This document shows positions 1 to 64,000 of a stretch of 64,000 nucleotides of DNA, piece by piece. Positions within the stretch are counted from its first letter, which is position 1. Each line of letters starts with the position of its first letter. Below the pieces are notes generated by a model. The model was not told the origin of the DNA, searched no databases, and worked only from the letters and a program-made list of their open reading frames with translations. The stretch spans positions 1,984,001 to 2,048,000 of the forward strand of contig NZ_CP047024.1 of the NCBI RefSeq assembly GCF_009796745.1, read 5' to 3'. The DNA is from Paraglaciecola sp. L1A13. Lineage in GTDB: Bacteria; Pseudomonadota; Gammaproteobacteria; Enterobacterales; Alteromonadaceae. Position numbers and translations under genes: made by a program.

Positions 1-282
1 ACGTTCGCCCTGTTCAATACGTGACACGCTATGCTCATATTTATCTGGCCTGAAAAAATAAATGCGTCCGAATAGATTTAGGATGCATTTCTGACAGCGA
101 AAAACGCCACCCACTTTAGGTTGCTTCAACACGATGTTAAATTTGTAGTATTTACCATTAGGCACAGGATCAATATGTGTCATCACTTTGTGCTGATTAG
201 GGTAGGTGACTAAGTATGCAGATATTCGTTTGGACGTAAATAATACCTTGTTGCGAACACGAGCGAGCAAGATGAACTCCAT
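1..282 (-). CDS. 2OG-Fe(II) oxygenase-like protein, C-terminus cut by window edge
   Basis: I read this as an open frame running off the left end: an ATG at 282 followed by 94 codons with no stop. The visible part has an iron-binding HxD (His36-Ile-Asp38) and a distal His84 followed ten residues later by Arg94 in the order HSVSRIEQGER. That spacing is typical of the 2-oxoglutarate/Fe(II) dioxygenase double-stranded beta-helix, where the Arg binds 2-oxoglutarate. Two Cys (63 and 66) lie between. The HxD sits unusually near the start, so either the N-terminal part of the fold is short or the true start is not visible; an in-frame stop lies a few codons upstream of the ATG. No clear ribosome binding site. 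Substrate unknown. Confidence 0.55.
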   Translation of the reverse strand, partial: MEFILLARVRNKVLFTSKRISAYLVTYPNQHKVMTHIDPVPNGKYYKFNIVLKQPKVGGVFRCQKCILNLFGRIYFFRPDKYEHSVSRIEQGER

Positions 283-375
283 GACTAAATAGTTAAAAAT
301 AGATTATAACATCCACCGGTAATCGCTTTTTAATATACTTAACCCTTAGCTAGAACGATCGCTGCTAGCTTAGTG

Positions 376-1809
376 CTAACTTTCATGCACTCGGACACAA
401 CTTTTCCCTGCGTGCTTAGCCTCATATAACGCATCATCAGCGACCTTGATAAGGCGCTCTAAAGAGCGGGGTTTAGGCGAATGTGTTACCCCAAAACTCG
501 CTGAAATAAACATATCAATATTATCTACAGACAGCGGATGACTAGCGATCATAGAGCAGGTTCTCTGAGCAATGATCCTTGCTTCTTCAAGTTTGGTCGA
601 CGGAAGTAAAATAACAAATTCTTCTCCTCCCCAGCGCGCGATAGCGTCATACTCACGTAATTCATTTTGCAGCAGCTGGGCGATTTTAATCAGTACCTTG
701 TCACCTATATTATGACCGAAGGTATCGTTGACTTTCTTAAAGTTGTCAGCGTCTACCATAATAAGGCTAGCCTCTTGATTTGCCCTGACAATTTTATCAA
801 AACGCCATTGAATATGAGCTCGATTATGCAGTTGAGTAAGGGGATCAAGTTGATGTTTTTTGGCGGTCTCACGTTCAAAAAAGCGAATGACCAAGTGCGC
901 GACAACAAAGATTAAGAAGATAATCAATACTACAAAAGAGGTATGGCTGGTAAACGCCTCGGTACTGGCATCTTTACGCGATGACAACGGTGTTAGTATG
1001 TACATTTTCCAGCGCAATACTTTGATATCTATTTGCGCAATTAAGCTTGTATAGTCGGGGGTTTTAACAATAATATTATTTAGGCTAGGTAGGGCTTGCT
1101 GCTTTGGGGTTAATGCTTGGAACCAAGGTAACTGTTTGACTTGTAAGATACGCTTACCGTTAGCGAGTAACTTTGGGTCAGACGCCAATACTATGTCTTG
1201 CTTGTTATCTACAAATACAAAGTCATAACCAAATGAGTCTTTGTATCTATCAAAAGCATCTAAGAATGTTTTTAGGCGTTTACCAACGCCTATAAAACCG
1301 AGGAATTGTCCTTGATCATTAAACACTTTGACGTCGAAATAGATATGCACGTCTTGTCGATTACCTAGCGCTGCGGCCACATTTAGTGGTTGTTCTTTAA
1401 CGCGAAAATACCACTCGACTTCACCTTCTTTTAACGCCAGTGTTGTGCCATTAGAATTGTATTGTGTACGACTGGTTTCGCTGGCAACAAAAAAGGTCAT
1501 GTTGTAATCCATTGACATGCGCTTCACTAAAGCAAGTAGCGCACTATCGTCAATGGTATCGGCACTCATTAAATTACGCAGTGTTTGAGTATTGGCAATA
1601 ACTTGCGCGGTATGCAAAGGTTTGACTAATTCTTCGGTAATTAAATCGAAAGCGGGTGACATAGACTGCTGCTGAAGACGGCTTTGCTCTTCCACTGAAT
1701 CGGATAAGGTAAAATAGCCACTGATGCCAACGGCAATAGCCATAATAAACAACATGATGGGCACTTTGAAGCCAAAACGGGGCAAGCTACTTCGATTGTG
1801 TGTGCTCAA
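376..1809 (-). CDS. Membrane diguanylate cyclase with periplasmic sensor (dCache-like) and GGDEF domain
   Basis: Makes cyclic di-GMP from two GTP. Order: cytoplasmic N-tail, TM helix near residues 16-36, a periplasmic segment of about 250 residues that looks like a dCache ligand sensor, a second TM near 290-312, then a GGDEF domain to the C-terminus (477 aa). The active-site GGEEF is intact, and an inhibitory I-site RxxD (REYD) lies five residues before it, so product feedback is expected. The start is a TTG at 1809 with GGA about eight bases upstream; the next Met lies inside the first TM helix. Monocistronic as far as can be seen. The sensed ligand cannot be predicted. Confidence 0.9.
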   Translation of the reverse strand: MSTHNRSSLPRFGFKVPIMLFIMAIAVGISGYFTLSDSVEEQSRLQQQSMSPAFDLITEELVKPLHTAQVIANTQTLRNLMSADTIDDSALLALVKRMSMDYNMTFFVASETSRTQYNSNGTTLALKEGEVEWYFRVKEQPLNVAAALGNRQDVHIYFDVKVFNDQGQFLGFIGVGKRLKTFLDAFDRYKDSFGYDFVFVDNKQDIVLASDPKLLANGKRILQVKQLPWFQALTPKQQALPSLNNIIVKTPDYTSLIAQIDIKVLRWKMYILTPLSSRKDASTEAFTSHTSFVVLIIFLIFVVAHLVIRFFERETAKKHQLDPLTQLHNRAHIQWRFDKIVRANQEASLIMVDADNFKKVNDTFGHNIGDKVLIKIAQLLQNELREYDAIARWGGEEFVILLPSTKLEEARIIAQRTCSMIASHPLSVDNIDMFISASFGVTHSPKPRSLERLIKVADDALYEAKHAGKSCVRVHES

Positions 1810-1945
1810 CAGTAAAATCCGAGATAAAAACAGGTAGCAGATACTACGTGTTCTTCCAACCTATTTGAATACTATTTTAGTGGTAGTTTTTGAATAAAAA
1901 AACAGCCAAAATTTAGGCTTGATTATTTATGATGTATTAATGCTT

Positions 1946-3184
1946 TCACAAAGATTTGTTTTTGGCCTCAATCCATTGGGCCATATATTGGGTGCTTTTA
2001 TGTTGATGGTGTTGCAACATACTACCTGTAAAGTTTTTTAGGCGATGTTCGGGTAAGTTTCTTTTTAATTGTTGTAGTTGATTAATAAGAGCAGGTCCAA
2101 TATGTCGTTTATCAAAACGGGCCAATGCTTTGTTAGCTTTTATTTGTGTGCTATGCCACAACGTCGGATCTCGGTATAAAGCGATGGCTTGGTTGGCAAT
2201 CTCTTGCGCGCTATTGGCTATCAAGCCCGGCCAATTTGCTTCAATGCACATACCTTCAGCACCAATCGAAGTTGTGACACTAGGGGTTTTACACAGCATG
2301 GCTTCAGCCAGTTTACCCTTGATACCAGCACCAAAACGCAAAGGAGCCAAGCAAATCCGTGCTTCGCTCATAACTGCCTTAGCATCCTCTGCCCAACCTT
2401 TAATATGAAAACCCTGTTTAGGGTTGTGTAATTGGGTAGCTTTGGGCGGTGGGTATGCGCCATACACATGTAATTCTGCCGCTGGGAGGGCTTGTTTTAT
2501 GCGTGGCCATATTTCCGCTTTAAGCCACAATACGGCATTCCAATTGGGTTCATGGCGAAAATTACCTATGCTGATGAAATGCTGACGTTGTGAAAAAGTT
2601 TTGTTGTTGATTTGAGTGTCTGTATTTGCGATATCAAGCATAAAAGGACAATAGTAGAGCAGAAAATCTGGCACATTAAAGGTTTTAAGTAGTAATGCGA
2701 GTTCATAGTCAGAAATAATCAACGTTAAATCACAGCGGTAAATCGATGCCACCTCACGCAGCGCTATATCGCTTTTCAAATCGTGTTCAGTTACTGGCCG
2801 CTTTTGTTTCAACGCTTGATGGCGAGCATTTCGTAAACTGTGCATATCTTCTGTATCAAGAACTCGCAATGCGTCAGGGCAATGTTTAGCTACTCGCCAA
2901 CCAAATTGCTCTTCTAGCATAAAGCGATCAAACAACACCATATCGGGGGTTTGACTCAAAATAAAGTCATCAAAACTAGCGCAATTCAGCACGATACTGT
3001 GCTCATTTATTCCTAATTGGGTGAGATCTATTTTATGTTCGCCTTGAAGCGCTGGACTCGCAAAGCTAACCGACCAACCTTGTTCAAGAAAAAGTGTTAA
3101 TAGGCTCATCATATGCTGGCCTGCTGCTGACGAATTTGGTTCTGGCCAAACGTAGCCGATGACTAATACCTGTTGAATTGACAT
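1946..3184 (-). CDS. Glycosyltransferase (GT4/GT-B type, group 1)
   Basis: A 412-residue predicted cytoplasmic glycosyltransferase. The N-terminus has a Rossmann-type strand followed by the EPNSSAAGQHMM stretch typical of GT-B group 1 enzymes. The C-terminal half has the nucleotide-sugar donor region, including GNFRHEPNWNAV near 230, then FGAGIKGKLAEAMLCKTPSVTT with a Glu in the usual donor-binding place. I chose the ATG at 3184: it has GGGA seven bases upstream and starts four bases after the upstream diguanylate cyclase stop, so the two are probably co-transcribed. Longer in-frame starts would overlap that gene. Donor and acceptor are unknown. Pairing with a c-di-GMP enzyme suggests surface polysaccharide or glycoprotein work, which is inference. 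Confidence 0.8.
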   Translation of the reverse strand: MSIQQVLVIGYVWPEPNSSAAGQHMMSLLTLFLEQGWSVSFASPALQGEHKIDLTQLGINEHSIVLNCASFDDFILSQTPDMVLFDRFMLEEQFGWRVAKHCPDALRVLDTEDMHSLRNARHQALKQKRPVTEHDLKSDIALREVASIYRCDLTLIISDYELALLLKTFNVPDFLLYYCPFMLDIANTDTQINNKTFSQRQHFISIGNFRHEPNWNAVLWLKAEIWPRIKQALPAAELHVYGAYPPPKATQLHNPKQGFHIKGWAEDAKAVMSEARICLAPLRFGAGIKGKLAEAMLCKTPSVTTSIGAEGMCIEANWPGLIANSAQEIANQAIALYRDPTLWHSTQIKANKALARFDKRHIGPALINQLQQLKRNLPEHRLKNFTGSMLQHHQHKSTQYMAQWIEAKNKSL

Positions 3185-3188
3185 AGTG

Positions 3189-4481
3189 TTATCCCAGTTG
3201 ATTCGCCAGTTGAACGCAGTTTCGGCCTGCTTTTTTGGCCGCATATAAGGCGACATCAGCTTGCTTCATTATGTCGCTGAACTGACTGTTTTGTTTGTTG
3301 CGTTGGGCAATACCAAAGCTGGCGGTAATCTTAACTGTTTTTCCTTGGGATTGATTGCTCGAGGAACGTTTTGGGGCTTTCTTGGGGCGAGGTTTATCTC
3401 GTAAAGCAATCGGATAATCGGCAATTAGTTGACGTGTTTTTTCAATGAAGGGCAGGGCTTCGTGGGGAGTTTTACGGGGAAATATCAATACGAATTCTTC
3501 CCCACCAAAGCGGAAAGCTTTGCCGCCACCGCCAACTTTATTTAAACGACTAGCCACAAGCCTTAGTACTTCGTCACCTACATCATGTCCATATGTGTCA
3601 TTAAATTTTTTGAAATGGTCGATATCCGCCATCACTACAACATACTTTCGCCCGAGCGTATTCACGTATTGCATCAAAGCACGACGCGACGCAATCGTGG
3701 TGAGCTCATCTTTATATGCCATATTGAAACTGTCCTTTAATATGGCATATAGAAAACTAGTCGCTAGTGTTAGCGTTAGTACGTTATGCAATTCAAATTG
3801 TGTATACGCTGGCATCATGGCAACCAGCACAACGCCAAGTAGCAGCGCACCGTGGTTGTTGTCAGAGATATAGATAAATCTTAGAAAACAAAGAGTCAGT
3901 GTTAAAGACACTATTAACCATTCAAACGGGGTATATAGCGCATTTAACTGTGGATCAATATTATTAGCAAAAGTATATATTGGGCTAAGTAGGTTTTGTG
4001 CGACGTGAGGTAAATAGCTGAGCGTTATCCAGCTAAACCCAACAATAAAGAGTATTTTTACCAGCGCAATGACCATATTATATAGGGAAAATCCACTGTC
4101 TTTCGCAAAGCTTAAATAACTCAATAGCATTAATGTTATTAGCGGTAAGCGGCGGGAAAATTCAGCTGAAATGGCTATTTTTCCATGTGTAAAAAACAGT
4201 AATATAACGAGTAAATTACAGCACCAGAATAATCGACTACGGCCAAACAGCAATGCAACGACGGCGGCAACCGCTAATGCTAAGTACCCAATCCATGGTA
4301 GTGGAACGAACCAGTCGATTAGCAACGAACGTTGTGTTGCTACAAAATAAACAACAAGAATTAACAGCGCTGCATAAACAAAGATATGGCGGAAAATATT
4401 GTGTAAGTGGATCAAAGTGTCAGGCTCTAGCTTTGTGTAAACCGTTATTGTATGAAATTTTTGTTTGTTCCATAAGAGCAT
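3189..4481 (-). CDS. Membrane-bound diguanylate cyclase (GGDEF)
   Basis: 430 residues. The N-terminal ~240 residues are hydrophobic with about six or seven membrane helices and no large periplasmic sensor. A GGDEF domain follows with ADIDHFKKFNDTYGHDVGD and an intact GGEEF, so an active cyclase is likely. The position five residues before GGEEF is GGGG-rich, not RxxD, so the inhibitory I-site seems absent, unlike the neighbouring cyclase at 376-1809. A basic, low-complexity insertion (PKKAPKRSSSNQSQ region) lies between the GGEEF strand and the last helix. The ATG at 4481 lacks an obvious ribosome binding site. The gene is followed after four bases by a glycosyltransferase gene. Confidence 0.88.
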   Translation of the reverse strand: MLLWNKQKFHTITVYTKLEPDTLIHLHNIFRHIFVYAALLILVVYFVATQRSLLIDWFVPLPWIGYLALAVAAVVALLFGRSRLFWCCNLLVILLFFTHGKIAISAEFSRRLPLITLMLLSYLSFAKDSGFSLYNMVIALVKILFIVGFSWITLSYLPHVAQNLLSPIYTFANNIDPQLNALYTPFEWLIVSLTLTLCFLRFIYISDNNHGALLLGVVLVAMMPAYTQFELHNVLTLTLATSFLYAILKDSFNMAYKDELTTIASRRALMQYVNTLGRKYVVVMADIDHFKKFNDTYGHDVGDEVLRLVASRLNKVGGGGKAFRFGGEEFVLIFPRKTPHEALPFIEKTRQLIADYPIALRDKPRPKKAPKRSSSNQSQGKTVKITASFGIAQRNKQNSQFSDIMKQADVALYAAKKAGRNCVQLANQLG

Positions 4482-4535
4482 GTGTTAATTTGGAGCAAAT
4501 TAAATGAATATTATCAATCTGTTAAAAGGAGCCGT

Positions 4536-5588
4536 ATGTCGTCTCATGTGATTTTTGGAGCCGGGCTAATTGGCAGTTATATAGGTGCATGCATGCACCA
4601 ATTGGGCGTAAATGTAGCGTTAGTTTGCCGTCCTACGATAAAACATAAATTGATATCGGGGGTAACGCTAACTGATTATCAAGAACATCATGCAAATGTT
4701 ACAGGACTTAACTTTCTAGACACTGATGTATTAGCGCGTCTTGAGCCCGACCAATTAAAATGTGATTTTCTGTGGCTGACGGTAAAGTGTCAAAGCGTAG
4801 CGCAAGCAATACAAGATATTGCGCCATTAGTGAGCGATAAAACGGTCATTCTGTGTTGCCAAAATGGCTTAGGTTCAGAAAAACCAGTGCAAAATGCCTT
4901 TCCTAATAACGTGGTGTTACGCGTTATGGTGCCGTTTAATGTTGTTGAACTAAAAGCGGGACATTTACACCGCGGCTCACAAGGGCACTTAACCATTGAG
5001 CAAACTATCAAGGGGCAAGTCAGTGAAATTTTGCAAGAAAGGCTTAATAGCCCGTTATTACCTGTCGCACAGACTCATGATATGCAGGCGCTATTGTGGG
5101 CAAAACTTCAGTTAAACTTGGGGAATAGTATCAACGCTCTGGCCGACATCCCGGTAAAAAGTATGTTGCAACAGCGCGGATATCGCGTTGTTATTGCTAC
5201 ACTTATGCAAGAGTTGTTGACGGTAACTGACGAGCTTGGAATAGAATTACCGAAAGTGACTTCAGTACCGGCAAAAATAGTGCCTTATGTACTTAAGCTT
5301 CCGAACTTTCTATTTACGCTTGTTGCCAATAAGATGTTAGCCGTCGATCCAACTGTGAGAACTTCTATGTGGTGGGATATGTCGCAAGGGAAACCTACTG
5401 AGATCCATTATCTTAATGGAGCAGTGGTAAGTTCTGCCGAAAGGTTAGGGAAGAAGGCTCCTGCTAATAAACGCATTGTGACATTAATAGAATCTTTGAC
5501 TAGCTCAAACGGAGCGAAAAAAGATTTACTTAATCTTGCCCGCCCTATTAGTGCTAAACAGCTACAAAATTTTATCCGAAAACGTTAG
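4536..5588 (+). CDS. panE: 2-dehydropantoate 2-reductase (ketopantoate reductase)
   Basis: NADPH-dependent reduction of ketopantoate to pantoate in pantothenate/CoA synthesis, cytoplasmic. The N-terminal dinucleotide-binding motif GAGLIGSYIG is at residues 6-15. CQNGLGSE is the conserved NG element near 108, and a Lys in the LWAKLQLNLGNSINAL helix fits the catalytic Lys of ApbA/PanE proteins, followed by Asn. 350 residues is a little longer than the E. coli enzyme. I chose ATG 4536 because AAAGGAG lies just upstream; an earlier in-frame ATG at 4482 has no binding site. The stop codon overlaps that of the convergent cysZ. Some PanE-like proteins act on other 2-oxoacids, so the substrate is inferred. 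Confidence 0.85.
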   Translation: MSSHVIFGAGLIGSYIGACMHQLGVNVALVCRPTIKHKLISGVTLTDYQEHHANVTGLNFLDTDVLARLEPDQLKCDFLWLTVKCQSVAQAIQDIAPLVSDKTVILCCQNGLGSEKPVQNAFPNNVVLRVMVPFNVVELKAGHLHRGSQGHLTIEQTIKGQVSEILQERLNSPLLPVAQTHDMQALLWAKLQLNLGNSINALADIPVKSMLQQRGYRVVIATLMQELLTVTDELGIELPKVTSVPAKIVPYVLKLPNFLFTLVANKMLAVDPTVRTSMWWDMSQGKPTEIHYLNGAVVSSAERLGKKAPANKRIVTLIESLTSSNGAKKDLLNLARPISAKQLQNFIRKR

Positions 5589-6313
5589 ATTCCGCCTTGT
5601 AACTTTGGTTTAAGGTTGTCAACCCACATAGCCGTAGCGCCACAAATTGCGACGGGCATAACCAAAAAATTCACTATGGGGATCATCGAAAAAATGCTGA
5701 CCGCAAAACCAAAGCTAAAACAGTTCCCACGGCTTTGATTGAGCGTTCTACGCATATCTTTAAAGGATATTTTGTGATTATCGAAGGGGTAATCACAATA
5801 TTGAATAGCCATCATCCAGGCACTAAACAAAAACCATAACACTTGCCCAATCACAGGTAAGATAAAGAACAATAATAGAAAGCCAATAGCGCGCGGTACG
5901 TAGTAAGTTAACTTTGAAAATTCACGGCCTAATGTGCGGGGAATATCTTTTACTACGTCCAATACGCCAGTATCTCCCAAATCTTGTCCCGTAAGGTGTT
6001 TTTCTACTTTCTCGGCCAATAAACCATTAAACGGTGCTGCTATCCAGTTGGCTAATGTGCCAAAGATAAGTGCAAAAACTAATAGAATGCTTACCACTGC
6101 TAACGGCCAGATAATGTAGCTTAATGCCGTTTTCAACCAACCTAACCAGTCGGGGATCAGCCCCACCAACCAAATGATTGCACCATCTATTTGACCAAAA
6201 AGGGCATAGAGAGCGACAGCAAATAAAATTAGATTCACTGTTAAGGGAATAAATACGAAGCGCTTTAGGCCCTTAGTCTGGATAAGAGAAAAGCCTTGTA
6301 GGAAGTAATTCAC
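5585..6313 (-). CDS. cysZ: CysZ-like sulfate transport membrane protein (EI24 family)
   Basis: 242 residues with the CysZ/EI24 pattern: start MNYFLQGFSLIQTKGLKRFV, membrane helices near 20-40, 65-95, 140-165 and 195-225, and the GTLANWIAAPFNGLLAEKVE segment that is strongly conserved in CysZ. The family mediates sulfate uptake for cysteine synthesis in the inner membrane. In many gammaproteobacteria cysZ lies beside zipA-ligA; here it is divergent from smc-zipA-ligA, which supports the call. Its stop overlaps the convergent panE stop. Confidence 0.88.
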   Translation of the reverse strand: MNYFLQGFSLIQTKGLKRFVFIPLTVNLILFAVALYALFGQIDGAIIWLVGLIPDWLGWLKTALSYIIWPLAVVSILLVFALIFGTLANWIAAPFNGLLAEKVEKHLTGQDLGDTGVLDVVKDIPRTLGREFSKLTYYVPRAIGFLLLFFILPVIGQVLWFLFSAWMMAIQYCDYPFDNHKISFKDMRRTLNQSRGNCFSFGFAVSIFSMIPIVNFLVMPVAICGATAMWVDNLKPKLQGGI

Positions 6314-6527
6314 GGTTTAACCTCTTTTGTATACAAATTGTGCATTTAATTGTCGCTGGCCAAAAATTATCTAATACCTTGAATTAATTGGCAAATATCG
6401 ATGCGAACTTAAGGTATTATACCCACGAAGTACTGTGCAGCAAAACGTCAATTGTTACACGGAGTGAGTTTTGCTACATTTTCACTGTTTCCCATAATAA
6501 CGATAAACTGGAATTATCTTTTTATTC

Positions 6528-9500
6528 ATGCGTTTAAAGAAAATAAAGCTTGCGGGGTTTAAGTCATTTGTTGACCCTACCAGTATTCCCTTTGTAGAAG
6601 ATATGACTGCGATTGTCGGGCCTAATGGCTGCGGTAAATCAAACGTTATTGACGCTGTGCGCTGGGTTTTAGGGGAAAGCTCAGCCAAAAACCTCCGCGG
6701 CGATGCGATGGTAGACGTTATTTTCAACGGTTCAAGCGCACGAAAACCTGTCTCCCAATGCACAGTCGAACTGGTTTTTGATAATACCTCAGGGCGTATT
6801 CAAGGTGAATTCGCCAGCTATAATGAAATTTCAGTTAAGCGTTTGGTGAGTAAAGATGGGCAATCTAACTATTTCCTAAATAATAGTAAGTGCCGCCGCA
6901 GAGACGTAACCGATTTGTTTCTTGGAACGGGGTTAGGTCCTCGTAGTTACGCCATTATTGAGCAAGGGACTATTTCGCGCTTAATCGAATCTAAACCACA
7001 GGAATTGCGGGTTTTTATTGAGGAAGCTGCTGGGATTTCCAAGTATAAAGAGCGCCGTCGTGAGACCGAAACTCGTATTCGGCACACTAAGGAAAACCTA
7101 GAGCGCCTGGAAGATGTGCGAGGTGAACTTGGTACTCAATTGCAAAAACTTGAGAAACAAGCCTTAGCGGCTAAGCGTTATAAAGAGCTAAAACATCAAG
7201 AACGCCAATACCGCTCAGAATTAGCGGCTATCCGCTGGTTAAATTTTAACGACGCCATCGTGAAGTTAGAACGCCAAGCACAGCAGCAAGAAACAGATCT
7301 TGAAGCTTTTATTGCCCGTCAACGAGGCGATGAAAAAGAAATTACAAATTACCGAACTCGCCAGCAAGAGCACAAACTGCAGTTACAAGACACCCAGCAA
7401 GCTTATTTTCGTTTGAGTAACGATATCACGCGTCTCGAGCAAAATCAGTTGCATAACAAGCAGCGCATAGCGCAAATTAATCAAGAGCTTGTTACGTTAC
7501 AAGAGGCCATAATGGAGAGCGAGAAAGAGCATGGTAATAGCGCCCAGCGGCTATTAGATTTAACGGCCATCATTGATCAACATGAGCCAGAACATGCTTT
7601 AACTGAACAGGTATTAGAAGATGCCGCTTGGGAATTGCAAAGTGGTGAAGAGCGATTAGCGGGCAAGCAACATCAGTGGCGAGAACAAGAACAAAGCCAT
7701 CAGAAATATAAACAGCAAGCACAAAGCTATCATGGCAAGATTCAATCTACCATGGCCATGCAGATGCGTACTCAAGAACGTATAAGTGAAATAAACGCTG
7801 AGATAAAAAGTTTGCAGATTGCTGATTTTGAACTGCAAATTGAAGTTGCAAACAAGGCCCAACAATATAAAAAAGTAAAGTTTGATGACGCACAATTACG
7901 TTATCAAACCCTTAGTGAAAAGCTTCATCAAGCTGAGCTTAATTGGCGTGAATGTAGCGAGCACAAAAGCCAAGCGAGTGGCGAGCTCCATGCAGTAGAT
8001 GCGCAAATAGCTGCGCTACAAAGCGTGCAAGATTTGGCAAATGGGCATCAGGACCTGCAACAGGCACTTCATGACGAAAACATAGCAACTAAGCCGTGGC
8101 AGACTTCAATAAAGGTCACTCCTGGGTGGGAAAAAGCGCTCGAAACTGTTACCGCGCACTGGCAGAATGCCTTGCTGGTTGAGCACGCTGACGATATTGA
8201 CAGCGTGCTGCTACAAAATGAAATGCATGGATTAGTAGTGGTCTTTGAGGATGCTAAAGCGCTCGAAACAAAAGTAAATACCTTAAGTTCAGTGCTCAAT
8301 GATTGTTATTATCCTAAGTGGATGGGGGATATCAAAATTGCGCTAACCCGAGAAGAAGCACTGGCTGAGCGCGTTACATTAGATACTGGTCAAAGTGTAA
8401 TAAGTCCTGATGGGTTATGGGCTGGTCGTGATTGGTTATTTGATGGTTGTGCAGATGAGCACAGTGGCACTATACAAAGGGCAAATGCCATCACAGTACT
8501 TGAAACGACACGCCCAGATAGGCAATCTGTCTTGGCTCTTGCTGTAGATGCGAGCGAACAAGCAGTGCAGGATGTTGACCGATTAAACCAAGAAAAAGAG
8601 GACGCTAACCGATCCCTTGCAGACTGTTCTGATGAGCTGAATAAAAGCAAAAATCACGTTCAGTGGTTAGTGCAACAACAGCAAAGCGATAGTCATCGAC
8701 AGCGTAAACTCGAGGCTGAATTGCTCCGACAGCAGGAAGTACTTAACCAAGAAGAGTTACAGCTCGCTGAATTTACTGCGCAAACCGAAGAGCTGGCTGA
8801 TACTTTGATGACAATGCAAGAGCAGCAAATCGTAATTGAGCAACAGCGTGATTCGCTGAACAATCAAATAAGAGAGCAGCGGCATCAGCTGGATAATTTA
8901 AAAAATCAACAGCATCAACATGCATTGACGTTAAAAGGCCAACAAGCCGAACAACAAAATTTGCAAGTTATACAGGCCCGGGAAAGTGCTCAGTTACAAA
9001 ACATGTTCTACAAAAAAGAGCAACTGGCCACCGAGCTTAAGCAATTATCTACCCCACTGGATGAACAAGTGGATTTGCTGCAAACATTGTTGCTTGAACA
9101 CAAAGAGTTGGACGCAAAACAGCAAAAACTGCAGATTATGCTGGGCGAAATCGAGCATGAACTTGGTTTGATAGAAAAAGGTCAGCAAGGAATAAATACT
9201 CAGATTCAACAAATGCAGCAAAATGTGCAAAACACTAAATTGGAATGCGAAGGTTATCGCGTTCGAGCCAATAGTATTGTCGATCAGTTAAATGAGATGA
9301 AAGTTCAGCTCGAGCCATTGCTTGAGACTCTTAGTGACGCCGCTGATGAAAAACAATGGCAAAAATACTTAGAACGAACCGTCGCAGATGTTGCGAGATT
9401 AGGGGCTGTTAATCTGGCTGCGGTGGAAGAGTACGATGTTCAAGCTCAACGTAAACAACACTTAGATGAACAAAATCAAGATCTTGAGTCAGCACTTGAG

Positions 9501-10013
9501 ACATTAGAACAAGCTATCCGTAAAATTGATAAAGAAACCAGAAGTCGCTTTAAAAATACCTTTGATCAGGTTAATAATGGTCTACAAACTTTGTTTCCCA
9601 AGGTGTTTGGTGGTGGCTCGGCTTATTTGGCATTAACAGATGATGATTTATTGGAAACGGGGGTGAGTATTATGGCAAGACCACCGGGTAAGAAAAATAG
9701 TACAATTCATCTGCTTTCTGGTGGAGAAAAAGCTTTGACCGCTTTATCATTGGTGTTTGCTATTTTCCAACTGAACCCCGCACCATTTTGTTTATTAGAT
9801 GAAGTGGATGCGCCATTAGATGATGCTAATGTGGGGCGTTTTTGTAAGTTGGTCAGTGAAATGTCAAGTAGTGTGCAATTTATTTATATCACCCATAACA
9901 AAATTGCGATGGAAATGGCGAGTCACTTAACGGGAGTAACCATGGCGGAACCAGGTGTTTCACGTATGGTAGCTGTTGATGTTGAACAAGCGTTAGCTAT
10001 TGCGCAAGCATAA
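6528..10013 (+). CDS. smc: Chromosome segregation ATPase SMC
   Basis: 1161 residues, the usual SMC length. The N-terminal head has Walker A GPNGCGKS at 31-38. Two long Gln/Glu-rich coiled-coil arms (about 170-500 and 660-920) flank a hinge region near 520-650. The C-terminal head has the ABC signature LLSGGEKAL and Walker B FCLLDEVDAPLDD, followed by a D-loop and a conserved ITHNK His. It organises and helps segregate the chromosome as a dimer. Most Enterobacteria use MukB instead, so a true SMC fits Alteromonadales. The start is the conserved MRLKKIKLAGFKSF; no good ribosome binding site precedes it. It heads the smc-zipA-ligA-DUF3392 unit; zipA starts 22 bases downstream. Confidence 0.98.
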   Translation: MRLKKIKLAGFKSFVDPTSIPFVEDMTAIVGPNGCGKSNVIDAVRWVLGESSAKNLRGDAMVDVIFNGSSARKPVSQCTVELVFDNTSGRIQGEFASYNEISVKRLVSKDGQSNYFLNNSKCRRRDVTDLFLGTGLGPRSYAIIEQGTISRLIESKPQELRVFIEEAAGISKYKERRRETETRIRHTKENLERLEDVRGELGTQLQKLEKQALAAKRYKELKHQERQYRSELAAIRWLNFNDAIVKLERQAQQQETDLEAFIARQRGDEKEITNYRTRQQEHKLQLQDTQQAYFRLSNDITRLEQNQLHNKQRIAQINQELVTLQEAIMESEKEHGNSAQRLLDLTAIIDQHEPEHALTEQVLEDAAWELQSGEERLAGKQHQWREQEQSHQKYKQQAQSYHGKIQSTMAMQMRTQERISEINAEIKSLQIADFELQIEVANKAQQYKKVKFDDAQLRYQTLSEKLHQAELNWRECSEHKSQASGELHAVDAQIAALQSVQDLANGHQDLQQALHDENIATKPWQTSIKVTPGWEKALETVTAHWQNALLVEHADDIDSVLLQNEMHGLVVVFEDAKALETKVNTLSSVLNDCYYPKWMGDIKIALTREEALAERVTLDTGQSVISPDGLWAGRDWLFDGCADEHSGTIQRANAITVLETTRPDRQSVLALAVDASEQAVQDVDRLNQEKEDANRSLADCSDELNKSKNHVQWLVQQQQSDSHRQRKLEAELLRQQEVLNQEELQLAEFTAQTEELADTLMTMQEQQIVIEQQRDSLNNQIREQRHQLDNLKNQQHQHALTLKGQQAEQQNLQVIQARESAQLQNMFYKKEQLATELKQLSTPLDEQVDLLQTLLLEHKELDAKQQKLQIMLGEIEHELGLIEKGQQGINTQIQQMQQNVQNTKLECEGYRVRANSIVDQLNEMKVQLEPLLETLSDAADEKQWQKYLERTVADVARLGAVNLAAVEEYDVQAQRKQHLDEQNQDLESALETLEQAIRKIDKETRSRFKNTFDQVNNGLQTLFPKVFGGGSAYLALTDDDLLETGVSIMARPPGKKNSTIHLLSGGEKALTALSLVFAIFQLNPAPFCLLDEVDAPLDDANVGRFCKLVSEMSSSVQFIYITHNKIAMEMASHLTGVTMAEPGVSRMVAVDVEQALAIAQA

Positions 10014-10035
10014 CAAAAGGGTATGAGTTAATTCG

Positions 10036-11364
10036 ATGGAAGATGTATTACGTTGGACGTTATTTATAGTAGGCACCTGCGCGATTGCTGGGGTGTTAGT
10101 TCATGGTTTGTGGGTTTCTCGAAAGTCTTCGGACAAGCACACAAGCAAAGGCAAAGTAAGGCGCTCTAATAACGAAGCGCCTGAACCGCGATTCTCGTTG
10201 GATGAGGATGTCGATTTAAATCAAAGCGCAACGGGTAAGCGTGATTTTGATGATTTAGGTGTTGGTCCTGTGCGGGTGGTCAGCAGCGCTCAAACTTCGG
10301 GCGAGCAATCTCAACCAAATCTTGAAAATGACTTAGTCGATACCGCGGTTGAGCAAACGCAGTTCGATACCAAACATGAAGATGACAGGCAGGTTCAATT
10401 AAACCGCGAAGTCGTACTCGAAAAAGACAACGAAGATGGACTAAAGTCGGCTACGTCCGAGGCATCACCCGCTGAGCACCTTGAACCTAAGGTTGCTGTG
10501 GCGCCAGGTAAAGTGTACGCCTCGGTAGTAACCCAACCTAAGCCTGAATATGCGGCGCAGGCTAATCATTACACTCATGCTGGCGCACGGCAATCACGGG
10601 ACATACCTGAGCCCCCTACGTTTTTGTTAAAGGGAGGGCAACATGTTTCTGATAATATCGCTGAAAATTCAGGTGCGCAGCCTCAAGTCTCAAAGCCAAG
10701 TAATGCTAGTGTACAATATAGCCCTAGGTCTGTTACACCCACGCAGCAGGTTGAAGCCGATGTGACGGAACGTGCGTTACATAGCCGCAAAAATGAGACT
10801 GCGAATCGCAAGCGAAAAGAACCTAAATTCGCTGATGATCAATTGAATATCGATTTCGATGAGCAGCAAGCTGACAATAGTAAAGCACCTGCTAATGCTC
10901 AATCCAATGAAACTCAGGCGAACGTAGCTGAACAGCCTCAAGAAGTTTTGGTCCTAAACGTTAAGACTCCAGATGACGAGCCTATCCAAGGTGCGAGCTT
11001 ATTACCAATGTTGCTTACCCTCGGATTCAAATTTGGTGATCAAGATATCTTTCATCGTCATGTAAATGCCAATGGTAAAGGCCCTGTATTATTTAGCTTA
11101 GCAAATATGTTTAAGCCAGGCGTATTTGATATCGATCATCTTGAAACATTCACCACACAGGGTGTGTCGTTATTTATGATTTTGCCCATTGAAGGTGACC
11201 CTCATCAGGTTTTCAATATGATGCATAATGCAACACGCAAAATCGCCGATGAATTTAATGGTCAAATTCTTGATGGACGTCGGAGTATGTTGACCAAACA
11301 AGGCTTGCAGCAATACGTTGAACGCATTCGCGAGTTCGAACGTAAGCGAATGATACGTCGCTAA
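10036..11364 (+). CDS. zipA: Cell division protein ZipA
   Basis: 442 residues. One N-terminal membrane helix (about 6-28, N-out) is followed by a long polar, charged linker (about 30-305) rich in Glu, Gln and Pro, then the conserved FtsZ-binding domain at about 310-442, from EVLVLNVKTPDDEPIQG through FHRHVNANGKGPVLFSLANM to GQILDGRRSMLT. ZipA anchors FtsZ to the inner membrane at the division septum. The linker is longer than in E. coli ZipA (about 330 aa total), which is common in marine relatives. It lies between smc and ligA in the usual order. Confidence 0.96.
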   Translation: MEDVLRWTLFIVGTCAIAGVLVHGLWVSRKSSDKHTSKGKVRRSNNEAPEPRFSLDEDVDLNQSATGKRDFDDLGVGPVRVVSSAQTSGEQSQPNLENDLVDTAVEQTQFDTKHEDDRQVQLNREVVLEKDNEDGLKSATSEASPAEHLEPKVAVAPGKVYASVVTQPKPEYAAQANHYTHAGARQSRDIPEPPTFLLKGGQHVSDNIAENSGAQPQVSKPSNASVQYSPRSVTPTQQVEADVTERALHSRKNETANRKRKEPKFADDQLNIDFDEQQADNSKAPANAQSNETQANVAEQPQEVLVLNVKTPDDEPIQGASLLPMLLTLGFKFGDQDIFHRHVNANGKGPVLFSLANMFKPGVFDIDHLETFTTQGVSLFMILPIEGDPHQVFNMMHNATRKIADEFNGQILDGRRSMLTKQGLQQYVERIREFERKRMIRR

Positions 11365-11367
11365 TCT

Positions 11368-11392
11368 GGGAGCTTAGGCTCCCTATTTTCTT
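11368..11392 (+). terminator. Weak intrinsic terminator-like hairpin after zipA
   Basis: Six-base stem GGGAGC/GCTCCC with a TTAG loop (11368-11383) followed by TATTTTCTTT. It may reduce read-through between zipA and ligA. The T-run is interrupted, so partial termination is more likely than a full stop. Confidence 0.5.
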
Positions 11393-11395
11393 TGA

Positions 11396-13447
<2,052 letters not shown>

Positions 13448-13450
13448 CCC

Positions 13451-13789
13451 ATGGATACCTCAATTATATTTGAAGCCTTAGCTGGTTTAACGCGTTGGGT
13501 GAGCCCGTATTATGCTGAGATTGCCATGACCATAGTCGCTACTGTACTGGTGATTTATGGAGATATACTCAACAAAAAAATTAAGCATATTTTGGCGCCA
13601 TATCATTTTATTGTGCGCACTTTGGTATTTGTCCTTATTTGTGCATTCGGTTATGGGGCACTTGTTATATTCACCACGCCTCACGTGAAGCTCGTACTGC
13701 TGATGATCCCCAGCTTGTATCGGGGTATATGCATTATTAGTGTATTTTTGATGTTAGGGTATTTAGCGGAGAACAGGCGCTATATTTAA
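13451..13789 (+). CDS. DUF3392 family small membrane protein
   Basis: 112 residues with three or four predicted membrane helices (about 20-37, 52-72, 78-92, 93-106). The sequence resembles DUF3392, a family of unknown function found beside ligA in Vibrio, Shewanella and Alteromonas relatives. It starts three bases after the ligA stop with no separate promoter visible, so it is probably the last gene of the smc-zipA-ligA operon, ending at a hairpin at 13876. Function unknown. Confidence 0.8.
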   Translation: MDTSIIFEALAGLTRWVSPYYAEIAMTIVATVLVIYGDILNKKIKHILAPYHFIVRTLVFVLICAFGYGALVIFTTPHVKLVLLMIPSLYRGICIISVFLMLGYLAENRRYI

Positions 13790-13875
13790 CGCGCGGTTTA
13801 GGCGGTGATATCAATATTAGGCAGATAATAATTGTATGTCGTGTCTGCCTCGTTCTAGAAGAAGTTGACGGTTTT

Positions 13876-13910
13876 AAGCCAGCATTTTCCGCTGGCTTTT
13901 TATTATTTTT
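13876..13910 (+). terminator. Intrinsic terminator between DUF3392 and the convergent DUF2062 gene
   Basis: Stem AAGCCAGC/GCTGGCTT with a seven-base loop, followed by a T-rich run (TTTTTATTATTTTTT). It ends the smc-zipA-ligA-DUF3392 transcript. The T-run overlaps the 3' end of the convergent gene at 13903. Confidence 0.85.
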
Positions 13911-14442
13911 TGAGTCTGGCTCTGCTTGCAGCGTACTTAGCTTGGCGGACTTGCCATGCTTTAACCACTGACCAACGCCAGATGTAATTCAATCCGAAAA
14001 AGCCCGCTAAACCAAAGACAATAGAACATACACCACAACCAAGCAAAAATGCAGGTCCAATAGTCTCAATGCTCTGTACGACCCAATCCCAACTTAACTG
14101 GAAATGAAAGGCTTGAGTATCAGTCCCCAATATAGTGGCGCCGACGAGATATGCACCATAAAAAATAGGTGGCATCGTAAAAGGATTTGTTATCCACACG
14201 GTTGCCACAGAAAGCGGTAAATTTACTCTTAGAGGGATAGCTGCCCCTGCGGCCAGCCACATTTGAAACGGGACAGGCCAAAATGCGAAAAATAGCCCAA
14301 CGCCAAAAGCCCCTGATGCTGACCGACGATTCAGATGCCAAAGATTAGGATCGTGCAACAGAGTACCAAATACCTTCAATGCTTTTTGCTTTTTAATTTT
14401 ATGATGATCAGGTAAGAAGCGTCTAATAAACTTTTTCAGCAT
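13903..14442 (-). CDS. DUF2062 membrane protein
   Basis: 179 residues. A basic N-terminus (MLKKFIRRFLPDHHKIKKQK) is followed by the DUF2062 signature with SASGAFGVGLFFAFWPVPFQ and WITNPFTMPPIFYGAY, then hydrophobic helices near 45-65, 75-105 and 125-155. DUF2062 proteins are inner-membrane proteins of unknown function. It is divergent from comEC with a short 37-base gap that must carry both start regions. The nearby ComEC does not by itself give it a competence role. Confidence 0.85.
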   Translation of the reverse strand: MLKKFIRRFLPDHHKIKKQKALKVFGTLLHDPNLWHLNRRSASGAFGVGLFFAFWPVPFQMWLAAGAAIPLRVNLPLSVATVWITNPFTMPPIFYGAYLVGATILGTDTQAFHFQLSWDWVVQSIETIGPAFLLGCGVCSIVFGLAGFFGLNYIWRWSVVKAWQVRQAKYAASRARLKK

Positions 14443-14479
14443 AATTCTCTATAATAAGTTGTGAAGTGATACAAAGGAT

Positions 14480-16771
14480 GTGCCTAGCACTATGGACGGT
14501 AGACTTTTCAGTTTTATTGCAGCCAGTATGTCCGCCTTATTTTGGTTGTCGCTTCCTGCGTTGTTCATTCTACCAATAATCCTATGTCTTATCATACTGC
14601 TGTGGCGTTGGTCGCACATTATTTCAAATTACCAGCGCGTTAAAAACCTGAGTATTTGCTTTTTACTTGGCATTTTTTGGATGGCAAGTGTAGGCCATTG
14701 GCAGCAAACTTGGCAACTCCAAGAAGATGATTTTACGCAAGGGATTTGGGTTAAGGGGAAAGTTGCCAGCTTAATTGATAGTCAAACAAACACACGTTTT
14801 AACCTTGATATCTCGAATGTTGATGAGCGGTTATTGATACCCAAAAGACGTATCAGAGTAAGTTGGACCAAGCCTATGTGGCCGATAAAACAAGGTCACG
14901 TGGTGCAGTTATGGGTAAAACTAAAGCCACCTCATGGTTTAGCCAATCAAGGCGCTTTTCATTATCAACAATGGTTATTTAGTCAAGGAATAGTGGCTAC
15001 AGGCTACGTTAAAGCAAATAAAAACAATAGCTTACTTGAATCAAGCGTTAGCTTACGGCAACGTTTACTTGATCAGATTATGGCGACACACCTTACCACT
15101 GTACCTTGGATAGCTGCATTAGCATTGGGGCATCGAGGTTTACTTACCCCTGATGACTGGCTATTAGTACAGCGAACTGGTATTGCCCATTTAATTGCCA
15201 TTTCTGGATTGCATTTAGCGCTTGTGGCAAGCCTATGCTATTTATTTATCGCCACAGTCTTACTTTTTTGTTACCGAGTGTTAATCAACTCGCAAAAAGT
15301 AAATTTCTACCTTACTAGCGTCGGCATTACCTTATTGGCAACCCTTGGTTATGCTTATTTAGCGGGGTTAGGATTACCCGCAATGCGAGCATGGTTGATG
15401 TTAACATTGGCCGCATTTTTACTCTTTACGCGGACACATTGGGCGTTTAAACGTATTTTTTTGGTCAGTGTCAGCGGGTTTATCTTACTATTCCCTTTAA
15501 GCTTATTTGGTCAAAGTTTTTGGCTGAGTTTCAGCGCTATATTGATTATTGGCTTTGTTTTTTGGCGATGGCCAATAAGACATATTGGATTTTCAATTAA
15601 GGCATGGTTTGCAGGAATGTGCCGTTTACAACTGGCCTTAAGCATTTTGATGCTGCCATTGGTTGCTTGGCAATTTTCTTTTATTTCGTTGGTTGCACCT
15701 TTGGTCAATTTAATTGCGGTGCCAATAGTGACATTGATTTTAGTCCCTTTATGTTTGCTGGCAATCATGATGATGCTGTTTTCATTATCGCAATATCAAG
15801 CAGTATTGAGCTTAGTTGATAAAGGACTGATTTTCTCGCTTGATATTTTAACAGCTGCCAGTGACTGGTCAGGTGCGGCGCTAAATATTCAAGCTATACC
15901 AGCATTAGCATGGATTGGTTTCACATTAGCAACCGTCACTATGTTGTTACCTAAAGGGTTGGTTCCAAAGATCGCTGTGTTGGTGCTTTGTATACCTCTG
16001 CTGAGTTTTGGTTTGCGTACCCAATCAACACAATGGCAGGTTAATGTGTTAGATGTAGGTCAGGGCTTGTCGGTAGTCATAAGCAGATACAATAAAGCGT
16101 TGGTATACGATGTAGGTGCGTCTTATCCCAGTGGTTTTAATATGGCCGATAGTGCGCTTGTACCTTATTTGCGAAGCCGAGGCATAAGTGAAGTTAACGC
16201 GTTGGTACTCAGCCATTTTGATAACGACCATAGTGGCAGCTTACCAGCACTTCGACGTGCTATGCCAATATCACAAACCTACACCACAAAAGATGTGTGC
16301 CGTCAGAGCTGGAAGCTTAAATGGCAAGGACTTAATATATTTGCTTTATGGCCCGATGATCCAACGTTGCATAGCGATAACAATAGCTCATGTGTACTGC
16401 AAATAACGGATGGTTTTACTCAAGTATTGTTAACTGGGGATATAGATGCGTCCGTGGAGCAAAAACTGGTGAGCCACTATGGGAAGTTATTGCAATCACA
16501 TATTTTGCTTGCGCCTCATCATGGAAGCAATACTTCATCGTCATGGGAATTTATTAATGCGGTGGCGCCTGATTATGTCATTTTTAGTCAGGGCTTTATG
16601 AACCGTTGGGGATTTCCTAGAAACGAAGTGCTTAAACGCTATCAACAAACCGATGCCACGTTGTTTCGTACCTCAGAGCAGGGACAAATACAGCTAACTA
16701 TCGGTAATGGAGCGATTAAAGTGAAAAAATTTCGAGAGGATATATATCCTTATTGGTATGCAAATCACTAG
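14480..16771 (+). CDS. comEC: DNA internalization protein ComEC/Rec2
   Basis: 763 residues, full length for the family. Domains: N-terminal membrane helices and a DUF4131-like OB region (about 20-170), the Competence channel domain (about 195-470) with GIAHLIAISGLHLALVA, and a C-terminal metallo-beta-lactamase-like domain (about 510-745) with VLDVGQGLSVVI, SHFDNDHSGS and LLAPHHGSNTS. It carries single-stranded DNA across the inner membrane in natural transformation; the C-terminal domain may act as a nuclease. The start is GTG 14480 or ATG 14492 in the same frame; an AAAGG lies just upstream but is too close to the GTG and far from the ATG, so the start is uncertain. The HxxxDH metal site is intact. 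Confidence 0.93.
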   Translation: MPSTMDGRLFSFIAASMSALFWLSLPALFILPIILCLIILLWRWSHIISNYQRVKNLSICFLLGIFWMASVGHWQQTWQLQEDDFTQGIWVKGKVASLIDSQTNTRFNLDISNVDERLLIPKRRIRVSWTKPMWPIKQGHVVQLWVKLKPPHGLANQGAFHYQQWLFSQGIVATGYVKANKNNSLLESSVSLRQRLLDQIMATHLTTVPWIAALALGHRGLLTPDDWLLVQRTGIAHLIAISGLHLALVASLCYLFIATVLLFCYRVLINSQKVNFYLTSVGITLLATLGYAYLAGLGLPAMRAWLMLTLAAFLLFTRTHWAFKRIFLVSVSGFILLFPLSLFGQSFWLSFSAILIIGFVFWRWPIRHIGFSIKAWFAGMCRLQLALSILMLPLVAWQFSFISLVAPLVNLIAVPIVTLILVPLCLLAIMMMLFSLSQYQAVLSLVDKGLIFSLDILTAASDWSGAALNIQAIPALAWIGFTLATVTMLLPKGLVPKIAVLVLCIPLLSFGLRTQSTQWQVNVLDVGQGLSVVISRYNKALVYDVGASYPSGFNMADSALVPYLRSRGISEVNALVLSHFDNDHSGSLPALRRAMPISQTYTTKDVCRQSWKLKWQGLNIFALWPDDPTLHSDNNSSCVLQITDGFTQVLLTGDIDASVEQKLVSHYGKLLQSHILLAPHHGSNTSSSWEFINAVAPDYVIFSQGFMNRWGFPRNEVLKRYQQTDATLFRTSEQGQIQLTIGNGAIKVKKFREDIYPYWYANH

Positions 16772-16875
16772 ATTGATTGAAAATTAAGCATTAAATAATT
16801 GATAGTTGGGGAAATTCCCCCTAACAGTTACAATATCATCGTATAACCTTAACTAAGTCGAATTATAACGCTTTC

Positions 16876-18633
16876 ATGACACATAATTTACCGTCTCAAA
16901 ATGTATTCAAACGCTTCGCCGTTTACCTAAAAGACTTCAAGTTGGCCTTTGCTGTTGCCGTTATTGGCATGGTGGGCTACTCGCTGATCGACGCTTACGT
17001 GATATCACTGCTGCAACCAATCATTGATGGTAATGGCGGTAAATGGGATTATGACTACCTGCGCTTAGCTGCATATTTCGTCATACCGGTGTTTATGGCC
17101 CGCGGCATATTTAATTTTATGGGTACGTACACCCTTTCTTGGATATCAAGTCAGGTTGTGATGAAAATGCGTGAGCAATTGTTTCACCAGTACATGCATT
17201 TGCCCGTTGCATTCCACGACCATCACCCATCAGGTCAGCTTATCTCAAAAGTAATCTACGATACTGAACAGGTAGCTGGCGCTGCCGGCAAAGCGTTCTT
17301 GACCTTAGTCAGAGAAGGCGCTTTGGTGTTTGGATTATTATTTTGGATGTTCTACCACTCTTGGCAATTAGCGTTAGTGTTTATTCTGATTGGTCCTTTG
17401 GTGGCAGTGATAGTCTCGAGCGTCAGTAAACGCTTTCGCTTAGTCAGTAAAAATATTCAGCACGCGATGGGCAATTTAACCTCTTCTGCAGAACAGATAA
17501 TTAAAGGTCATAAAGTGGTGCTCATGTTTGGTGGCCAAGACTTAGAAGCATCGCGCTTTGCTAAGAAGAATAATCATAACCGTCAACAGAATATGAAATT
17601 GGTCATAGCGCAAATTTTAAGTGTTTCATCGATTCAAGTTATCGCATCTGTGGCACTTGCGGTGGTGTTGTACATATCTAGTAAACCTAATTTTATTACT
17701 GATTTGACCCCCGGGACTTTTGTTACCGTCGTTGTGGCGATGACCATGTTACTTAAACCGTTGAAGCAGCTCACTACCGTCAATAGTGAGTTTCAAAAAG
17801 GTATGGCGGCTTGTGTGAGTATTTTTTCCATACTTGATAATCCTATCGAAAAAGACACTGGGACTAAAGCACTGGATAAAGCCAAAGGTAAATTGGAATT
17901 TAGGGACGTGACGTTTCACTATCCTAATAAAGATGATGCGGCTATAACGGATATGTCGTTCACTGTTGAACCCGGTAAAATGTTTGCGTTGGTGGGCCGT
18001 TCTGGCAGTGGTAAATCGACCATATCGAGTTTGCTGACACGTTTTTACGATGTAGACCAAGGCACTATTTTACTTGACGATGTACCGCTGCAAGATTTCA
18101 AACTGAAAGATTTGCGACGTCAGTTTGCATTGGTGTCGCAACATGTGACCCTATTTAATGACACTATTGCGAATAATATTGCCTATGGCTCTGAAGGGCG
18201 CGTGACTTCCGAACAGATTCTAGCAGCGGCTAAAACCGCTCATGCATTAGAATTTATTGACCAATTACCCAAAGGCATGGATACCCTTATCGGTGAAAAC
18301 GGTTTGATGTTATCGGGAGGGCAACGTCAACGCCTAGCTATCGCCCGAGCAGTCTTGTTAGATGCCCCTGTGCTGATCCTCGATGAAGCGACTTCGGCAC
18401 TTGATACCGAATCAGAACGGTTGATTCAGGATGCATTGGAAACGTTACAACAAGACCGCACTAGTATAGTGGTTGCACATCGCCTTTCCACTATCGAAAG
18501 TGCTGACCAAATCTTAGTTATCGAAAAAGGCTGTATTTTAGAGCAGGGTAGTCATGGTTCGTTACTGTCTCAAGATGGTGCCTACGCGCAATTACACAAA
18601 TTACAATTTGGTGACGGACCAATCGCGTCGTGA
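16876..18633 (+). CDS. msbA: Lipid A export ABC transporter MsbA
   Basis: 585 residues: an ABC exporter half-transporter with six membrane helices (about 20-315) fused to an ATPase domain (about 345-580). It has Walker A GRSGSGKST, Q-loop, signature LSGGQRQRLAIARA, Walker B VLILDEATSALD and H-loop VVAHRLST, all intact. MsbA flips core-lipid A across the inner membrane. It overlaps lpxK by four bases and heads the msbA-lpxK-ycaR-kdsB operon, a conserved lipopolysaccharide gene order. Confidence 0.97.
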   Translation: MTHNLPSQNVFKRFAVYLKDFKLAFAVAVIGMVGYSLIDAYVISLLQPIIDGNGGKWDYDYLRLAAYFVIPVFMARGIFNFMGTYTLSWISSQVVMKMREQLFHQYMHLPVAFHDHHPSGQLISKVIYDTEQVAGAAGKAFLTLVREGALVFGLLFWMFYHSWQLALVFILIGPLVAVIVSSVSKRFRLVSKNIQHAMGNLTSSAEQIIKGHKVVLMFGGQDLEASRFAKKNNHNRQQNMKLVIAQILSVSSIQVIASVALAVVLYISSKPNFITDLTPGTFVTVVVAMTMLLKPLKQLTTVNSEFQKGMAACVSIFSILDNPIEKDTGTKALDKAKGKLEFRDVTFHYPNKDDAAITDMSFTVEPGKMFALVGRSGSGKSTISSLLTRFYDVDQGTILLDDVPLQDFKLKDLRRQFALVSQHVTLFNDTIANNIAYGSEGRVTSEQILAAAKTAHALEFIDQLPKGMDTLIGENGLMLSGGQRQRLAIARAVLLDAPVLILDEATSALDTESERLIQDALETLQQDRTSIVVAHRLSTIESADQILVIEKGCILEQGSHGSLLSQDGAYAQLHKLQFGDGPIAS

Positions 18634-19619
18634 GAATAATAGAAAGGGTTTGGTATCAGCATCCTTGGTACAAATGGCCTGTTTTTATTATGCTTTTTCC
18701 TTTAACTATATTGTTTTGGGCCGTATCACGCGCGCGTAAAGTGGCATATTCAATGGGATTAAAGGCATCTGTTAAGGTTTCCGCTCCGGTTATTATTGTG
18801 GGAAATATCAGTGTCGGCGGTAATGGGAAAACGCCTATGGTAGTCCATTTAGCTCAGTTTTTGACTGAAAATGGTTACCGGCCTGGCGTGTTGAGTCGAG
18901 GCTATGGTGGACACAGTGACCAATATCCATGCACCGTTACATCAACCAGCGAACCGACCGAAGTAGGGGACGAACCTGTATTAATGCGCCAGCATATAAC
19001 TTGCCCAATGGTGGTCGATCCCAAACGAGCCAGAGGCGCGCAGTTTTTAATAGATACTCATCATTGTGATGTAATTATTTGTGACGATGGCCTACAACAC
19101 TACGCACTACAACGCGATATTGAAATAGTGGTGATGGACGGTAAGCGCCGTACAGGCAACCACTTTTTGATGCCTAGTGGGCCACTTCGTGAAACAAGAT
19201 TTCGACTTGCCGAAGTCGATTTTGTGGTAATTAATGGCGAGCGTGCTTCAGAAAATGAACATCTGATGCAACTTGTACCAGGGCAATTGGTGAATTTGAA
19301 ATACCCAAATCAGCGTTTGTCCTTAGAACAACTTGATTCGCCGATAGTTGCGGCGGCTGGTATTGGTCATCCGCAGCGTTTTTATCGGTTACTCGAGCAA
19401 CACGCAGTGGTGATAAAAGAATGCCTAAGTTTCGCAGATCATCATGATTTCCAAGAGGGCGATTTGCCACAAGAACGCGTGTTAATGACAGAAAAAGACG
19501 CGGTTAAGTGTCAGCAATTTGCATACGACGATTGGTGGTATTTACCTGTTAATGCCAAGCTTGATATAAATTTTGACCGACAATTATTAATAAAATTACG
19601 CAACAAAGAAGTGAGATGA
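18630..19619 (+). CDS. lpxK: Tetraacyldisaccharide 4'-kinase LpxK
   Basis: Phosphorylates the 4' position of the lipid A disaccharide precursor at the inner membrane, using ATP. 329 residues. An N-terminal hydrophobic stretch (about 10-30) precedes a P-loop in [14 protein letters not shown] near 57-70, then GYGG, DEP and ICDDGLQHY motifs expected of LpxK. It starts with GTG overlapping the msbA stop (GTGA), indicating translational coupling. The 3' end overlaps the next small gene by four bases. Confidence 0.95.
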
Positions 19620-19828
19620 ACATGGCGTTTGATAAAAAATTACTTGAAATTGTGGCCTGTCCGGTTTGTAAAGGCGTGCTCGTTTTAGATAAAACTGCGG
19701 CGGGAGCTGAGCGTCTGGTCTGTCGATTTGATCGTCTTGCTTATCCCATCGAGCATAATATTCCCGTGCTGCTTGAAACCGAAGCGCTGGCATTATCTAG
19801 TGAAGAATTAGAGAAAATCACCAAGTAG
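19616..19828 (+). CDS. ycaR: Trm112-like zinc-ribbon protein (YcaR family)
   Basis: 70 residues. ACPVCKG is half of a zinc ribbon, a single Cys ([12 protein letters not shown]) replaces the second pair, and IPVLLETEA ends the conserved core. The family sits between lpxK and kdsB in many gammaproteobacteria. Trm112 in eukaryotes activates methyltransferases; no role is proved for YcaR. The start is ATG 19616 (overlapping the lpxK stop) or ATG 19622. Confidence 0.9.
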
Positions 19829-19837
19829 GACGACAAC

Positions 19838-20599
19838 ATGAATTTCAATGTAATCATTCCAGCGCGTTATGCATCGACTCGATTTCCAGGTAAACCTTTA
19901 GTTGAAATTAATGGCAAACCGATGGTTCAGCATGTGTACCAGAGGGCGATAGAATCGGGTGCATCCAATATTGTTGTAGCTACAGATGATGCGCGGATTG
20001 CTAAAGTTGTCAGTGACTTTGGCGGACAATACTGTATGACGGGTGCTCATCATGAATCAGGCACTGAACGTCTTGCTGAAGTGGTGGAAATGCAAAATAT
20101 GTTGGCGCAAGAAATTGTGGTCAATGTGCAAGGCGATGAACCCTTTATCCCTGCAGCAAATATACAACAGGTAGCTGAAAACCTTCATCATCACCAGCAG
20201 GCTGAAATGGCAACTCTTGCCGTTAAAATTGTTGATGTGGAAGAAGCGTTTAATCCCAACGTGGTAAAAGTTGTATTAGATAAGCAAGGTTACGCGATGT
20301 ACTTTACGCGAGCTACGATTCCTTACGACCGTGCCCGTTTCTTAGATGAAGATAGCATCGATGAAATTGGTGACTATTATCTTCGCCATGTGGGTATATA
20401 TGCTTATAGAGCTGGGTTTATCAAGCAATATGTGAATATGTCACCTTCTGGATTAGAGCAAATTGAATCCTTAGAACAGCTTCGTGTTTTGTGGCACGGT
20501 GAAAAAATACATGTGGATATTGCTCGTCAAACGCCACCAACGGGAATTGATACCCCTGAAGACTTGAAACGGTTATTGGCTGACTCAAGCATTCTTTGA
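19838..20599 (+). CDS. kdsB: CMP-Kdo synthetase (3-deoxy-manno-octulosonate cytidylyltransferase)
   Basis: 253 residues. It activates Kdo with CTP for lipopolysaccharide inner-core assembly, in the cytoplasm. The N-terminus [16 protein letters not shown] is the nucleotide-binding signature. [10 protein letters not shown] and GIDTPEDL are conserved KdsB elements and the length is normal. AGGA lies just upstream of the ATG. It is the last gene of the msbA-lpxK-ycaR-kdsB unit. No strong terminator is visible in the 185 bases before the next gene. Confidence 0.96.
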
Positions 20600-20784
20600 C
20601 GTCTCTTATTACTAGGCTGGTTAAGGGGTGAAACGGTGTTAAATATTGCAACAGGTGAGAATCGTGTATTACGACTTGAATTTGTAAAGCATTATCTTGC
20701 CAATATCAAACATCTATATTAGTGATAACAGATCTTTATGGGTCATCTAACATTTACTTTTAAGCGATATTTCCAGGGGCATAT

Positions 20785-21777
20785 ATGTCGATAAATGCAA
20801 TAGAGAAAATTGAATTGGGGGTATTCCCTACACCTGTTCATAAGTTACCCCGGCTTTCTGCTTATTTAGGTGGTCCTCAAATTTATATTAAACGCGATGA
20901 CTTGACCGGATTGGCCCTTGGTGGCAATAAAACTCGCAAACTCGAATACTTACTGGCGGATGCACTGGCGACAGGATGTGATTGCGTGATCACCGCTGGC
21001 GCAGCTCAGTCTAATCACTGCCGCCAAACGGCTGCTGGTGCAGCGAAACTAGGGTTAACTTGTCATTTAGTGCTAGGAGGGCAGGCGCCTGATTTGGCGA
21101 ACGGCAATTTGTTGCTCGACCAACTTTTTGCTGCGCATATTCACTGGAGTGGCGAAAAGCGTAAAGGCGAGGATATCCCTGCGTTGGTTGACCAGTTGCG
21201 TGCTCAAGGTAAGAAGCCTTACGTTGTCCCTTATGGCGGTTCAAATACTATTGGTGCATTAGGCTTTATTCATGCTTACTCAGAATTGATGATTCAGTGC
21301 GATGCTTTCGCTCAGGACGTGCAGTTTTCCGACATTGTATTTGCCTCAAGCTCTGGAGCAACACACTGTGGACTAGTCCTAGGTAAGCAAATTAACAATG
21401 GCAACAGCAATATTCTCGGCATTAATATCGATAAAGACGAACAGGGTAAAGATACCTATAAAAGTCAGTTGCAACAATTGATAGAGCACAGTGCGTCTCA
21501 ATTGGCTATTGATTACAACGGATCAATAGACGACCTACACTTGATTGATGATTATATTGGTCAAGGATATGGCGTGGTTGGAAGCTTAGAACGCGAAGCG
21601 ATCGCATTATGTGCCCAGTACGAAGGGATTTTACTTGACCCTGTTTATACCGGAAGAGCAATGGGCGGGTTAATCGATATGATCCGTCGTAAGCAATTTA
21701 AAGCAGATAGCAATGTACTTTTTTGGCATACCGGTGGTGCGCCAGCTATATTTGCCTATGCTGATGCTTTGCAGTAG
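20785..21777 (+). CDS. dcyD: D-cysteine desulfhydrase / ACC deaminase family PLP enzyme
   Basis: 330 residues, fold-type II PLP enzyme. Lys49 in LALGGNKTRKLEY is the expected Schiff-base Lys; AAQSNHCRQTAAGAAKLG is the substrate loop; SSGATHCGL binds the phosphate; and DPVYTGRAMGGL is conserved. The family converts D-cysteine to pyruvate, sulfide and ammonia, while the related ACC deaminase opens 1-aminocyclopropane-1-carboxylate; sequence alone leans to D-cysteine. It stands alone, with GGGG upstream of the ATG, after a 185-base gap from kdsB. Confidence 0.82.
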   Translation: MSINAIEKIELGVFPTPVHKLPRLSAYLGGPQIYIKRDDLTGLALGGNKTRKLEYLLADALATGCDCVITAGAAQSNHCRQTAAGAAKLGLTCHLVLGGQAPDLANGNLLLDQLFAAHIHWSGEKRKGEDIPALVDQLRAQGKKPYVVPYGGSNTIGALGFIHAYSELMIQCDAFAQDVQFSDIVFASSSGATHCGLVLGKQINNGNSNILGINIDKDEQGKDTYKSQLQQLIEHSASQLAIDYNGSIDDLHLIDDYIGQGYGVVGSLEREAIALCAQYEGILLDPVYTGRAMGGLIDMIRRKQFKADSNVLFWHTGGAPAIFAYADALQ

Positions 21778-21939
21778 TTTGTTTGTTTTTTGAACGTCTG
21801 AATGTAACTAACACATATCAGTTTCGTTTTATCGCTGTAATGCACGATTTTTGTGCAATATAGCCGATATAGTGGTAGATAAATTTTTTTTGAGCCACTA
21901 TTGTTTACCCCTACTTTAGTCTAATGGTTTGGTGATTTT

Positions 21940-23721
21940 GTGAAAGTGTTGTTGGCGGTAAGCGTCTTTGTTTGGTTGAGTACGTTTTACGCTTATGCTG
22001 AGCAAAGCGAAGATATTGAAAAATTTATTATTGCCGCCCAAGCTGCTACCTATGATTGCCCCAAAAGCGATATTACGCTCGCGCTCGATAACTATCTTGC
22101 ATCTGATGATTTGGACAAAGACCAGCACGATAGGCTGAATCTCATAAAATCTCATTCGCTGATCTGTGTTGGGCAATATGAACATGCTCGAGATATTCTC
22201 AATCAGCTATTTAACGACGACTCAATCGACAAAAGCAGTGCTTTATATGCCGGAGCCGTTTATCAATTGGGTTTTATTTACGATGTGCAGGAAAACCCCA
22301 AACGGTGTGATTATTATTCTCAAGCTGAGTCGTTAGCTCGAGACCGTTATTCGGATATTTACCTCAGTGCACAACTAGGTTTGATCACGGTATGTAATCA
22401 AAATAACACTGATATTTCGGTGAAATTGGGCAAACTCTATTCATTATTGGAAAAGTTTGTCGAATTGGGCGACGTCGCGGCTATTGCGCATATTCATAAT
22501 AATATCGGATTGCTGTACGGCGGTATTGGGCAAAATGAGCTAGCCGCGGAGCAGTACTTGAAGTCTTATTATATGGGGCTTGAGGTGTATGCGACGAACA
22601 ACCAATTGGCGACCCTTATCAGTGCTATTAGTGCCAATATGGCCAGTGGTGATTTTGTTGCCGCTAAACAGCATATCGAAATATTCAGACGAGCCAATTT
22701 AACGGTTAATACTCCGCTAACGAATGCTTGGTTGCATTATGCTGAAAGCCGATATTATTTTCGTCTGCAAGAGTATGAATATTTACGCAACAGTTTATTA
22801 AAGCTGAATTTTTATTTACCTAAAGTCAGTAGTGACATCATTCACCGTAACGCCAAGTTATACGGAATTGCGCTATGCATTTATGATAACAATAAAACAT
22901 GTGTAGAAACCTTCATTCAAGAGCAAGAAGCATTGAGCGATTCTCAGCACCGAAAGTTTTTAGCTCGACGAGATTATCTTTGGGTGATGGCCAATGCCTA
23001 TTTTTACACCGATAATCTTGTAAAAGCCCAAGACGTATTCGATTTATATGTTGAATTGACAAATAAACAGATATTAGACCAGCAACGCTCGGGCAGAGTG
23101 CTGGGCGTGGCAAATTTACATAGTCAAATTACCTCCCTTGAAAATGAATTGGAACAGCAGGAAACGCAAAAATATCGTTCAATTGTGATGTTAACACTCG
23201 CGTTTATCTTGTTGTTGGCTGGGGTTTACTTCTTTATTGTGAAGCGCTATATCAAAAATGTCAGTAGCGATACATTGACTGGTTTATATAACGAGCGTGC
23301 GGTTGTAGGTATGATGAGACGCCTACCGCACGCGCAGAATGGTCGAACTAATGCGCTAGCACTGATCGATATTAGTAACGTTCGAACAGTACAAGGGAAG
23401 CATGGCCACACAGTAGGTGAGAAAGCTCTGCTAGCCGTATCCCATTGCTTGCTTAAAGTCACCAGAGAAGAAGATGTAGTCGGGCGAGTGGGCAACGAAC
23501 AATTTGTGGTGTGCCTGCGTAACATAGATGAAACCCTAGCCCGTGAATTTTTTGAACGAGTGCAAAGCGCATTGAATGACACTCAATTTCTTGCAAGGGT
23601 AGGCGAGTATGTCTCGATTGAAAGCCAAATGAGTATTTATATATCAGTCGAGGGGTTCTCTGACATTGAAGAGGTATTATCTGATATGCGGGATTCATTT
23701 ACAGCAAAGAGTCATCAATAA
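21940..23721 (+). CDS. Secreted-sensor TPR protein with degenerate GGDEF domain
   Basis: 593 residues. GTG start with GGTG six bases upstream. A signal peptide (about 1-20) is followed by a long TPR-like helical region (about 25-390), a short coiled coil near 390-405, one membrane helix (about 410-428), then a GGDEF-fold domain. The active-site GGDEF is replaced by VGNEQF, and the usual D-F-K-x-x-N element reads DISNVRTVQ, so cyclase activity is unlikely. It may bind GTP or c-di-GMP, or signal by contact. The layout resembles periplasmic-TPR/cytoplasmic-GGDEF receptors common in Alteromonadales. It is followed after three bases by a GNAT gene, probably co-transcribed. Confidence 0.8.
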   Translation: MKVLLAVSVFVWLSTFYAYAEQSEDIEKFIIAAQAATYDCPKSDITLALDNYLASDDLDKDQHDRLNLIKSHSLICVGQYEHARDILNQLFNDDSIDKSSALYAGAVYQLGFIYDVQENPKRCDYYSQAESLARDRYSDIYLSAQLGLITVCNQNNTDISVKLGKLYSLLEKFVELGDVAAIAHIHNNIGLLYGGIGQNELAAEQYLKSYYMGLEVYATNNQLATLISAISANMASGDFVAAKQHIEIFRRANLTVNTPLTNAWLHYAESRYYFRLQEYEYLRNSLLKLNFYLPKVSSDIIHRNAKLYGIALCIYDNNKTCVETFIQEQEALSDSQHRKFLARRDYLWVMANAYFYTDNLVKAQDVFDLYVELTNKQILDQQRSGRVLGVANLHSQITSLENELEQQETQKYRSIVMLTLAFILLLAGVYFFIVKRYIKNVSSDTLTGLYNERAVVGMMRRLPHAQNGRTNALALIDISNVRTVQGKHGHTVGEKALLAVSHCLLKVTREEDVVGRVGNEQFVVCLRNIDETLAREFFERVQSALNDTQFLARVGEYVSIESQMSIYISVEGFSDIEEVLSDMRDSFTAKSHQ

Positions 23722-23724
23722 ACG

Positions 23725-24165
23725 ATGAAACAAGTGATTTGTAGTATAGCCACGACCGAAAAGCAGATATCTGCATGCTACCCATTAATGTATCAGCTTC
23801 GGCCTAATCTCGCTCATAGTGAGTTTATTGCGCGGGTTTTGCACCAGCAAAAATATGGCTACCAATTACTGCAAGCTATTTGCGGTAAAACCATAAGCGG
23901 TGTCGCGGGATTTAGCATCGGTCATAAGCTCGCTTGGGGCAAACATATGTACGTGGACGACTTAATTACAGATACAGAACAGCGTTCAATGGGTATCGGT
24001 GCGGTGATGCTTAAATGGTTAGAAAATAATGCATTACAGCAAGGTTGCGGGCAATTACATCTCGACTCCGGTGTACAACGTTTTGCCGCCCATAAATTTT
24101 ACTTACGTGAAGGGTTTGAGATTTCTAGTCATCACTTTGCGAAGTCACTTTGTTCGATTGAGTAA
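23725..24165 (+). CDS. GNAT family N-acetyltransferase
   Basis: 146 residues. The acetyl-CoA binding motif Q/RxxGxG appears as EQRSMGIGAVML near 90-101, preceded by the YVDDLITD strand. The late FYLREGFE is the usual GNAT C-terminal element. The substrate cannot be predicted. It starts three bases after the TPR-GGDEF gene stop and ten bases before the DUF2919 gene, so all three may share a transcript. Confidence 0.85.
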   Translation: MKQVICSIATTEKQISACYPLMYQLRPNLAHSEFIARVLHQQKYGYQLLQAICGKTISGVAGFSIGHKLAWGKHMYVDDLITDTEQRSMGIGAVMLKWLENNALQQGCGQLHLDSGVQRFAAHKFYLREGFEISSHHFAKSLCSIE

Positions 24166-24175
24166 GCTAAGTTTA

Positions 24176-24667
24176 ATGCGTTTATTACTTCCCCTTAAAT
24201 ACTACGATGATGCAGGACGCGTTAAGCCATCTAAATCACTGCTTTGGTGCTTGTTCTACATTTGTCGACCAATCTGGGTTTTTATCGCATCTTTAACCTT
24301 TCGCCAAGATAGTGGCGCATTATTAGCGCTTTTTTATCCCCATAACAGTTATTTTTACAGTAGTTTAGTTATCGCACTTCCGAGCTTTTTAGTTGTATTG
24401 ATGATCAGCTTTCGGACTAAAATTTGGGATGGCTACGCCAAGATATTATTTAAAGCTATCAAGCCTTTAATATTGTTGAGTTTGGTGACAGATATAGGTT
24501 TTCATTTGGTTATGGCATCGAAGCAGAACTGGGGCTTTTCGTGGTTAATTGCACTGACTATTTTACTTGATGGCATTTACCTTTATTGGATAAAAAAGAA
24601 CAAACATATAGCATTTTTGAGTCAAGACTGGTCGAGACCGCCAGTCTTAACCAAACCATCTAAATAA
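24176..24667 (+). CDS. DUF2919 family membrane protein
   Basis: 163 residues with four membrane helices (about 22-42, 56-82, 95-115, 124-142) and a conserved start with PLKYYDDAGRVKPS, as in DUF2919 proteins, whose function is unknown. I chose ATG 24176, because longer in-frame starts run back into the GNAT gene in another frame. The ribosome binding site is weak. Confidence 0.75.
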   Translation: MRLLLPLKYYDDAGRVKPSKSLLWCLFYICRPIWVFIASLTFRQDSGALLALFYPHNSYFYSSLVIALPSFLVVLMISFRTKIWDGYAKILFKAIKPLILLSLVTDIGFHLVMASKQNWGFSWLIALTILLDGIYLYWIKKNKHIAFLSQDWSRPPVLTKPSK

Positions 24668-24742
24668 GTCTTTCTTTTCTTTAGCCATATCATGATTGTG
24701 TTGGGTACTTCTGACCCAACCCCTTAATTGGTGCAATATATG

Positions 24743-25156
24743 TCACTGAAGATTGTTTGCTACCGCTTGTTCGAAGTAATTTTTGACGCTGATCTGGCTA
24801 TCATTCACTAGCCGTTGATAGCAAATACCTGCAAATGCATATGTATTCCCCGCGTATTCTAATACCACATAGGGCGCACGTTTATCAGATTCGTCATACT
24901 TCCAAAATCCACCTACTTTATTGCGAAATAGTTCACCGACATAGGCTCCGTATATATTGCAGATAGTAAATACTGCGTTGTCTTCTAGTGCCTGGGATTT
25001 ATATTTACCTAACCAGCTTAGAATAACATCGTCAACGATATCAAGACTCTGCTCTGTTTCATCGAGTACGATACCAAACTCATGTTCTGTCGTTTCAATG
25101 GCATTTTGTGCGCTATCGATCATTAACTGGGTTAACTCTTCTCTGGTCATTTGCAT
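24743..25156 (-). CDS. Hypothetical acidic cytoplasmic protein
   Basis: 137 residues, no signal peptide or membrane helix, acidic. I do not recognise the family. An N-terminal helical half (through IVDDVILSWLGKY) leads to a compact region with ICNIYGAYVGELFRNKVGGFW and APYVVLEYAGNTYAFAG. The start is ATG 25156, which has GGAG seven bases upstream; a TTG four codons earlier is less likely. It lies 19 bases downstream of the LysR gene on the same strand, so the two probably form one transcript. Confidence 0.7.
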   Translation of the reverse strand: MQMTREELTQLMIDSAQNAIETTEHEFGIVLDETEQSLDIVDDVILSWLGKYKSQALEDNAVFTICNIYGAYVGELFRNKVGGFWKYDESDKRAPYVVLEYAGNTYAFAGICYQRLVNDSQISVKNYFEQAVANNLQ

Positions 25157-25175
25157 ATTGGTCTCCAAATTTGGT

Positions 25176-26084
25176 TTATTCTTCTATTAAAGGGTTATTA
25201 AAAGGACTTTGTTTTACTAATGTTTTATACAGTAAATTTGAACCTGGGCCGCAAGAATCTGGCTTAGGTTTTATGACGTAACATATCAGAGGCCTAAAAC
25301 TACTGCCTTTGATGGGTAAACGATGCAGAATTTTGCGCTCGATTAAGTGGTCTACGATAAACTCTGGTAACCAACAAAAGCCGATGTTTTCACGTAGTAA
25401 ATCTACCGCGGTTTCAAATGTACTGACTGTCCAGCGTTGTTCAGATTTAAGCCACCCCTGCTTTTCACTCGGCGAACTGGATGTATCTTTAATCACAAGC
25501 TGTAAGTGTTGTTGTAAGTCGTTTAAATCGATCGGTCCGGTCAGTGATGCTAATTCGTGGTCTGGGTGGCAAACAGGATACAGCGCGCATTCTGCAATCG
25601 GCTCGCCTAGAAAACCTTTGGGCATCATAGGTGATATAGCTAAATCTGCCCAGCCTTGGGTTATGGCTTCTTCTGTACCTGTTAACACTGTTTCAATAAT
25701 ACGTAAACGGCTTCCACGGCTTTCCGGATAAAACGCCTTTAATGCTGGATAGAGCAATTTTTTCGGATATGCCAAGTCTACAGCTATGGTAATTTCAGGC
25801 TCCCAATCTTGATTGATATTACCCGCTAACTCTTCTAAATCTTGCACGTTTTGCGACAGATGGCGTGAGCGGCGCAACATGACTTCGCCCGCTGCAGTTA
25901 AAAAGGCTTTACGACCTTTGACTTCCAATAGCTTAACGCCAAGTTGATCTTGAAGTTTAGCCACGGCGTGGTTCAAAGAAGATTGACTTTTATTTAATTT
26001 ATTGGCAGCGTGAGCATAACCACCGAAATCGACAACTGCCTGTAGGATCCGCCATTGCTCTATAGTCGTTTTAGCACGATACAT
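25176..26084 (-). CDS. LysR family transcriptional regulator
   Basis: 302 residues. The N-terminal winged helix-turn-helix (about 5-64) has FGGYAHAANKLNKSQSSLNHAVAKLQ, followed by the linker helix and a periplasmic-binding-like effector domain (about 90-295). LysR proteins often regulate a divergent gene; here the divergent neighbour is the DedA-like gene at 26222, and the downstream co-directional gene is the 137-residue unknown protein. Effector unknown. The start at 26084 gives the normal domain beginning; a longer in-frame ATG at 26144 would add 20 residues. Confidence 0.9.
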   Translation of the reverse strand: MYRAKTTIEQWRILQAVVDFGGYAHAANKLNKSQSSLNHAVAKLQDQLGVKLLEVKGRKAFLTAAGEVMLRRSRHLSQNVQDLEELAGNINQDWEPEITIAVDLAYPKKLLYPALKAFYPESRGSRLRIIETVLTGTEEAITQGWADLAISPMMPKGFLGEPIAECALYPVCHPDHELASLTGPIDLNDLQQHLQLVIKDTSSSPSEKQGWLKSEQRWTVSTFETAVDLLRENIGFCWLPEFIVDHLIERKILHRLPIKGSSFRPLICYVIKPKPDSCGPGSNLLYKTLVKQSPFNNPLIEE

Positions 26085-26221
26085 TAGGTTTCTAATTTTT
26101 AGAAAGGATAGCTCTATGCTAGGGCGAGTTGTGCCGAAAAACAACTTAAGTTGATCTTAAATCGTTGAATTGACGTAATTTGTATTCAGATTTACTTCAA
26201 TTTGAAAGCTATTTGAAACCT

Positions 26222-26896
26222 ATGCGCTATCAATCTTTTTTACCACTATCAGCCTTAGTTTCTTTGGGGCTGATGTTAATTCTAATACATTTTGGGGTGG
26301 TTCCTCCGGGAATAACATTGCTCGAGGACCTAAAAAACACCTTTGACGGTTATTTTTATGTGTTGATTTTAGCGATTATTTTACTTGAATCTGTTGTGTA
26401 TATTGGTTTTTATTTTCCAGGACAATTTTTTGCAGTTTTGCTTGTGGTGTTAGCTAAACCGGATTGGAATGATATTATATACCTGACATTATCCATGGTT
26501 ATTGCAGCGACGTTGGGATCGATCATTAATTACTCACTCGGTCGGCGCTTTGCCCATAGTCCAGATACCCGTGACAGTGTGAACAAACACTCCCCAAAAA
26601 ACGCTAAAAAACAATATTCAATCAAATACCTGTTGATCGCTATGATACACATCAATTCTCTGGCGTTTTATATGTTCAAGCAAGGTGCTCAGGGACGTCC
26701 ATTTAGAGTGGTATGGTTTGCAGGGTTACTCAATCTGCCATATTACCTGATGTTGATTTTTGCTACATCGACATTAAGTGAAGAGGTCATGCAGCTCGCA
26801 GAGAATAGTGTGCTTTTAATCAGTGTCATCAGCGTATGGCTAATGGTTAGTGTGTATTTAGATATTAAAAAGCATCGCTCGTTGAAATCCGGTTAA
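26222..26896 (+). CDS. DedA/VTT-like inner-membrane protein
   Basis: 224 residues with about five hydrophobic helices. The early VVYIGFYFPGQFFAVLL resembles the re-entrant Pro-Gly segment of DedA/SNARE-associated (VTT) proteins, and the later FRVVWFAGLLNLPYYLM resembles their C-terminal region. DedA proteins flip or transport lipids such as undecaprenyl phosphate. The central Arg/Lys-rich loop (RRFAHSPDTRDSVNKHSPKN) is unusual. It is a distant match and could be another family. The start may be ATG 26222 or TTG 26180; neither has a good ribosome binding site. It is divergent from the LysR regulator, a common target arrangement. Confidence 0.55.
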   Translation: MRYQSFLPLSALVSLGLMLILIHFGVVPPGITLLEDLKNTFDGYFYVLILAIILLESVVYIGFYFPGQFFAVLLVVLAKPDWNDIIYLTLSMVIAATLGSIINYSLGRRFAHSPDTRDSVNKHSPKNAKKQYSIKYLLIAMIHINSLAFYMFKQGAQGRPFRVVWFAGLLNLPYYLMLIFATSTLSEEVMQLAENSVLLISVISVWLMVSVYLDIKKHRSLKSG

Positions 26897-26937
26897 AGAT
26901 TATTATGTTGCAAACTTAACCACTGAGTTTATCTATC

Positions 26938-27738
26938 TTAGGCAGTCAGCGTTGTCTTTTGCGCTTTATCAATAATTTTTTGCATAACACGAGCGGCAGC
27001 GACAAAGCCAAATGTGGCTGTTACTGCCACAGATGCACCAAAACCGTTGTTACAATCGAGTTTAACGCTACCGTCGGTCAAATTTTTGGTTTGACACACT
27101 GAGCCATCGGGTTGGGGATACCGTAGCTGCTCTGTGGAAAACACACACTCAACGGCGAAGCGGCGTTTTGAATTAGTCGTAAACCCATATTCCTTGCGCA
27201 AAATATAACGTAGTTTAGCGGCCAGCGGATCCTGAATGGTTTTTGCTAAATCAGTAACAGAAACTTGCGTAGGGTCAATTTGCCCGCCTGCACCGCCAAC
27301 GGTGATGATAGGAATTTTATTGCGTTTGCAATGCGCTATCATCGCCGCTTTTGCTTTAACACTGTCAGTCGCTTCCACCACGTATGTCATATCTTTATTG
27401 AGTAGATCTATTACGTTTGCTGGCGTGACAAAATCTTCAATAACATCCACTTTACATTCTGGATTGATTAGCTGAATTCGTTCACGCATGGCATCGACTT
27501 TTGCTTCGCCAATGGTGTTTTGCAAAGCATGAATTTGCCGGTTGGTATTGGTTACGCAAATGTCATCTAAATCAATCAACGTGATATGCCCAACCGCGCT
27601 TCGTGCTAAGGCTTCTGCCACCCAAGAACCGACACCACCAATGCCTACAACACAGACATGTGAATTTCGTAATGTTTCGGTTTCATTTACACCATATAAA
27701 CGTTGGGTGCCGCCAAAGCGCTGTGAAAATTGACTCAT
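26938..27738 (-). CDS. tcdA: tRNA threonylcarbamoyladenosine dehydratase TcdA
   Basis: 266 residues, E1/ThiF-like fold. The adenylation motif is VGIGGVGSWVAEALARS near 31-47, followed by LIDLDDICVTNTNRQ, which binds ATP. The C-terminal VSVTDLAKTIQDPLAAKLR and FSTEQLRYPQPDG stretches match CsdL/TcdA. It cyclises t6A37 to ct6A in tRNAs that read ANN codons. No csdA/csdE neighbour is visible here. It is convergent with the DedA-like gene. Confidence 0.93.
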   Translation of the reverse strand: MSQFSQRFGGTQRLYGVNETETLRNSHVCVVGIGGVGSWVAEALARSAVGHITLIDLDDICVTNTNRQIHALQNTIGEAKVDAMRERIQLINPECKVDVIEDFVTPANVIDLLNKDMTYVVEATDSVKAKAAMIAHCKRNKIPIITVGGAGGQIDPTQVSVTDLAKTIQDPLAAKLRYILRKEYGFTTNSKRRFAVECVFSTEQLRYPQPDGSVCQTKNLTDGSVKLDCNNGFGASVAVTATFGFVAAARVMQKIIDKAQKTTLTA

Positions 27739-27994
27739 GGTAGAACAGGATCACTATATTAGAATGTTAAACGGCAAGTATATTAGGGCAGGAGCCACGT
27801 TTTGCAAGCGTTTGCCACTTGATTCACTGGATGATTTTAGGTGGTATATCAAATGAATGGGATTAAAGGTCGCTAAGTCCCATTTTAATATAATATAAAC
27901 CGATAGTTCATTGAATAAGATCATCGCTTTTAATACTATTCACCCAGAAAATTTTAGTCATATTCAATTTTAAATTTATAAAAAGGAAAGTTAA

Positions 27995-29416
27995 ATGAAA
28001 CCTGTCGTTCTAGCCGGTGGTAGTGGAAGCCGTTTATGGCCAAAGTCTCGCGCAGCATTGCCTAAGCAATTTTTGCGTTTGACCTCAAACTTGACCATGT
28101 TACAAGACACCGTTGCCAGACTTGATGGGACGAAATCTGAAAAACCCATTGTCATTTGTAACGATTCCCATCGCTTTCTGGTAGCTGAGCAGTTGAGACA
28201 GCAGAATGTGCAACATGGTGGTATTTTACTTGAACCTATGGGACGTAACACAGCGCCTGCTATTGCATTGGCTGCCTTGCATGCCTCTTTAAACGGTGAA
28301 GATCCAACGTTGTTGGTACTGGCGGCTGATCATCTTATTAATGACAAAGAAGCCTTTCACAAAGCCATTGCCCAAGCAGAAGTCTTGGCTGAGCAGGGCA
28401 AGTTAGTCACCTTTGGTATTGTGCCAGACAGTGCTCATACCGGTTACGGCTATATTAAAAGTGGCGAAAAAATTGCACAAGCCGACGTGGGTTTTGATGT
28501 AGCTGAGTTCGTAGAAAAACCAGATTTAGTGACGGCTCAGCAATATGTCGACTCGGGTAATTATTTCTGGAACAGTGGTATGTTCTTGTTCAAAGCCAGC
28601 CGTTATTTGCAAGAGCTTGAAAAGTACGCGCCTGATATGCTTGATATATGTAAGCGCGCAATCGCAACCGAAGCCCCTGATTTAGAGTTTGTGCGTGTTG
28701 ATGCCGATATTTTTGCAACCTGCCCAGATGATTCGATTGATTATGCAGTGATGGAAAAAACCGATTCAGCAGCAGTTGTGCCGCTTGATGCTGGCTGGAG
28801 TGATGTAGGTAGTTGGTCATCTTTATGGGAAACGGCAAAAAATAAGGATGAAAACCAAAATGTGATCATTGGTGATGCTATTTTAGATGACGTTCATAAT
28901 AGTTATATCAACGCTGAACAACGTCTTATATCAGTTGTGGGCTTAGACAACGTCGTTGTGGTTGAAACAAAAGACGCAGTATTGGTTGCGCACAAAGATA
29001 AAGTGCAAAATATTAAGAACGTGGTGAACAAACTAAAGGCGGACAAACGTCCTGAATTCGAGTTTCACCGTGAAGTATATCGCCCTTGGGGAAGCTATGA
29101 TTCCATCGATAATGGTGAGCGCTTTCAGGTCAAACGTATCATGGTTAAGCCTGGTGAAAAACTATCGGTGCAAATGCATCATCACCGAGCTGAGCATTGG
29201 ATTGTCGTTGCAGGTACAGCAAAAGTGACTAATGGTAGCGAAACGCTGCTGTTATGTGAAAACCAATCTACGTATATTCCAGTTGGCGTGATCCACGCCT
29301 TAGAAAACCCTGGTAAAATTCCATTAGAGCTTATTGAAGTGCAATCAGGAACCTATCTAGGGGAAGATGATATTGTTCGTTTCTCAGACCGTTACGGTCG
29401 TGTTGAATCTAAGTAG
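27995..29416 (+). CDS. manC: Mannose-1-phosphate guanylyltransferase / mannose-6-phosphate isomerase
   Basis: 473 residues, type II bifunctional enzyme. The N-terminal nucleotidyltransferase has GGSGSRLWP at 8-16 and the FVEKPD motif at 172-177. The C-terminal cupin isomerase domain (about 350-470) has [20 protein letters not shown]. It makes GDP-mannose from mannose-1-phosphate and GTP, and interconverts fructose-6-P and mannose-6-P. AAGGAAA precedes the ATG. The phosphomannomutase gene follows after 28 bases, completing the route from fructose-6-P to GDP-mannose. No capsule or O-antigen cluster is visible beside the pair. Confidence 0.94.
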
Positions 29417-29444
29417 TGAAATGTTGTCGCGAGGAATGAATTAA

Positions 29445-30890
29445 ATGAAGATTACTTGCTTTAAAGCCTACGATATTCGTGGAAAGCTTATTGATCAGTT
29501 AGATGAGCGTGTGGCCTATCGAATTGGTCGCGCATTTGCCGAGCATTTTAATGCTAAAACAGTGGTGGTTGGTGGTGATATCCGTTTAACATCACAACCT
29601 CTCAAACTCGCTTTATCAGCGGGCCTGATTGATGGAGGCTGCCAAGTCAGTGATTTAGGCATGACAGGTACTGAAGAGATATACTTTGCTACTAAGCATC
29701 TAGGCGTGGATGGCGGTGTCGAAGTAACTGCTAGTCACAATCCCATTGACTACAACGGTATGAAATTGGTCAAAGAGGGGTCGCGTCCTGTCAGTGGTGA
29801 TACTGGCTTATTTGACGTTCAAGCACTGGCTGAGAGTTACACTGATGCAGATGTCCAAAAAAATCTGGAAAAATATGTTGATACTTTTGTTAGCCAAGAT
29901 GCATTCGTGCAAGGTCAATGCAGTGTATTAACTGAAAAGTTGTTAGCAACCGGTCAATATAAGACATTGTCTATCATGGATGCTTATGTTGAACATATGC
30001 TGAGCTACGTCAGCACCGATGGCTTTACCCCGCTTAAATTAGTCGTTAATGCAGGTAATGGAGCGGCAGGCAAGGCACTTGATGCGATCGAGGCAGCTTT
30101 TAAAAATAAAGGTGTACCAATCGAGTTTGTCAAAATCCATCATCAACCAGATGGCCATTTCCCTAACGGTATCCCTAATCCTTTGTTACCAGAAAGTCGT
30201 GCTGATACCGCTAATGCGGTAATCAAACATAAGGCAAATATGGGTATTGCATGGGATGGTGACTTTGACCGATGTTTCTTGTTCGATGAAACGGGTGAGT
30301 TTGTCGAGGGATATTATATTGTCGGTTTACTGGCTCAAGCGTTTCTTGATAAAGACCCTGGTGCGAAGGTTATATATGACCCCAGAGTGTATTGGAATAC
30401 CGAAGATATAGTTAAAAGCGCCGGCGGTGTACCCATTAAAAGCAAAACCGGCCATGCGTTTATTAAGGAACGTATGCGTGCAGATGACGCAGTTTACGGC
30501 GGCGAAATGAGTGCACATCACTATTTTCGAGACTTCGCTTACTGTGACTCAGGTATGATCCCTTGGCTACTGGTTGCTGAACTTTTGTGTTTACAAAACA
30601 AGCCATTGTCAGAGATGGTAGCTCAGCGTATTGCAGCTTTCCCTTCATCCGGTGAAATTAATTCAGTTTTGCAGGACCCTGATGCCGCTATCGCGAATAT
30701 TTTGCAAGCATATGAAGATAAAGCCAAGGTTGTAGATTACACCGATGGCATTGGTCTCGAGTTTGATAAATGGCGTTTTAACTTACGTAAATCAAATACT
30801 GAGCCTGTTATTCGTTTAAACGTTGAATCTCGTGGGGATATCAAATTGATGCAGGCTAAAACCAAAGAATTATTAGCCATGCTGAAATAG
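29445..30890 (+). CDS. manB: Phosphomannomutase
   Basis: 481 residues, alpha-D-phosphohexomutase family. Ser97 in TASHNP is the phosphorylated residue; [12 protein letters not shown] is the metal-binding loop; [10 protein letters not shown] is the sugar-binding motif; and [12 protein letters not shown] binds the phosphate. It converts mannose-6-P to mannose-1-P for the upstream ManC. Also called CpsG. Length and motifs are normal; it may have some phosphoglucomutase activity, as in AlgC. Confidence 0.93.
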
Positions 30891-30950
30891 TATTAAGCAC
30901 GTTTTGAAAAGAGGGTGTCTGCTTTAATAGTCAGCTTGTTTTAAATAAAA

Positions 30951-30977
30951 AAAATAGCGCCAATTGGCGCTATTTTT
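30951..30977 (+). terminator. Bidirectional intrinsic terminator between manB and gltA
   Basis: Perfect palindrome with stem AAAATAGCGCC/GGCGCTATTTT, loop AATT and A- and T-runs on both sides, so it can end both manB (+) and the convergent gltA (-), whose stop is 18 bases away. Confidence 0.93.
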
Positions 30978-30994
30978 GTTAGTAAGTTCGAGGG

Positions 30995-32275
30995 TTATTT
31001 TTCGATTTTACTGTATTTACGTTGTACTTCACCAGTATAAAGCTGGCGAGGTCGGCCAATCTTTTGACCTGGCTGGCTCAACATTTCATGCCAATGAGAT
31101 ACCCAACCTACGGTTCTTGCTAGTGCAAAAATACAGGTAAACATATTAGTCGGAATACCGATGGCTTTTAAGATGATACCTGAATAGAAATCTACGTTCG
31201 GGAACAACTTCTTCTCAGCGAAATAAGGGTCACTAAGAGCGATACGCTCAAGTTCCATTGCAACATTCAACAAAGGATCATCAATATTCAACTCATCAAG
31301 CACTTCGTGACAACTTTCACGCATGACGGTTGCGCGTGGATCGAAGTTTTTATAAACGCGATGACCAAAGCCCATTAAGCGGAAAGGATCGTTTTTATCT
31401 TTTGCACGCTCAATAAATTCAGGAATGCGATCTACTGTACCAATCTCTTGTAGCATGTTCAAACATGCTTCGTTAGCACCACCGTGGGCTGGACCCCAAA
31501 GAGACGCAACGCCGGCAGCGATACATGCATAAGGATTAGCACCTGATGAACCAGCTAAACGTACGGTTGAAGTAGAAGCATTTTGCTCATGATCAGCGTG
31601 CAAAGTGAAGATTCGGTCTACTGCGCGTGAGACGACTGGGCTTATTTTGTATTTTTCAGCTGGTACTGAGAACATCATATTCAGGAAGTTTTCTGCATAT
31701 GAGAGGTCATTACGCGGATAAACGAAGGGTTGACCTACGTTATATTTGTAACACATAGCGACCAATGTAGGCATTTTTGCTACTAGGCGATATGCGCTGC
31801 GTAAACGTTGCTCAGGGTCAGTTATATCTAGATCATCGTGATAGAAAGATGCCATTGCGCCAACAGTGCCACACAACATGGCCATTGGGTGGGCATCACG
31901 ACGAAAGCCTCGGAAAAAATTATTTACTTGATCGTGAACCAAAGTATGTCGAGTGATCGTGTCTTTAAAGTCACGATATTCTTCCGTGGTCGGTGTTTTA
32001 TCATGTAACAACATGTAACACACTTCGATGTAATCGGCGTCACGTGCTAACTCTTCGATTGAGTAGCCGCGGTGTAACAAAATCCCTTTGGCCCCATCAA
32101 TGTATGTAATTGACGACTCACATGAACCTGTCGCCATAAAGCCCGGATCGAAAGTGAAATAACCGTGTGATCCTAATGTACGAACATCGATCACATCATT
32201 CCCTGCAGTGCCTGATAGAATCGGAAGTTCGACCTCTACGTTACCTGCTTTCAAAGTGGCTTTATTGTTTGCCAT
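30995..32275 (-). CDS. gltA: Citrate synthase (type II)
   Basis: 426 residues. Condenses oxaloacetate with acetyl-CoA at the head of the TCA cycle. It has the catalytic His in [12 protein letters not shown], the second His in [14 protein letters not shown], and the late Asp in NVDFYSGI. The N-terminal extension of the hexameric, NADH-sensitive type is present. It is divergent from sdhCDAB across a 411-base region, the same arrangement as in E. coli. GAGGAG lies just upstream of the ATG. Confidence 0.97.
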
Positions 32276-32686
32276 TTATTGCTCTCCTCAGAAAAGTTCT
32301 GTTTGCGATAGACAGTATTATATAATGTTTATCGGGGAAAATTGGCGCTATTTGTACTCAGGTTGACGCCATAAGTCAATTTAAAACCATTTTTGCTTAA
32401 TAATTATTCACTTCCATTCTACCCTGATTATTCACCGTAATTATGTATGTTATTTATGTTCAATTATAAACCGTTAATATCGAAGAACAATTGTATTTAT
32501 TGGCGCTGCTGGATATACTCCTGACGGTCGTCTAGCTATTGTTAACACGAATAATTAAAGCAACAAGTTGTTTACAATTTACTAACAGGCTTGACGGCAG
32601 GACACATAATCTTTAAGCGATTGTTAATGTGCAACACATTAACAAACAATGACTAGACAACCTACGGGTAAAACGGGCATCAAAAC
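32276..32686. promoter_or_regulatory. Divergent gltA/sdhC regulatory region
   Basis: 411 bases without a gene, AT-rich, between two TCA operons transcribed away from each other, so it must hold both promoters. Toward sdhC there is a TTGACG (32591-32596) that could be a -35 element, with a poor -10 (TAAGCG) 17 bases later; this is tentative. The strongest structure is the perfect inverted repeat at 32621-32645, annotated separately. ArcA-like TTAA-rich tracts occur but I cannot assign a site. Confidence 0.5.
32621..32645. promoter_or_regulatory. Perfect inverted repeat upstream of sdhC, candidate operator
   Basis: TTGTTAATGTG, then CAA, then CACATTAACAA: 11-base arms with no mismatch, ending 41 bases before the sdhC GTG. 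The symmetry, odd spacer and position near a possible promoter suggest a binding site for a dimeric regulator. There is no T-run after it, so it is not a terminator. It could also fold in the sdhC leader RNA, though a three-base loop is tight. It does not match the CRP or FNR consensus. The regulator is unknown. Confidence 0.6.
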
Positions 32687-33061
32687 GTGAAAAAGCAGAG
32701 ACCAGTTAATTTACAACTAAACACAATCAGTTTTCCCCCTGCAGCTATAACTTCTATCCTTCATCGCATTACCGGCGTCGCAATGTTTTTTGCGTTGTTA
32801 TTTGTGATCTGGGCTTGGGCGGAATCTGTATCTTCTCCAGACGGTTTTGCATTTGTGCAAGAACAGATGTCAGGAGTGATCGGCAAGATAATCGCAATCG
32901 GTACTATCTCAGCACTGACTTATCACATTCTTGGTGGCTTACGTCACTTGGTGATGGACATGGGGCATTGGGAAGAACTTGAGTCAGGCAATAATAGCGC
33001 GAAGATTGTTATCGGTTTATGGATTGTACTGACCATCGTTGTAGGAGTTTTATTATGCTAA
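32687..33061 (+). CDS. sdhC: Succinate dehydrogenase cytochrome b556 subunit
   Basis: 124 residues, three membrane helices. It starts with GTG and MKKQRPVNLQLNTISFP, typical of SdhC. The family signature HRITGV and the heme-ligand region YHILGGLRHLVMD (His at about 84) are present. With SdhD it anchors SdhAB, binds heme b and reduces ubiquinone. It overlaps sdhD by seven bases. No strong ribosome binding site is seen before the GTG. Confidence 0.94.
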   Translation: MKKQRPVNLQLNTISFPPAAITSILHRITGVAMFFALLFVIWAWAESVSSPDGFAFVQEQMSGVIGKIIAIGTISALTYHILGGLRHLVMDMGHWEELESGNNSAKIVIGLWIVLTIVVGVLLC

Positions 33062-33402
33062 CCAACCAAGCTAGTTTTAAACGCGATGGCGTGCAAGATT
33101 TTGTTACGGTGCGTGCAACAGCGATCATTATGACCGCCTTTACGTTATATATGCTGTGGTTCTTTCTAAGTACCCCAACGGTGACGTATGAAATTTGGCA
33201 CGATTTATTCGCTTCGTTAGCCATGAAAGTCTTCACGTTTGCAGCACTACTATCACTAATGATGCATATTAGAATTGGTTTTTGGCAGGTGCTAACCGAT
33301 TATGTTAAAGCGCCAGGTATTCGCGCTGTAGTGCAATTTTTTATTAACCTAGTAGCGTTTTCTTATGTCGCTGTGGGTTTATTTGTTTTGTGGGGTCTAT
33401 AA
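33055..33402 (+). CDS. sdhD: Succinate dehydrogenase hydrophobic membrane anchor subunit
   Basis: 115 residues, three membrane helices (about 18-40, 55-78, 90-112). The second helix carries MMHIRIGFWQVLTDYV, with the His that ligates heme b and the Asp-Tyr that lines the quinone site. I chose ATG 33055 because AGGAG is seven bases upstream; it overlaps the sdhC end. The stop abuts the sdhA ATG. Confidence 0.94.
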   Translation: MLTNQASFKRDGVQDFVTVRATAIIMTAFTLYMLWFFLSTPTVTYEIWHDLFASLAMKVFTFAALLSLMMHIRIGFWQVLTDYVKAPGIRAVVQFFINLVAFSYVAVGLFVLWGL

Positions 33403-35172
33403 ATGAGTATTCCAGTTCACGAGTATGATGCAGTTGTAATTGGTGCTGGCGGCGCAGGCATGCGTGCAGCGTTACAGATTTCTGAGTCAGGGAAATCTTG
33501 TGCATTATTGTCAAAGGTCTTTCCAACACGCTCGCACACAGTTTCTGCTCAAGGCGGTATTACCGTCGCGTTAGGCAACTCCCATGAAGATAACTGGGAA
33601 TGGCACATGTATGACACCGTAAAAGGGTCAGACTATATTGGCGATCAAGACGCTATTGAATATATGTGTAATACCGGTCCTGAAGCCATTATTGAAATGG
33701 AAAATATGGGCTTACCCTTCTCACGTTTTGAGAACGGAAAAATTTATCAGCGTCCTTTTGGCGGCCAATCACAAAATTTTGGTGGCGAACAAGGCGCGCG
33801 TACTGCGGCTGCAGCTGACCGTACTGGCCATGCATTGTTGCATTTGTTGTATCAACAGAACGTTAAAAACAAAACCAAAGTTTTCAGTGAATGGTATGCG
33901 TTGGATTTGGTTAAGAACCAAGACGGTGATGTTGTCGGTTGTACGGCTATCGATATTGAAAGTGGCGAAGTTGTATTCTTCAAGGCAAAAGCAGTTGTAT
34001 TAGCAACCGGTGGAGCTGGGCGTATATTTGCTTCTACTACTAATGCACACATCAATACCGGTGACGGTGTTGGTATGGCGATTCGTGCTGGTGTGCCCAT
34101 GCAAGATATGGAAATGTGGCAATTCCACCCAACGGGTATAGCGGGCGCAGGGACATTAGTTACTGAAGGCTGTCGTGGTGAAGGTGGTTACCTTCTCAAT
34201 AAAGATGGCGAACGCTTTATGGAGCGTTATGCTCCAAATGCTAAAGATTTGGCTGGTCGCGATGTTGTGGCCCGTTCGATGATGACAGAAATTCGTGAAG
34301 GTCGCGGTTTTGACGGTCCTTTGGGTCCGCATTGTAAATTGAAACTTGATCACCTAGGTAAAGATGTACTTGAGTCTCGTTTACCTGGCATTCTGGAATT
34401 ATCTCGTACGTTCGCGCACGTTGATCCGGTGAAAGAACCAATTCCGGTTATTCCAACTTGTCATTATATGATGGGTGGTATTCCAACTAACGTTAATGGA
34501 CAAGCCTTAAGCATAGATGCCCAAGGCAATGAAAAACCCATTCAAGGTCTTTTTGCCTGTGGTGAGATTGCATGTGTATCCGTACATGGAGCTAACCGCC
34601 TCGGTGGTAATTCATTACTTGATTTGGTGGTATTTGGTCGTGCGACTGGTCTGCACCTTGGCAAAGCTATCGATGAAATCGACAGCCGTGATGCCACAGA
34701 TGAAGACATCGATGCTGCATTAGCGCGCTTTAATCGCTGGGAAAATTCTGAACCGGGTAAAGGTGAGGATCCAGTGCAAATTAAGAAAGATTTACAGCAA
34801 TGTATGCAGCTTAATTTCTCGGTATTCCGTGAAGGTGACGCAATGGCTGAAGGACTTAAAGAGCTTGGCAAAATTCGAGACCGCTTAAAAAATGCTCGTC
34901 TTGATGATAAGAGTAGCGATTTCAATACCGCGCGTATTGAGTGTCTTGAATTAGACAACTTAATGGAAACTGCATATAGCACGGCCGTTGCCGCAAACTT
35001 CCGTACAGAAAGTCGTGGTGCGCACAGTCGTTTCGATTTCCCAGACCGTGATGATGCCAATTGGTTATGTCACTCCGTTTACTTGCCTGAGGGTGACAAA
35101 ATGTTGAAACGTGACGTAAATATGTCACCTAAACTACGCGAAGCTTTCCCACCGAAAGCTAGAACTTACTAA
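33403..35172 (+). CDS. sdhA: Succinate dehydrogenase flavoprotein subunit
   Basis: 589 residues. FAD-binding GAGGAGMR is at 14-21, and His45 in [12 protein letters not shown] is the covalent FAD attachment residue, at the same number as in E. coli. The catalytic region includes [21 protein letters not shown] and the capping-domain Arg motif. Oxidises succinate to fumarate and passes electrons to SdhB. Starts directly after the sdhD stop with GGGG upstream. Confidence 0.98.
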
Positions 35173-35186
35173 GAGGAGTTAAGCAT

Positions 35187-35897
35187 ATGCAATTATCATT
35201 TTCTGTTTATCGCTATAATCCAGATGTAGACAATGCTCCTCGTATGCAAGACTACACGCTTGAGGTTGAAGAAGGTCAAGACATGATGGTGCTTGACGCA
35301 CTTATCGCGTTGAAAGAACAAGATCCAACGTTGTCATTCCGTCGTTCTTGTCGTGAGGGCGTTTGTGGCTCTGATGGTATGAACATGAATGGTAAAAATG
35401 GTTTGGCGTGTATTACTCCATTGTCCACACTGGGTCGTAAAAAAATCATCGTTCGTCCATTACCTGGTATGCCAGTTGTACGTGACTTGGTCGTTGATCT
35501 GACTCAGTTCTACACCCAATACGAAAAAATTAAGCCGTTTTTAATTAACGATAATAATCAGCCGCCCCCGCGTGAGTTTTTGCAATCACCCGAAGAGCGT
35601 GAGAAATTGGATGGGTTATACGAGTGCATTTTGTGTGCGTGTTGTTCATCATCATGCCCTTCGTTTTGGTGGAACCCTGATAAATTTATCGGCCCAGCCG
35701 GTTTATTGCATGCGTACCGCTTTTTAGCTGATACACGTGATACAGCTACCGAAGAGCGTTTAAGTGATCTTGACGATGCGTTTAGTGTGTTCCGTTGTCA
35801 CGGAATCATGAACTGTGTGAGCGTATGTCCAAAAGGACTAAATCCGACCAAAGCGATAGGGCACATAAAATCTCTTTTGCTGCAGCGGGCTGTTTAG
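35187..35897 (+). CDS. sdhB: Succinate dehydrogenase iron-sulfur subunit
   Basis: 236 residues with all three cluster sites: 2Fe-2S (SCREGVCGSDGMNMNGKNG and a following Cys), 4Fe-4S (CILCACCSSSCP) and 3Fe-4S (CHGIMNC with CVSVCPKG). It carries electrons from SdhA to quinone. GAGGAG upstream of the ATG is strong. It ends the sdh unit; a terminator-like hairpin follows at 35940. Confidence 0.98.
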   Translation: MQLSFSVYRYNPDVDNAPRMQDYTLEVEEGQDMMVLDALIALKEQDPTLSFRRSCREGVCGSDGMNMNGKNGLACITPLSTLGRKKIIVRPLPGMPVVRDLVVDLTQFYTQYEKIKPFLINDNNQPPPREFLQSPEEREKLDGLYECILCACCSSSCPSFWWNPDKFIGPAGLLHAYRFLADTRDTATEERLSDLDDAFSVFRCHGIMNCVSVCPKGLNPTKAIGHIKSLLLQRAV

Positions 35898-35939
35898 TTT
35901 TTAATTCTGTAAGTTAAGTCTTCAGAATGATAATGTCTA

Positions 35940-35972
35940 AATAGCCATCCCTAATAGGGTGGCTATTTTTTT
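35940..35972 (+). terminator. Terminator-like hairpin between sdhB and sucA
   Basis: An AATAGCCA-T-CCC arm pairs with GGGTGGCTATT, with one bulged T and a five-base TAATA loop, followed by six T. It could end the sdhCDAB transcript or attenuate read-through into sucABCD. In E. coli the intergenic region also separates the two sets while allowing read-through. Confidence 0.85.
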
Positions 35973-36073
35973 AGTATATAAACTGTAGTTTAAGGTGAGC
36001 ATCCGCAAACCTTTAAAGGTCGTGTGCAGCAGCACATATAATTGTGAGTCTTAATAAAAATCAAGGGACAACA

Positions 36074-38896
36074 ATGCAACAAAGCGTGATGAAAGCATGG
36101 TGGGAGTCTTCTCACATGGCTGGTGGCAACGCTGCTTATGTAGAAGAACTATACGAAGCATATCTCGATGACGCGAAAAGCGTAACTGATGAATGGCGTG
36201 CTATTTTCGACAAATTACCGAAGGTCGAAGGAGCTGAGCTTGAGACTAAGCACAGTGAAATTCGTGATCAATTCCGAGCATTAGCTGCACTTGGCCCTGT
36301 CGCTCGAGCAGGCACGGTTCCAACAGGAACATCAAATGCAAGTGACGAGAAGCAGGTCAAAGTATTACAGCTTATTAATGCTTACCGTTTTCGCGGTCAT
36401 CAGCACGCCAACCTAGATCCTCTAGAATTATGGAAGCAACCCAGAGTTCGTGATTTAGAGTTGTCGCATCATTCATTGTCAGAACAAGATTTTGAAACTG
36501 TATTCAATGTTGGCTCCTACGCGATAGGTCAAGACAGTATGAAACTAGGTGATTTATTTAAATCCCTAAATAATACTTATTGTGGCTCTATCGGTACTGA
36601 GTACATGCATATTACCGATACAGAACAAAAGCGTTGGTTACAAGACAAAATCGAGTCAGTACAAGCGAAACCGCAAATAACGCGTGACGAAAAAATGTCT
36701 ATTCTTAAAGGCCTTGTTTCTGCAGACGGTATGGAAAAATATCTCGGCGCTAAATTTCCCGGAGCGAAGCGTTTCTCTCTAGAAGGCGGTGATGCACTAG
36801 TACCCATGCTAAAGGGCTTAATCAGTCACGCTGGCGATTGTGGTACGAAAGAAGTGGTTATCGGCATGGCTCACCGAGGGCGTATAAACGTTCTGGTTAA
36901 TGTGCTGGGTAAAAATCCATCTGTCTTATTTGATGAATTCTCTGGTAAGCACGACAACACCTTAGGTGCTGGCGACGTGAAATACCACGCGGGTTATTCA
37001 TCAGATTTTGCAACCCCAGGTGGTAATGTGCATCTTGCATTGGCGTTTAACCCTTCTCATTTAGAGATTGTTAACCCAGTGGTTATCGGTTCAGTTCGTG
37101 CACGTCTTGATCGTAGAAAATGTGATGATGGCTCAGTAGTGCTACCAATTACCATTCATGGTGATTCGGCAATTGCTGGTCAAGGTGTCGTGCAAGAGAC
37201 ATTCAACATGTCTCAGACTCGAGGCTTTAAAGTCGGTGGTACGGTACGTATTGTTATCAACAACCAAGTTGGTTTCACTACGTCGAACGCAGAAGATACA
37301 CGCTCGACGCAATACTGTACTGATATCGCTAAGATGGTCCAAGCGCCTATTTTTCATGTGAATTCTGATGATCCTGAAGCGGTTATGTTTGTGACTAAAT
37401 TAGCCTTGGATTACCGCAATAAATTTAAACGTGATGTGGTAATTGATTTAGTTTGTTACCGTCGTCATGGACATAACGAAGCTGATGAGCCTAGTGCAAC
37501 TCAGCCGTTGATGTACAAGAAAATTAAGAAGCATGCAGTTCCACGTCAATTGTACGCAGATCAATTGTTAGCTGAAGGCTCAATTGAGTCTCACGAAATT
37601 GAAAAACTGGTGTCAGATTATCGTGCTGCACTTGATCATGGTGCTTGCGTGGTAGAAGAATGGCGACCAATGACTGAGCATTCAGTTGATTGGACTCCAT
37701 TCCTAGGCCATGACTGGACCGCGCCCTACGCGAAAGAAATTAGCGTTGAAAAGCTTAAAGAACTAGGCGATAAGTTATGTACTTTTCCTGAAGATCTTAA
37801 ACTTCAGTCGCGAGTGGCTAAACTATATCAAGACAGACGTTCCATGATGGCAGGTGAAAAACTGCTTGATTGGGGAATGGCTGAGAATTTGGCTTACGCT
37901 TCAATCGTTGATGCAGGATCAAATATTCGTATGACAGGCCAAGATTCAGGCCGTGGTACGTTCTTCCATCGTCATGCTGTTTTGCATGGGCAGACTAACG
38001 GTGAGACGTATATGCCTCTTACTCATCTGCATGCCGAACAAGGCAAAATGGAAATATACGATTCGGTGTTGTCAGAAGCGGCAGTACTGGCATTTGAATT
38101 TGGTTACGCGACGGCCGAGCCCGGTACATTAACGATTTGGGAAGCGCAATTTGGTGATTTTGCCAACGGTGCCCAAGTGGTTATCGATCAATTCCTCAGT
38201 TCAGGTGAAGCAAAGTGGGGCCGTTTATGTGGCTTAACTATGTTGCTTCCTCATGGCTATGAAGGCCAAGGGCCAGAGCACAGCTCTGCACGTTTAGAGC
38301 GTTTTCTGCAAATGTGTGCTGATCATAATTGGCAAGTTTGTGTACCCTCAACACCTGCGCAAGTCTTTAATATGTTACGTCGTCAAGCAATTCGGCCCAT
38401 GCGTAAGCCTTTAATTGTTATGTCACCTAAGTCATTGTTGCGACATCCGTTAGCCGTATCTTCGTTAGAAGAGTTGTCTACTGGCGTGTTCCAAAACGTA
38501 ATTGATGAAATTGATGAGATGGATCCTGCCAAGGTAAAACGCGTCGTGATGTGTTCAGGTAAAGTTTATTATGACTTGCTTGACCAACGTCGTAAGAACG
38601 AACAAGACGATGTGGCGATAATACGTATTGAGCAGTTGTATCCGTTCCCTCATGCGGAAATCGAACCTATCGTCAATAAGTTCAAACATGTTACCGATTG
38701 GGTTTGGTGTCAAGAAGAGCCTCAGAATCAAGGTGCTTGGTATTGTAGCCAGCATCATTTTTGGTCTGCGGTGCCAAACGGCGCAAAACTTAGCTATGCC
38801 GGTCGTAACGCATCTGCGTCGCCTGCGGTAGGGTATATTTCTGTTCACAACCAACAGCAAAAAGATTTGGTTGATGATGCATTAACGATTAAATAA
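36074..38896 (+). CDS. sucA: 2-oxoglutarate dehydrogenase E1 component
   Basis: 940 residues. Decarboxylates 2-oxoglutarate with thiamine diphosphate and transfers the succinyl group to SucB lipoate. An N-terminal helix (AYVEELYEAYLDD) docks to E2. The active-site region includes GMAHRGRINVLVNVLGK and the metal/TDP region with GDSAIAGQGVVQET. RRHGHNEADEP and HSSARLERFLQ are conserved in the C-terminal transketolase fold. I chose ATG 36074, which has AGGGA seven bases upstream; a GTG ten codons earlier lacks one. Confidence 0.97.
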   Translation: MQQSVMKAWWESSHMAGGNAAYVEELYEAYLDDAKSVTDEWRAIFDKLPKVEGAELETKHSEIRDQFRALAALGPVARAGTVPTGTSNASDEKQVKVLQLINAYRFRGHQHANLDPLELWKQPRVRDLELSHHSLSEQDFETVFNVGSYAIGQDSMKLGDLFKSLNNTYCGSIGTEYMHITDTEQKRWLQDKIESVQAKPQITRDEKMSILKGLVSADGMEKYLGAKFPGAKRFSLEGGDALVPMLKGLISHAGDCGTKEVVIGMAHRGRINVLVNVLGKNPSVLFDEFSGKHDNTLGAGDVKYHAGYSSDFATPGGNVHLALAFNPSHLEIVNPVVIGSVRARLDRRKCDDGSVVLPITIHGDSAIAGQGVVQETFNMSQTRGFKVGGTVRIVINNQVGFTTSNAEDTRSTQYCTDIAKMVQAPIFHVNSDDPEAVMFVTKLALDYRNKFKRDVVIDLVCYRRHGHNEADEPSATQPLMYKKIKKHAVPRQLYADQLLAEGSIESHEIEKLVSDYRAALDHGACVVEEWRPMTEHSVDWTPFLGHDWTAPYAKEISVEKLKELGDKLCTFPEDLKLQSRVAKLYQDRRSMMAGEKLLDWGMAENLAYASIVDAGSNIRMTGQDSGRGTFFHRHAVLHGQTNGETYMPLTHLHAEQGKMEIYDSVLSEAAVLAFEFGYATAEPGTLTIWEAQFGDFANGAQVVIDQFLSSGEAKWGRLCGLTMLLPHGYEGQGPEHSSARLERFLQMCADHNWQVCVPSTPAQVFNMLRRQAIRPMRKPLIVMSPKSLLRHPLAVSSLEELSTGVFQNVIDEIDEMDPAKVKRVVMCSGKVYYDLLDQRRKNEQDDVAIIRIEQLYPFPHAEIEPIVNKFKHVTDWVWCQEEPQNQGAWYCSQHHFWSAVPNGAKLSYAGRNASASPAVGYISVHNQQQKDLVDDALTIK

Positions 38897-38905
38897 GGAA
38901 CCAGT

Positions 38906-40390
38906 ATGACAATAGATATTAAAGTACCGGTATTGCCAGAATCTGTGGCCGATGCATCAATTGCCACTTGGCATGTGAAGGTAGGTGAACAGGTTACTCG
39001 CGATCAAAACTTGGTTGATATTGAGACCGATAAAGTGGTACTTGAAGTGGTTGCGCCAGCTGATGGGGTTTTAAGCTCTATCATCGATGAAGAAGGCGCA
39101 ACGGTTTTAGGCGAGCAAGTAATTGCTAAATTTGAAGAAGGGGCTGATGCGTCAAAAGCTAAAGAGCAAAGCGCACCAGCGGCAGAGAAAACATCCAGTA
39201 ATAAAGGTGAGTCAGTGGAGATTAAAGTACCTGTATTGCCCGAATCAGTGGCAGACGCAACCATAGCAACATGGCATGTTCAACCAGGCGAAGCGGTCTC
39301 ACGTGACCAAAACTTGGTTGATATTGAAACCGATAAAGTGGTTTTAGAAGTCGTTGCACCAGCCGATGGCACATTGAGCGATATCATTGCTCAAGAAGGC
39401 GAAACCGTAATGGGTGAGCAAGTGATTGCTAATTTTAAAGCGGGTGCTGCCCCAGCTAAAGCTGATGCCCCGGCCAGTGCTGATAATGATGCTAGTGGTG
39501 CAGAAAGTGATGCGCTTAGCCCGTCAGTTCGTCGTTTGTTGGCTGAAAAGGGTATTGATGCTGCAAGCATCAAAGGCTCAGGTAAAGGCGGTCGTGTGAC
39601 CAAAGAAGACGTTGAGAAATCATTGTCTGCGCCGAGTAAAGCCGCTGCACCAGCTAAAGCAGCTGATGTTGCTCCAGCATTGTCTGGCGAGCGCACAGAA
39701 AAACGCGTACCGATGACACGCCTACGCAAAACTATTGCTACTCGTTTGCTTGAAGCGAAAAACTCAACTGCGATGTTGACGACGTTTAACGAAGTTAATA
39801 TGAAGCCTATTATGGATCTTCGTAAGCAATATCAAGAGTCGTTTGAGAAGCGTCACGGTATTCGTTTAGGCTTTATGTCTTTCTACGTGAAAGCGGTAAC
39901 TGAAGCCCTTAAGCGCTTCCCTGAAGTAAATGCCTCTCTTGACGGCGACGATATTTGCTACCATAACTATTTCGATATATCGATTGCGGTTTCTACCCCA
40001 CGGGGTTTGGTTACACCCGTGTTACGCGACTGTGATACGTTAGGTATGGCTGGTATCGAAGGCGGTATTAAAGCGCTTGCGCTTAAAGGTCGTGACGGTA
40101 AGTTGTCAATGGCAGATATGCAAGGCGGTAACTTCACCATTACTAATGGTGGTGTGTTCGGTTCATTGCTTTCAACGCCTATTATTAATTTACCCCAGAG
40201 TGCAATCTTGGGAATGCATAAAATCCAAGATCGTCCTATGGCGGTAAACGGTAAGGTTGAAATCTTACCGATGATGTATTTAGCACTTTCTTATGATCAT
40301 AGAATCATCGACGGTAAAGAGTCGGTTAGCTTCTTGGTTACGATCAAAGAAATGTTAGAAGATCCAACACGTCTGTTATTGGATGTATAA
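38906..40390 (+). CDS. sucB: 2-oxoglutarate dehydrogenase E2, two lipoyl domains
   Basis: 494 residues. There are two tandem lipoyl domains instead of the single one in E. coli SucB. Lys43 and Lys144 sit in identical [16 protein letters not shown] contexts. A peripheral-subunit-binding domain follows (about 205-242, [20 protein letters not shown]), Ala/Pro linkers, and a C-terminal catalytic domain (about 265-494) with [11 protein letters not shown]. It transfers the succinyl group to CoA. The two lipoyl domains are nearly identical in protein, pointing to duplication. AAGG precedes the ATG; it lies nine bases after sucA. Confidence 0.97.
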
Positions 40391-40513
40391 TCGGATCTAG
40401 ACGGGGATATCAAATGATTTCCCCGAATCTCGCCGTTGTTATTTCTATGATTTCGGCTACCAAAATCAAGCTGTTAAACGCAGCTTTTGTTTAAATAAAA
40501 CGGATAGAAAACC

Positions 40514-41683
40514 ATGAATTTGCATGAATATCAGGGTAAACAATTATTCGCTGAATACGGTTTACCTGTATCTGAAGGATATGCTGTGGATACTCCACAG
40601 GCAGCAATTGAAGCTGCAGATCGTATTGGCGGCACTGAATGGGTTGTGAAATGTCAGGTTCACGCTGGCGGTCGTGGTAAAGCAGGTGGTGTTAAGCTTG
40701 TTAAAACTAAAGATGAAATCAAGGCGTTTGCACAAAAATGGCTTGGTACAAACTTGGTTACCTATCAAACAGATGAAGCTGGCCAACCAGTAAGCAAAAT
40801 CTTGGTAGAAAGCTGTACAGATATTGCGCAAGAATTGTACTTAGGTGCCGTTGTTGATCGCGCTTCTCGTCGTGTTGTTTTCATGGCATCCACCGAAGGT
40901 GGTGTTGAAATCGAGACTGTAGCTGAAGAAACTCCAGAAAAAATTCTTAAGGCTGAGATCGATCCTCTTGTAGGCGCTCAACCTTACCAAGCACGCGAAA
41001 TGGCGTTTAAGCTTGGTCTTAAAGGCGTTCAAATCAAACAATTCACACAAATCTTCTTGGGTTTAGCTAAATTGTTTGAAGAAAAAGACGTTGCACTGAT
41101 TGAAGTTAACCCACTTGTTATTAAAGAAGACGGTAACCTTCATTGTTTAGATGCGAAAGTAGCGATTGATAGCAACGCTATTTACCGTCAACCAAAGTTG
41201 CAAGATATGCACGATCCATCTCAAGAAGATGCACGCGAAGCACAAGCAGCTAAGTGGGAACTTAACTACGTAGCTCTTGATGGCAACATTGGTTGTATGG
41301 TTAACGGTGCAGGCCTAGCAATGGGTACGATGGATATCGTTAACTTGCACGGCGGATCACCTGCTAACTTCTTAGATGTAGGCGGCGGTGCAACTAAAGA
41401 GCGTGTAGCTGAAGCATTTAAGATTATTCTTTCTGACTCAAATGTGGCCGCAGTTTTGGTTAACATTTTCGGTGGTATCGTTCGTTGTGACATGATTGCA
41501 GAAGGCATTATCGGCGCAGTTAAAGAAGTGGGTGTAACTATCCCAGTTGTTGTGCGTTTAGAAGGTACAAATGCCGAACTAGGTCGTGAAGTTCTTGCTA
41601 ACTCAGGTCTAGACATCATCGCTGCTTCTAGTTTAACGGATGCTGCAAAACAAGTTGTTAAAGCTGCCGGAGGTGCTGCATGA
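40514..41683 (+). CDS. sucC: Succinyl-CoA synthetase, beta subunit
   Basis: 389 residues, ATP-grasp fold. [19 protein letters not shown] is the canonical start; [16 protein letters not shown] binds nucleotide, and [15 protein letters not shown] is the conserved beta-subunit helix that faces the alpha phosphohistidine. It conserves the thioester of succinyl-CoA as ATP or GTP. It overlaps sucD by four bases (ATGA). Confidence 0.98.
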
Positions 41684-42552
41684 GCGTACTAATCGACAAG
41701 AACACCAAGGTTATCTGTCAAGGTTTCACTGGTGGACAAGGTACTTTCCACTCAGAACAAGCTATCGAATACGGTACGCAAATGGTTGGCGGTGTTACAC
41801 CTGGTAAAGGTGGTACAACTCACCTAGGTCTACCTGTTTTTAACACAGTACGCGAAGCCGTAGCAGAAACAGGCGCCACGGCGACTGTTATCTACGTGCC
41901 AGCACCTTTTTGTAAAGATTCGATTGTCGAGGCTGCTGATGCAGGTATCGAGTTGATCGTTTGTATTACAGAAGGTATTCCTACGCTAGACATGCTTTAC
42001 GTTAAAGAATACGTAAACGGTAAAGGCGTTCGCATGATCGGTCCTAACTGCCCAGGTGTTATCACCCCAGGCGAATGTAAAATCGGTATCATGCCTGGTC
42101 ACATTCATAAGCCAGGAAAAGTTGGTATTGTTTCTCGCTCTGGTACGTTGACCTACGAAGCGGTTAAGCAAACAACTGATGAAGGTTTTGGCCAATCTAC
42201 CTGTGTTGGTATTGGTGGCGACCCTATCCCTGGTTCAAACTTCATCGACATCCTACAGATGTTCCAAGACGATCCTAAGACTGAAGCAATCGTAATGATT
42301 GGTGAAATTGGTGGAACGGCTGAAGAAGAAGCTGCTGCGTTCATCAAAGCTAATATCACTAAACCTGTTGTTTCTTACATTGCTGGTGTAACTGCACCTG
42401 CTGGTAAGCGTATGGGTCACGCTGGTGCCATTATCTCTGGTGGTAAAGGTACGGCTGATGATAAATTTAAAGCACTTGAAGATGCAGGCGTTAAGACTGT
42501 TCGTTCATTGGCTGACATCGGCAAAGGTCTTCGCGAAATTACTGGTTGGTAA
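41680..42552 (+). CDS. sucD: Succinyl-CoA synthetase, alpha subunit
   Basis: 290 residues. The N-terminal CoA-binding Rossmann domain has [17 protein letters not shown], and [17 protein letters not shown] carries the phosphorylated His. [11 protein letters not shown] is the CoA-ligase signature. It works with SucC. Translationally coupled to sucC and closed by a strong terminator at 42572. Confidence 0.98.
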
Positions 42553-42571
42553 TCCCGTTTAGTCTTGATAA

Positions 42572-42598
42572 AAACCCGCTTTGAAAGCGGGTTTTTTT
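42572..42598 (+). terminator. Intrinsic terminator after sucD
   Basis: Stem AAACCCGCTTT/AAGCGGGTTT with a two- to four-base loop, followed by a run of seven T; it ends the sucABCD transcript. Confidence 0.95.
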
Positions 42599-42641
42599 AT
42601 GTCTATAGTCACGGCAAATAACGAAAATTCGCAGGTGGGAT

Positions 42642-43671
42642 TTAACTTAATAGCTTTGTTAGCCATTGATGTACTTTCAGTGATAGCTGATCTGTATAGT
42701 CACCCAATATTCCTCTCGCCGCTGTGGGAATATGACGTGCAGGATCATGGTCGTTCTCAAGTAGGTAATGTTCTAACATACTTTGCCAAGCTTGCTGTTG
42801 ATCTAAGGGTTGGCTCTTTAGTGCTTGTATTGCATGAATAAGCATAGGAAAAGGCTTTGCCGTTGTAACATAGTCGCTGTTCCACCAATAATTAATACGT
42901 TTTATCGCTTATTGATTCAATGTGATGCCACCAAGGGGAGGGGATGTAATTCGCATCACCGGGTTCCAGTTCCGCTGATAATCCTGCGGAATACGCCTGA
43001 GGATAATTAGGATATTTGTGTAAATCAGGGGCCCTTAAATCAACCAAACTGACGGGCTGCCCTGCAGGGGGGAAATCTAAGGGGCCAATATAAAGGTTTT
43101 TAATTTGTTGCGCAGGAAATAACGTAAATCTGCGTTTGCCGGCGGTGACTACCGCTATATTATGTGCTTCGTCAAAATGCGCCGCCACGGTAATCGGATT
43201 CCCTACCCAGATATAGAGATGACTACCAGATAGCAACGGATTATCGAGTTGCGAGCTCAGCCCAGGCAACGTTTCCCCTATTCGTGCGTTTTGTACGCAA
43301 ACGCTATCACTAGCTAAACGGGATTTATAGCGCTATATATTTGCCAGTGCTTGCTGCAGGGTTCCTTGAGTTTGTTGAAAATACCCCCCATCATGGCGGC
43401 ATCGTAAAACATACGTCCTTTAGTTTCTTTCGGCAAGACGATAACAGGTAGCGACTGGGCCTGGTCAAATTGACTTAAGTAGTCCACCAGAGCTTTATTT
43501 GATTGGCCTGCAGCCTCGACAATGGGCCAATGTTTGGCAAATCCTTAAAGCACTGCTGGTAAATAGTTACTCGTCACCTTTTGCGCGAAGTTCTCGGCTG
43601 TCACATCAAACACTTCCCTGGGATAAGGAAGCGCTTCCAACTGATATTTATTTTTTGGGGGGCTGATTCAT
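42642..43671 (-). pseudogene. Decayed cupin_8 (JmjC-like) protein gene
   Basis: Read from 43671 backward, three frames together make one cupin_8-type protein. The start is MNQPPKK, with a frame change in a C6/A6 run. Next comes EVFDVTAENFAQKV with an in-frame TAA before GFAKHWPIV, then KGRMFYDAAMMGGIFN. A frame change near 43325 leads to the core with YIWVGNPITVAAHFD, TAGKRRFTLFPAQQI and SPWWHHIESISDK. A further shift near 42890 precedes INYWWNSDYVTT and the C-terminus. The FPAQQIKNLYIGPLDFPPAG stretch is characteristic of the cupin_8 proteins often encoded beside TonB receptors and tryptophan halogenases. At least three frameshifts and one stop make it nonfunctional. Confidence 0.85.
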
Positions 43672-44027
43672 TTTCAATACAAAGTGTATATCTAAAAGCA
43701 TTAACCCCAAGGCTATCGCTGCAAACTATTCAAGAATAGAGTATCTGCATTTTTTATGGCTGTATCACCTTCTTATCCTTCCTCCTTCGCTGTTGCATTA
43801 AATATAGCTTTAATTCAGTGCCTTAATCTGTTTTGCATGCATAGTGTTATTTAGTGACTGTTAATAATATGTTGTTTATTTTCATTGAATACGTATGCAA
43901 GACATTGAGGCAAGGTAAGACTAAACGGTACTATCGCGGCAACTAGAACAAAGCTGTAACAATTGACTACAAGTTGTTAACCAAAATAACGGGTTAATTT
44001 CTGGGTCTAGAACCGGGACACTCATAC
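43672..44027. promoter_or_regulatory. Upstream region of the TonB-receptor/halogenase cluster
   Basis: 356 AT-rich bases without a gene I can support. TTGACT at 43963-43968 with AATAAC 16 bases later is a possible promoter for the receptor gene. GGGA lies nine bases before the ATG at 44028. No clear operator palindrome seen. Confidence 0.35.
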
Positions 44028-46943
44028 ATGAAAAATTTTAAACCTAATTTAATTAAAGCTGCACTTATCTCAAGTGGCTTTGCGTTTGGTATTTCACCTG
44101 TCGCATTTGCTCAACAAGCCAATGGGGACGCCGTTGGCGAAGACACTGAAGTGATTCAGGTAACAGGCATTCGGGGATCACTTATCCGGGCGCAAGCGGT
44201 AAAAATGGAGAACTCGTCTATTGTCGAAGCCATATCTGCCGAAGATATCGGTAAATTACCCGATTCATCTATCGCTGAGTCATTGGCCCGTTTGCCGGGT
44301 ATGTCTGGTGAGCGAGTAGGCGGACGTACGTCAGGTATTTCGGTCCGTGGTTTTAAAGAAGATTTCACTGGCACCTCGTTAAATGGTCGTGAACTCATCG
44401 GTATCGGTGATAACCGTGGTGTTGAATATGATTTGTACCCGTCAGAGATTATGACCGGCGCAACCATCTATAAAACCTCTGATGCTGCCCTTATGGTGCA
44501 AGGTATCGGTGGTACTGTAGATTTACAAACGGTTCGCCCGTTACAGGCACAAGAAACCTTAACGATAAACGGCAATTATGGTATTTCAGGTCGTGAATCA
44601 GATAATCCAGAATTCGATAACAAAGGCCATCGTTTATCCTTATCTTTTGTGGAAAAATTTGCTGACGACACTATTGGTTTAGCCGTGGCATTGGCGACAA
44701 CTGAGTCACCTAACAACCAACGTAAATATGGCGTGTGGGGCTATAACACAAACGACGATGGACAAATCACTCCATCTGGTCTAGACACACAAGCTATCAG
44801 TTCTGTATTAGAGCGCGACACAATTTCTGCTGTTTTACAGTTCCGACCTACTGAGGATTTAGATATTGTGATTGATGCCTTAGACATCAGCTATTCTGAT
44901 TCAGGTGTGATACGTGGTTTTATAGAACCTTTCAGTACGGGTACTGTAACAGGGACTGGTCTCAACACTACAGGCACGCAAGTTGGCGTCAACCCTGTTT
45001 TGAGAACGGATCCGTCGAAAAAAGACGGAGATTTACAGGTGTTCGGTTTAAACGTGGGTTATCACATTAATGACAACTGGTCAGTTGAATTAGATATCGC
45101 CAACAGTGAATCTACTAAGCGGGATTTGCGTGGTGAGTCTTATGCGGGTCTAGCGCGTTCAGGTGCATTGGATTCATCAGAGCTGGGCTCTCGTGAATTC
45201 CAAATGAGCTCAGATGGCGTGACGTTCACTAATTCATCAGGATTAGAAGCATTTTCAGATCCCTCTGCGCTGCAGTTGACTGGCCCCCAGGGATGGGGCG
45301 GTGGTTTAGCCAACTTAGCCGACCAATTTACCAGTACCGAATTAACGGCTAATGGCACGCCGTATAGCTATCTTAATGCGCAAGATGGTTTCTTAAACTA
45401 CGCCGATTTTAGCGAAGAACTTACGACCTATAAATTTGAAGTCGTTGGTCTGCTCGACGGTGATCTGTTCACCAAAGTGACGGCGGGTGTGAATTACAGC
45501 GACAGATACAAAGACAAAGTCAATAAAGGCTTTTTTGCCACGTCTTCATCGTATCCATCCTCTAGCGCTATACCTCAGGAATATCTTTATAGCGGCCTAA
45601 CCGACTTAACGTGGGCTGGTTTGGGCCAGGTAGTGGCTTATGATGGTTTTGCACCCTACCAAGATGGTGAATACACCCTTAATGATGCGGGCCTACTTGA
45701 GCCTGACCGTTTAGGAGACACTTACGTGGTAGAAGAAGAAGTCACCACGCTATACGCTAAAGTCGACTTTAATACCGAGCTAGGCGGCTTTCCGGTGATG
45801 GGTAATATTGGTCTGCAATATGTGCAAACCGATCAGTCCTCATCAGGGTATACGGGTGTTGTTGGTGCTAACTTTGCCGTGTGTGATGCCGATAGCGATC
45901 AGCAAATCGATGCCGATTGCGCCTTATCTGTAAGTACAGATTACAGTCATGTACTACCTAGCTTAAACGTCAGTGTGGAAGTGGCGGACAATAAATTTGT
46001 ACGTTTTGCGGCTAATAAAACCATTAGCCGGGCACGAATTGATCAAATGAAAGCGTCTGGTTATGTGAAATTTGATCAAAACATCGATCAAATCGCGGTA
46101 GAGAATACCCAAGCAGCAGTCGATACGTACGGTTCACCTTGGTCTAAGTTTGCCGGCAACCCGCTATTGGAACCATTTGAGTCCAACAACTTCGATTTGT
46201 CTTTTGAAAACTACTTTGAAGATGAAGGTTATGTCTCGGCGGCTATCTTTTACAAGGACCTAGTTAACTGGACGCGCGACGGTGACTTAGGTATTAATTT
46301 CCGTAATGATATTACCAACGATGGGGCTGATTATTTCATTCCAGGATTCCATGACCGTATTGCGCCAGAAGATGGTGAATACGGTCCTGCGGGAACATTC
46401 TATTCAGCAGGAGATGTGATCACTCCGCCTGATTTCGGAAGTTACTCTTTCTTTGAAGATGGTTTGAGCGGCGAAGTAAAAGGTTTGGAGCTAACAGCAA
46501 ACGTACCTTTAAATATGTTAGCAGATGCTTTAGAAGGCTTTGGTATTGCAGCTTCGGCTACCTTGATTGATGCTGAGCTAGATGACGGCACTGCTATTCC
46601 AGGGCAATCCGATCGCACTTACTCGGTAACAGCATATTACGCGATGGGTGGCTTTGAAGTGCGTTTGGCCGGGACAGACCGATCTGAATTCAGCACTTAT
46701 CAACGTGGTGGTTCAAACAAAATTGAAACGTCTACCCGTAATGCTGTGACCTTACTCGATGCGCAAATCAGTTATGACTTTGAAGATTCTGACATCGATT
46801 ATCTTCAAGGCTTACGTGTTTCACTGCAAGGCACTAACTTGACCGATGTGGATGAGGAAACCGTTGATGGCAATGGCATAGTGACCACACGTCGTCAATT
46901 CGGGCCGTCTTATATGGTTAATGTTAATTACGCCTTTTATTAA
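44028..46943 (+). CDS. TonB-dependent receptor (carbohydrate-cluster type)
   Basis: 971 residues. Signal peptide about 1-28 (AFA cleavage). A TonB box candidate is EVIQVTGIRGSL near 41-52. The plug domain has IVEAISAEDIGKLPDSSIAESLARLPGM and the conserved ISVRGF. The rest is a large outer-membrane barrel ending in aromatic Tyr-Ala-Phe-Tyr. Receptors of this class (Xanthomonas/Caulobacter type) import glycans or other large ligands using TonB energy. The two halogenase-family genes follow on the same strand after a terminator, and a cupin pseudogene lies upstream, as in many Alteromonadales polysaccharide loci. The ligand is unknown. Confidence 0.92.
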   Translation: MKNFKPNLIKAALISSGFAFGISPVAFAQQANGDAVGEDTEVIQVTGIRGSLIRAQAVKMENSSIVEAISAEDIGKLPDSSIAESLARLPGMSGERVGGRTSGISVRGFKEDFTGTSLNGRELIGIGDNRGVEYDLYPSEIMTGATIYKTSDAALMVQGIGGTVDLQTVRPLQAQETLTINGNYGISGRESDNPEFDNKGHRLSLSFVEKFADDTIGLAVALATTESPNNQRKYGVWGYNTNDDGQITPSGLDTQAISSVLERDTISAVLQFRPTEDLDIVIDALDISYSDSGVIRGFIEPFSTGTVTGTGLNTTGTQVGVNPVLRTDPSKKDGDLQVFGLNVGYHINDNWSVELDIANSESTKRDLRGESYAGLARSGALDSSELGSREFQMSSDGVTFTNSSGLEAFSDPSALQLTGPQGWGGGLANLADQFTSTELTANGTPYSYLNAQDGFLNYADFSEELTTYKFEVVGLLDGDLFTKVTAGVNYSDRYKDKVNKGFFATSSSYPSSSAIPQEYLYSGLTDLTWAGLGQVVAYDGFAPYQDGEYTLNDAGLLEPDRLGDTYVVEEEVTTLYAKVDFNTELGGFPVMGNIGLQYVQTDQSSSGYTGVVGANFAVCDADSDQQIDADCALSVSTDYSHVLPSLNVSVEVADNKFVRFAANKTISRARIDQMKASGYVKFDQNIDQIAVENTQAAVDTYGSPWSKFAGNPLLEPFESNNFDLSFENYFEDEGYVSAAIFYKDLVNWTRDGDLGINFRNDITNDGADYFIPGFHDRIAPEDGEYGPAGTFYSAGDVITPPDFGSYSFFEDGLSGEVKGLELTANVPLNMLADALEGFGIAASATLIDAELDDGTAIPGQSDRTYSVTAYYAMGGFEVRLAGTDRSEFSTYQRGGSNKIETSTRNAVTLLDAQISYDFEDSDIDYLQGLRVSLQGTNLTDVDEETVDGNGIVTTRRQFGPSYMVNVNYAFY

Positions 46944-46959
46944 TTAGTCGTGGGCAATG

Positions 46960-46994
46960 GGCCTCTCAGCGTTTTCGCTGCAGAGGCCTTTTTT
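46960..46994 (+). terminator. Strong terminator after the TonB receptor
   Basis: Long stem GGCCTCT-CAGCG/CGCTG-(C)-AGAGGCC with a TTTT loop and one bulged C, followed by six T. It ends the receptor transcript, so the halogenases downstream need read-through or their own promoter. Confidence 0.93.
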
Positions 46995-47067
46995 ATGATT
47001 GAATGTGCGTCTTTGCAGACAGAATGGGTATGATGGCAGATATAGACTGTATTAAAGGTAATAGTAC

Positions 47068-48576
47068 ATGCAAGGTATTGAACAAATGATGAAACCAATA
47101 CGCAAAGTCGTCATTGCCGGTGGGGGTACCGCAGGTTGGATGACCGCAGCCATGCTAAGCAAGGTGTTACAGGGACAAATTGAGATACAGTTGGTTGAGT
47201 CCCAAGAGATTGGCATCATAGGAGTGGGGGAGGCAACGATACCGCCCATTCATACGTTCAACACGTATTTAGGCTTAGATGAAAAGGAATTCTTGCGGGA
47301 AACTAAGGCTACTATCAAGCTAGGTATTAAGTTTGAGAATTGGCGAGTTAAAGACGAAAGCTATTTCCATACGTTCGGTGCCCCTGGTACTAACATGGGC
47401 TTTTGCAGTTTTCAGCATTATTGGCTCCGAGCAAAAAAAGACGGCATGTCTGCTTCTTTGTGGGACTTCGATTTAAATTACCTTGCTTGTCAGCAGCAGA
47501 AATTCAATAAGATTAATACCCCTAATCCCATATATGACATGCCTTATGCATATCATTTTGACTCAGGTTTATATGGTCAATTCTTACGTAAACTGGCTGA
47601 AAAAGCCGGCGTGGTTCGAACGGAAGGAAAGATAGAGCATGTGCAGCGTGACGCAGAGTCTGGCTATATCACCGCCTTGCAATTACAAAGCGGTCAGCAA
47701 ATAGAGGGAGACTTGTTTATTGACTGCACAGGGCAAAGAGGTTTGTTGATTAAACAAACGCTCGGTGTTGATTTTGAGAGTTGGCATGAGTATCTACCGG
47801 CGGATACCGCGTTAGCGGTGCCCAGCGAACGTTTCGAGCATACCTTGCCTTACACTCGCAGTATCGCCCAAGCTGCAGGCTGGCAATGGCGCATTCCACT
47901 GACTCACCGTAACGGTAATGGCTTGGTTTACAGCTCAGCGTATTTATCAGATGACGATGCCCATCAAACTTTGATGGGTAATCTAGAAACTAAAGCTTTG
48001 GATGAGCCCCGTAAGATCAGTTTCCAAACAGGCAGAACGGCTCAGCAATGGCATAAAAATGTGGTATCGGTGGGCTTAGCGAGTGGCTTTTTAGAGCCTT
48101 TAGAGTCCACCAGCATTCATCTTATTCAGTCAGCTGTGGTACGCCTGCTGAAAATGTTCCCCAATGATGGGATGGCGCAAAGTACCATCGATGCCTACAA
48201 TGCTGAGTCAAAAATCGAGTTTGAAACCATCGCCGATTTTATTATTTTGCACTACCACGTCAATGCGCGCCAAGACTCTGATTTTTGGAAAGACAGACGA
48301 AACATGGCTATTCCCCCACGTTTGCAACACAAAATCGCGCTGTTTCGCAGCAATGGCGCCATATTTAATGATGCCCACGACATCTTTCGGGATGCCTCTT
48401 GGTTACAGGTGATGTTAGGACAAGGCATCGAGCCAAAGGATTTTCACCCAGCGGCGAAGGTAGCCGGTGTCGCTGAGTTACGCACGATGATGGACAAAAT
48501 CGCAGCGGCCAAGCAGCAGCCTCTTAGCCAGATGCTGTCTCATGATGAGTTTTTAGCCCGCTATTGTAAGGTTTAA
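47068..48576 (+). CDS. Flavin-dependent tryptophan halogenase family protein (1)
   Basis: 502 residues. FAD-binding GGGTAGW is at 18-24. Lys84 in ATIKLGIKFENW fits the Lys that forms the chlorinating species in PrnA. The halogenase signature WxWxIP appears as AAGWQWRIPLTHR, and SGFLEPLESTSIHLIQ holds the conserved Glu-Ser. It should use reduced FAD, oxygen and halide. True substrates of these cluster-associated homologues are unknown and may not be free tryptophan. AAGG lies upstream of the ATG. One base separates its stop from the second homologue. Confidence 0.88.
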   Translation: MQGIEQMMKPIRKVVIAGGGTAGWMTAAMLSKVLQGQIEIQLVESQEIGIIGVGEATIPPIHTFNTYLGLDEKEFLRETKATIKLGIKFENWRVKDESYFHTFGAPGTNMGFCSFQHYWLRAKKDGMSASLWDFDLNYLACQQQKFNKINTPNPIYDMPYAYHFDSGLYGQFLRKLAEKAGVVRTEGKIEHVQRDAESGYITALQLQSGQQIEGDLFIDCTGQRGLLIKQTLGVDFESWHEYLPADTALAVPSERFEHTLPYTRSIAQAAGWQWRIPLTHRNGNGLVYSSAYLSDDDAHQTLMGNLETKALDEPRKISFQTGRTAQQWHKNVVSVGLASGFLEPLESTSIHLIQSAVVRLLKMFPNDGMAQSTIDAYNAESKIEFETIADFIILHYHVNARQDSDFWKDRRNMAIPPRLQHKIALFRSNGAIFNDAHDIFRDASWLQVMLGQGIEPKDFHPAAKVAGVAELRTMMDKIAAAKQQPLSQMLSHDEFLARYCKV

Positions 48577-48577
48577 T

Positions 48578-50077
48578 ATGTCAATCCCTTTTCAAATTGT
48601 GATCCTCGGCGGCGGCACAGCAGGTTGGATGGCCGCAAATTTGTTCGCCCATAAATGGGCGGATAAAGTGGCAAGCAAAGCATTGCAGATCAGTTTGATT
48701 GAGTCACCCGATATAGGAATAGTTGGGGTGGGTGAGGGCTCAACACCCACCTTGAAACGTTTTTTCGAAATGCTCAACATTCCCGATAAAGATTGGATGG
48801 CGAAGTGTAATGCGACTTACAAAATGAACATCGCCTTTACTGGGTTTAGTCCAGCATCAGGTATCGAGCGATATAGCCACCCATTTATATCGCAAATTGA
48901 TACGTTTACCCAACGTGCGTTTATGGTTAATAGTCGCACCCGGCGCATGGGATTAGATACCCATACGGCCTCAGAAGACTTCTTACTAAATGGTACATTA
49001 GCCAAGCAGGTGAAAGGGCCGCAGACCCCTGATAATTTCCCATTTAGCATTGAATATGGTTACCATTTTGACTCCCATCTGTTGGGGGCATATTTACAGG
49101 ATCATGCTATTTCCCTAGGAGTGATGCATGTTCAAGCTAATGTAGAGGCGGTGACGCGTCACCCAAATGGAGATATTGCGAGTCTGCAATGTAAGGACGG
49201 ACGAGACATCAATGGCCACTTTTTTGTAGATTGCAGCGGGTTTGCCAGTGTACTTATGCATAAAACACTTGGTGTTAAATTCATCAGTTACAAAGACAAC
49301 CTTTTTAACGACGCAGCGGTCGTTGTGCCGACTCCTATGGGCGAACACATTCCCGTCGAGACGATTTCCACGGCCCTTTCTGCAGGGTGGTGCTGGAAAA
49401 TCCCCCTGACTAACCGCTTTGGTAATGGTTATGTATATAGTTCGGATTTTATCGACGCAAACCAGGCTGAGAGTGAACTCAAACAGCATTTACAACTGGA
49501 GGATAACCAAGAGTGCCGGCATTTATCCATGCGCGTGGGCGCACTTGAGAAGCAATGGCAAAACAATTGTTTGGCGGTGGGTTTGTCTGCAGGATTTATC
49601 GAACCGCTTGAGGCAACAGCCTTGCACATAACCCAGATCGCCATAGAACAATTCATTATGGCATTTGAAGAGGGTGAATTTAGTAATCGCTTGCAAGATG
49701 AATTTAACCACAAGATGCACAAACGTTTGGAACGAACACGCGATTACATTGTTGCACACTATAAATTAAATACCCGAGACGACAGTGATTATTGGCGAGC
49801 AAATCGGTCTAACGTTCATTTGTCGGAGTCTCTAAAGCAAATACTCGATGTGTGGTACAAATGTGGCGATCTTGACAACGAAATAAAACGTCAAGATCTT
49901 ACTACGCACTTTAACGCAGTCTCTTGGAATTGCCTATTAGCGGGTTACGGCGCGTTTCCGCCCTTGGCGGCTAATCAACCCGGAAAAGGCGATTTATACC
50001 AAGAGCAAAATATTGCGCAATTTGTCCACGGCTGTGCTCTCAATTTCCAAAGCCACAAGAGCAATTTATTCCGCTAA
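48578..50077 (+). CDS. Flavin-dependent tryptophan halogenase family protein (2)
   Basis: 499 residues, a diverged homologue of the preceding gene. It has GGGTAGW at 11-17, Lys82 in NATYKMNIAF at the catalytic position, the WxWxIP motif as AGWCWKIPLTNR, and AGFIEPLEATALHITQ, where the conserved Ser after Glu is Ala. That last change may affect halide or substrate handling. It starts one base after the first halogenase, so the two are co-translated. Its substrate is unknown. Confidence 0.88.
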   Translation: MSIPFQIVILGGGTAGWMAANLFAHKWADKVASKALQISLIESPDIGIVGVGEGSTPTLKRFFEMLNIPDKDWMAKCNATYKMNIAFTGFSPASGIERYSHPFISQIDTFTQRAFMVNSRTRRMGLDTHTASEDFLLNGTLAKQVKGPQTPDNFPFSIEYGYHFDSHLLGAYLQDHAISLGVMHVQANVEAVTRHPNGDIASLQCKDGRDINGHFFVDCSGFASVLMHKTLGVKFISYKDNLFNDAAVVVPTPMGEHIPVETISTALSAGWCWKIPLTNRFGNGYVYSSDFIDANQAESELKQHLQLEDNQECRHLSMRVGALEKQWQNNCLAVGLSAGFIEPLEATALHITQIAIEQFIMAFEEGEFSNRLQDEFNHKMHKRLERTRDYIVAHYKLNTRDDSDYWRANRSNVHLSESLKQILDVWYKCGDLDNEIKRQDLTTHFNAVSWNCLLAGYGAFPPLAANQPGKGDLYQEQNIAQFVHGCALNFQSHKSNLFR

Positions 50078-50307
50078 AAATACTGCTGATATACCCTGTT
50101 AATCCACCCCAATGCTTCACTCAGTGAATTGTTGGGTGACAACTGAATTTAATATTTGGGCCTGATAGCTAATAACACAAACCCTTTACGAATTTTGACT
50201 ATCGATTTAAGTAGGATTATCTCTACACTTATTGCTCGTTTACAAAAAAACAACAATTGGCTGCTGCTTAAATTACTGAGCATTTAGCAAAGAGGGCGAT
50301 ATTAAAA

Positions 50308-51177
50308 ATGGTAATCCCAAAAAAGGTGCTGGCAGCTTGTATGACTCTAAGCATAAGTAGCTCAGCGTTTGCTCAAGACAAAGCAGAACAATCATTACAG
50401 CATCCACTTCATAAACAGCAATGGACTTCACTTTTCAATGGTAACGATTTTACTGGTTGGGAAACTTATGTGAGCTATCAACCGAAAGACAGTAAGTATC
50501 AGGATCCTGCGGACGTCCCAGTACGCGGCTTAAATATTGACCCCAAAAATGTATTTAGTGTGCAAGACGGATTAATGCGCATTTCTGGAGAGGAGTGGGG
50601 TGGTATTAGCACGATTGAAGAGTACGGCAAATTTCATCTGAAATTCGAGGTGAAATGGGGAGATCTAAAATGGCCACCTAGAGAGCGTCAACCACGAGAC
50701 AGCGGGGTATTATATTTTGCTACGGGTAAGCCCGGGGCGTCTATGAATCATTGGTTGCGCAGTCACGAAATGCAAATTCAAGTGGGTGACAGTGGTGACT
50801 ATCACAGTTTAGACGGGGTTATTATAGATGCACATTGCGGCGCCGCTAATCAAGGTGACTGGCATTTTTATCGTTACGCACCTGATATGCCCCTATGCCT
50901 AAATATTGCCAATCGTGTATTAAAACGGGGTGATTTTGAGAAACCGATAGGACAATGGGACACTATGGAAGTTCTCGCCGATGACAATACCATCATACAT
51001 AAAATTAACGGTAAAGAAGTGTTCCGAGCTTCCAATTCTCGGCAAAAAATTGATGAGCAAATAGTGCCGTTAACCAAGGGCAAGATCCAATTTCAATCTG
51101 AAGGCGCGGAGGTGTTTTATCGCAATATCCAGATTAGAATGTTAGATGAGCCTATAGATGCACTTATAACGAAGTAA
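50308..51177 (+). CDS. Secreted DUF1080 (3-keto-disaccharide hydrolase-like) protein
   Basis: 289 residues with a signal peptide (about 1-22). The DUF1080 concanavalin-like domain begins WTSLFNGNDFTGWETY and carries EYGKFHLKFEVKWG, DSGVLYF and HEMQIQVGDSGDYH. Members hydrolyse 3-keto-glycosides or bind glycans in the periplasm. A 230-base gap separates it from the halogenases. It is convergent with the esterase-like gene. Activity is inferred from family. Confidence 0.85.
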   Translation: MVIPKKVLAACMTLSISSSAFAQDKAEQSLQHPLHKQQWTSLFNGNDFTGWETYVSYQPKDSKYQDPADVPVRGLNIDPKNVFSVQDGLMRISGEEWGGISTIEEYGKFHLKFEVKWGDLKWPPRERQPRDSGVLYFATGKPGASMNHWLRSHEMQIQVGDSGDYHSLDGVIIDAHCGAANQGDWHFYRYAPDMPLCLNIANRVLKRGDFEKPIGQWDTMEVLADDNTIIHKINGKEVFRASNSRQKIDEQIVPLTKGKIQFQSEGAEVFYRNIQIRMLDEPIDALITK

Positions 51178-51301
51178 ATCAGTTGGTTAAAGCGTGTTTA
51201 ATTAGAACATTTTATTCCAGCAACGGTTAACGTCATTCAGGTTAGCCTTGCTGCGAAAAAACTCAGCATACACATAGATCAACCTCCACAAGGCCAGTGC
51301 T

Positions 51302-53227
51302 TTATTTTTTACGCACGTCGCTGGCGGACCAAGCGTCAGTTCTAAAGGGCACCGCCGGCAGTCTAACGTTATTAATTACGTTAGCCAGAGGATTATCAGC
51401 CCATGCATACCGTACGGCTACCGGCTCGCTTATATCTGGGTGTGAGACGACCACTGTTTGACCTTGGATAAATGCTTGCGCCACTCGAAATACTTTGTCT
51501 TGCCCTGCGATAATAAAGCCTTCTACTGCTTGATTATCGGTGGTTTTTAAACCTTCTGCGTTATCAAAGTATATTTTTATTTCGTTTTGTTTTAATTCGA
51601 TATGGGTAAAGTCTGGGCCTGTGGGGACTGTTGGTATACCGTATATTTTGTTAGCGGCTAAGTGCCATAAACGCTCACCTACATCACGTTTATTCTTGGG
51701 GTGAAGATCATCTGCATCACCAACATCGATAGCAACGGCCATACTTGTATTGCCTAAGGTTAAGGTTTGACGTTGAGCATCGCGTAGGTAGGCCCATGCA
51801 CTTTCGGGTTGCAAGCGTTGTTGAGGCAAGTATGCCGCCAATTGTACAAATAAAAACGGCATGTTCGGAGATTGTGCCCGAGTACGCCAATTGGTAATTA
51901 AATTGCTAAAGAGCGTTTGATAATAAGTGTGCTTATTAATGTTGCTTTCTCCTTGATACCAAATCACGCCTTGGGCAGTGTAGGGTAGCAAAGGGTATAT
52001 CATAGCGTTGTATAAAAAGCTGGGAGTGTAGCTATAGTTCACGACTTTTGGCATGGGCATTTCAACGGAATTACTGAAACGCCATTTTTTTTCGATTGGC
52101 TGCTTATGACCATCAATATCGACCCACATTTGCTGTTTTTTGCCGATAAAAACCTGATTACTATTGCCATTTGCTGCACGAATAACAATTACATTTTTAC
52201 CCGTTCTCAACAATTGTGTGGCAATTTCGTGAATGGAGTCAGTGCTGGGGGCTGCGTTATCATCATGCGTTTTGGCGATAAGTTGGCCGTTAATAAAGAT
52301 AAGGGCACTGTGTCGGATAGTCCCCAAGTTGATCGTAATCGACGCCGTTGGTACTGATTCGAGAGTAAAAGTCTTTCTTAGCCATACAAAATGATGTAAC
52401 GGGCCCATATTTGGCAAGTCAATCTCTTGCCAATGCTCATCATCATAATCTACTGCGGCTGCATGGCTAATCATAGTCTTATCGGGAGAATTGATACGCT
52501 GCCATTTTAGCTGTTGTTGTTTCTCATTCGCCGCCAGTAATTCAGGCCAGTCAGTTTTTGCTTTAACCTTGGCAGCTTCCTTTTCGTAGCCTGGCGTAGC
52601 GGCAACGATATCGATATCTGTCCAGGCCTCAGCTGGTGTACCACCCCAGTTACTTTCAATTATGCCAACGGCTACATCCTCTGTTTTTTGAAGCTGTAGG
52701 GCGAAGAACCAAGCTACGGCTGAAAATCGCCCAGCGGTGCTTGGCGTGGCAACTTGCCATTTACTGGCCGGCAACTGACTTTGAAGGACAGGGGACAGTG
52801 TATCGGGTACCTCAAAAAAACGGATTAAGGGTTGCTGCGCAGAGGCAATCGCTTGCTCGTTGCCGATAACGTCCCCCTTAAGCTTCCATTCCATGTTTGA
52901 CTGACCACCAGCTATCCATACTTCTCCGTAGTATACGTCATTGATGGCAATGGTTTCATCGGCGCTGATGGTTAACGAAAATGGACCCGCTGCAGCATGC
53001 GCAGGTAATATGACTTGCCAATGACCATTGGTATCGGTTTGAGTAGTATAAATTTGGTCTAACAAGGCTATGGTAACAGGGTGATTTTCTGGGCCTTGCC
53101 CCCAGATCCTCAGCGGTTTATCTCGCTGTAATACCATGTGATTTGAAAATAAAGGAGAGAGCGATATCGCGTGTGTCTGAAAAGCACTCATTAACCAAAG
53201 CATCCCTATGAATAATAATCTGCGCAT
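51302..53227 (-). CDS. Sialate O-acetylesterase-like protein (SASA/SGNH)
   Basis: 641 residues. Signal peptide about 1-20. The nucleophile motif GGQSNM has Ser110, WYQGESN is block III-like, and DDLHP near the C-terminus supplies the Asp-His pair. A carbohydrate-binding beta-sandwich-like insertion lies in the middle. The family removes O-acetyl groups from sialic acid or other glycans. I chose ATG 53227 because GGAG lies five bases upstream; an upstream in-frame ATG at 53260 has no such site. No sialidase or nan gene is near, so another acetylated glycan may be the substrate. Confidence 0.85.
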   Translation of the reverse strand: MRRLLFIGMLWLMSAFQTHAISLSPLFSNHMVLQRDKPLRIWGQGPENHPVTIALLDQIYTTQTDTNGHWQVILPAHAAAGPFSLTISADETIAINDVYYGEVWIAGGQSNMEWKLKGDVIGNEQAIASAQQPLIRFFEVPDTLSPVLQSQLPASKWQVATPSTAGRFSAVAWFFALQLQKTEDVAVGIIESNWGGTPAEAWTDIDIVAATPGYEKEAAKVKAKTDWPELLAANEKQQQLKWQRINSPDKTMISHAAAVDYDDEHWQEIDLPNMGPLHHFVWLRKTFTLESVPTASITINLGTIRHSALIFINGQLIAKTHDDNAAPSTDSIHEIATQLLRTGKNVIVIRAANGNSNQVFIGKKQQMWVDIDGHKQPIEKKWRFSNSVEMPMPKVVNYSYTPSFLYNAMIYPLLPYTAQGVIWYQGESNINKHTYYQTLFSNLITNWRTRAQSPNMPFLFVQLAAYLPQQRLQPESAWAYLRDAQRQTLTLGNTSMAVAIDVGDADDLHPKNKRDVGERLWHLAANKIYGIPTVPTGPDFTHIELKQNEIKIYFDNAEGLKTTDNQAVEGFIIAGQDKVFRVAQAFIQGQTVVVSHPDISEPVAVRYAWADNPLANVINNVRLPAVPFRTDAWSASDVRKK

Positions 53228-53430
53228 GACCACTCCATAACAACCATTAATAGACTGCATACCTGCGTGAGTACAAATATTGAAGAGGATATATTATGGG
53301 GGAAATCTGCGCAGTGTGTAAGAGTTTTTACTGCTAAGGGCGATTCATTTAGACTGTCAGATATATGATCCACAATCGGGCTAAATGTGTTGATTTATCT
53401 GTCGGTTACTGAGCTGCTGGGCACACCATA

Positions 53431-53464
53431 AAAAGCGGATGTCTTATGACATCCGCTTTTTTTT
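53431..53464 (-). terminator. Bidirectional terminator after the ZnuD-like gene
   Basis: Perfect 13-base arms (AAAAGCGGATGTC / GACATCCGCTTTT) around a TTAT loop, with T-runs on both strands. It lies 11 bases beyond the minus-strand receptor stop and ends that transcript. Confidence 0.95.
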
Positions 53465-53474
53465 GCACACTGTT

Positions 53475-55601
53475 TTAAAACTTAGCTCTTACGCCAAGGC
53501 TAACAGAGCGACCCGAAAGCGGTACCTGATCCTTAATATAGGAAGAATGTACGCGACCCTCTTTATTTGTTAAGTTATTACCCTTCAAATAGATAGTCAT
53601 ATCCATCTTATCGAGATCTAAATAATAATTAGCCGAGGCTGATAGCATGGTATAACCATCTGTGTCGGTTTCATTTGAAGCAATCTTGTCTTGTTTATTA
53701 TTGCGCACGACTTCAATTTCACTGTGCCAATTACCTTGTTCATAATGTATGGAACTGCCCACTCTCATCGGTGGAATACGCGGAACATTTCCACCTTCAT
53801 CCAATTTAGCGCGGGTATAATCGCTGAAAATTTCCCAGCGCAGTTCGTCGGTTATATGTAAGTCTAATTGGGCTTCAAATCCATAAAGAGTGGCATCTTG
53901 CTGTTGGAAAAGCACCACGGGTAAACCGTCTGTTTCTTCTTCAGGTTCACCATTTAGCGCGACATCTGCATCAAAACTCGCTTGTGTTATTAACTGCCCG
54001 TCAACAGACACTAAGCCCGTACGTTGTTCAAATATATAATTGCCGACCTGATTGTGGAACAAGCTCACGGACGCATTCCAAATATCGGCATGGTAGCGAT
54101 AGGTAAAGTCTAGATTGTTAGATTCCTCTTTATCCATATCTTGTGAGGCTTGGCTAAGGGTATACACGCCATCTTGTTCATCAATCGTAAAGCCGCCACC
54201 AATTTCATAGACCCCTGAACCTATATGTGGACCATAGGAAAATATCTCTGAAGCTGAGGGGGCTCGTTGGGAATAGGCGTAGTTAAAGGCCAATGAGTGA
54301 TGATCATCAAGATTCCATACAACACCAGCGGAACCTGATACTGCGGTATAATCTTTATTATCAAAAGAGAGATTGCTTAGCTGTTCTAAATCAGCATAGA
54401 AATCATTGTTTACCTTGTGTTTAAGGTTTTCTGCTCTCGCGCCTAACTGCCACAACAATGCCCCCATTTCATGTTCTTCCATTAGAAATACGGCGGTCGT
54501 GTTGGTTTTAGTCGGTGGGGTAAAGGCTTCTTCACCTAAGGCTGAAAAATCTAAATAGTTATAGTGAAGTCCCATTACGCCTTTCCAACCTGCGACGACT
54601 TCATGTTCAGCCCATAATCGTGATTCTATGGTTTCATTTTTGAATGTTGTACCCGCTTCTGCACCTTCAAATTCAGTATGTTGGTAATCGGTATAAGCAC
54701 TTTGTAAATGAACGGCCTTGAAAAAGCCACTTAGTTTGTTCCAATCGACCACACCCTGGTACCGATTTTGTTTTAATTTGATATACACATCTTCTTCTAC
54801 AGGTAAGCCATATTCAGAGTCCATACGACCGTAAGAAAGTGCAACGCGTGTATCATCGGTGATCCAGCCTCCGCCAAAATTATACCCGTGAGCACTGATA
54901 GATGAGTTTGCAAGCTCGCCACTACCGCCTGATTCATTGATATCAGCCGGTACTGGAATTTTATAGTCACCGGTTTTACGATTATAGCCATCAACATGGA
55001 AGACAAAATCGCCACTTCCCACATTTAAATCGGTTGAAAGTGTTTTTGCGTCAGCGACGTTATCGTACTGGGCAAAAACTTCTCCAGTGAGTCCTTCTTG
55101 TCGTTGGGCGGGTAAACGATTATCAACCACGTTAACAACACCACCTATGGCGCCGCTGCCGTACAATAAGGTTGCTGGTCCTCTAAGCACTTCAATTTGA
55201 GTTGCTGTTGAGGTCTCTGTTGCTACTTGATGATCAGGGCCGACCCGAGAGGCATCTGAGGCATCTAATCCATTTTGTACCACTTTGATACGCGGGCCAT
55301 CCAAGCCTCTGATAATTGGGCTACTTGCTACAGGTCCGAAAAAAGAACTGTGCACACCGGGCATATTTTTTAAGGTTTCACCTAAGGTGGCTGCCTGATT
55401 TTGATCCAGTTCTTCGCCACTAAGAATGCTAACGGGGGTACTTGATTGAAGTACTGTCCTGTTTAGGGGGGATGCGGTGATCTGCAGGGTTTCAATATCC
55501 TGCTCATCTTTTTGGATATTTTTATCGTGCTCTTGTGCGTGTGCGTTAGCTGTAAAAGCCGCTAATACTGCCAATAAAAGGGTTGAGTGCTTAGTTTTCA
55601 T
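53475..55601 (-). CDS. znuD: ZnuD-like TonB-dependent zinc receptor
   Basis: 708 residues. ATG 55601 is preceded by AAGAGA and gives a clean signal peptide (about 1-22). The plug domain has PVSILSGEELDQNQAATLGETL, then MPGVHSSFFG, SPIIRGLDGPRIKVVQNG, VGPDHQVATET and EVLRGPATLLYGSGAIGGVVNVV, a run very like ZnuD. The C-terminal barrel ends in Phe (SLGVRAKF). ZnuD takes up zinc across the outer membrane. The Zur-like site upstream of the small co-directional gene supports zinc as the ligand; copper or heme are less likely alternatives. Confidence 0.85.
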   Translation of the reverse strand: MKTKHSTLLLAVLAAFTANAHAQEHDKNIQKDEQDIETLQITASPLNRTVLQSSTPVSILSGEELDQNQAATLGETLKNMPGVHSSFFGPVASSPIIRGLDGPRIKVVQNGLDASDASRVGPDHQVATETSTATQIEVLRGPATLLYGSGAIGGVVNVVDNRLPAQRQEGLTGEVFAQYDNVADAKTLSTDLNVGSGDFVFHVDGYNRKTGDYKIPVPADINESGGSGELANSSISAHGYNFGGGWITDDTRVALSYGRMDSEYGLPVEEDVYIKLKQNRYQGVVDWNKLSGFFKAVHLQSAYTDYQHTEFEGAEAGTTFKNETIESRLWAEHEVVAGWKGVMGLHYNYLDFSALGEEAFTPPTKTNTTAVFLMEEHEMGALLWQLGARAENLKHKVNNDFYADLEQLSNLSFDNKDYTAVSGSAGVVWNLDDHHSLAFNYAYSQRAPSASEIFSYGPHIGSGVYEIGGGFTIDEQDGVYTLSQASQDMDKEESNNLDFTYRYHADIWNASVSLFHNQVGNYIFEQRTGLVSVDGQLITQASFDADVALNGEPEEETDGLPVVLFQQQDATLYGFEAQLDLHITDELRWEIFSDYTRAKLDEGGNVPRIPPMRVGSSIHYEQGNWHSEIEVVRNNKQDKIASNETDTDGYTMLSASANYYLDLDKMDMTIYLKGNNLTNKEGRVHSSYIKDQVPLSGRSVSLGVRAKF

Positions 55602-55680
55602 CGTGTTGTCTCTTGCATGCATATTAAATAACAGCCGGTATATAGTTAAATAACCGGAAAAATAATGGGTTTTATACGAA

Positions 55681-55950
55681 CTAAAATACTGAGGGGGGAT
55701 CACGATTTCCTGCTGTGCGCACAAACAGCGGAATATAGCGTTTAATCGTTATTTCAATCGTAAACCCTGCAAGAGGCAAAGCTAATACCGGTGGGAAACC
55801 AACAGGTATGGAATGATCAAGGTTATGAACCGTTAAGCATAGAGCACAATGATTTTCGCTCTGTGATTTATGGGAATTATCATGCCAATCGTAAAGAACA
55901 CTGGCCGCAACACAAAGCAGCAGCACAAGCACGAGTGTGTATTTCAACAT
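55681..55950 (-). CDS. Small membrane protein with His/Cys cluster upstream of znuD (DUF2946-like)
   Basis: 89 residues from ATG 55950 (103 from ATG 55992). One N-terminal hydrophobic helix (LVLVLLLCVAAS) is followed by a His-rich, CxxC-bearing segment (HDNSHKSQSENHCALCLTVH) and a second weak hydrophobic stretch. It ends in RDPPS, as in DUF2946-like proteins. Such small proteins often precede metal receptors and may bind or shuttle metal. It lies directly under the Zur-like site and 79 bases before znuD, so the two probably form one transcript. I favour 55950 because 55992 lies almost at the expected transcription start. Function is inference. Confidence 0.65.
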   Translation of the reverse strand: MLKYTLVLVLLLCVAASVLYDWHDNSHKSQSENHCALCLTVHNLDHSIPVGFPPVLALPLAGFTIEITIKRYIPLFVRTAGNRDPPSVF

Positions 55951-55994
55951 CGTGGACTGTTTTCTTAGTGAGTGGAATGAATTTTTTTGCATGA

Positions 55995-56011
55995 TTGTTA
56001 TAATGTAACAT
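55995..56011. promoter_or_regulatory. Zur-like zinc-uptake operator
   Basis: TTGTTATAATGTAACAT is nearly palindromic and matches the gammaproteobacterial Zur consensus ATGTTATA-N-TATAACAT at all but two of 16 defined positions. On the minus strand it contains a TATAAC-like -10, so bound Zur would block the promoter of the small gene and znuD. The start codon lies 3 or 45 bases downstream, depending on start choice. The repressor gene itself is not in this window. Confidence 0.75.
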
Positions 56012-56169
56012 CATTGTTTTTATTTTGTCGAGTGTTAATCCGCTCAATTGATAACCGAATTCAAAAATAATAGTGATTGTAATCAATGAAATAGAAAAAG
56101 GGGAGAGAGATGGGGAAACTGCATTTTGAAATATAGCACTATGGGTAGGCTAAAAATCACGCTTATGGG

Positions 56170-56487
56170 CTAAGTAAATCGTTGCGCGTTATGGTTTTTT
56201 TTTGATTCTACACCTGCCCCCAAAACTATAGACCACTCATTTACATGCCAACTTTTCACCAAACCATTTAACACATAGGGGTCTTGTGTAGCAAATTCTT
56301 CTGCTACTTTTGAGGAGCTCCCTTCAAATAATAACGCAGCACCAATAGTCGGCTCGGTCAGTGCTCCACCTAACCTTAACTCCCCTCGGTCAGCCGCAGA
56401 TATTGCTAATTTCAGGTGTTCTTCACGGTACGCTTCGCGCTTTTGCAAATATCCTTGCACAACGTCGTAGGTCAATAAATAGTACAT
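56170..56487 (-). CDS. YciI-like protein
   Basis: 105 residues, ferredoxin-like YCII fold. The start MYYLLTYDVVQGYLQKREAYR and the mid-region EEHLKLAISAADRGELRLGGAL carry the usual conserved His. FEGSSSKVAEEFATQDPYVLNGLVKSWHV, read in part, gives the family's DPYV element. Function of YciI proteins is mostly unknown; some are lyases. GGAA is six bases before the ATG. Stands alone. Confidence 0.85.
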   Translation of the reverse strand: MYYLLTYDVVQGYLQKREAYREEHLKLAISAADRGELRLGGALTEPTIGAALLFEGSSSKVAEEFATQDPYVLNGLVKSWHVNEWSIVLGAGVESKKNHNAQRFT

Positions 56488-56792
56488 CTAGGTTTCCTAT
56501 TTTTAGCGGTGACGCATATTGGCCACGGTGTTAATAACTGCTTTCACAATGATGCGTAGTTTGGTTAAGCGGTTGTGTTAACGTCTAGCAAAAGACATCT
56601 CTGACAGAATGGAATTTCGAAGTTGGGCTCTATTTTAGAGCCCAATTGTACACATGATTAAGCAAAAAAGGCTTATGACTGTTAAATCATATCTTATTAT
56701 ACCGAATATCCTAAGTGTCCCACAGTCGGGTATTTCGTGCTTAAATTTAATGGATATTACATTTTTGTTGGTAGAAACCAATTAACGTAGGT
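56488..56792. other. Intergenic region with an orphan hairpin
   Basis: No gene seen. It holds the upstream region of the YciI-like gene and an eight-base perfect hairpin TTGGGCTC/GAGCCCAA (56623-56630 with 56638-56645, seven-base loop) without a T-run on either strand. It may be an RNA structure or operator; no gene end is nearby to explain it. Confidence 0.35.
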
Positions 56793-56823
56793 CAAAAAAA
56801 AGACCAGCATTGCTGGCCTTTGT
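56793..56823 (-). terminator. Terminator after the PQQ alcohol dehydrogenase
   Basis: On the minus strand the sequence reads AAAGGCCAGC, a short loop, GCTGGTC and seven T. The stem has a CCAGC/GCTGG core and one mismatch before the outer pairs. It lies 23 bases after the dehydrogenase stop. Confidence 0.88.
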
Positions 56824-56845
56824 TGTTATCAATATAAGCGTTAGT

Positions 56846-58603
56846 TTATTTAGGTAGCTTGAATGTCCAAACTGAACCACCTTGATTGAAATGCTTAATG
56901 CGCTTGGCTACATCGCCACCCCATAACGGGACGGCGCCGCCCCAGCCTGACAATACAGATATATACTGCTCTCCGCCCATTTCCCATGTAACAGGTGAGC
57001 CAACGATGCCAGAACCAGTATTAAATTTATATTTAATTTCGCCTGTCTTTGCATCGAATGCGAGTAAATATCCCTCTGGATTACCCATGAATACTAGGTT
57101 TCCGGCAGTGGCCAAAACTCCACCCCATAACGGAGCATAATTTTCATAACGCCACACTTCTTTACCTGTCTCAGGGTTAATCGCTTTTAATACGCCAATG
57201 TATTCTTCGTTAATCGGCTTAATCGTAAAACCTGCACCTAAGTAGGCCGCGCCTTTTTTGTAAGCGGTAGGTTCATTCCAAATGTCCATTTGCCATTCAT
57301 TCGAAGGTACATAGAACAGTTTCGTATCTTGACTATATGCCATAGGCATCCAATTTTTGGCACCTAAGAAAGCAGGCGCTGAAACAACTGAACTACCTTG
57401 GTTGCCGGTTTCTGACTTGCTTGGATCACCAGGTCGATTACTGTCATCGTAAATAGGGCGGCCATTCTTATCTAAGCCTGTGGCCCATGTGATTTTATCG
57501 GCGAATGGGAAGCCCTTAATGAATTTTCCGTTTTCTCTATTAAGAACGTAAAAGAAACCATTTCTATCAGCTGAGCCAGCCGCTTTAATAGTTTTACCTT
57601 TCTCTTTATAGTCAAATGAAACGAGTTCGTTAACACCGTCAAAATCCCATCCGTCATGGGGAGTAGATTGAAAGCTCCAAACTATTTTTCCGGTATCTGG
57701 GTCGATACCTAAACGCGAGGATGAAAAGAGGTTATCCCCTGGACGCAAATGAGAGTTCCATGGTGATGGGTTACCGGTACCGAAAAATAATAAATCAACA
57801 TCAGGATCATACGTTCCGCCTAACCAAGGCGCAGCGCCGCCGGTTTTCCATAAGTCACCAGGCCAGGTTTTACCTGCTTCGCCGCCAGAAATGCCGTTTT
57901 CAACTTTTTTTCCGTCCTTCCAGATGTAGCCCATATGACCTTCAACGGTGGGGCGCTCCCATACTATTTGACCATTCTTAGCGTCATAGGCACGAACGTT
58001 TCCGACAACGCCGAACTCACCACCAGCCACGCCGGTAATGACTTTACCTTTAACGATAATTGGCGCGGCTGTAATGGAATAGCCTGCTTTATAATCTTCT
58101 ACGGTTTTTTTCCAAACTACTTTGCCAGTGTCTTTGTTTAGGGCGACCAGTTTTGCGTCTAGGGTGGCGAAAATAACGAGGTCGTCGTACAAGGCGGCAC
58201 CACGGTTTACCACATCGCAGCATGGCATGATGCCATCAGGTAGTCTTGCGTCATATTGCCAAATTTCATCCCCCGTCATTGCGTCAATGGCGTATACACG
58301 GGAATAGGAGCCCGTGACATACATTACGCCGTCTTTAATCATGGGTTGTGATTCTTGGCCGCGCTGTTTTTCGCCACCTAGGGAGAACGCCCAAACAGGA
58401 CGGATATCTTTTACTGTATCGGTACTGATTTTCCCCAGAGGGCTGTAGCGTTGCCCTTTAAGACCCATTCCATAGGAAACTACGTCGTCTGTGGTGGCTT
58501 GGTCGTTCAAAATATCTTTATCGGTGACCTTTGCATTGACTCCAGTGGACAGTGCAATAAGCACTGATAATGACAATATTTTCGTTATAGCTTTTCTGGA
58601 CAT
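56846..58603 (-). CDS. PQQ-dependent alcohol dehydrogenase, lanthanide-type (PedH/ExaF-like)
   Basis: 585 residues, signal peptide about 1-24, then an eight-bladed beta-propeller with repeated W-docking motifs. Vicinal Cys128-Cys129 (IMPCCDVV) form the redox-related disulfide. Metal ligands are Glu196 (GGEFG), Asn278 (GTGNPSPWN) and the catalytic Asp320. Two residues on is Asp322 (WDFDGVNE), the extra Asp that marks lanthanide-dependent XoxF and ExaF/PedH enzymes; calcium enzymes have Ala or Ser there. It oxidises alcohols in the periplasm and passes electrons to a cytochrome c. GGAA lies six bases before the ATG. It is followed by a terminator. Length and Cys context fit ethanol-type enzymes; the substrate is inferred. 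Confidence 0.93.
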
Positions 58604-58796
58604 TGTAATTTCCTCATGAAATTTTGCTTTTTTAGCTGTGTGTAAACCATCCGTTTATCGGCGGTTAATTAATTTCGCACCCTAAAAATGAATGTTCTAT
58701 TAGGATGCAAATATACTAATATTTGTTGTCAATCCCCTCTATAACACTGGGGAAGGATTTTAATTCATCACTTAGTATGAGAGTGCGTAGCAATAA

Positions 58797-59681
58797 TCAT
58801 GGAGCGTAATAGTCTGGGGTTTCATAAGTAACCTGATACTGGTCAAATATGTTGGCCATGGTTCCATTACTGATCATTTGCCCTACAACATCGCCGACAG
58901 CATAGGCTAATTGTCGATGGTCACTTTTAACGGCCATACCTATATCCCACTTCTGTTTGCCGATCATGGGGAAGGCATTTTCTGCAAGGAGATAGCGTTC
59001 TTTATCTAATTTTCCGCGGTAATAACTGATTTGACTGCGCATACCCATAACCGCATCCACCTTGTTTGCTTGCATGGCCGATACGGCTAGTGGAATAGTG
59101 GTGAACTGTTTACTTTTTTCGCGCATTCGACCGGAAAACGCAGACATAAGATAAAATTGAGGAATAGAATCATTCTCAACACCTATATCGTGATATTGGA
59201 AAATAGCCATGGTAGGAACAGATTTGATAGCCGTTGAATCAAACATAATTTGCCACGATTCGACGTGATAAGGGGCGAACATATGCACATTAGCGTGCAC
59301 TAATTCACCAATGTCGTCGCGTAATAAAGCATAAGCTTTATCGTAGGGGACTCTTAGCATAAGGTCAGCTACGGTGCGGGTTAAGTAATGACCTTTCCAA
59401 ATATTATTGCGTAAGTCATCTTCCACATTTTCGTCAGCAGTCATCCATTTCAGCTTAAGGTTAACGCCTAACGCGTCAGCAATATGATGGGCGACTGCTA
59501 CATCAATACCTTTGCTTTTACCATCTTGTTGAAATGAAAAGGGCGGAAAATTCCGATATACCGCCACCACAATTTCATTCTTCTCAATGATATCGTCAAA
59601 GCTCAGGGCACTGGTTCCATGACTGATAACCAGCAAGTAACTAGCCCATAAGATATGAAGTACGTGCTTATTGATCTTCAC
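58797..59681 (-). CDS. MoxJ-like quinoprotein dehydrogenase-associated periplasmic binding protein
   Basis: 294 residues with a signal peptide (about 1-25) and a type II solute-binding fold: IVVAVYRNFPPFSFQQDGKSKG, DVAVAHHIADALGVNLKLKW, and the late DAVMGMRSQISYYRG. This is the family of MoxJ/XoxJ-type proteins found with PQQ dehydrogenases. They are thought to help mature the enzyme or bind its partner; XoxJ may help activate the dehydrogenase. Its start overlaps the cytochrome gene by 14 bases, and the PQQ enzyme follows 193 bases downstream on the same strand. Confidence 0.85.
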   Translation of the reverse strand: MKINKHVLHILWASYLLVISHGTSALSFDDIIEKNEIVVAVYRNFPPFSFQQDGKSKGIDVAVAHHIADALGVNLKLKWMTADENVEDDLRNNIWKGHYLTRTVADLMLRVPYDKAYALLRDDIGELVHANVHMFAPYHVESWQIMFDSTAIKSVPTMAIFQYHDIGVENDSIPQFYLMSAFSGRMREKSKQFTTIPLAVSAMQANKVDAVMGMRSQISYYRGKLDKERYLLAENAFPMIGKQKWDIGMAVKSDHRQLAYAVGDVVGQMISNGTMANIFDQYQVTYETPDYYAP

Positions 59682-60111
59682 TGACTGACTCTAACCAAGT
59701 ACGGATAGACCATAACGCTTCTTGATTTAGATATTCTGACATTTTAGGCATATAGACTGCGCCGTTGCGAACCGCGCCATTTTTAACCCGATACACATAC
59801 CACTCATCTCCATCGAAATCCGCAGGAAGCGTGCGTAAATCGGGTGCGATACCGCCAGAAACACCACCTAAGCCATGGCACCGTGCACAGTTTTGGTTAT
59901 ACGCAGACGAGCCAACTCGAAGTATCTCTTCGCGGTCGTGGCCTTCTATTTCACGGTATGGGTTGGTATCGGCCCATTCTTCGCCAAGCACGGGTAAAGT
60001 TGAAGTGTCCATCGCTTGTGGGGTTACTGAACCATGTGCAGACAAACCAAAAGAACAGGTTGTTATGGCTGCTATAAAAATACTGCGGCTTAATATATGT
60101 TTAATCATCAC
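59668..60111 (-). CDS. Periplasmic c-type cytochrome (PedF/c550-like) for PQQ dehydrogenase
   Basis: 147 residues. Signal peptide about 1-26. One heme site, CARCH, is at 75-79, and the likely axial Met is in YMPKMSEYL. EIEGHDREEILRVGSSAYNQN precedes the heme, and IAPDLRTLPADFDGDEWYV follows it. It is the expected electron acceptor of the PQQ alcohol dehydrogenase, passing electrons to the terminal oxidase. GAGG lies upstream of a double ATG. It is the first gene of the minus-strand unit. Confidence 0.9.
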   Translation of the reverse strand: MMIKHILSRSIFIAAITTCSFGLSAHGSVTPQAMDTSTLPVLGEEWADTNPYREIEGHDREEILRVGSSAYNQNCARCHGLGGVSGGIAPDLRTLPADFDGDEWYVYRVKNGAVRNGAVYMPKMSEYLNQEALWSIRTWLESVSEDQ

Positions 60112-60212
60112 CGATAATCCTCTTTCTATGAAACTCGTTAGTCATTAGTCAACGAGAATCAGCTTACCGATGTCAGCACTAAGTACACATTGCACTTTAG
60201 CTAGATAATAAG

Positions 60213-60233
60213 TCATCCTTTAGGATGATTTTT
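60213..60233 (+). terminator. Terminator-like hairpin in the divergent region before the ABC genes
   Basis: Stem TCATCC/GGATGA with a TTTA loop, followed by five T on the plus strand. No plus-strand gene ends here, so it is either a leader attenuator for the ABC operon, the end of a short RNA, or a chance hairpin. Confidence 0.4.
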
Positions 60234-60370
60234 AGCGGTTATTTTCCGTAAAATTGCAATTATCTTAACAATATCAAATGATTAGGTTCTATCTGCTGTA
60301 ATTTCAAATTTTCTTATACTTCTATATGCTAATCCCTAAGCTGGTTTTAGACGTTGGTAATAGGATGATG

Positions 60371-61573
60371 ATGAAGAGATCCATCAAACATAAGTGGGGT
60401 AGGTTTGTTATTGCTTTGCTTTTTTATAGTGCTTTTATTAGTGGTTCCGTTATGCAGGTTTCGGCGCAATCATTGCCGTTAAAATATGATATTAACTATT
60501 TTAAATTAACGCAAAAAGCACGAGCGACTTTTACCAATATCAATCAATTGCCAGAAGACAGTGGTTATCTCGGCGCTAAATTAGCCGTTGATGATTCTAA
60601 TTCCACCGGTAAATTCATCAATCAAACATTTTCATTGCGATACGCCCAATTCGAACATGCAAATGGACTATTGGCTGGTTTAAATGAGCGTTATTTAGAC
60701 GGCCAAACGATTTTCTTATTACAGGCACCTGCCGATTTACTTATTGCAGCTAATACTTGGGCCAAAGACAAAGCGGTGTTGCTGTTTAATATAAGTGAAC
60801 CCGCCGATGGGTTACGTTATAAACAGTGTTTATCGTCGATGTTACATACCATTCCGAGTTATGCGATGAAATCTGATGCGTTGGCTCAGTGGCTGGTAGC
60901 ACGTCGTTTACAAAAAGTATTAATGATCAGAGGTAAATCAGATGAAGACAAGCAAGTCGCTAACGCTTTTAAACGTTCAGTAAAACGATTTGGGTTGAAG
61001 GTTGTCGATGAAAAAATATGGGACTTTTCCACTGATTTACGCCGGACAACCCAGCAAGAAATACCACTGTTCACGCAAACCTCTTCGGAATATGACGTTG
61101 TATACGTGGCGGATCCAGCTAAAGATTTTGCCGAGTTTTTACCCTTTAATACTTATCTACCTCGACCTGTAATCGGTTCGGCTGGGCTTGAGGCACTCGC
61201 GTGGCATCGTGTCATCGAGCAATGGGGCGCAGCTCAGCTACAAAGCCGTTTTGTGCAATTGGCGTCGCGTAATATGAATGAGTTGGATTTCAGTGGCTAT
61301 TTAGCGCTGCGAACAGTTGCGCAAGCCGCTCAGCACCTTAAATCGAATCAACCGCAAATACTGACTGATTATATTCATTCTAGTCAATTTGAATTAGCTG
61401 CTTATAAAGGTCGTAAGTTGAGTTATCGCCAATGGAATGGGCAATTAAGAATGCCAATGGCGTTGGTACAGCCCAATGCGTTGGTTTCACAGTCCCCCCA
61501 AGAAGGCATGTTACACCCCGAAAATGAATTAGACACGTTAGGGTACGATGCCCCTGAAATGAAGTGTCAATAA
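60371..61573 (+). CDS. Periplasmic binding protein of the PQQ-dehydrogenase ABC system
   Basis: 400 residues from ATG 60371, which has AGG at suitable spacing and gives a clean signal peptide ending VSAQS; longer in-frame ATGs at 60326, 60365 and 60368 exist. It has the type I binding-protein pattern: NISEPADGLRYKQC, LHTIPSYAMKSDALAQWLVAR, KVLMIRGKSDEDK, YDVVYVADPAKDFAEFLPF, then a C-terminal lobe with RTVAQAAQH. It matches the binding protein found with PQQ alcohol dehydrogenase ABC systems. It is divergent from the cytochrome gene and heads a four-gene plus-strand unit. Confidence 0.85.
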   Translation: MKRSIKHKWGRFVIALLFYSAFISGSVMQVSAQSLPLKYDINYFKLTQKARATFTNINQLPEDSGYLGAKLAVDDSNSTGKFINQTFSLRYAQFEHANGLLAGLNERYLDGQTIFLLQAPADLLIAANTWAKDKAVLLFNISEPADGLRYKQCLSSMLHTIPSYAMKSDALAQWLVARRLQKVLMIRGKSDEDKQVANAFKRSVKRFGLKVVDEKIWDFSTDLRRTTQQEIPLFTQTSSEYDVVYVADPAKDFAEFLPFNTYLPRPVIGSAGLEALAWHRVIEQWGAAQLQSRFVQLASRNMNELDFSGYLALRTVAQAAQHLKSNQPQILTDYIHSSQFELAAYKGRKLSYRQWNGQLRMPMALVQPNALVSQSPQEGMLHPENELDTLGYDAPEMKCQ

Positions 61574-61602
61574 TAGAAGATAACTGTGAACTAAGGTGAC
61601 AT

Positions 61603-62583
61603 ATGAATAAGCGAATAATAAGCGGGTTAGCGATACTCAGTGTCTGGGCATTTTGCGGGGCAGCGAAAGCGACAGAACTTGCCTATGTAACCAATGAAAA
61701 AGATAACACTGTTTCTGTCATTGATGTGGCTGAACACAAAGTATTGCGTCAATTTGATGTAGGCCAGCGACCCAGAGGTATTGTATTAAGCCACAATGGC
61801 TCAACCGCATACATTTGTGCCAGTGAGTCAGACAGCATTCAAGTAGTGGACTTAGCAACCGAGAAAGTAATCGGTGAACTGCCCTCTGGAGAGGACCCTG
61901 AAACCATTGCCTTGCACCCTAACGGGAAAACCATCTATACGTCTAATGAAGACGATGCCTTACTAACAATAATCGATATCGCGTCGCGTTCCGTGATTGC
62001 GCAAATAGATGTGGGCGTAGAGCCCGAAGGATTGGCAATCAGTCCGGATGGTAAATTAGCGGTTGTGACGTCAGAAACCACAAATATGGTGCACTGGATT
62101 GACACACAAACCTATCAAAATATCGATAATTCATTAGTGGGAGCAAGGCCTCGTTCAGCTAAATTTTCGCAAGACGGTAAGCTATTGTGGGTGAGTTCTG
62201 AGATTGGAGGCACCCTTAGCGTATTCGATGTTAAAAGTCGAAAGGTCATACATGATTTTCGTTTTAAAATTGCCGGTGTGCACCGGGATAGGGTGCAGCC
62301 AGTTGGCGTGGAATTGAGTGAAGATGGCCGATATGCATTTGTAGCGTTAGGGCCAGCGAATCATGTTGCGGTAATCGATATTGCCAATATGACCATAGAA
62401 AAATACATATTGGTTGGTCGCAGAGTATGGCAGTTGGCGTTTAATCATGATCAGAGTATTTTACTCACAACAAACGGCGTGAGCGGTGATGTGTCTATGA
62501 TTGATATGGCAAAAATGAAGGTTACCCGCTCGATTAAGGTAGGGCGTTACCCTTGGGGAGTGGTCGTGCGTCAATCCCAGTGA
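61603..62583 (+). CDS. YVTN beta-propeller protein linked to PQQ catabolism
   Basis: 326 residues with a signal peptide (about 1-23) and about seven repeats of the form AYVTNEKDNTVSVIDVAEHK and VGQRPRGIVLS. This is the YVTN/NHL-like fold of PQQ-dependent catabolism-associated proteins. No catalytic or cofactor residues are recognised, and its role is unknown. AAGG is upstream of the ATG. It lies 29 bases after the binding-protein gene. Confidence 0.87.
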   Translation: MNKRIISGLAILSVWAFCGAAKATELAYVTNEKDNTVSVIDVAEHKVLRQFDVGQRPRGIVLSHNGSTAYICASESDSIQVVDLATEKVIGELPSGEDPETIALHPNGKTIYTSNEDDALLTIIDIASRSVIAQIDVGVEPEGLAISPDGKLAVVTSETTNMVHWIDTQTYQNIDNSLVGARPRSAKFSQDGKLLWVSSEIGGTLSVFDVKSRKVIHDFRFKIAGVHRDRVQPVGVELSEDGRYAFVALGPANHVAVIDIANMTIEKYILVGRRVWQLAFNHDQSILLTTNGVSGDVSMIDMAKMKVTRSIKVGRYPWGVVVRQSQ

Positions 62584-62676
62584 TAAACAAAACGTTGTCA
62601 GCACTGAATCGCTGGTAAAGGCTTATTGTGTCACCTAGCAAATCTTGTATGCACCCAAAAAAGAGTACGCTAAAGA

Positions 62677-63423
62677 ATGAATAACCCCCGTTCAGCAAGT
62701 ATTACAGTTAAAGATGTCTCCTTTCGTTATGGCCCGAAGGTGGCGCTTGATTCAATTAATCTGCAGGTAACGTCAGGAATTAATATAATACTTGGGCCAA
62801 ACGGTGCGGGTAAAAGTACGCTATTTTCCTTACTTACCGGTCTGCTTTGCCCATCGTGTGGCGCAATTGACGTCAATGGGCTTAGTTTTGACAAACAGCA
62901 CTCGAGCATAATGCAAAGTATGGGAGTGGTGTTCCAGCAAAGCACCCTTGATCTGGACTTAACCGTACAGCAAAATTTGCTTTATTTTGCCTCGTTGCAC
63001 GGTATTGCACCTGACAAAGCATTAAAAAATATTGAATCTATGCTTGTCGAACTAGCGTTAAACGATAGGTTACAAGATAAGGTTAGAACGCTTAATGGAG
63101 GCCATCGCAGACGGGTTGAAATCGTTAGAGCGCTTATCCATCAACCGCAAGTACTCTTGCTTGATGAACCCACTGTAGGGTTGGATATTGAGAGTCGGGC
63201 GCTGATCCTCAAACATGTTAGAGCACTGGGTGACCGCGATAGTCTATGCGTATTGTGGGCTACGCACCTTATCGATGAAATAAGGCCAAGCGATTCATTA
63301 GTTGTTATCCATTCAGGCAAAATAAAAGCGCAGGGCGTTACGGAGCCACTATGCCAAGAAAATCAGGTCGATACTGTGAGCCAACTGTATCGGAAGTTGA
63401 CGGGGAGCACGGAAGCAATATGA
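62677..63423 (+). CDS. ABC transporter ATP-binding protein of the PQQ-dehydrogenase system
   Basis: 248 residues. Walker A GPNGAGKST is at 40-48, Walker B VLLLDEP at 159-165, followed by the TVGLD D-loop and an H-loop His in WATHLIDE. The signature is LNGGHRRRVEI (139-149) instead of LSGGQ; this variant is typical of this particular family and need not mean loss of function. It pairs with the ABC-2 permease that follows with a four-base overlap (ATGA). Confidence 0.9.
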   Translation: MNNPRSASITVKDVSFRYGPKVALDSINLQVTSGINIILGPNGAGKSTLFSLLTGLLCPSCGAIDVNGLSFDKQHSSIMQSMGVVFQQSTLDLDLTVQQNLLYFASLHGIAPDKALKNIESMLVELALNDRLQDKVRTLNGGHRRRVEIVRALIHQPQVLLLDEPTVGLDIESRALILKHVRALGDRDSLCVLWATHLIDEIRPSDSLVVIHSGKIKAQGVTEPLCQENQVDTVSQLYRKLTGSTEAI

Positions 63424-64000
63424 ATTCATCTGCTTACCTATATTGTTTTAACGGCATCGTGAAACGTGAAATTTTACGCTTTTTACAACAGCGAACGCGT
63501 TTAATTAGTGTGTTAGTGCGGCCATTGTTATGGCTGGTGGTCTTTGCTGCTGGCTTCCGCTCAGCATTAGGGGTATCTATAATGGAGCCCTACGGTACGT
63601 ATATAACATATCAAGAATACATCACCCCAGGATTAGGGGGGATGATCATCCTTTTCAACTGCATGCAAAGCTCGTTGTCTATGGTATATGACCGTGAAAT
63701 GGGCAGCATGAAAGTTTTATTGATGAGTCCTATCCCTCGAACATTTTTATTGTTTAGCAAGCTGGTAGCTGGGGCTATTTTGTCGACCTTGCAGGTACTT
63801 ATTTTCTTATTTGTTACCCGAATTGTCGGAGTTGAAATTGAACCATGGGGTTTTTTCACCGCAATACCTGCGATTTTCTTAATATCGTTCTTCCTCAGTG
63901 CATTGGGGTTGATGTTAGCTAATTTAATTACCCAATTAGAGAATTTTGCTGGGGTGATGAATTTTGTGATTTTCCCAATGTTTTTCCTGTCTAGCGCTTT
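63420..64000 (+). CDS. ABC-2 type permease of the PQQ-dehydrogenase system, cut by window end
   Basis: An open frame from ATG 63420 (overlapping the ATPase stop as ATGA) to the window end, with no stop in 193 codons. The N-terminus MNSSAYLYCFNGIVKREIL leads to ABC-2 features: a first membrane helix with VRPLLWLVVFAAGF, then YITPGLGGMIILFNCMQSS, REMGSMKVLLMSPIPRTFLL, and further helices near 118-138 and 145-170. ABC-2 permeases usually export. The family is the PedC type of PQQ alcohol dehydrogenase systems. The C-terminal part lies outside the window. Confidence 0.88.
   Translation, partial: MNSSAYLYCFNGIVKREILRFLQQRTRLISVLVRPLLWLVVFAAGFRSALGVSIMEPYGTYITYQEYITPGLGGMIILFNCMQSSLSMVYDREMGSMKVLLMSPIPRTFLLFSKLVAGAILSTLQVLIFLFVTRIVGVEIEPWGFFTAIPAIFLISFFLSALGLMLANLITQLENFAGVMNFVIFPMFFLSSA

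Follow-up and report, generated by a model that had tools for sequence, protein, structure and literature searches.

One stretch of the Paraglaciecola sp. L1A13 genome combines a gene for a predicted lanthanide-type PQQ alcohol dehydrogenase, an ABC system resembling PedA1A2BC, and a candidate outer-membrane receptor, P0002; a search of the genome revealed no calcium counterpart from the methanol/ethanol family. The window analyzed here is the whole 64,000-nucleotide stretch G000:C1:1984001-2048000 of this single-contig 4.97-Mb genome. Judged from its sequence, the enzyme is very probably a PedH/ExaF-type lanthanide-dependent PQQ alcohol dehydrogenase, with a lanthanide as its predicted metal. 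P0002, encoded just past the window, is a plausible, though clearly less secure, candidate for the lanthanide receptor of the outer-membrane step, its presumed cargo being the metal. The genes and sites concerned are as follows.

56846..58603 (-), predicted PedH/ExaF-type PQQ alcohol dehydrogenase (P0001), 585 aa, with E196, N278, D320, D322, and the pair C128-C129; signal peptide recognized by eye
58797..59681 (-), periplasmic solute-binding protein (SBP_bac_3), PedG/XoxJ-like by position and presumably equivalent
59668..60111 (-), cytochrome c-550 PedF (TIGR04494, 192 bits; cut-off 122), the likely electron acceptor
60213..60228, perfect inverted repeat TCATCC-N4-GGATGA in the intergenic region that separates pedF from the divergently oriented ABC genes
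60326..61573 (+), substrate-binding protein of a PQQ-ADH-associated ABC system (TIGR03863, 482 bits; cut-off 414)
61603..62583 (+), PQQ-associated beta-propeller protein (TIGR03866, 512 bits; cut-off 287)
62677..63423 (+), ABC ATPase (TIGR03864, 338 bits; cut-off 302)
63351..64000 (+), ABC permease PedC (TIGR03861, 427 bits; cut-off 241), start codon uncertain, continuing past the window end (L004:7351-8196)
L004:8460-10769 (G000:C1:2048460-2050769, stop included), TonB-dependent receptor P0002, just past the window and beyond PedC

The Dehydrogenase and Its Metal Site

Frame 1 of the plus strand contains many stops over 56846-58603, and the open reading frame is real on the minus strand. Its 585-aa product scored 785 bits against TIGR03075, the methanol/ethanol PQQ dehydrogenase family (cut-off 480). 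An earlier note on this DNA had listed C128, C129, E196, N278, D320, and D322 as site residues, and all six were read at these positions in the translation. The same note took D322 for the second, lanthanide-coordinating Asp and named an alignment as the way to check it; run against PedH, XoxF, ExaA, and 1kv9, this comparison left D322 at the metal-site position. Specifically, the HMMER alignments placed D322 on the Asp of PedH (6zcw, WDFDG) and of XoxF (6dam, WDYDG), in a column that holds Ser in ExaA (1flg, WDFSG) and Thr in the type II enzyme 1kv9. A calcium-type enzyme, for which Ser, Ala, or Thr would be expected at position 322, was rejected in view of the Asp found there.

The site was then compared among 156 relatives from fetched loci, or 145 once identical ones were removed; these loci were picked by similarity to the dehydrogenase or its neighbors and describe that part of the family only. 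The site read C C E N D D in all 93 relatives scoring 1000 bits or more and in all nine at 700–1000 bits, giving DxD in 102/102 at or above 700 bits. It read C C E N D S in 26/26 at 500–700 bits, which are ExaA-like with 52–57% identity. The retention of DxD in every high-scoring relative, with Ser in every ExaA-like one, indicates that D322 is not there by chance. Among the 17 relatives below 500 bits, the last site position was D in ten, T in five, and A in two, one of the two Ala rows being a dehydrogenase from the mox cluster of Methylobacterium nodulans.

Comparison with solved chains gave 1000 bits for PedH, 651 for ExaA, and 365 for XoxF, placing the dehydrogenase nearer PedH. The best solved matches by both sequence and fold were the two PedH entries, 6zcv and 6zcw, and identity to PedH reached 73% over 560 columns in the fold alignment of the predicted model. 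An identity as XoxF was rejected at 37% in the fold alignment. The AlphaFold model has low confidence at the metal loops (195–199, 278–287, and 318–322), and its site geometry is not usable. PedH of Pseudomonas putida KT2440 (6zcw/6zcv) shares both the metal-site residues and the PedF partner family with the Paraglaciecola enzyme; the likeness to ExaF of Methylobacterium extorquens is drawn from its description in the literature.

Paralogues and Cofactor Genes in the Genome

No calcium-type paralogue had been seen in the window, and this observation of the earlier note extends to the 4.97-Mb genome: at E<=1e-5, no second enzyme of the methanol/ethanol family was found, the other matches being two pieces of one frame. 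That 819-codon frame, near G000:C1:2508906-2509979 (L006), appears by eye to encode a membrane glucose dehydrogenase, and its WDYD is the DxD discussed for m-GDH. In P. putida, PedE and PedH form a switch; in Paraglaciecola, with no ExaA/PedE-type paralogue detected, the cell would presumably be unable to change enzymes in this manner, for want of a calcium twin of the methanol/ethanol family.

The guess of an Alteromonadaceae-type bacterium also fits, as the same-genus genomes G008 and G002 match named Paraglaciecola chathamensis and P. mesophila, of the family Alteromonadaceae. Five of the 22 genus genomes (G000-G021) have a PedH-type enzyme, and five others have only a relative of 42–43% identity with Thr at the site; the PedH-type (Asp) and type II-like (Thr) enzymes occurred together in 0/22 of them (E<=1e-40). 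With respect to the cofactor, pqqC was found in the L1A13 genome above its cut-off, with pqqB, pqqD, and pqqE recognized beside it by eye, as was a PqqA-like reading frame of 23 residues.

Gene Neighborhood of the Dehydrogenase

The four ABC families TIGR03863, TIGR03866, TIGR03864, and TIGR03861 lie in one row, all above their curated cut-offs, and from the family names this row likely corresponds to PedA1A2BC. P. putida requires PedA1A2BC for lanthanide-dependent growth at nanomolar metal, and the system resembles the ABC genes of Methylobacterium (PMC6839425); in the P. putida naming, PedG is the binding protein and PedI the aldehyde dehydrogenase (PMC12997753). As in PedA1A2BC/LutABEF, all four families are present and clustered in Paraglaciecola. 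Unlike those systems, its ABC genes are divergent from pedF and adjacent to the enzyme gene, and its genome revealed no clear lanmodulin, the best candidate being a 44-residue EF-hand match.

The same gene arrangement as in L1A13 was observed in P. chathamensis (L020) and P. mesophila (L021). More widely, 80 named loci (L020-L099) around close enzyme relatives were viewed over at most 10 kb per side; some contigs end early, so the counts are lower bounds. On this basis, a binding-protein homologue is present in at least 74, a PedF homologue in at least 73, and the whole ABC cluster in at least 43. At least 24 loci have an ExaA-type paralogue, and just one of these 24 also has the whole ABC cluster. 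Two layouts can be seen among the 80, again as lower bounds: the ABC cluster without an ExaA-type paralogue (42) and an ExaA-type paralogue without the whole cluster (23), with both in one locus.

The inverted repeat TCATCC-N4-GGATGA was found in four of 35 pedF-ABC intergenic stretches, namely the L1A13 one, those of P. chathamensis (L020) and P. mesophila (L021), and that of G050 (L152). It could possibly be a regulator site, a suggestion we put forward weakly; no palindrome with 6-base arms was common to the upstream regions of the ABC, enzyme, and receptor genes.

Several further neighbors were observed on either side. Past P0002, at L004:11106-15132, lie a membrane protein and a second ABC system, which consists of a binding protein without a family match (by eye), an SsuC/NtrB-like permease, and an NtrCD/TauB-like ATPase; in two Colwellia loci (L025 and L026), parts of this system are found again on the corresponding side. 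Further along are a porin (by eye), a LuxR-type regulator, an NahK/ErcS-family kinase, a FIST protein (by eye), an aldehyde dehydrogenase (by eye), and a NosR-like protein at 614 bits, below the cut-off of 1000. A DUF3422-like protein was also named by eye. Within the window, a ZnuD-like TonB-dependent receptor (53475-55724, minus strand; 381 bits, below the cut-off of 950) stands beside a small protein without a family match that carries Cys-x-x-Cys and His residues (55681-55992, minus strand), and the two are perhaps a zinc or copper pair. An apparent flavin-dependent tryptophan halogenase, judged by eye, is encoded at 48578-50077 on the plus strand near sugar-related genes.

Occurrence of the Receptor P0002

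P0002 has no near paralogue in its own genome, where the next best of 28 candidates scored reached 30 bits. Among 60 relatives, P0002-like receptors were present in seven, exactly the seven with a PedH-type enzyme, and were absent from the five with the 42–43% enzyme relative. An order sample of 295 genomes contained the enzyme in eight and PedC in the same eight; the receptor was found in six of these eight enzyme carriers versus 0/287 of the other order genomes. In a phylum sample of 398 genomes, PedC occurred in 56 and the receptor in 37, both together in 26, and the receptor alone in 11. The link between receptor and PedC across the phylum sample is strong but not exclusive. Fisher's test gave p values of 2.6e-9 (relatives), 3.2e-11 (order), and 5.4e-17 (phylum) on genomes that are not independent; for example, nine of the 56 PedC genomes, all nine with the receptor, belong to one genus (g183). 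The absences are approximate, as the receptor candidates scored per genome were the best three in the order sample, the best two in the phylum sample, and up to 17 among the relatives.

The receptor genomes did not prove to be those lacking an ExaA-type paralogue, an idea that gained no support, with the receptor in 3/7 genomes with such a paralogue and 9/26 without. This comparison covered the 33 genomes with a PedH-type enzyme (at least 800 bits) among 61 searched. A PedH-type enzyme without an ExaA-type paralogue is common, being found in 26 of these 33, and is not special to Paraglaciecola sp. L1A13.

The position of the receptor gene varies. It adjoins pedC in G000 and G050 and pedF in G184. 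In G246, G313, and G153, its distance to the enzyme gene is 12–42 kb. In the 80 named loci, it fell inside the fetched stretch in six; elsewhere, it may be further off or missing. These data bear on the alternative in which P0002 is just a conventional receptor, for iron siderophores or otherwise, riding along with the island. Such an origin would fit the P0002 relatives found in surroundings without lanthanide genes and the source annotations, which name several relatives as iron-complex receptors. It agrees poorly with the exact co-occurrence among the 60 relatives and the presence in six of eight carriers in the order, and hitch-hiking on one fixed segment becomes less likely because the receptor position varies among genomes. 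We consider this alternative unlikely, yet it is the one that best survives beside the lanthanide receptor.

Relatives, Phylogeny, and Fold of P0002

Beyond L1A13, the phylum sample contains 55 genomes with PedC; stretches around PedC were fetched for 51 of these (all but G620, G624, G642, and G656) and for five more from the order, giving 60 stretches. The loci around PedC held 35 receptor frames, of which 27, including P0002, exceeded 200 bits with P0002 and eight had no detectable similarity to it; the search for these frames took P0002 and ZnuD as its starting points, which biases it to P0002-like receptors and may have missed other kinds. One receptor relative, G497:C6:117959-119968, has one in-frame TGA. 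Against receptors near lut/ped clusters in lineages outside the marine clade, P0002 scored 251–402 bits, with some of these frames cut at the stretch end.

One such locus, L202, reads lutA, beta-propeller, ATPase, permease, receptor, and a lanmodulin-like gene, which we take to be so from its repeated DPDxDGT motif. The same order has been described in M. extorquens, with lutH ahead of lanmodulin (PMC7391723). On an M. nodulans plasmid, a receptor 32% identical to P0002 lies one gene from a lanmodulin-like gene; a lanmodulin on a plasmid of this species is already published (PMC12482762). Plasmid surroundings were viewed for seven of 31 hits, and four contained quinoprotein genes (M. nodulans, Sphingobium, Novosphingobium, and Burkholderia multivorans). 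No lanthanide or quinoprotein genes were found within 12 kb at the other three (Methylocalor, Caballeronia, and Ideonella). P0002 is 31–32% identical to the lanmodulin-side receptors versus 35–36% to the Caballeronia and Ideonella receptors.

A tree of 50 receptors, rooted at the midpoint arbitrarily and for drawing only, and drawn without the M. extorquens LutH sequence, resolved a P0002 clade of 13 rows (100/100), a lanmodulin-side clade of 25 rows (100/100), and a third, mixed clade of 12 rows (100/99) that holds three receptors near PedC (L172, L173, and L177). Sorting the receptors by a GDE versus GNEN motif gave no clean clades. P0002 resembles the LutH receptors of Methylobacterium in its 31–32% identity, over about 740 columns, to receptors that adjoin lanmodulin-like genes or follow a lut cluster, and in the shared association with quinoprotein and lanthanide ABC genes. 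It differs from them in its separate, well-supported clade and its acidic stretches, NGDDSD..C and SCADEDDPC, and would best be described as a distant homologue.

The nearest solved structure to P0002 is the PQQ importer PqqU (YncD), both by fold, at 17% identity, and by profile, where it scored 100 bits versus 54 for the next distinct protein. An import of PQQ by a PqqU-like P0002, instead of lanthanide, has this likeness in its favor, together with the position of the receptor after the pqq genes in G246 (L161, by eye), the B. multivorans relative near pqqABCDE, and the finding that 23% of PqqU producers also hold PQQ biosynthesis genes (PMC12124388). The Paraglaciecola genome, in contrast, has its own pqq genes, and P0002 reached 96 bits against a cut-off of 1200 for the PqqU model. 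Moreover, the PqqU signature residue Y99, where F or W is also accepted (PMC12124388), aligns with Leu99 of P0002, and this position is non-aromatic in all 50 aligned family members. The region of P0002 that would correspond to R304 and R365 of PqqU did not align, and these residues are not placeable. With Leu at signature position 99, PqqU was set aside as the first choice for P0002, and we regard PQQ import as improbable.

A more far-reaching idea would make P0002 part of a marine lanthanide-receptor lineage related to LutH and PqqU, serving bacteria whose only methanol/ethanol-type quinoprotein is the lanthanide-bound enzyme, and perhaps even importing a PQQ-lanthanide complex, cofactor and metal together. 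For some PqqU homologues, a passage of metal along with PQQ has been suggested (PMC12124388). We mention this as speculation of very low probability.

Metal Use and a Proposed Route

The DxD motif alone does not prove strict lanthanide dependence, because m-GDH, which is predicted to be promiscuous, carries DxD too (PMC11996626). The prediction of lanthanide use made in the earlier note is nevertheless supported, as three lines of evidence agree: the site residues, the 73% identity to a lanthanide enzyme of solved structure, and the adjoining PedA1A2BC-type ABC cluster. A promiscuous or calcium-run enzyme in the cell, with the Asp merely tolerated, could be favored by the far greater abundance of Ca in seawater (about 1e-2 M versus about 1e-11 M for lanthanides; PMC11996626), by the DxD of m-GDH, and by the lack of a second methanol/ethanol-family enzyme in the genome, but it is rendered highly improbable by purified PedH, whose activity is confined to lanthanides and which carries Asp at the position of a Ser in PedE (PMC5487730), and by the adjoining cluster, with PedC in 8/8 enzyme carriers of the order sample.

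For a lanthanide-dependent enzyme served by P0002, the following route can be proposed. The LutH-like P0002 would admit the lanthanide across the outer membrane, probably in chelated form, after which part of this presumed cargo would enter the cytoplasm by way of the PedA1A2BC-type system. PQQ would be synthesized endogenously through the pqq genes. A light lanthanide, bound in the periplasmic enzyme by E196, N278, and D320 plus the extra D322, would activate PQQ to accept two electrons from what is likely a short-chain alcohol or aldehyde, and the electrons would then pass to the cytochrome c550 PedF. The aldehyde product may reach an aldehyde dehydrogenase encoded ~21 kb off (L005:3769-5289, assigned by eye).

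Significance

The enzyme itself is unsurprising, given that earlier work describes lanthanide-type dehydrogenases as widely distributed in the ocean: 61% of 6,328 PQQ dehydrogenases there have the lanthanide motif, and such enzymes occur in 20% of 1,888 MAGs (PMC11996626). We found no paper in the library searched that links Paraglaciecola with lanthanide, which is no proof of absence in print; the main text of PMC11996626, supplements aside, contains no occurrence of Alteromonas, Paraglaciecola, or Colwellia. On the receptor side, 41 of over 14,000 receptors cluster with the four confirmed Methylobacteriaceae ones (PMC11996626), and LutH-like receptors are widespread in methanotrophs, also on plasmids (PMC12482762). 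P. putida is described as having no close LutH homologue (PMC6839425, PMC12997753), and its outer-membrane lanthanide route is given as unresolved (PMC12997753). In contrast to the P. putida PedH setting, the Paraglaciecola cluster includes a candidate outer-membrane receptor, with marine relatives.

What the analysis adds is the uptake gene neighborhood together with a receptor candidate that co-occurs tightly with the enzyme. Because enzyme, ABC system, and receptor lie in one stretch, in an arrangement common to two named Paraglaciecola strains, the outer-membrane lanthanide step in PedH bacteria becomes directly testable genetically through P0002.
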